Assembly: GCF_024713945.1 (NCBI RefSeq)
Contig: NC_134680.1
Location: forward strand, 5,825,501 to 5,889,500
Reading direction: 5' to 3'
Length of the DNA: 64,000 nt
Source of the DNA: Dermatophagoides farinae
Taxonomy: Eukaryota; Arthropoda; Arachnida; Sarcoptiformes; Pyroglyphidae
Shown: one piece after another, positions 1-64,000 of the stretch
Position numbering within the stretch: the stretch's first letter is position 1
How the letters are laid out: every line of letters begins with the position of its first letter
Position numbers and translations under genes: made by a program
Notes under the pieces: model-generated
What the model was told of the DNA's origin: nothing
Databases searched by the model: none
The model's input: the letters and a program-made list of their open reading frames with translations, nothing else

Positions 1-816
1 GGTTGCCATACCGCCCAACATACCTGGCCATATACTACTACTTCCACCAGCCGAATGTTTCGGATAAGATGAAGCCATTGATGGTTGAGGCGGTGGCTGA
101 TGTTGTTGTGATTCTTGTTGAAATAAATCGGATCGAAATCCAGGTGGTGGTGGTGCTGAAGGTCGGGCGAAAAATGGAAATTGATTACCATCATTACCAT
201 AACCATGACGAGCAGTATTGGAATTATCCGTTTCATTTGATTTCGAACTTTTTCGAAGACATTTATAATAGATGAAAAATATGATCAATGCAACAACAAT
301 AATCGGTATGAATGAAAATGATTCATTCTTAGTTGATTTGGTAGCTGGTTTCATTCGATCATGACCACTGAAATAATTTCCACCTGGAAAGGCTTGTTGT
401 TGATGACCACCAGAACGTTCAACAATAGTATATCGAAGACCACAGGAACCAGCAAAAATATATTCATCATCCTTTGAATCATAACCTTCACATGACATAT
501 CCAATTGTCCAAATTTATATTTTGAAGGCATATCAGCTTTACATTCCCATTGAATGGATCGACCATCCGAACCACGATTATAACATTGAGCGGAATAGAT
601 TCGTACACGATTACAATGGTCACCAACACATGTTAATTGTTGAATTGGTGATGTTCGACGAGCGGCTGTCCAACGATCCGAATGTAATGTTAATGTTTGA
701 ATATCTTTCAATTTGATTCGATCATTTTCAGAATTTCCCATGTCGACCATCATAATCATCACCAACAATAATAATAAAAGACACATTTGATGAATTGAAT
801 GATTTATTATTATCAT
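1..816 (-). CDS. SARAF: SARAF (TMEM66)-like store-operated calcium entry regulator, 5' part, runs off window
   Basis: Reading the minus strand from the ATG at 816 gives 272 uninterrupted codons to base 1, so the C-terminus lies outside the window. Residues about 11-27 form a Leu/Met-rich signal peptide. A luminal domain follows (about 35-132) with the family pattern: a DIQTLTLHSDRWTAARRTSP start, paired cysteines (63, 68, 78, 92, 109, 125), then IQWECKADMPSKYKFG, SCEGY and GSCGLRY. One membrane segment spans about 168-184 (FIPIIVVALIIFFIYY) and is followed by basic residues and a Pro-rich cytosolic region (APPPPGF, PPPQP), as expected for SARAF. Known SARAF is a single-pass ER membrane protein that slows STIM/Orai calcium entry. 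No intron is needed in this part. A GTATG at the very edge could be a donor, but the reading frame continues in family style. The out-of-frame minus ORF at 351-629 is a shadow. Confidence 0.9.
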   Translation of the reverse strand, partial: MIIINHSIHQMCLLLLLLVMIMMVDMGNSENDRIKLKDIQTLTLHSDRWTAARRTSPIQQLTCVGDHCNRVRIYSAQCYNRGSDGRSIQWECKADMPSKYKFGQLDMSCEGYDSKDDEYIFAGSCGLRYTIVERSGGHQQQAFPGGNYFSGHDRMKPATKSTKNESFSFIPIIVVALIIFFIYYKCLRKSSKSNETDNSNTARHGYGNDGNQFPFFARPSAPPPPGFRSDLFQQESQQHQPPPQPSMASSYPKHSAGGSSSIWPGMLGGMAT

Positions 817-1316
817 TTTTATTTCGTTTGTGTAAATGGATTCAGGCCAAAAAAAAAACAATTTTGATTGATAATAATAAAAAACTTGTTTACATGACGA
901 AATAAAGAATCAATCATCATCAACATTGAGAAAAATGATATCGTTCATACACATTCATCCGATAGATGGTGGTATTGTTTGTAATTTTTTTTTAGAAATT
1001 CCTATCAATAGATGGCGATAATTTTCGTGTGAAAAAAAAATTTTAAATTTTTCAATTTCAATTTGAAAAACAAAATTCTTTAGAAAATAAAAAAAAAATT
1101 CACGCATGTTTTGGTTGTCGTCATTTTTTTTTTGTTCACATTTAAATTTTTGGAATTTCCCCGATTTTTTTTTATTACATGAAAATTTATGGCACGCGCG
1201 CTCATCCCAGTGTGTGTGTGTGTGTGTGCATTCAATTCACAATAAATTTTACACTTTTGAATTTATTGGAAAAAAAAGGATTTTTTTTTCCTCTAGAGAT
1301 TCAAGAATTTGTCAAA

Positions 1317-1345
<29 letters not shown>
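1317..1345. repeat. (TG)14 microsatellite
   Basis: Twenty-nine bases of perfect TG repeat, 47 bp upstream of a (CT)n tract at 1392-1418. Confidence 0.95.
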
Positions 1346-1347
<2 letters not shown>

Positions 1348-1391
1348 AATCTGTATCAAATTATCGTTGTTTGAGATTAAAAATTTTCACT

Positions 1392-1418
1392 TCTCTCTCT
1401 CTCTCTCTCTCTCTCTCT
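1392..1418. repeat. (TC)n microsatellite
   Basis: Twenty-seven bases of perfect TC repeat in the SARAF-LRP2 intergenic region. Confidence 0.95.
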
Positions 1419-4400
1419 GATTTAACGCATAATTTATTAACGCATAAAATTATCGATAATTCCCATAATGATGTGCAAAAAAAAAAAACGAATGATGCAA
1501 TGATGATGAAAATTGTTGCCACCACCACAGGCACCAACATTCTTATCTTGTGATCATCATCAAAATTATTATTATTATTGAAAGTAAAGAAAAATACGAA
1601 AATGAAAAACAAATAAATAAATAATAAACATTCGAATTCAGGTGCGACAACAACAACAACAAAATGTGTGATGATGATGATGTGTGTGTTTGGTAATAAT
1701 TTTGAATGGCGAAGAAGAAGAAAAAAAAATTTCCACAATGTGTAAACATAGTATTTTTTTTTAATAAATTATTGAAATAAGAAAATCTTAAATTCAATCT
1801 TAAATCTATTTTTGGGAACATCATAGTCATCATCTTGAAAAGTTGTATACAAGAAAAAAAAACAGAGCGTAATTTTTTGTTTTCTTTCTTTCTTTCACCC
1901 CTCTCCCCCCACGGGAACAAGTAGAAGACAACCTGTTGATTTGTCATTCATGTGTGTGTGTGTGTGTGTGTGTGATGTTTAATCTATTTGTTTTTAGGAT
2001 TTTTTTTTATTCGAAAATATATTATATATGTAATGAACTGAGATTAATAGATCAATGAATGAATTTAGTAGATTGATTTTCATTCTCATTTCCATCCGCT
2101 CCTTTTTCTTCTCTTTTTTTTCCGTTCGCCTTATCTATCACCGTTCGATAATGATTGCCGGATATTTCGACTCTTTTTACAAATTTTTCATTCATTCAAT
2201 CTCGAATTTCATTGAACACATAAATATCTATTACTGTTGATATAGCCTTTCTAGCTCTCTCTCTCTATGTGTCTATGTTTCGCTCTCATCATCATCATCA
2301 TCATTCACAATTGATGATCAAAAAGATGGTTAAAAGATTTTAACTTTTTTTTTTTGTTGGTTCCAGTTGATCAGAAAAAAAAATCAAAAACCTGATTGTT
2401 TTTGTTATTGTTGGTTTTTTTTTTACTCATCAATCGTATAATAAACTAGTGGTATTTGGTTTTTCTCATCATAATACATACTCGCACACACACAAACCAT
2501 TCGAATCTCTTACCTATATTGATTCAAATTCGAATGTTTTTTTTCTGATCAAACACTCTCGATGACATAATCATCTTCCGTAAGTGATAATTTATCATCA
2601 TTTGAAAGTAACCTGAAAATGTATTTTTTTCTCTCTCTCTCTCTCTTTCTCTTTCATTGATTTACTCTATCATCACCATTTTTTTTAAGCTTCAAACAAA
2701 CAAACAAACATCACGGTTTAACATTCATCATCGTCATCAATAAACACCACTTTCCGTTTCCACTATAGAAAGAAAAATATCATCATATCCATCTTTCTCT
2801 CTCTGTGTGTGTTTTCTATCGAAAAATGTCTCTTTTCATTCCATTAATATTCACTTCGCACACACACACACACAAGTAAGGCGTGGAATGTTCAGTTATA
2901 ATAAATAACAACCGATCAAACCAAACCACTTCTTCATCAACATCATCTTACCTTGGTCTCATCTTTTTTTTTATTAGTTTTTTTTTTGTTTTTGTTTTTG
3001 TTTCCCGATGCTATGTGTAAGTATGTGATGATTCTCTTTTATTTTAGATTTTCTTCGTTAACCAATATTTTTTATCTTTGAAAATTATTAGAAACAGAAA
3101 AAAAAATCCGTCATAGTGGTTTGTTTTATGTGTGTGTGTGTGTGTATGTTCGGGTTTTTTTGTTTGTTTGATGATTGTTTCACCTGTGTTGTCTGATGAT
3201 GATGATGGCTGTTCATTTATGTTGTATGCTGATTTTTTTTTGCTCATAGAATCTTTTTTTCTACCATTCTGAAAGTCCAGTGTTGAATAATATACACTAT
3301 ATACAACATAATGCTACCACCAAAAAAAAACGTATGCAAGAAAAAAGATGGTGGTTATCAGTAAACGGCAAAAACAACAAGTGTTCACCATTCATCGTCA
3401 TCATCATCACCATTATAGCTAGGACTTGTTTTTTTCAGAACTTTTCTTATTAGTTTTGATGATTGGAGAAAAAAAACTGGCCGAAAAAAAAATAGAAATT
3501 CAGATCTACGAAAAACGAGAAAGAGAAAGAATCACACACTACCGAAACTCTAACCATCATCATCATCATCATTGAAACCTACCATTCCAACAACAACAAC
3601 AACCATACATGATACAGGTAAAGAAATATATACAGTTGTTGTGTCGGTGTGGCATATTTTGTTGAACATACATACAACCACAAAAACACATACATACAAA
3701 CAATTTTTTTCTTCGGTCAGTTTAACACACACACACAAACACATACGCATATACCAATCTAATCAACAGGTGAATATACAAAATAATTTTTTTTGTTGTT
3801 TTGTTTCTCAAAGACAACTATTGTGTATGTGTGTGTGTGTTTTTTTTTGCCACAATGATATTATTTTGACGTGTGTATACGCGTGGTGGCCGCTACCAGT
3901 GTGTTCCAGAATCAAAAAAAAAATTTGATTCATTAAAAAAATTTATTTATATTGTGTGTTTCCTTTGCGAATATAAACATCCGGTTAATATTTTGATTTC
4001 TCATTGATTTTAATGATTTGTTTTGTTTTTTTTCCATTCATCGAAAACAACAACAATAATAATTGACGATCTTTGAGCATCATCATCGGCAACAACAGCG
4101 AATTTTTTCCATGGACAAAGTGTCTTTTTTTCTGGTTTAGTTTTTTGTTGTTGTTGTTGTTGTTATTGTCTTTGTTTTAATTTCATTGTTTCAATGTGTA
4201 TCCACAACAACAACAACAACAACCTGTAGATATAAATACAATCAACAAAAAATTGATGAATATGTGACCAACATTGGTGATATACTTTTTTTTTTTTGCT
4301 TTAAAAATCCACACCTAAAACTTCATAATCAATGATTTAATGTGTTGTTTGAATTGTGGATTTTTTTTTTGGTGATACATACAAAATTTCAATGCTATGA

Positions 4401-5235
4401 AATTCGATTCGATCGATTGTTGATAATCGATTTTTTTTTTTTTTTTGATTTTATTCCGTGATTGTATATGTGTGATATTGAATTGAATTCATATACTCAC
4501 ATACACACACACACACACAAAAATTGATGAATCCATGTGAAATTTGAATCCTAGGTATTCACTGTGTGTGTGTGTGTATGTTCTTTTTTTCTGTTGATAA
4601 TAATCATTTTCAATGGTTACCTATCTGATGACAACAACAACAACAACAAGTGTTTTTTTCTGGTGAACGTGTGTGTGTGTGTGCTTTCTATGGTAACCAC
4701 TAATTTTTTTTTTCATTCATTGAACATTTATAAATCCCCATCCATCATTTGGTGTTTGATGCGTGTGTGCGTTTGTTTGTCGAATTTTTTTTTGCTGTTG
4801 CATTTCACCATTTTCATTTTCAATCGATAATATTATTCATGGAAATTTTCATTCGTTTTTTTTTCTTTCTTGTTAATAGCCAAATAAATCAACTGATAGT
4901 GACAGTATTTTGAATCTTTCAATCTATTTTTCATGCTCATCCATTGTGTGTGTGTGTGTGCGTCTGTGTATTGATGTGTTTATTGTGTTGACAAAAAATC
5001 AAATTGTTCAATTGATCATCGTCATCATCATCATCATCATCATCCATTCAAATTCATCGAAATTCATTTCCGCATCCCGTTCCGGTTTTTTTGTGTGTAT
5101 GTATGTGTGTGTTTCAAATTTCATACACAGCATATCACATCACCAATAAAAAAAAGTCATCCAGTAAATATTCAACATTATCATTTTGATCATAAAGATG
5201 ATAATGATGATTGGAAAAGTTTTGATCATTTTTGA

Positions 5236-24844
<19,609 letters not shown>

Positions 24845-25323
24845 AAATCAACAATAAACAACAACAACTAATTAAATCGAAAAAAAAATCTCTCAATTGT
24901 GATAGAATTTTATTTAAATCAAAAAATCCAATGAACAAATTCAATTCAATTTGATGGATTCATTTCAAACACACACATACACATAAAGCCGGAAACATCA
25001 GGATCCGAATTTTTTCTCCTTTTTGTACAAATTAATTCACACACACACAAATTATCCATTGTTAAGTGTTTGCAATGTTTTTTTTTTTATATACCTGAAC
25101 ACACACACCATTTATTTTCTTGATGATTTCTTTTTTTTTCCTTTTTTCATGTATTTATTATTATTATTATTATCAAACAAATAATCTATCAATCAGTTAG
25201 AATTATTTTTTTTTCTTTAAAAAAACAAAAAAAAATTTGTGTGCATCATCATATACATAGTAGCATCAACAGCATTGAATGGATTGGATGATTATTTTTA
25301 TTCATTTCATTTCATCATTTTTT

Positions 25324-25346
25324 TCTCTCTCTCTCTCTCTCTCTCT
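25324..25346. repeat. (TC)n microsatellite
   Basis: Twenty-three bases of perfect TC repeat in the LRP2 3' region. Confidence 0.9.
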
Positions 25347-25613
25347 ATGCGAATAATTCATTCTGGTCATTAATTTTTCTTCTTCTTCTTTTGCTATTTT
25401 TTTTCATTCTTTAAATGCCATTTTTTATCATTATATACACACAGTGTGTCCAGAATTCGATTTTTATTTTTATTTTTTTTTTTTTTTGCTTCACCTGAAT
25501 CCAATATATAATTATACGCTGTAAACATTGGAATCAATATTCCAGACCTTCTTCTCCTTCAATTTTCCCAACCACCACCATTTCCCCTGTATACAAATCA
25601 ATATATTAATTTT

Positions 25614-25626
25614 AATAAAAAATAAA
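25614..25626 (+). terminator. Candidate LRP2 polyadenylation signal (two AATAAA hexamers)
   Basis: Two AATAAA hexamers at 25614-25619 and 25621-25626 lie about 770 nt after the LRP2 stop. In DNA this AT-rich such hexamers are common, so this is only a candidate. Confidence 0.3.
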
Positions 25627-28600
25627 TACGTTATATAGTAAATTGAATCAAAAATCAACAAACACACACACATGAAATCATCTCATCCAATCCATCATTA
25701 AATCATCAATTTTAGATTCGATTCGTTTTTTTTGGTTTTTTGCATAAAAATTTTGTGATTATCTACGAGAATTCTATAGAATCTAGAATGTCTGATGATG
25801 AAAAATAGAAATTATATATATTTCTATGAAATGATTACTGTTATAATACAATTCTTGATGGAATGCAGTGAAAAAAAAAATAATTGCTGTATTCATATGT
25901 GTGTGTGTGATCATGATCATGACCGTTACTTTATTTTTTATTTTTTTGTATCACGGAAATTAACCAATTACCTTTTTGTTCATCGTGATGATGATGATGA
26001 TAAAAATTGTAGTTGTCAACCAAACTATAGTTTTGTTAACATTTGGAAAAAAAATTGTTCCCAAAAGAATTATCGTTTTTTTTTTTTTTTTTGGTGAAAT
26101 AAAACAATTTCATCTCCTGTTTCCATCATCATCATCATCATCATCATTGCTGTCTATAGCCAAACATGTTATTACTAATCGAAATTATTTGGTACAAAAA
26201 AAAGAATCCAATAATTCAATTACATTGTCATTGCTATTTGGTTGTTTTTGTTACCGTGTCAGTGTGTGTGTGTGTGTGTGTGTGAATGTGTCTGATAAAA
26301 ATGAAAAGATAGGAATTAGATGATAAAGATGAAAAAAAAATCACTGTACTTATCAAACAAATGTAAAGTGAAGAATCATGAATTTCATGATTGACTGAAT
26401 TGGATGATTAATTTCTTGTATGAATACAAAATGGACTGAAATAAAAAAAAAATATAAGCGGGTATATGCATTCATTCAATTATTTATTCTGGATGAATGT
26501 TGACGATTTTTTTTTTGAAAAAAATTTTTTTTCATTGTTTTGTTTTAGCAGTGAAAAAAAATATACTGATTTGATGATGGAAAAAAATCATCATCATCAT
26601 GAATATCGTTTCATTTTGGTCAGTTGATTTTGGCCATCTATTTGTACATTATTGTTGTTATAATCATTATATTACTGAGAAAAACAAAAACAATGACAAA
26701 CTTTACAACAACAACAAAAAAAAACGCTGAAAATTAATCACCATCATTACAGTCATTATAAAATGCCATCTCTCTGCTATACTGACGAAATAAAAAAAAA
26801 AAAAATTATCTACTACCCATTCACCAAACGAAAAGATTAAAAAAAAACGAATTTGGCAAATTTCAATTTTTTAATTGAAAAAATAATCGGATTTTTTTTT
26901 GCAACCCGGCTCTCTCTCTCTCTCTCTCTTTCTTTGTTTCAACTTGACTGTGAGGTAGGTAGGTGGGTAACCTCTGCAAAACAAAGCAAAAAATTCGTGT
27001 GATTAAACAAAATTCAAAACAACTGTGATTGAGAAATGATTTTTGTTCGTCTGTTTGTTAAAAAAGTTTTCTCTCAGAAAAAAACGCTTTACTATAATCA
27101 AACTTTTTTTCATTTTATTGATGCAAACTTTAAAATAAATTGCCGGTTTTGATTCAGAATATTCTTCTTTTTTTTTGGTTTCAAATTCAATTTGTCTTAT
27201 TTATATTTCAACATTCTGCTCAACTGCTGTATATTTGATGAATAAAATGAAAAAAAAAAATTATTCAGGATCAATTTCATCGATCGAGACAAAAATGTTC
27301 AAATCACATAATTAGTCAATAATCACAGCCAGGTGGTATATGTGTGTGTGTGTGTGTGCATGTGGGATGGAAATATTTCATTTGTTTCTGATCATCTTAT
27401 ATTATCTTGAGACATATTCGTTTCGATTCTTCATCTTTGATGATGATAATAATGATAGGAAGGAATTTTTTGTTTGCGATTACGCATGCTTGGCTCGTTC
27501 ACATATTCATTCATTTTGATTTCACCGATTCTGGATCATCATTATATAATCACATAACAGTATACATTGTGTTTACAACATGATCATCATTGAATTAGAT
27601 TCTTGAAAACATCATGGTCATTCATCATTTATTTGTTCATTCGAAAGGATTCTTTCATTTTTTTGTTTTGTTTCATTTTCATTCATTCATCCAATGGGTT
27701 TGTGTGTGTTTGGGTGAATGAAAGCTAAAAATTTTTATCATTTTTTTTGTTGAAATTTGATAGAAAATTTCTCGAATTTTCTTTTCTTTGATTTTTTTTT
27801 CGTTCTTCAATTCTTATTTTCAATGAAATTTGATAAAAAAAAAAAAAAATAGAATTTCTCAATTTATAACTGTTGAAACTGAATATAAATGTCAAAGCTG
27901 AATGGCAACATTTCATCAGAAATCAACAAACATTCTCGATACTGTTGATTTGATTTGATGATTATTATATATATAAAAGTGAATGATTCGTAATATTTTT
28001 TTTCCATTGAATTTAAACAAAAAAATAAAAAAAATAAAAAAAAAATAACTTGTGCTCCATGTATATCGAATGTCAAGTCAATTTTATTTTAATCAAAATC
28101 AATTTCAATTTCTAATTTCTAATTCTACAATAGCAACAACAATATATTTACTATTATTCTGTGTGCGTGTGTGTGTTTGTCTAACCATTTCAAATTCAAT
28201 TTCTGTTTCCTGTCATTCATATATTCCTGCTGTGTCTGTTTGTTTGTGTGGGATTTCTTGATATTGGTTTTTTTTCTGTGTGTGTGTGTGTGTGTGTATA
28301 TAAACAAATCGACATGTTATATGTGAATAATATACACATTTAGAAATGACGACGGACAAACACAATATAAAGTGATGATGAGTATACTCAGTGTTTGTTT
28401 ATCAGAAAAAAGTTTTTTTTTTGAAATTTTTGTTATTCATCGAACATTCATTCATTCATTCACATATTAATTTTCATAATGATGTAACATCATTGTATAT
28501 ACAATTGGATTGAGGCAATAAGAATTTTTTTTTTTGTCTTTTCTTAAAACATAATGTAAGTATCCGATTAGATTCGAAATTGGATTTCAGAAATCTGATT

Positions 28601-28747
28601 TTTTATTCATCTTATCACTTGTTTTGTTGCTTTCAACAAGAAAATTTAATAATGATGATGATGTTGATTATTGCATCGATGAGATGATGATGCCCTAAAG
28701 CTGCATGATGAATTTAGCTTTTCTTTTTTTTGTTTTGTTTTGTTTGG

Positions 28748-28751
28748 TTAA
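28748..28751. repeat. TTAA target-site duplication, left
   Basis: TTAA lies immediately outside the CCCTAGAAAG terminus and is matched by TTAA at 29602-29605. This is the diagnostic insertion site of piggyBac transposases. Confidence 0.85.
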
Positions 28752-29601
28752 CCCTAGAAAGGTAACCTACGTAAAATTTATGCTTTTTGCACTTCAAAAT
28801 GTTCCAAAAAAACACTCACGATGTTAAGACAGCTGGAACCCCTTTCTATTCCTCAAGAATATATTTCTACACCTTTAGAAATAGAAAAGATCCAGTTTTC
28901 GCCTTTTATCTGTTATCTATAAGCTCAGGCGTAAAAGCTTGTACGTAAAATTTACGTATAGTTGCCTGAATCAGCATAGAAAAATCTTAGAAAATTTTGC
29001 TGAGAGCGATAGTTTCGGAAATTTTTCCCAAAAAACGTCATTTATGAATAAAAATAATTTTAATCTTTTTCTTTTTTTAATCTTTTCACTTGTCAAAAAC
29101 GTTTTTTCTCGCAATATTTTTTGAAATAAACGTCTTTTCTGTTCATTTGTTTATGTTTTTCACTTTATTCAAAATTAAAATGCTTGCAAAAAGCGTTTAA
29201 CAACGACCGGATGTAAACGTTGTGGCACCGCCCCCGTGGCGAATATCAGATAAAAATTTGTCAATCATGTTTCGAAACACAATCATCGATTGATTAATCA
29301 TATTTACAGGATCATTTTTCATTTTTTCTTGACGCTGTGATAATTTCAAAATTGACAATAAAAAAAAATTCAAAATTTATACCATATCTTTGATTTGATA
29401 TTTTTGAACTTTCCACTTTTGAAAAATGATTTTTTTTTCTTTAATATAAAATAGAGGTGTGATTCAATGAATAAACGTTAAAATTTAACATAAATAATCA
29501 GATGAATAATTTTTATAGCGGAAATAAGTTAGGCATATCAACTACGTAAAATTTACGTAGGTTACCTTTCCCGCAATATCGATAAGGTTACCTTTCTAGG
29601 G
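28752..29601. mobile_element. Non-autonomous piggyBac-family transposon (MITE-like), 850 bp
   Basis: The element is flanked by TTAA on both sides (28748-28751 and 29602-29605), the piggyBac target site. Its ends are perfect 16 bp inverted repeats: CCCTAGAAAGGTAACC at 28752-28767 and the reverse complement at 29586-29601. The outer CCCTAGAAAG matches the piggyBac terminal sequence as known from the lepidopteran element. A 19 bp inverted repeat (GAAAGGTAACCTACGTAAA) starts 5 bp in on the left (28757-28775) and recurs inverted at 29552-29570 on the right, where it is separated from the end by a 15 bp spacer. This reproduces the left/right asymmetry known for piggyBac ends. The interior holds no ORF above 61 codons and nothing resembling a transposase, so the copy depends on an enzyme supplied elsewhere. 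Confidence 0.88.
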
Positions 29602-29605
29602 TTAA
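29602..29605. repeat. TTAA target-site duplication, right
   Basis: TTAA lies immediately outside the right terminus (CTTTCTAGGG). It pairs with the copy at 28748-28751. Confidence 0.85.
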
Positions 29606-31525
29606 TGGAATTTCGAAAACAACAATAAAACTTTCATTTGATTCAAGAGAACAAAAAAAACTAATTAGACTTGATAATTGATTTTGGTTGTTGATTGAAA
29701 ATCTTTTTTTTTTTTTGCTTGTTTTGCCTTTCTTTTTTCCGGTTTTTTTTAGAATTTCGCGTTGTTACCCATTGTTGATTGAAGATTTTTCTTTTTCTTT
29801 TTGGTCCAAATTTGGACAAAAATTTATTTGTTTTTACCATGGCTCTCTCTCTTTTCTTTGATTTTTTCCTGTGATGTGGACGATAATGATGATGATGATG
29901 ATAAAGAATTTCCAATTCTTCGATTAAGCACATTGTTCATTCCAATTCCAGTGTTATAACGAATCATCATTGGACCAAAAATCGAAATTGAAAATTAAAT
30001 TTATTCCAAATTACCATCACCATCACCACCACCACCACCACCACCAACATAAGAATCATTTGTGTGTGTGTAAGAATCCTAATGAATTCAAATTGTTCAT
30101 CATAAAATAATAATCAATGTGACCACAACAACAGAAATCTCAGAAAAATCAATTTCAATTTATTTTATTCGATTTTTTCTTTGTAGATTGGATTCCAAAG
30201 AAAAAAAAATTTTTTTTCTGTCGTTGACATTTCTCGTCGTCGTTGTTGTTGTTGTTATCGTCCATATTAAATTCTCTTTTTGTTTGTTCTTGTGTGTGTG
30301 TGTGTGTGGATTATTTTCAATTAATTTGTCACAATCTTGATTTGTCAATAAGGATTCTATGAATCACTTAAAGTTTTTCTATTCAATTTTTTTTCTAGTT
30401 TTTCAATGTTTTTTTTTTGTGTGTGTGTTTGTGTTGCTTGTTTATTTGTTGTTGTTGTTGTTGTTGTCATTTCTGCTTTCAGTCTATTGACACTTTGTTG
30501 TTGTTGTTGTTGTTGTTTGTACATAGAATCAATATATTAACTTTTTTTCATTTCAATGAAATATCAATATCATTTGTTTATTTAATTTGAGTGCATATAG
30601 CGTCGATCAATATGTTCTAAATAGCCCCAATAAAACATCATCAATTTTTAATTGATTTAAAAGCAGAAAAAAAAATTCGTCTTCAGAATCATTGACAATG
30701 AAATGAAATGATAATTTCATAGTGTATGGTAATGACATTCTTGAAAACAAGAATAATAAAGTTTTCTTTTTTTTCTCATTTTAAGTAGAATATAAAAAAG
30801 AAGAGAAAAAAAAAATATTCTTGTCATTGAAGAAAATGACGATGAGAAACTTTTCCACCTAATAATAATAATAATAATAATAATCAGCCTTAGGAGGAGG
30901 TTAGGTTACCCAAATATTCTATTCTATTCATTTAAATTAATTATAAAAAACTTGTGATTGACTTTCTCTCTCTCTCTCTCTCTGAATGAATCACATAAAT
31001 ATATTTAGCTTACGCGATAATAATAATAATAAATTTTAAGCCAAGAAAAAAAAGAAAACATAGAAATTTTCATTTTCTATATGTTAAATCAGTCAATCAG
31101 ATTCTCTCGGTAGATAGTAGAATGAATGGTTTCTTTTGGTGAATAAATTTTTTTTTTGTTTGTCGGTATAGCCTGATGAATGAATATATATATATATGAA
31201 TACAGTGTAAATCAGATGGATATTTCAGGTGAAAACAACAACAACAACAACAACAGCAGAAAAAAATTTTTTCCAGCTGAATTAAATGCAAATATTTCTG
31301 GTTTGTTTTCTGTTTTCAATGGAAAAAAAACTGGCTAAAAAGAATTCCAAACACTTTGATAATATTATATACAAATTAATTTTCATAAAATAAATTCCAG
31401 ATTGTTGTTGGGTTAACTTTTTAATTTTGTTTTTGTTTTTATTCTCATTCTTTTTTTTCTATCAGTGTTTCGCTTGTTATATTTATATACTGTATTTATA
31501 AATCAAAAATCCAAATGTTCGAATA
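29606..31525. other. Upstream region of the PKG gene, probably promoter and/or untranslated leader
   Basis: No coding sequence recognised. It is T-rich on the plus strand with (GT)n (30292-30308, 30420-30428) and (GTT)n (30242-30256, 30448-30467, 30497-30514) tracts, and (CT)n at 30963-30982. This composition matches transcribed plus-strand introns elsewhere in the window. The 60 bp before the ATG at 31526 are AT-rich (TATTTATATACTGTATTTATA) and could hold a TATA-like element or simply leader sequence. Confidence 0.4.
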
Positions 31526-34500
31526 ATGGGTAATCATACATCTACATTTAGACGATTACAAACGACAAATACAACACCAACATCATCAACAACGTCGACA
31601 ACAAGAAAACAACGAGAACATCAACGACCAATTAATACATATCATCATAATCATCATCATCATCATCTGAATCGTTTACGATTCGTTAATCATTGTCCAT
31701 CATCATCTTTGTCATCATTTTCATATCATAATCATTGTCCTACTAATAATAACCTGAAAACAAACGTAATAGATATGGAAATTGATCATCCAATGCAGAT
31801 TGAATCAAAGAATGATAATTTATTACATAATTTGAATAATAAGAAAAAATTATTATTGGATTCTAATAATAATAACAATAATGATGATTCGGACATAATC
31901 AATGATAACAATGAATTTAATAATCTTTCCAATGAAATGGATCGTCTTCGTCATGAATTACGTGATTCAAAACGTAAAGTTTATGAACGTGAACAACAAT
32001 TATTGAAATTACATCGTGAAGTACATAAACTTCGATCTGTATTGGATCATTCAGATGCAATGAATGTTACATTGAAAATGACATCATCACAACAACAACA
32101 ACAACCATTTGATTCATTTTTTGTTAACAATTTGAATGCATATGATCATCATATGAATTATATAGATAATTATAATCGATTAGATGTCACACAACCAGAA
32201 AAGAAAAAAGGTGTTAGTGGTGAATCATTAAATTCTACCGGTAATAATGGTATTGATGATGGTGGCAATGATGGTGTTAAAAATCGATCACAGAAAATTA
32301 TCAATTTTTTTTGGAAAGATTTTGATTGTCGCCGTATCATACAGGAAGCATTGATGGATAATTCATTTCTAAAAAATTATCTGAATAATGAACAAATTGA
32401 TTTGATTGTTAATTCAATGTATGTAAAAGAATTCGCTAAAAGCCGTTATATTTGTCGTCGTGGTACATACGGTTCACATCTATACGTTATAAGCTATGGT
32501 AAATGTGAAGTGATCGATGCTCGTGATCGTCCGGTCAATCAAATGGGTCCAGGTAAAGCGTTCGGCGAATTGGCATTATTATATAATTGTACACGTACGG
32601 CATCGGTACGAGGTAAGTAAATTTAAATGAATGAATGAATGAATCTTTTCGTTTTTCGTAATACAAAAACTCACATCCATAGCATTGACAAGAGTACGAA
32701 CATGGGTATTGGATCGTAAAGTATTTCAAATGATCATGATGAAAACATCATTGGATCGTACGAATAGTATTAAACAATTTTTGAAAAAGTTTGTATAACC
32801 AATCAACCATTCATTTATTTATGAATTTCATTGATTTATATTATTATACAATAATAATACTACAGGGTTCCATTATTGCAAAATTTAAACGATGAAAAGA
32901 TTACGAAAATAACGGATGCCGTTGAAGTGGTATGTATGGATACAAAAAAAGATTTTTCTTACTCAATAATATACCCTTTCCAAAGAAAATAATCGAAATG
33001 AATCGACAATTTTCTTCAAAAGACAAAAGGAAAAGAATAATCTTTGTTTTTCATGTTGCAAATTCTTTTGTGTGTCGATATTGTAACCTGATTCCAATTG
33101 AATTGCAATTTCATGAAAAAATTTTTTCCATAGAATAGAATAGAATAGAATAGTGGAAATTCATTCGAATTAATTTCGAATCAATGATTATAAACGAAAG
33201 ATCGAATGTAATCGGATATTTTCCTTTCAATAACATTTTCATTTTCTTATGAATTTTTATTTTTGTTTTTTTTTTGTCCAAATTCGATGATGGACAATTT
33301 TTTTTGTCGATATATATGTGTATAATCAAATAGATGAAACCTTTGAAATGTTGAAAAGAATTTCAACAAAAAAACAAACAAACAAATAACCAATAATGAT
33401 AATAATCATCTGATCATTTTTTTTGTTCATTTTGTTCTGTCTTATATTTTCCATTTGAAACATTCAAAAAAAAAACGGAAATGATTATCGAATCCATTAT
33501 CGAATCAAGGATTATTATCCACGCGGTGAATACATCTGTAGACAAGGATGTTTCGGTGATTCGTTTTATATTATTAGTAAAGGTTCAGTTAGAGTGACCA
33601 AAGTCCGGTCAATCAATAATCCTAATAATCACCAATATTATCAACAATATTCAATGTTTGTCGATAATAATCATATTAATGGAAATAATATGAATGATGA
33701 TAATGATATTGAAATGGCCATTAAAGAAGATACAATACGTACATTAAATGAAGGAGATTATTTTGGTGAACAAGCACTATTATTATTGGAAGGTGCACGT
33801 GAAACATTACTTACAACACCATCTAATAATAATAATAATCATAATAATATTGATTTGACGGCAAAAACGGCATTGATAAAAACAGAATTATCCGATAATA
33901 TTGGCGCTATACGTACGGCGAATGTTATTTCCGAAGATTGTGAATGTCTTGTATTGGATCAGACGAATTTTTTCAATCTTCTTGGTGAATTACAAGAGAT
34001 AAAGTAAGTTTTATTTATTTATTTTTTCCAATGATTTTCACTTTGTTTTCATTTTGTGTTTTTAAGATATAAATCTTATACCGATTCAATTAATGGTAAT
34101 CGAAAACATTCAAATACACCGGATATGATGATGAATGAATTGGAAAAATATCATCATTATCATTATTCAAAATCATCAACATTATCGTCAACAACTAGGA
34201 CGATTGTAAATGAAAATGATCTTACACCATTTGAATTGTTTATTAAGAATCTAAAATTGACCGATCTTGAAACAATTACACAACTAGGGATGGGTGGTTT
34301 TGGTGCCGTCAATCTTGTACGTTGTTATCATGATCATGATAAAGTGTTTGCAATGAAAAAATGTTCAAAAGAATTTATTCGTGCCTCACGTCAACAGCAG
34401 CATATTGTTAATGAAAAATTAGTGATGCAATGTGTTGCCGGCCATAATCAATTTATAATTAAATTATATCGAACATTTCAGGATGATTTTAATGTTTATT

Positions 34501-35743
34501 TTCTTATGGAAACGGCACTTGGCGGTGAATTATGGACCGTATTAAGGCAAAGGTAATAATAATGAACAAAGCAAAAACTGTATTTGACAATTAATTAATT
34601 CAAATTTGTTCGTATACGAACACACATATATGCAGAGGACCATTCAATGAACAATCCGTCCGTTTTTATACGGCTTGCGTTGTTGAAGCATTACAATATC
34701 TACATTCAAAAAATATTATTTATCGTGATTTAAAACCTGAAAATTGTCTACTCGATTCGGATGGTTATTTAAAGTTAACAGATTTTGGTTTCAGCAAGGT
34801 TTGTATACGAGAAAAAAAAAACAGAATGGAAATAATTTCTAATAATTTGTTTTTCTTTTAGCATTTACCGGCTGGTAAAAAAACATGGACATTCTGTGGT
34901 ACACCTGAATATGTGGCACCAGAAATTATATTGAATCGTGGTCATGATAAATCTGTCGATATTTGGGCATTAGGAATATTGATTTATGAATTATTGACTG
35001 GATTGTAATTATTAATTATCCATGATTATAGTTTCATTATTATGAAATTAATTTCGCTTTTTTTCCCACCATCAATATATAGGCCACCATTCATATCGAG
35101 TGATCCATTACAAACATATCATATTATATTACGTGGTTTTGATTCAATCGGTTTCGATGAGAATATATTCTCAAAACATTGTGTAAATCTTATACGTAGT
35201 CTTTGTCGTGAAAATCCAAATGAACGGCTTATTATACGTGGACGTAATGGTTATAATGATATTAAACGACATAAATGGTTTACCGGTTTTAATTGGAATA
35301 ATTTGTTGCAAAGAAAAATGATAGCACCAATTGTACCGAAATTAACATCAAATACTGATACAAGACATTTTGAATGTTTCAATACGGATGACGTAATCGA
35401 TAAAGTTATTGGTGATAATAATAATAATGATCAAAAACCTAAAGAAAAATTTATAAAAAATAAACATTCCGGTTCAACATCATCATCATGGTTTAAATCA
35501 TTGTCCAATTGTTCGGGTAGTGGACGTAATTCATTAAGTAATAAAAAAACAATAACAACACCGGAACAACAACAACAACAACGTACAGATCATAAAAATA
35601 ACAGTGGTGGTGGCGGTGGTATTGACGTAAATGATGAAAATGACAATCATCATAGTAGTGGTGGTGGTGGTAGTGGTGTCACTGGTGATGATGAAGAAGA
35701 TAATGATTCCTTCAATGATTTTGATTGGGAAGCTTATTTCTGA
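31526..35743 (+). CDS. PRKG: cGMP-dependent protein kinase (PKG), complete, 8 exons
   Basis: Exons: 31526-32612, 32683-32788, 32866-32929, 33510-34003, 34067-34552, 34636-34798, 34862-35004, 35083-35743 (3,204 nt, 1,067 aa). The protein starts MGNHTS, a myristoylation-type N-terminus as in cGKII. A heptad coiled coil (about 133-174) would dimerise it. KKKGVSGE (226-233) resembles the PKG pseudosubstrate. The first cGMP site ends in [16 protein letters not shown] (347-362). The second has DYFGEQALL and, after an insertion, IRTANVIS. The kinase domain has GMGGFG, AMK (Lys 681), YRDLKPEN (Asp 777), DFGFSK (795-797) and [10 protein letters not shown]. The C-terminus ends DFDWEAYF, like the family's terminal W-x-x-x-F. 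The enzyme phosphorylates Ser/Thr targets when cGMP binds. Asn/Gly/Gln-rich inserts make it longer than the usual 670-760 aa. Orthology to foraging versus Pkg21D cannot be settled here. Confidence 0.94.
32930..33509 (+). other. PKG intron 3 (580 bp), long compared with its neighbours
   Basis: The donor is GTG|GTATGT and the acceptor ATCAAG|GAT. The other introns of this gene are 63-83 bp. The intron contains an (ATAGA)n pentamer tract at 33132-33154. The acceptor lacks a strong pyrimidine tract, but the exon it opens ([13 protein letters not shown]) aligns with the start of the second cyclic-nucleotide domain and keeps phase 0. Confidence 0.6.
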
Positions 35744-36769
35744 AAGTGTAAAATCAAATACCAGCAACAACAATTCAATTTTTTTTTCGTTTTTGTTTTT
35801 AATCTTAAGTTTTTAAATTTTAAATCTTAAATTTTTATTTTATTTATTTATTTTTCACTCAAATATAAATCAAAGATCAATAATCATAATAATAATCAAT
35901 CATATTATATATGTTGTGTGTCTAATATGGACAGTTTTTGTTTCATATTATTATTATTTTTTTTGGTGAATTTGTTTCTATATCGTAAATAATTAATATG
36001 AATTGAAAAAGGATAAAAAGGTTAAAGATTCTGATGTCTGAATAAGGAATGGGTTGTGTGTGTGTGTGTGTGTGTAATAATAAATGGTAATACCATAAAA
36101 CAAGATAGAAATAAGTGGATTGTTATTGAGATAGATACATTAAATTTTGTTTCAAATATGATGAACCAAATGGATTCTTTCGAGAAAGGAAAAAGAGGGT
36201 GGAAGCAAGAGAAAAAGATATACGAACAACAAAAAAAAGCAAAAAAAAAAACAAACTAACAGGTGGGAAAAGTTTTGTTTGGTTTGTATATTTTGATTTT
36301 GATTTTGAGTTGATGTTTCAATGGTGTTCACTTGGATTTTGGCCTCTTTTTTTTGTTCTTCAATCTGTAACATGTACATTATTGATTGTAATGATTTAGT
36401 ATTATTGTTGAAAAAAAATGTTGGTCAATCATTGTGAATAATAATAATGATGATGATGATGATGAGTAGGTTGAACTTATGAATGACATTCATAAATATT
36501 ACACACATATAAAAAAAGGATAAGCTCATAGAGTAAGGAAAAAAGGATCAAAGTCATACAAACACATATACACACACACAAATGATAAGTTTGTATCGAA
36601 ATTTTTGAATCAAGAATTTCCTAACAAAGCTCTTGAAATAACAAAACATTTGATTATTTGTATTTGCCGATTGTATGATTAATTAATTGTTAATATAGAC
36701 TTTTTTTAGGTTGATTAATCGTGTTTGATGTTATCATCATCAATGATTATTGTTGTTGTTGACCTGTAT
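35744..36769. other. Convergent 3' regions of PKG and Drak
   Basis: About 1 kb lies between the two stop codons (PKG TGA at 35741-35743; Drak TAA at 36770-36772 on the minus strand). It contains AATAAA at 36079-36084 on the plus strand and several TTTATT (minus-strand AATAAA) at about 35837-35853, so the two 3' UTRs may overlap. No ORF here looks real. Confidence 0.45.
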
Positions 36770-39700
36770 TTAAAAACTATAGCCATCATCATCATCAACA
36801 TCATTATTATTGTTGGTTGATATCTTTATCATTGGTAATGATGTTTGATGAATGATGGTCGTTTTTGTCGTTGTCATCATGGCAGTTTGTTGATGATGAT
36901 GTTGAAATAACGATGGATTCGTATTATTATCATTGATCTTTTTGGTAAATAAACTATCCATTGTTGCCGATGTTGTTATTGAATGTGTTTCAACAGTGGC
37001 CAATGGTATGGTTGATATATGATTATCATACACATCATCATTATGTAAAGGCGACGTATTCAAACGTTCCATTGATAATGAACGTAGATTTGAATAACGT
37101 CTTTTCCAATGATTATTATCATCATCATTGATATCATAATCATCAATGGATAGATAAAATTTTTTCGATGGTGTCGATGGTGGTGAATGATCATTATTGA
37201 TGATAGAATTAACAGAATTTTCTTGTTTAGATGACATCATCATCATCATCTGTTGATTTTGAACATTAACCAGCAATGTTCTTGATGTTCGATCACCGGA
37301 AATTGTCGTCGATGATGACGATGACATTGAACTTTCAGAAGTAGATTTTTTCGATGTTGATTGTAATGAATTTGATACAATTGCAATAATTGATTTACGA
37401 TCGGGAAATATATCCGATGAAAGACGTTTATGATGATATTTTGTATTCATAATAAATGGACTAAGTAGATTTTGTTCAGGTTGTGGTGGTATTTGATTTT
37501 CTTTATCATCATCAACAACATTATCATTTGAACTTTGACCAGAATTCATTGATTCAATGGCTTGATTTGTTACATTATTATCAATTTGTACATTTTGACA
37601 GCTATCCATTTTATTGTTGTTGGCTTTAGTGATGTCATCATTTGTCAACATTGTATCACAGATATTCTCGCCTAAACCTGAATCACAATTACTTGATGGC
37701 AATAATGAATCTTTTTCAACAACATTTTGTTGTTCTAATGGTTGTTGTTGTTGGTGGTGGTGGTGGTGGTGGTGATCCAATGGATCTTCCAATGAACTAA
37801 TGGATGATAATGTCATTGATGAGGATTTCGAATCAGATGTTGAACGAGATTTAGCCATCGCCAGATCTTCATCATCATCATCATCATCATCATCATCTGA
37901 ATGTTTATCATCATCTTCTTCTTCATCATCCAAATCGGATGTTTGATTATTTGAATCAATCGTATGTTTAAGATCATTGATTGATGATGTTTCACACATG
38001 TTATTATTATCCAATAATAACCATGGATGTTGTAGACATTCATCACAATTTAATCGTTTTCTATGAATAAAGCAAAAGGAAAAAAATTAAATAAATTTGA
38101 TTTAGAAAATAAAAGAAAAGCAAAACATACTTTGGATCTCGATTCAATAATTTTCTAATAAAATTTTTGGCATCATCTGTTATATGGCTGAATAATTTAT
38201 CAGGAAATTCGAGATCACTACTTGTTATATTTGAATATGTCTGCTGTTTATCATCACCACCGAATGGACTATGACCACTCAATAATACATAGGTTACGAT
38301 ACCAAGACTCCTGAAAAATGATGAAAAAAAAGAAAAAATTTAAATTTAAATCACAATCAAATTGTATATATCAAACATACCACAAATCAGATGCTAATGA
38401 TATTGGTTCATATTGAAGAATTTCAGGAGCTAAATTCAAAATACAAACAACAACAAAAAAACATGAATAAAACAACAAAATAAAAATAGACATGGGATTC
38501 AAAAAAAAAAACTTACGCATATAATCAACGGTACCCATTATTTCACGAACTTCACAATGATCTTCAATCATACGAGATATACCAAAATCACATAATTTTA
38601 CATCGGCATTAGGTAGGGCGTCAGTGAGCAGTATATTTTGTGGCTATGATAATAATAATGGAAAAAAAAGAAAAGAAGGAAAAAAAATTCAAATATCAAA
38701 CATTTCAAAACAAATATATTGTATATATATAGAAATTAAAATTAGAAAAAAAAGTTCAAAGTCAAAACGAAACGAGAAACGAGAGCAAAGCTATTTCTTA
38801 ACAGATTTCAAAGATCGAAGAGGAAAAAAAACAACAACAACGAAATTTTTTTTTTCAAAATGTCAAACATTAATTTTCAAAAATTGATGACGATGACGAT
38901 GTTCAAAACGATTATGTCTATGCTTATGTGTGTGACATAAGCATATTCAAGCAATTTATCTTAGCTATAAATAGCCCTAAATAAATTGGGAGCAATTGTG
39001 CCCAAAAAAAAAATTGAAATCGAAATCGAAATCTTTTTTTCTGATGAATATTTTAACGGTCAAAAAATTATCATCATCATCGTTGTCGTCGTCGTTGATT
39101 TTAGAAGCCAAATGACGAAAAAAAAATTATCTAAAAAAAATCTAGACACACTGTGCTTACCTTGATATCTAGATGGGCAATATGTTTCTGATGTAAATAT
39201 CTTATGCCTTCGATTATTTGCCGTATAAGACGACGACATTGTCTTTCATCGATTGATTCTTCATCATCCAATACTTTTTGTAATTCACCACCTTCGGCTC
39301 TGTTTTTTTTGTTGTTGTTGTTGGAATGAAAAGAAAAAAAAACAAAATTTTTAATTTTTTTTTGGTTTGTTTTGTTTTTTTCAATTTAAAACTTACAATT
39401 CAAGTATCAAAGTAAAATCTAACCGGGTTTCAAATACTTCATATAGCCGTACAATGCGATCAGAATCAGCTGCAGATAAAAGTACACGAATTTCATGTAA
39501 AATTTCATCGGTAACATCACCATGTCTTAATCGTCGTCTTTTCATTATTTTTGCTGCATATTGTCGGCCAGTTTGTCGATGTTTAACACGACGTACACAA
39601 GCAAATTTACCCCTATGGTTGTGGTGGTCGGTGATATATTCAATAATAAGAGAGGAACAAAAAAAAAGAAAGAAAATTCATTAAATTTTATTCAATTTAA

Positions 39701-42700
39701 AAAACAAAATTAAGATTTAATCACAAATCATCGTCATCATCATCAACATAATCCATTTAGGCCATTCAAACATAACATCCTTCAAAATCGATGACTCACT
39801 TTTGGAACAACACTACTACTACTACTACTGGATAAGTATTGAGTCATTATGCTGAGAAAAAAAAATTACTTTCAATCATTTGGATGTGTTGTGTGTTCAA
39901 ACATTATTCATTTTTTTTCAATAATAATGATAAACGGCTGACACACACACACACATACACACAAAGTCTGATGATAAATTGTATTGAATCCAATGGATCA
40001 TCAATGTCATCGATGATGATGATGATGACTAAATTATACATTCACTCAATTGATGTGTGTAGGTGGTTTTGGAACTCGAAAGTAAAAAAAAAAATTTTCA
40101 ATTTTTTGTCCTCATCACTAAAAACGCCAACGTAACAACAACGTATTACCGAGAAACTCTAAACAGGGTGATAAAGTGGCGAAAAAAAAGAAAAAAAAAT
40201 TGATGAAAATCTTGGCCACACAACACATGAATCATGTGTATTTGATCAATAATCGATAATAAACAAAATACGAATAAAAAAAGGGTTCATATACACGATT
40301 ATATTACACAAAATAATGATCACACACACATCAAACATTAAGATCATCATCGTACGATGATAATATAATGATCATGTAAAATTATTCATTATTCTCTTGG
40401 GTTTTTTTTAAAAAAAATCAGATAAAAATTTTTTTACCAATATTTCTGGGTCAAATTTATCAATTTTTCATTGTAGAACCAACCAAAATATACCTCAGAG
40501 AAAACAAAAAATATTAGTCAAGTGATTTACACAGCAAAAAAAAGTGAATAAATTTAAATCAATGATGATGAATAGTCATCATCATCATCATCATCGAATA
40601 AATGAGTGATTTTATTTTTTGAACCAATCCCAGATAGATATAAAGATGGATAGATTGGTCAAACACTTTCAGTCATATATTGGTGGATATATACGCAAAA
40701 AGTCAAAAGTAAAATTATTCAGATCATCATCATCATTAATGGGAAGAATTATCTATGTATGTGTGTGTGGTCAAGTCAGGTTAATCCCTTTAATAGTGGC
40801 GACAAAAAACACCAATCCATATTAACACCTATGATGACTATATATATGTGAACGATATTGATTTTTTTTGTTTTTTGATTGAAAACAAAACCAAACAACA
40901 CAACACAACACAGCTGAGTGAAAAAAAACAAACAATAAAATTCATTTTCAATTTCTATTTTTTCAAACAAACAAACAAAAAAAAACACAATATTCCAGAT
41001 CATCATCATCACCTGCAAAAGATAATCAAAATTTACTGGACACACACGAAAAAAGTTAAAGTTGACATACAATATTCTCTCTCTCCCTTTCTTTCTTAAT
41101 CAGCATATATATGATTGGTCAACACACATCGGTCAACATAGCTATTCATCAAACTTATGATGATAACTGGTGATGTTATTTTTGGAATTTTGAATACAAA
41201 AACAAAAATTATCCAATAATTTAAAAGTAGGAGAGTTGAAAAAAAAAACAAAAGACAATCGAATCGATTCATTTTTTGTTTCGTTTTGTTTTATTTTAGA
41301 AATTCAAACAAAACAAAAACAAAAACAAAGAATGATGATGATGATGATGATGAATAGGATTAGATCGAAATGGTGTTATTTTTTTCCAACGTAGTGGATT
41401 AAAAGATATGGATGGATATATTTTGTTTGTTTTCATTTTCATTTGATGGTGAAAATGATGATTATTCATTGACAAAAGGATTTAAACAGAATTTTTCTTC
41501 TGATTTATCGAATAATAAATCAGGATTTTTGTCGTCATCATCATCACTGATAATAATAATTATAAGGATTTCAAATTGAAAGAGAAAAAAAAATTTTTTT
41601 TGTCGAGGTCATTAGTTTGTTTGTCTATTCAATTCAAAAATTCGAAAAAATAAAAACCAGCCAACAAGCCATCCAGACAAATTGTAAACATCATCATGTA
41701 ATGATGTTCCAAAATTAACTATGAAATTCGTCAGAACAAAAACAAAACAAAAAAAAAATTTAAAATTTTTCAAAACGCTACATGAGACCATGAACCAAAT
41801 GTTCGATACATACACAGATAGATAACATCTATCTATTCACTATATATATCATACATATGGTTTAAAAATGTTATGGCTATAAAAAGGCGGTGGTCAGTGT
41901 TTTAAATAAATGTTCAATCAACTATATCTCTCGGTGTGTAGGTAATAATTGATTACAACTTTCAAACAGAAAAAAAATTGATGATGATGATAAGCAAGCC
42001 AACAAAAAAAAAACAAAAAAAAATAGGATCGACATGGTTTTTCAATGTGTCATCATTATCATCATCATTTTCATAGCCAAACAATCATCAATGTATATCC
42101 AGATCAATTTTCTTCTTCATATTATTATTTTTTCCCAATCAATCGATCAATTATAACGGAGGCTATTCAATTGTTTTTTTTTCTGTTTGAAAGATGATTG
42201 TTTTTTTTCCATTCCATTTTGATCATCAATAAAAGAGATATGTGAATGCAATCATCACACAGACACACAGAAATAAATCAAAAAACAAACAAAGTGTTAA
42301 TTAAATTAAAATGTATTCAGATTTGAATGAGATTTTCTTTTCAGATACGAAAAAAAACAAAACAAAACAGATCGACTATCCAATTCGAAAGAAAAGAAAA
42401 AAATACAAAACAAAACAAAACATCCAATATATCGAAAAATCTAATCATCAAAAATCATTAATTTTGTATGTTAGTCCATCCATCCACTATATACTAATCA
42501 ACATAACAACAAAATGACCACAAGGACACACGTATATTGAAACTCCCAAATAATTGTTATCATCATTATTATCAGCAGTAGCAGTGGAGAAACCACAAAC
42601 ACACACACAAAAAAAATGATCATCAGACCACAATCATGAGGAGTGGACAAAATAAATTTGTTCAACTTTGGGAACAAGAAGAAAACGAAAAAAAAAAACA

Positions 42701-45700
42701 AAATTTGTACCTTGTGGCCAAAATTAAAACACAGACAATGATGCAGACAAGAAAAATAATGATGAAAATCTATTGGGCCCAAAAAAAAAAATGTAAAAGA
42801 TAAACTCATGAACAACAAACGAATACAGACAGAAGAAAAAAAAATCCAATCAAATCTTGCAAACTTCTTTGGGTTTTTGCAACAACAAAAACAAAACAAA
42901 AAAAGGGGAATTTTTCTCATTTACTCAACACTCACACACACACAGACACAATTATGATGATGATGATGACAATCAAATCATCGTAAAAGAAAAAAAAATC
43001 CTCGGTCTTTCCAAACAACAAACACAGGCGTCGAATTTATATATATGAAAAAAAATCAATTATCAATCTATCCTTGTTTGATTGATCAAAATTGATATGA
43101 CCATCAACAACATCATCATCAATTGTCAATTTAAATGAGATTTAATCACACACACAGATGCACATTACAAATCCGATAATTCAAGGCAACAAGAAAATGT
43201 AGAAAAAACGACTGAATTGATAAATTAAATTATTGTTGAAAATTGACAAATACAAATGTAATCAAAAAACAAAAATCCGGATATTCAAGAATGTTGCCTT
43301 TGTGTGTGTGTGTGACCCGGAATATAAACAAAAAAAAATTATTCATTTTTTCCCACGGTATCATCATCATCATCATCATCGATGTTTATATTTTTATATA
43401 GATTACATTATGTTCCATGTTTACCATGTCTGTGTATTGTGTATGGACAACACAAATGTTATCATCAATTATCAACACACACAATTATTTTATTATGAAA
43501 CAAATATAATCGTATTATTTACATTCTATTTTTTTTTCTTGATGCATGATGATGATAACAAAATACATTTCCGGACAAATTAATGGATTTTTCATTGTAC
43601 GAAATAAAAAAAAAAAAATAAAAACAAAACAAAAAACGAGATTTATCGATCATTAAGTAGCTATAAATCTTTAATCATCATCATCATCAATAGCAACTGT
43701 TCAACTACTTCCCACAACATATTCAAGGCGTTGTCTCGTGTTTTTTAAAAATTTTTTTTTTTGTCACAGAATGATATATATTCACAAACAAACAAACAAA
43801 CACACAGAGACAGTGATGAATTTTATTTTCTGTCTCTAAATAAATCGAAAGAAATTGTATACAAAACCAGCAAAAAAAAATCAACCAACCAACCAAACAC
43901 ACACACAAAAAAGATTTAAAGTTTGACCTAAATCCATCAGATCAAGAAACTAAAAAAATAAAATAAATGAATTCACCACAATTGTGTATGTGGTGAATAA
44001 AATGCTTGTAGTTTTTTTTTATTTTTGCTTTTCTCTGTTGCTCTCCATTATTGAATGGTTGGATGCTAATGTGATGACAAACAAAATGATGATGACGATG
44101 ATGATGATTTTATATCACCAAAAAATTTGATGGCAAATACACACCCACACACATATATATACACACACATGATCAGAGTTGTTGGATATAAATTCCGATG
44201 TCATAATCATCATCATCATCATCATATGATAATCGCATTAAATATATGAAATAAAAAAAAATAAAAATAAAATCACACAGACACACAGAAAATAGAAATT
44301 TTTTTCAGTGAAATATTAGATGCCACACACACACACACACAATGCCGACCCAGCTTATAAACAATTGAAATTAAAATTTTGGTTTTATTGGTAGCAAAGT
44401 CTCAGTCAAACTTGATGGGTTTGCCTGTGTTTGTGTGTGTGTAAAATTGATTGATGAATGCCATGGATGCTAAGGATAAGGTTAATTATCCATTCATCTG
44501 TCTAATTAAATTGAACACATATGTTACCCCTATCTCTCCCCTCAAAAAAAAATTACATAGTTTTCTATATTTCGGTTACTTGTTACCAGAACAATTAGCA
44601 ACAACAACAAAAACAAAATGTTTTCGTGTCCGCCGGTAATTATTATCATCATCATTATCATCATGCTACAAATGACCGTTTTTCAATGGGTTGGTTAGTT
44701 AGCATTATTTTTTTCTCTCTTTTGAAATTAACCTTGAAATTGTCTTGTTTTGATGATCACATTTAACCTGGTTGTTGGTTGTTAAAAATAACCTAAATGC
44801 TTATTATTGTCCGGTCAAATGATGGAAAAAAAACATGGAGAAATTTTTTTTTCTAAATTTATTTATTAAATTTGATTTTAAAAATTTAATTTTTAAAAAA
44901 AAATTTCACAATCACACAAATGATCAGATATGATTGAAATAATCATCAATCAATGAAAAAATAAGTGATTAATGAAATTAACCTGGATGGGTATATAAAG
45001 ATTATTATTATTATAAACACGAAAACAACATATTAAAACAGTTTCAATCGATCAAATGAGATTTTGTATTATCAATAGATAAACAGATCATTTTTCATCC
45101 AATAAACATTGTCCAGTCATCAAGTACAACAGTATCTTTAATCTAATCGTCAAAATCCGAACACTTGCTTCTAATCCATTAGCATTTGATCCAATTACAA
45201 CTATAAATCAAATAAAAAAATTCTAAGTTTCAATAGAAATAAAGAAGACTTGTGTGTTTGTTTCCGCACATTGGATATATGATTATAAACACATAAACAC
45301 ACACACACACACACACACACCGATTAAGCATTATTTAATTCACATAACAATGTTTTTTTCTGGACACGTTTGTAAATTATTATCATTTTTGTCAACATGA
45401 TCATTCACAATTTTTTTTTGTTTTTCACGTTTTATATAGACCGAACTGGTTTATTATTATGGAACAAGCAGCATTTTCAATTATTAAATAAAAAGATCAA
45501 GCAACCTTTGGCAAAAACTATACACATTGATAATGTAATCGAAAAAAGCCATAGCCAATGGCAAAAAATTTCTTCTAAGCTTTCTATATAACATTCAAAT
45601 TCAAATAATATCAACAGGTGTTTAATATAATACATAAAGTGCGAAAACAACAACAACAACAACAACAACAAATTTAAATTCAAATCAAATCAATGATTTT

Positions 45701-46318
45701 GAAAAAAAAATCTAGGGCAATTCAAAATAAATAAAAAAAAAACAAATTAAAATTTAAAAATTTTTGAGAAAAAAAAACTAAAAGCTCAAAGGTTATGATG
45801 ATGATCATCATCATCATGATTAAAAGCATCGATTGCTCAATATCAACATTGAAAGTAAATATAAAATTTCTGCAAAAAAAAGAGATTATTATATCGTCAT
45901 CAAAATTGGTTGTAAATTGTCAAAGTTTCATATTAAAATGACAAACAAAATCATCAGATCCGTTTTTCTATATTTGTGGTGTATACACTAAAAAACTAAA
46001 CTAGTGAAACGGAGATTTTTATCACAAATCAAATTAAATCAAATCAAAATACACACACACACAAACAAACAAACAAATGTCCAGTATCAATGAGTGTAAT
46101 ATGATCTTTTTTTTTGATCATACTTGAACCATATCACTTACTTTCCATTATTATTACACAAATAATTTCACTTGACATAGAAAAAAAAATTACATAACAC
46201 ACACACACACACATAGAGGGGAGAGAGAGAGATTTAATATATTCAATTTTCAAAATCAAGGTAAAATGAAATTAAAAATAAATTCAATTTTCAAAATGAA
46301 TGAATAACTCTTCAACTC

Positions 46319-46374
<56 letters not shown>

Positions 46375-46532
46375 TCAGCTATAAATATACAAAAAAAAAA
46401 TATCAAGAGGCAAAATTTATTTATTTAAATTTCAAATTTTTGTTTTTCTCTCCCCTAAACACATTAAACTAAACGGTTGTTGTTGTTACTATCTTTGGAT
46501 TTTATGAAAAAAAATGGTTCGTGGATCATTAT

Positions 46533-46563
<31 letters not shown>

Positions 46564-49500
46564 AGCAGAAAAAACCATAATGGAAACCGGTGGTCATTAT
46601 GTTGTTGATGTTGATGATGATGATGACCACATTGACCATCATGATGATGATGGTGATCAAAATAAAAAATAAAGTTTTCGCTGCACTTGGCCTTCAATAT
46701 ATATTCATCATATATTCATTCATCCATAAATGTTTGGAAAGCAAGAAAAAAAAACTTCATTTTTTTCCCTAAAATTAGACAGCAGCCCTGTTTGTTGTTG
46801 TTGGTGTTTGAATTGTGTTTCAAGAGTTTCAGAGAAAAAAAAAACACTAATGGGAAAATAAAATCCAGGTCAATCAGCCGGTTATTATTCGGTTATATTT
46901 TTATTCATTTATTCATTGTCATTCTTCGATTAAATTGAATTTTCATTTTTGATCAAAATTCTCTTGAATAAAATGTCTTAATCAATTTATACTATAATAA
47001 ATCAATTAAAATTAATTCAAATTCTGGCCTCTGGGTAAAAACCAAATCCAGAAAATAAATGGTGAACATCATAATTACATTAACTACCACTAAAAAAAAC
47101 GCCACTATCAACCATAAAAAAAGGTGTGACATTCTATTTGATGTGAAAAAAATGTTAATTAACCAGAAATGAATAACCAAAAAAAAAAAAAAAAAAAAAA
47201 TGAAACATGTTCATTTGACCTCGAAACAAAACAATTTGTCAACGATGAAAAAACATTGTTGCTTTTTTTCATAAAGTCATACCATTTCTTATTTTTATCA
47301 ATGCATCGCATAAATTTTCCTGGTTCATTTATACCGGAACAATTTTCTTGTCATCATCATCATCATCATCAGTGGACAGAACCAAAAGAACAAAAAAAAA
47401 ACAAACAAACAGGCAAACCCCTGTGTCTGTGTGTAATCGGAAATGAAAAATATCCGTATCCACAACACACACACACACACACATATAGAAACAGAGATGG
47501 AGATTTTTTTTTATCTATTTATTTTGTTCCACATTTACAGAAATATTTCACTGAACATACACACACACAAACACTGGACAATTATCCATTATATATAAAA
47601 GTATCAAACCGAATGATAAATGAGAAAAAAAAGCTTTTCTTAGCTTCCGCAACATTTTTTTGTTTTTGTTTTTGTTTTGCTTGCAAAAAAAAATCTTTGA
47701 ATGTAGACACACACACACAACACATTCGTCAACAACGTTTTCATTGTCCATATTATTATATAGATTTATTTAAAATGGTGCCAGGATTAAGTTTTTTTTT
47801 TGCAAACACATATAACGAGAAAAAGAAAAAGAATTTCATCAACACCTAAAAAAAAGTAAAAAAAAAATCTAAATTCAATTTGACCTCGATCGAATGATAA
47901 AAAAAAACAGTTACATAACAACCAGGGTTAAATAAAAAAAAAAATCAGACGTCTGATAACTTTATTATCAATCCAATGATATGATAAAACGTATTTATAT
48001 CGATTTAAGATGATATATCAAAGATTTACCCCTCTTTCTTTAAAAAAAAAAGTTTTCATCAACAATACTTTGATGACCCTATTATATATAATCCAAAACG
48101 TCAACACTATATATTAGTAGATTTTAAATCATTAGATATCACATCATCCATGTTGTCTTTGTTATTATTGGCGTTGTTCATCCACCAAAAAAAAAAGAAT
48201 GAAGGGTTACACCTATATGGTATATATGTGGTGGTGGAGGTTGTGTTTGCAAATGGAGAATTGATCTTAACCCATTTTTTTTCGTAATGTGTTAAAATCA
48301 ATTCCATACATGATGATGACCTCGATTTATTTGATTTGAATAAAAAAAAGGATTAGGATTTTTTTCGGGTAATTGAATTTGTGATTTTTTTTTTGTTTGG
48401 CCATGTAAATTGAAATTTTATTTTATTCAATATTTATCAAAAAGTTCAATGTGTGACACAGACACGCAAACACAAACACACACACACACACACAAACATA
48501 AACATAAACACACACAAACGATAAATTGATCGATCAATCGATTTATCGATTAAATGCATGATGATATCACCAAAGAAAAATAAAATCGACTATCCATTAG
48601 GTCACATTTGGACCATAACAAGAGACAACAAAAAAAAACAAAGTTAATCGATTATAACAACAATGGACAATACTATGGCCATAATAGTTAAAAACGGGAC
48701 ACAACAATAACCGGATACACAAAAATTCCAATTTATCATCATAATGATCATCATCATCACAATAATGTTATCTCAAATAAATCAATCTAAAATTGAATCG
48801 ATTAACGTAATAACAATGAGATGAAAAAAAACACATGCACACATTATATGAAAAGCGAAAATTTCATATTTTTTTTGTCCACAATAACCAGTAGCACGAT
48901 TCATCATCATCATCATCATACAACTATTATATAAACACAATTCGTACCATACGTGACTTTGGCATTTTTTTTTCTCGCCTCGATCCAAATAATAATCATC
49001 ATCATAACCGATATGATCACACACACACACACATACAGTTTATATACATTACATTAATATCATGCAACAGGTTGATGATTGTAATCAAACAGCACAGGTA
49101 TATATAAAAATAGACCAACACACAAAAAAAACAACAGCCAGCAAACAGGTAGATCTCTATTCACACATAAATAGGATTTCAATAAAATCCATAAAATAAG
49201 TGCTCAAGAAAAATTTTTTTTTTTTAAACCAGGATCTTTAAACGGATCTCCATTTCTTCAAAAATTTTTTCATTTTCAAATTCATAATCCAATGAGATTA
49301 TAAAATTAAATTTGGAAATGAATTCATCATTCATTTATTCATTCATCCAAAGAAAGTGGGCAATTTATATTTATTATTATTTCATGTGAACCACACCACC
49401 ACCACCACCACCTACGATTTGGCTATCACTTTTGTGTGTGTGTGTGTTTGTGACCAAAAATTGAAACGATTTACAATTTTGGATCATCCAGCAAACATTA

Positions 49501-51712
49501 ACAAAAAGCAGTCACTATATATTGGATTATTATTGCATCATCATCATCAACAACAACATAATCACACAATGATGTAATTTCACTTTCGCCATTTTTTTTT
49601 TTGGTTCCAAAATTAGTTTGAATTTTAATAGCAGCAACATATCATCAACAACAATAAAAAGTAAACGATGAACATATAAATTCATCATTTTCTCATCAAC
49701 TAATCTTCATTCATTCATTCATATGGATATAAAAAAATAGAAAAAAATGAAATTCTTGGAAATTAGAGATAAAGATTTTGACCAGAAAAAAATATGTGTA
49801 ACAAGCCTGTCTGTTGCTATTGTTGCTGCTGTTCTCGTTATATAACGGCGTGACTCATGCATCTTAATCCTCCCTACTCAAACTCAAAACGCCCACACAA
49901 GCTGAATAAAAACATCTTTTTATGCTTAAACATCACTTTCATTCATTAGCAAAAGAAAAAAAACAGATTCGTATCATCATCAACATCAAACACGAACAGC
50001 ACATACACGCACACACACAATGGCAAAGCCACAAAAAAAGAGATCCATTTAAAGCTTTGTAACAAAAACACAACACTTATGGAGAGAATGGAAAAAAAAC
50101 CCGAAATTCTTTTTTTTTGCGAATCTAGAACAAAATTCGATCAATCAATTGGATGAAGGGGGACGGCATACAATTGCACAGAAAAAAAACCAAATCAATC
50201 GTGTATTTTACCGTTAATTTCACATACACACACACACACATGTTTCAAGGTGATATTAAATGATCCAGTTTGAATCACGAATCAGCTGGTCGATTGTGAT
50301 GGTGGTGGAAAAATCCAATATCACGATTTTGGACATTTTTCAATGAACGACGAAATGGAGAATAAAATAGAAATTTTCATTTTACCTGATCAATTAACAT
50401 TGGAATGGAAAATGATTAAAAAACAACCATCAACATAAAAAAACAGAAGCTTTCGAAAACAAATAAAACAAACAAACAAACAATTTGAATATATTGATCA
50501 TGACTAAAGGATTCTTTTAATTTTTTCTTTCAATAAAAATTCTCCACACACACACACACACACACACACAAATACACACCCTTTTGGAATTTCGTTAATC
50601 GTTATTGTTCACATGTATACACAGTGCATATTTTTTTCCAATTCAAGTTCAAAACACGTGTGAGTAATATGATAAATGAATTAAAAAATTCAAAAGAAAA
50701 ACCTGTCAAGATAGATATACATCTCACGCAGTCATATATTGGTATGTATGACTGATTTGAAATCTTAATAAACACACACACGCACACCAAGGGAGAGAAA
50801 GAGAAAGATGGTATGAAAAGGGTTTTATTCATGGCTAAATTTGTGCAACAACAACAACAACAAAAAACTTGTCATCATTTGTAAGTTAATAATTTGATGA
50901 TAAAATGAAGAATTTAAAAGGAGGAAATTTTTCTGTCACCATTATAAATTGTGATTGAAATTCAAATAAAAAAAGATAAATTCCACTTTTCCATACAAAA
51001 TCACATCACATCATATCAGAAATGACAAGCGAGGAAAACTTTTAAACACACACACACACATGCACACAATAATGTGTTCAAGGTTATATGAATAAACTCG
51101 AAAAAAACCCAGATTTTTAAAAAAGAAGGAAACAAAAAAAAGCATGACAAACACAGTAATGGAGAAAAAAAGGTCATATGGCTTACGGAAGTAAAACCCA
51201 GACACAGACAATGAACCATATGGACCATATGGTCATCATCGTCAATCAGCTCAATATGTCAAAATGACACGCGACCATATCCGAACAGTCAAAAATATTA
51301 AAAAAAACAGATGTTCATAGATCAAATTTCGATGGTGCGTGTGCGGGTGTGTGTGTCAAAAAAAAAAAAAAAATGGAAAACACGTGTCCAAGTGATTGTT
51401 GTTGTTGCACGTATTATAATAATTGACCCATGAACAACAGCGCGGACAATTTATTTATGGTTAAAAAAAACGGAGAAAAAATTTTCTTTTCAAAAACAAA
51501 CAAGCAAAAAAAGCAGATGTTTTTCGGGATGGATTTAAATCAAAAAAAAAATGGGAAAAGAAAAATTTTCTTTTGAAAACTTACCGTGCAAACACTTCCC
51601 GTTCAATATGATAATAATCTTCAATCGATTCATTACGACGTATAATCTTGTTCAATTGATCATCACTTATAGTGGAATTTTCAGCAATTAATAGTCCTTG
51701 TTTTGGCTGCAT
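36770..51712 (-). CDS. Drak: DRAK/STK17-like serine/threonine kinase (death-associated protein kinase-related), 7 coding exons
   Basis: Exons in transcription order (minus strand): 51712-51585, 39612-39397, 39299-39161, 38643-38517, 38429-38381, 38310-38131, 38060-36770 (2,130 nt, 709 aa). The kinase domain runs from about residue 34 to 295: ARGKFACV loop, YAAK (Lys 64), Glu-rich helix C, HLDIKPQN (Asp 159), DFGIS (180-184), EIMGTVDYM then PPEIL (in place of APE), SDLWSLGIVTYVLLSG, and HPWL. HLD instead of HRD, REIMGT and SPFxGxDxQxTYxNI are DRAK features. The family belongs to the DAP kinase group and acts in apoptosis and myosin light-chain regulation. The remaining 410 residues are Asp-, Ser-, His- and Asn-rich with no recognised domain. 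Intron 1 is 12 kb, whereas introns 2-6 are 70-517 bp. Confidence 0.93.
46323..46372. repeat. (AC)25 dinucleotide microsatellite
   Basis: Fifty uninterrupted bases of AC repeat inside Drak intron 1, the longest perfect dinucleotide array in the window. Confidence 0.95.
47179..47200. repeat. Poly(A) run of 22
   Basis: A continuous run of 22 A, far longer than the 7-10 nt runs typical of this window. No adjacent retroelement or target-site duplication was seen. Confidence 0.85.
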
Positions 51713-51814
51713 TTTTTTTTTGTTGTTGTTGTTTCGATTTATGTTCAAAGTATGCAAGTAGATTGATTGATTGATTCAGTCGTTAGTATGGATGGCTGTA
51801 TAATTTAAAATCTG
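51585..51814 (-). other. Drak: Drak first coding exon with probable 5' UTR and upstream acceptor
   Basis: Reading the minus strand, the ATG at 51712 is preceded by about 100 nt of leader. At 51814 there is a good acceptor (a nine-T run, then CATCAAAAACAG|CAG). This implies an untranslated exon upstream. The coding part ends at GCA CG|GTAAGT (51585). Confidence 0.5.
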
Positions 51815-54403
51815 CTGTTTTTGATGAAAAAAAAACGATAAAAAAGTTAGAAAAAAAAACAATAAAATAAAAATGCAAAATATTCTCTAGAAATTCTTAA
51901 TTCACACACATACACACTCATTAAAAGTCATCTACTATTCACTATACACACATATTTCACAGTCATATTTCATCGTCAAGAAATATTTGAACAAAAAAAA
52001 AGAATAAAAAGTTCATTACATCCACTCAGCTCAAGATATTAAATGCAGCAACAACAACAACACAAACATGGGCCAGAAATGAAAAGAATGTCTTTTTTAA
52101 AAAAGCAATTTCAAATTATTACAAAAGACGTTTTTTTTGAATGAAAAGAATTCCTACATTCACATTCTATATATATAAAATAATCAACATTTATAACCAA
52201 AATATTGCCAAAAAAAATCAAACCAGAATGATGATGATGATGAATATTTCATCAACAATAAAACCACTGGGACCAAAAGAAAAAAAAACCATTCCATATG
52301 TAATGATAATAAACATACCAGAAAAAAAACTTGGCCAACAAACAAAAACAAAAAAACAAAACAAAAAAAAATGTCATTCCATCAACATAATCCATATAAA
52401 TTTTGATGATGATGATAATAATGATTATTTCATTTCATATGACTCTATAATATATTTTTAATGGATCAAGGATCAAGGGAAAAAAATCTTATATCACAAT
52501 ATATAATGGTTATATTGCACAATGTAAAGCACTAAAAAGACCCAAAAAAAAACAACAAAGAAAACATGATGAGTTTAATTTATGATTATTTCATCTTTTC
52601 ATTGTTATTTGTTTGTTTATGACTTAAATGTCAGTTTATTTATTATTTATGTGTAGGGTATTATAATGGATCAAATACATTAATCAATCAATGGGGAAAA
52701 AAAATTAATAAAACAACCAAAACAAACAAATATCAAAAAAAATCTCTTAAATTTGGTAATAAATTTCTAAAAGAAAAAATTTTTATTCAAATGAAAAAAA
52801 CCCCACAATATAGTCACAAACAGTATTTGGAAGTATACAAAAAAAAAAAGAAAATCTATTTCAACCATCATCATCATCATTAGCAAAGGATAATTCCAAT
52901 TTTCCCAAAATCTATAACGACAAATCTTTTATATAAAAGCTAGTAAATCCGATGAAATCGATCCAGGAAGAGATGAAAAAAAACGATTGATCAATCGATC
53001 GATCGATCGATTGAACGGTGGACAAAATGAAAAATCGATAAACATTAACAACAACAACAACAACAAAAATGGCATTTAAATCAGAACGACCGGATGTTAT
53101 CGTTTCCGGATATGAATGCATAAGAGCACGTTCAGACACACAAATAAAGTCACAAAATGACACATGTTTTTTTTGTTCATCCATAACTTCTTTTTTATCA
53201 TCACCACATCATCGTTATATTCACAATGTTGAACATTATATCAAATTTCAACGAAAAAAAAACCACAAAAAACGTACAAATACATTTCATTCATTCATTC
53301 AAATGTTCTAATTTTTTTTCCAATGTATAAGGTTTGACGAACCATTCATTCAATGATGATAAAGCTTAAACTAAACTTTTACTTAGAAATCTCATGTGAT
53401 CATTGAATGAAATGTTACCAGAAATGTTGATATGCGAAATGAAATTCAATGAAAAACAGAATGATGATGATGATGACAGACTTTTTCTTTTGTCAGTGTT
53501 GACCTTTTCACATTTCACATTACGCACACACACACACATACCAACATGCAACATGCAAAATCGAGGGTATCAATCACTTATCAATTCAAGAATTGATAAT
53601 TCAAGAACAAAAAAAAAACATTCATAAACGTGGGCGATTAAATATATAAAGAATTTAATATTCATGTAGAAAGGTCACCGATAAAAAAAAGAGAAAAGAT
53701 CATCATATAAAGGTGATGACCTTTGTATGACTATCATGGTGGCCTTGTGTCATCCATTCAAATAAATAATAATCTATTCATTCGTTATGATGAAAAGATG
53801 ACATGAGAATTTATCGAAAATTTTTTAAAAAAAAATATGAAAAAAAATTCATAAAACAAATTAAAAATGTCATTGATGTTCATGATGATGATAAACATCA
53901 TTAACTGGATTGAATATTTCCAATGCGAAATGGCAACAACAACAACAACAACAACAAAAAAGACATTCAAACAACCTATTCAATCATGTAATGATATTTG
54001 TTATAATCTGATGAATGATCGGTTATTCAATCAAATCATCATCAGTAAGTAGTAGTACAAATGTCCTAATAACATGAAAATTTCGTCTATTCGATCATCG
54101 TCGTACCACGAGGTCAATGATATGGCTAATCGAAATCGATTATCACCATATAGCAAATGGCTTCCCTATCTACTAATTTTTTTTTTCTAACGGTAATTCA
54201 TTCTATTACCACCACCATCACCATCACTATTAATATCATCATTAACATCAATATATAACATATATCAAGGTATCATTATTGAATGAATGAGAAATTTTTC
54301 TTCTTTGAAAAACTCAATCTTTATATATTGGACAATTGAAAATCATGTATACAATTATTTTTCTACGGTTGATAAATATTATTTCCAGATGATGTATGCG
54401 TAG

Positions 54404-54512
54404 GTAGCCTTACAGGTAGGCAGGTAGGTAGGCAGATAGGTAGTGAAAAATTTCTACAATGAAGATGGTGAGAAAAAAAATACCTACCATCTACCTACCT
54501 ACCTACCTATCT
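54404..54512. repeat. Inverted (AGGT)n/(ACCT)n tetranucleotide arms
   Basis: An AGGT-type array (about 54413-54443, with C interruptions) is followed after 37 bp by an ACCT-type array (54481-54512). The arms are complementary over about 30 bp with a few mismatches and could form a hairpin. Confidence 0.7.
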
Positions 54513-57500
54513 TAAAGTCTAAATTTCTTTTCAAAAATGAATTGGAAAAAAAGGGTAGACATAAACATCACATCAAATTATCATCAATCGACCTCGACCC
54601 TAATAGGCTTCAATTTTCAAGGTAAATTGAACGCAAAAAAAATCATCGCCAAAGGTAAATAGACAGAAAGATAGAAAAAAAAACAAACCACAACATCATC
54701 AAGTGTGTGTACAAACATTCCAATCGATGTATGTTGGCATCATCATCATCATCACACATATATCAGATATAAAAGAGGAAGTTCTGTATGTCAAAGTGGG
54801 AAAAAAATCTGGGCCAAAATATAACTATAGATCGATTGAAAAAAGAAAGAAAGAAAAAACTGGCCATCAATTTGCACATTGTCTTTTTTTTTGTTCATTT
54901 GATTAACATCAAACAGATCATCATCATCATCGTCATCAATTAAAGTGGTGAAAAAAAAATAAAAATTGCTTCTTCAATGAGAATTAATTCATTATATATA
55001 TAACCGGAAGAAAATTTTCCATTTCTGAGTGATTCATTTATTTATTTTAACAATGAAAAAAAATTAACACAAACACAGACAAAAGCTTCCGTGTTTGATC
55101 ATCTAAACAAACGAATCTTATTTTGTTGTTGTGAATGGTCAAAAAAAAAAAAAACGGAAAAGAAAGGAGTGAATTATATCTCAAGAATATCCAATGATCT
55201 CATACTGCATAATTAAATCGTATGGGAAATTTTTTTTTCACAAACACACACACACACAGATAAACACCATCAAGATATTATTTGAGGAAAAAAAATCACA
55301 TCAAGTGAATTTTAGGAATTTATAATACCCCATATATACATTCGCACAACCAACCAATCGACCTATGGACTGAATGAATTATGTGCTACCCGAAATAATG
55401 TTATCTAAATCTTTCTCAATAATAATAATATTATGATAGGGTTGAAATGTTGCTGTTGCTGTTGTTGTTTTTTTCAATATTGAAAAAAAGCAACATTCTC
55501 ATCTCATATACTCCTTTATCATTAAAATAAGAATTGAATTTCAAAAGAAAAAAAAATTGGAAATGGTTAAACAGACACATAGAGGGTTATTGGTCACGAT
55601 GATGACCCTTTCATTGTTGTTGTTGCTGTTGTGGCTGTTTATCATGTCAAACTGATAAAAAAATGTCATTCATCATTCGATAATCAAAGGGTTGCTGCCT
55701 TTGAAAAAAAAACAAAAAAAAATGGTGCTGAGAAAATTGGCCACAAGCAAATAATCATCATCATCATCATCATTATTCATCATGTTATAATTGATATAGA
55801 TAAGAAAGAACAAAAAAAATGGTTCTAAAAAAGGCTAAAGGCCATTGAAGAAGTTCAAGTTCATTTTTTTGTTGTTTAAATGAAAAAAAAGAAAAATCTA
55901 TATAACCTTAAAGGTATTCATCGTCATTTGAAATGTTACATTTTTTCCGAACAACGACGAAAAAAGAACAAAAAATTTATTCCAGATTTTTTTTTGGAAA
56001 ATTTCAAAAATGTAGATCGAGAATATGTGGGCGATGAATTTTTTTTTTTCTAAAGCAATAAAAAAATTCACAAACATAAAGACATAATTCATGTTTCTGT
56101 CTCTGTGTGTATGTGTGTGTACGGATCAACAAGTGGCCACAAAAAAAAATCTTGACATTTATGGAAATTGTTCCAACAACAGGAAAAAAATGAACAGTTT
56201 CAAAACATAGAATGACCGAAAATCCGAATCTAAATCCAAAGGTCAAGTTTATATACAAATAGTAGGCAACAACAACAATAAAAACAAAGAAAATCCAAAT
56301 CCAGATTAATACAAAAAAAAAAAGAAATCCCATGATAATGAATAGTAACATTTGATAAACAACAACAAATCGAATGGAGCAAAACACACTTACATATATT
56401 GCAGATGAACACGTTTTTTTCTGCTGTTGATACTATTCAAATGAATTATGCAAAAAAAAACTTACAAGAAATAAAATGTGAATGACAAGAGTGTTAAGAT
56501 TTGATCAACAAAAACAACAACAACAAAATCATCACGATCCGGTTCACATAAATAGAGAGAGAGAACACAATCACATCAAAGAAAAAAAATCACGTTTTTT
56601 CGAATTTACTCATCATCATCAGCAATCAACAAAAAAAAATAATCAAAAAAAAAGTCAAACTTGGTCACTACCATAGTTAGATTTAGAAAAAAAAGAGAGA
56701 TGTTCCAAACATTGATTCATTCATTGTGTTCATTATAATTATCATTATGTGAATAAATAAAGGTAATAATGATGATGATGATGATTTCAATCACCATGTT
56801 TGATGATGATGATGATGATTGAAATAATAATAACAAAACAAAAAATGATAACAATAGAGGTGAAACAAACAAACAAATAAACAACAACAACAACAACAAC
56901 AACAAAAAACACCTACATTGCCTACTTTTATGGTTTTACATACATTCAAATTATTTCTATCTATCGATCAATTGTAAATTTTTTTTAATTTGACCAAGTA
57001 AAAAAAAAATTGGAAAAATCATTGTCATTCTCTGTTATCGGTAATCAGAATATCTATAGGTAGTGGTGACACAAAACATACAGAATGATGATGATGAAAT
57101 TACATATTTTCATTTTTTTTTTTGCTTTCAATCATCATCATACAAATGTCATTCATATATTTGACTGATGGATTTGACAATGATGTTGCTGTTGACATTC
57201 TACACACACACACACACATATGTTATGTTTACATTTATGGATTTTTTTTGTGATGCATTATTATTATTATGATTATTTGGTTAAATGGTGATGATTTGAC
57301 AGAAACAAAGAAAAAAAAATCCAGAAAAAAAACCAGTCATCATATTATCATCATCATCATCATTGAAATAAATGGATTGGATATATACGTATACGTAGAT
57401 CCTGTTTGTATGCATTTTGTGTTTCTGGTATTACCATTGTTATTGTCATAAACCTTGATTACAACCAAATAGAACAAACACATACACACACATACTGGTT

Positions 57501-60500
57501 GTACAAAAATCATTTCAGAAACAAAACAAAAAATTAAAAATTAACCCCAAGACTACCACCTATTATCATAAACTCAAGTGTTATTTTCTTATAATTGAAA
57601 ATCAATTATGACGAATCAAATATACAATTTTAAGATATACAAACACAAAATCATCAATGACATAAAAATTGTAATTGACATTTTATAATGTAAAAAAAAA
57701 TAGAACGTCAATAAAATGAAAAAAAAATACGCGCGTTAAACCCTGGATATAAAATCAACACCAATACGATTTGCAATACACAAAATTTGGCAGATGGCCA
57801 ACCAGATTTGGATTTTTTTCGTTGTTGTAGTTGTTTTGGAAAAAAAATCAACCGGAACAAAATTTTAATTCATTTCAAATAGAAAAACAAACAAACAAAC
57901 AAAATAAATGCGTCATTCATCCTTGAAAGATAAGAAAAATAGATTTGAAAGTGAAACACAACACAATTAATTCACCATCATTATCATGACAAAAATGGAC
58001 ATGGAATTTTTCACATTGAATATATAATGCCAAAAAAAAACTTTAAAGATCCACACAAATAACATCTGTAAAGGTCATAAATGAATAATTAGAATATATT
58101 CATTAGAAATTACGTATCTCAAAAAAAAAGATGCAACACAGAAAAAAAATATCAGATATCACAATAATTTACTCTCACATATATACACACACACACAGAA
58201 AAAAAGAGCGATAATAATAAACGAAGCGAAACGAAATTAGAATCCGTATAAAAAAAATAGACAATAAGGGTCAACAATAGTAAAAATATATATGTGAAAG
58301 GACACAACAACAATAAACATGAGGCAAAATAGACAATAGAAATGATTGGAAATTGTCATTGTCACATTCATTATTCTTACTACATTTTTTGAATGCAGTA
58401 AAAAAAACAAACAAAGTATTTTCTACTAATGGGCGTACATTAGTAAATGTTTTTGGACACTTTAACGGATATTGAATATATCCGGTATATTATTTTCTAT
58501 TTCCAAAACAATGAATATTTACTATATACAATGATAAATGATAAATGAAGATGATGATGATGATGTTTTCAAAACACAAGATCAAGATCAATGACAAAAA
58601 AAAATTATCATTCAACAGGCACCAAAAATCATCTTGTTAAAATGAATTGTAATAACAACAACAAAGACAGAAAATTTTTCACATACCTGACACTAAAGTT
58701 TCATCGGTGAGAATGAATTTTTTTTTCTTGTTGCTGCTGATTGAATTCAATTTGAAAAAAAACAATCGTTGACATGTGTGAAACGTTTAGTTTTCGTTTT
58801 TTTTTTCATTCATCAACAATATTATTCCACCACAATCACGAAATTCAAACGTAACCGATGACGAAATGAAAACGTTCGATACCTAAACAATGCTGCCACT
58901 GTCATTATATGAAAAAAATGGTTGAATTTGGTTTGGGATTTCACCAACAAAAAAAAAAACTGAAAACAAACACAACCAACAACAACAATTAGATGCAATG
59001 ATGATGATCAACAATTTTAAAATGTTCGTTTTTCTTGTTTTCAAATTCGAATTTTAATTTTTCGAATCAAAGTTGTGGATAGTGGTGAACACAAACACAA
59101 GTACACACAAAAGATTCTATTCGAAACGAATTTCTATTCAATCATTGTTGCTATTGTTATTGGAATGAAATTCTTTACAAATTCTTGATTATGTGTCTTA
59201 TATTTCCTTGTTTTTGTTGTTGTTGTTGTTGTTTAGATAAATTCTTTACATTTGACAATAATCATTCATTCTTTTTTGTTAGACTTACTTTGAATGTTTG
59301 TTGAATGATGCTGATGGTTTGTTGCTATTACTGAATTTGGAATTTCTAATTTCCATCACCAACACATACACACACACACACACAGTGAAAGAAAACGCCT
59401 AAACATTAATTGTAGCAGAATTGTTGCACTTTCAAACACATAAACACACACATAAATAGAATTTCGAAATTTTACGATTCAACGATGATGATGATGAGAG
59501 ACGGAATTCATTTTTTTTCTCTCTCAACAACACCAATTTTCGTTATTTTTTTCTAAAAATAGAATCAAAATATTCCGGAATGAATAATTGAAAGAATTCA
59601 AAATTGTTGAATGCAATCTTTGTGTTTATATAATAAATACATACACTATTACAACAAACATTTGAAATGATAAATGACTATTTTAACCACATGATGTGAT
59701 GATGATGATGATAATAATGGTCGATTATCAATATAGAAATATATTTGGTTATTATATATGTAATATTTAAAATCCAATATTGGTAATATAATCGATTGTA
59801 GCACATTGATAATTTGTTGTTATCCAATTTTTAATGATGATGTTGTTGTTGTTGTCACAAATTTCAAATTTCAAATTTTAATCATCAAAATGACATACAT
59901 TCATACACACACACACACAAAAGATTTCATTGTTTGTCGTTGTCATCATCATCATCATCATCATAATTTCACGTTCGACAAATTTTGTTTTGTTTTCATT
60001 TTCATGACAATTTTATGATGAATAAACTGAATGAAAAAAAAACAGAATTTAGTTTTGATTGAATTCAACAACAACACAAAGTCAGAAAATTCAAAAAATT
60101 CACAATGTTTTTGATGAACATGTTGATGAACAAAAACAACATCCGATATTTTCATTCAATCAATAAATTGATAATGATGATGATGATGATAACACAGTTA
60201 TATTGTAGAAACAGCAAAAAAAAATATCTCTGTGTGTATATGTTTGATACATTTGGCGCTGTTTATGATCACATCACATCACATAGACTGCTGCTGCTGC
60301 TGCATGGCTACTGATGACGATAAATGAGAAACAGAAATTTTTTTTTTTTTCGCAATGAATTTGGTTCCAACTCTCCTATGTGTTGTTGGACCACGCGCTG
60401 GGCTTCTCTTTCTCTCTCTCTCTCTATATTTCTCTCACTATTTTTCTGTATCAAGATTTATCGTTAGATTTTTTTTTTCATTTTCTCCAAAAAAAAAAAC

Positions 60501-63500
60501 GAACTACAACAGACGTTTTATATGGATGATAATAAAAAAACGTTTTTCTCTTTCTCTCTCTCTCTATCTCTCAGTTATTCAAATGTTTATAATTGATAAA
60601 TTTTTTTTTTGTAGTAGTGGTTATAGCTATTGAAACTATTACTTTTGGTTGTAGTGGTCGTTTCGAATATATATTTATATTTATGAATGTAGCAACTAGT
60701 GGTATTTGAATTAACAACAACAACAAAAAAATGAGCATGCGTAATGTAAAAAAAAAATTAAGAATTTTCAAACGAACGTTCAATCAAACTTTTGTCGGTT
60801 GACTGTTGTGTTGTTAGAAATGATGATGACGGTTTGACATTTGAACCAAGATGGCCTTGGCCATCATCATGGTCTATGAGAACTTTCACACACACACACA
60901 CACTTGCTTTGAAAAGTAAACTTTCACACACACACACACCCAAATGAATTCATTCATTGAATTCAACGATAACAACAACAACAAAAAAGAAGAAAAATTC
61001 TTCATTGAAGAAAAAACATGGTTTGACGACCTTGATGATGAATCTATTTGTTTGTGTGAGTATGTGTGTGACCTATTAGAAAGGGATGACATTTATATAA
61101 ACAAACAAAACGAAAAAATAAAAAATAAAATGAATGAGAATTCTGACCTTTATATGTGGAAGAATATTATTATGATTGTTGCACATTTAAAAAACACAAT
61201 GTTACTCAATCATGCACCCAAACAAAAAAAAAACACCAGGTCATTATCATCACCTTAAATAATGCCTCCATAACCTTTGTCTCTCCATTAACAAACACAC
61301 ACACACACACACACTATACAATAAGGTAAATGACACTTGTTGTTGATTTGGTTTGGTTGATGTATACATCACATTGGCTTGTTATTATTATTATATAACC
61401 ATAAATAGAATTTTTATTTCATTTCCAAAAAAAAAAAAAATAAAAAATTAACTTTTTCATATCGCTGACCTTTGACCATAAAAAAAATTAGACATCAAAC
61501 TGATTTACACAGTGGTTTTCAACCATTTTTTATTGTTGCCATCTGTTTGATAAAGAGATACGAAAGAGAAAATATTTTGATTAAACTCATCAACAGAATA
61601 TAATTATCAAACACATATCAAACCATCACATCATTTAATGATGCAGATGATGATCAAGATCAATGATCTTCTTTTTTTTCATTCCAACAGGAACACATTA
61701 CATAACATGACATGACACGACATGACATGAGTTAATTTAAGGAGGTAGGTAGAGAGAGAGAGAGAGATGGATCGGAAAAAAGGTCATCCACAAGCACACA
61801 AAAGGTTATTTTTTTACAATGATAATGGCATTAAGGTGTTGTTGTTGTTGTTGTTGTTGTAGTGGCCTCTTGTTGTGTATTATTTTTTTTTCTTCTTTCA
61901 TTCACTTTATAATTACGAATAGAGGGTAAAAGTCAAATGTCAAAGGTGCAATATATAGAATGGTTTTTCATCCTTACAATCAATGAAGAGCGAATTTCGT
62001 TTTTTTTTCGATTCGATTTGATTTGATTCGATTTGAATTGAAAATAACACAACCAGTGCCAAGGTATTGTGTGTGTGTGTTTTATTTACTTTTTAGATCA
62101 AACAAACGATTCCCTCACACACACAAACACACATGAACTAAACGAAAAAAAAATTCTCAGGTGTTGAAAGATTTCAACCACATTCAGGCTGTTGTTGTTG
62201 TTGTATGTGTGTATTATCATCTTCATCATTGAATTCAATGATGATAATGATGAGGAAGTGATGGTGATTTAAAAAAAAAATCAACAAGCCAGGTGGTTAT
62301 TTGGTAATGGATAAGATGATTTAATGTGAATATAACAACAACAACAACAACAAAAAATAACCGTAGCGAATTTCGTTTAGATTACAACAAGTATTTGTGT
62401 GTGTGTGTGTATGTGAGGCAAAAGTTCAAAGTTCAAATGATATATGATATAACAGAGGAACCTGTTGAATTTTATTTGATTAAAAATGATTGAAAAATGG
62501 AAAAAAATTTCCTTTTTTAACCAAAACAAAAAAAAAATTCAATTGATTGATTGATTGATCAATCATTGATCTAATACAGACACTGTGTACAGTAGCCATA
62601 ATCAAAAAAAAAACGGAAATGAAATCAAAAAAAATAATTCGTGAATACAGTATATGAAATTTAATTTTTTTTTTCGTTTTTCAATTTCAAAATAAACCAC
62701 CACCACCATCATCAGCAAAAAAAAAATGATTAAAATTCAATTCACGTTTTTCACATTCACTTTCTCGTTTTACATTCAATGATTTCTGGATCAAAAAGAA
62801 AAGAAAAAAAATGAAAATAATAATGATAATAAATGAATGAAATTAGTGAAAGTGTCCATTTGGACATTCGGCTACCGTGGATAGTGAAACAAAAAAAAAT
62901 TATTAGCCAAAAAAAAAAATTGTTGCATATATATAGGCTATCAGTGTGCGTGTGTATGTGTGTGTGTGTGTGTGTGCGTTTTTCATTCGGAATTTTAATC
63001 GAGATCGTGACCATAGGTCATTATTATTGATTGGAAAAAAAACAAAACAAAAAATTTACATAAAGATTTGATTATGGCATTTCGACATGCAATAACAACG
63101 ATCCATATATTTCGAAAAACATCATCGTCATCAATCGATCGATCGTTCATCATATCATCAAATATAATAATTTTTCAGATTCAGATATTTTTTTTTCTCT
63201 CATTCAGTTTTTTTATAATAATAATTATTTTACGTGTTGATGTTTGAAACTGAACTGAATGGAAGAGATTGAATTGAATTTGGATCTGTTAAAATTTTTT
63301 TTGTTGATTTTCAAATTTTTCACTTACCATTTTGATTTATATTGAAAAAAATTACTTTTTATCGATGGATGGCTATTATCATCATCGTCATTATTGATTG
63401 TGGATCAATATCTAGGACGAAGCCAATTTTATCAACAACAGGGCAAGGGGTCAATATTTGGTTGACCTTTTCTCTTTTGATTTTTTTTATCTTCACTTTT

Positions 63501-63724
63501 TTTTGAACTGTCATTTTCAACTTTTGATTTGTAGATGAAGCTGATATTCAACAAGAAAGAAAAACGTCCAACTTATGATGAACACATAGAGATAAGTTGA
63601 TTTCATTCATCTTTCAATCATTATGATAAAAAAAAGGTTATAATTATAGAAACTAGATTTTTTTTTCTTTTCAGTCTTGGCTGTCAAAAATAACTTTTTC
63701 CTTTCTTTTCTTTTTTTTCTGTTT

Positions 63725-63754
63725 GATTGGACACTGGTGACACAGTGTCCAATC
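63725..63754. repeat. Perfect hairpin, 12 bp stem and 6 nt loop
   Basis: GATTGGACACTG (63725-63736), loop GTGACA, then CAGTGTCCAATC (63743-63754). The stem is perfect and of higher GC content than its surroundings. Confidence 0.85.
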
Positions 63755-64000
63755 TTTGATGATGATGATGACGATGAGCCATAAATCGATGATGATGGTC
63801 ATTTAGATCGGAAAATATTGATAATAATAACCAGTTGAATTGGAAAAATGATCAACAAGTGAAAAAATTTTCAACATCATCGTCTGTTTAGAGTCAAAAT
63901 AAATAAATTAAAAAAAAATGAGAAAAATAAATTGCAAAAATACACACACACACACACACAAACCTGAACACAAATCAAACGGTTGATTATTGGTGATGGT

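Follow-up and report, generated by a model that had tools for sequence, protein, structure and literature searches.

The 858-bp segment at positions 28748-29605 of a 64,000-nucleotide stretch of Dermatophagoides farinae DNA (the window, contig NC_134680.1) raises the question of what kind of transposable element it is and which transposase has moved it. The original prediction described a piggyBac-family MITE with intact ends that was mobilised recently and lies between LRP2 and PKG, and it allowed for a matching autonomous piggyBac that may still be active. The domains on either side fit the two gene labels, which are the names given by that prediction only: the neighbouring frames on the left (21.7-23.7 kb) encode LDL-receptor A and B repeats, and those on the right (33.5-34.6 kb) a cyclic-nucleotide-binding domain and a protein-kinase domain.

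To characterise the element we mapped its ends and interior (Table 1). As predicted, TTAA is present on both sides. The terminal inverted repeat is indeed perfect, but at 21 nt including TTAA it extends 17 bp past the tetramer and not 16 bp. It starts with CC[C/T]T, a start given as a piggyBac hallmark in PMC2872659. The 19-bp perfect internal inverted repeat GAAAGGTAACCTACGTAAA was likewise recovered (28757-28775 and 29552-29570) and reaches 24 nt if one mismatch is allowed. Its left arm overlaps the terminal repeat and its right arm is displaced 26 bp further inward, and the element ends are therefore asymmetric. The additional, internal palindrome core has zero variable sites among the 12 full-length copies described below and is possibly a further transposase-binding site; part of it is absent from the internally deleted copy at C1:3858205. 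No transposase gene lies inside the element, again as predicted, since the longest stop-to-stop frame is 79 codons and no PF13843 match was found at any listed copy.

Table 1. Positions (window numbering) of the element and its parts.
Feature	Position	Strand	Remark
Whole element with both TTAA	28748..29605	.	850 bp + 8
Left TTAA	28748..28751	+	
Right TTAA	29602..29605	+	
Left terminal inverted repeat, 17 bp	28752..28768	+	
Right terminal inverted repeat, 17 bp	29585..29601	-	
Left-end module, IFP2 LE35-like	28752..28786	+	27/35 identical without gaps; distal palindrome half degenerate
Right-end module, IFP2 RE63-like order	29540..29601	-	Terminal repeat, ~15-bp spacer, GAAAGGTAACC second copy, 19-bp near-palindrome
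Second copy of GAAAGGTAACC	29560-29570		Within right-end module
19-bp near-palindrome of right end	29542..29560	-	Position would correspond to the cysteine-rich-domain-bound site of IFP2
Third, internal copy of 17-bp palindrome core TACGTAAAATTTACGTA	28942..28958	+	Perfect copy
Non-coding interior	28787..29539	.	No PF13843 match; contains all 54 variable columns of 12 full-length copies

The ends were then compared with those of IFP2, the piggyBac of Trichoplusia ni, using the LE35 letters quoted in PMC7351741 and PMC3078864 and the RE63 letters quoted in PMC3078864. Past the common first 10 bp, the ungapped left-end match to LE35 still holds 17 of 25 identical positions, a value that single-base shuffles attained 3 times in 100,000 without gaps and 0 times in 2,000 with gaps. 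Equally, the gapped score of the right end against RE63 past the first 10 bp was reached by 4 of 2,000 shuffles. The layout of dissimilar left and right ends with an internal palindrome is IFP2-type, even with one half of the left palindrome degenerate, and together with TTAA and the terminal repeats it bears out the assignment to piggyBac with intact ends.

Searching the whole assembly (62,435,336 bp in 22 contigs, from which all copy counts are lower bounds) returned at least 49 matches to the element, 12 of which, the window copy included, are full-length (858 positions) with 98-100% identity. A thirteenth copy also runs from position 1 to 858, at 88% identity and with deletions inside, and in a fourteenth an internal deletion splits the match in two. 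The many near-identical copies that the prediction had considered are thus present, and the element occupies at least 14 places in the genome searched, not a single one. Consistent with this, the pattern TTAACCCTAGAAAGGTAACC at up to 2 mismatches had 46 genome matches versus 1 for the reversed-pattern control. We extracted 15 copies, namely the 12 full-length copies, the 88% copy, the split copy and one without its right end; TTAA and terminal repeats are found at both ends in 14 of these, and their 30-bp flanks are all different. The remaining listed matches are fragments or degraded copies, some of which carry altered tetramers, such as C9:552302-553493 where the right tetramer is no longer TTAA.

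The window copy is letter-identical to C2:8316551-8317408 on another chromosome, and C4:1229406 and C4:1946241 differ by a single gap. Among the 12 full-length copies the mean pairwise difference is 1.43% (range 0-2.2), with 54 variable columns of which 34 are private and 20 shared; the shared columns therefore indicate subgroups and not a pure star. Twelve near-identical copies, differing flanks and an identical pair on two chromosomes support recent transposition, and the claim of recent mobilisation holds in the sense that the spread of the family is fairly recent.

Three 59-bp elements (C2:5241653 and C4:3722649/3728871) were rejected as separate insertions and are duplicates of one locus, because they share their flanks. 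In the region C7:943000-948000, pieces of the 858-bp element lie nested and rearranged in a cluster (C7:943926-946797). Exact searches of viral contigs and of prokaryote contigs with the left end gave 0 matches each.

To find a transposase matching these ends, the genome was searched with domain profiles and with the T. ni protein; the search scores the best candidates only and absences are reported on that scope. PF13843 gave 16 matches (15 above the curated cut-off, one below), with the full domain in two nearly identical matches at C2:4364159 and C5:3037117. The other 14 are partial, and some are pieces of one locus. The T. ni transposase gave 10 matches and the zinc-ribbon PF13842 a single one below the cut-off, all without matching ends. 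A second terminal-repeat pattern search found 62 end matches versus 11 for the control, the weakest of which (2 mismatches) were mostly left unfetched. The 62 listed ends had no PF13843 match within 100 kb, and no end-bearing fragment was seen to carry a transposase when the PF13843 matches were set against these ends. In the opposite direction, 15 of the 16 transposase loci, scanned with ~1.5 kb on each side, contained no terminal-repeat match at ≤4 mismatches of 16; the remaining locus, a middle piece at C1:1076979, overlaps two scanned neighbouring loci. Copies sharing these ends around a piggyBac transposase were thus not found on this scope.

Several candidates were set aside. End-like matches with 4/14 mismatches (16/16 transposase loci scanned) and shorter end motifs with 3-4 mismatches (15/16 scanned) were judged to be chance, a judgement made without a shuffled control. 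The isolated left end at C7:595739 was rejected as the edge of a longer element, as past its first 36-37 bp it continues into a repeat common to many places, mostly on C7. The ends at C3:6492933 and C3:6495219 do not delimit a 2.3-kb element, since both are left-type and no PF13843 match lies between them.

Two relics are related to the IFP2 enzyme. The relic at C9:2920823 contains stops and shares 38 of 75 aa with the T. ni transposase, and for both this relic and C3:4311421 the T. ni structure 6x67 is the sole solved-structure match at E below 0.1. Judged by sequence, these are decayed scraps of an IFP2-like transposase, which was found in no other form. A related transposase thus exists in the genome as decayed relics, and none was found intact with matching ends.

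Very probably, the 858-bp elements form an IFP2-type family that is non-autonomous and was amplified recently, with a helper that has been lost from the assembly, segregates outside it or was missed by it. An IFP2-like transposase supplied in trans would bind the asymmetric left and right ends, cut the element out by TTAA-hairpin chemistry and place it into a new TTAA by cut-and-paste; trans binding, hairpin excision and TTAA insertion are presented as established piggyBac biology in PMC7351741. Because no matching transposase was found, the trans-mobilisation step rests on end similarity, which points to an IFP2-like enzyme as the probable mover, and the family appears orphaned in the assembly. 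We infer that the helper was lost, segregates or was missed rather than being replaced by an unrelated piggyBat-like enzyme.

One form of this explanation is that a matching autonomous piggyBac persists in the species, missing from the assembly through a gap or the choice of sequenced culture, and is still active. The two letter-identical copies on different chromosomes and the 92.1% BUSCO completeness given for the published D. farinae assembly (PMC11074847) are in its favour, but no fragment carrying an end together with transposase was seen among the matches listed, and near-identity alone cannot tell recent from current activity. We therefore regard present activity as possible, with the balance somewhat against it. 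Rather doubtful is a broader proposal, in which the family is a natural arachnid variant of the IFP2 end code (a left half-site, a right full near-palindrome and an additional site in the interior) that continues to move with a helper not present in this genome. That helper would be an autonomous element that segregates among dust-mite populations or, despite non-matching ends, a piggyBat-like element acting by cross-mobilisation.

The genome does contain an intact piggyBac of the latter kind. The element at C5:3035871-3038772 (2902 bp) has a 556-aa transposase frame with full PF13843, and TTAA with matching terminal repeats TTAACCCATTCACGACC on both sides. The closest solved structure to its transposase is 9c0f (piggyBat), and the residues that we take to be its three catalytic aspartates align to T. 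ni 6x67. A second copy at C2:4362913 shows 99.9% identity across 2466 aligned columns and is flanked on the left by different sequence; its right part is damaged, the TTAACCCATTCACGACC end is present on the left side only and a 2-base loss alters the frame at the C terminus. The 19-base left tip has 16 exact genome occurrences, and these features suggest a recently mobile autonomous family.

An apparently complete enzyme with aligned catalytic residues, matching ends of its own and recent movement would all be suitable for cross-mobilising the 858-bp element. Both belong to the same superfamily and target TTAA, but the piggyBat-like element differs in its ends, its intact transposase and its nearest structure. 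TTAACCC is the only end sequence in common, and the two piggyBat-like loci gave no match at ≤4 mismatches to the four motifs taken from the ends of the 858-bp element, which makes cross-mobilisation improbable. The matching autonomous piggyBac that the prediction had allowed for was not found, the intact one having other ends and a piggyBat-like transposase.

The distribution of differences among copies bears on how they arose. The 54 variable columns all leave the first 76 and the last 73 of the 858 positions untouched (~3e-5 if uniform, with boundaries chosen post hoc), and the 30 private substitutions alone also avoid the ends (~5e-4, with their own boundaries). Absence of shared variants from the ends is explained by selection for movable ends in source copies. 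Private substitutions sparing the ends are not predicted by plain post-insertion mutation and count against the recent-amplification explanation; this pattern may point to an origin of many of them in source copies outside the sample, ahead of insertion, or to gene conversion.

To look for unoccupied paralogous sites, the joined flank pairs of 14 copies were searched against the genome. For the copy at C9:1974614 such a site was found on C3: it carries TTAA once and aligns continuously across the joint (88.6% over 535 columns), which supports TTAA duplication on insertion for this sister copy. The predicted duplication of the flanking TTAA is thus backed at a sister copy, while the window insertion site has no paralogue in the genome by this joined-flank search. 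At C9:2014117, in a paralogue of C9:2020327, the element is likewise missing, but rearrangement prevents a clean TTAA readout. That the copies are old and have been kept alike by gene conversion or segmental duplication, without recent transposition, would agree with private substitutions avoiding the ends, but is very improbable with 15 different sets of 30-bp flanks, 14 of 15 copies stopping exactly at TTAA and one having an unoccupied paralogous site.

Two copies have lost their right ends in a similar manner. At C1:7079627-7080366 the sequence after the truncated element repeats 41-44 bp of the left flank together with its TTAA, which is what would be expected if post-excision repair had switched template to an empty site. 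In the piggyBat-like copy at C2:4362913 a 17 bp left-flank repeat including TTAA follows the lost right end. Such left-flank repeats may mark gap repair that aborted once the element had been excised.

As to the label MITE, the element is non-autonomous and has very short relatives, but it exceeds a classic MITE in size and falls short of one in copy number, at 850 bp and with at least 12 full-length copies; classic MITEs are described in PMC2872659 as usually under 500 bp with very high copy number. The short relatives are two micro-elements with little beyond the left and right ends: little of the left terminal repeat survives in C2:4085394-4085527 (134 bp), and C4:6690079-6690227 (149 bp) has TCAA and TTGA where TTAA is expected. 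On sequence grounds both fit the idea that the ends alone may suffice for movement.

The family offers a natural, diverged example of the asymmetric piggyBac ends on which engineered vectors depend, and suggests that this asymmetry is kept even in gene-less copies. Its copies also record that a DNA transposon moved recently in a lineage for which PMC5805368 reports an absence of piRNAs, and the control of transposons there is of interest. For the published assembly, PMC11074847 gives no more than 55,004 bp of DNA transposons; the 12 full-length copies together amount to ~10.3 kb, which that figure may include. Among the matches listed in one literature collection on piggyBac in dust mites, no description of such an element was found.

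The element is a real but ordinary kind of non-autonomous piggyBac, with IFP2-type ends already known from T. ni. It shares with IFP2 the TTAA target, the CCCTAGAAAG tip, a left end with an adjoining palindrome and, in the IFP2 letters quoted, the right-end order of terminal repeat, spacer, repeated AAAG motif and 19-bp near-palindrome. The palindrome site of the IFP2 right end is bound by the cysteine-rich domain, as described in PMC7351741. The repeat offset is 26 bp in the mite element and 27 bp in IFP2 (hand-counted from the quoted letters). Unlike IFP2, the mite element has no transposase gene, its palindrome core reads TACGTAAAATTTACGTA and not TGCGTAAAATTGACGCA, its left palindrome is half-degenerate, and it carries the additional internal palindrome copy. 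CMITE of Acropora corals, as described in PMC2872659, is likewise non-autonomous, TTAA-flanked and piggyBac-derived. However, CMITE is ~100 bp long and occurs in tandem arrays with a conserved interior and variable ends, whereas in the 858-bp element the ends are the invariant part.
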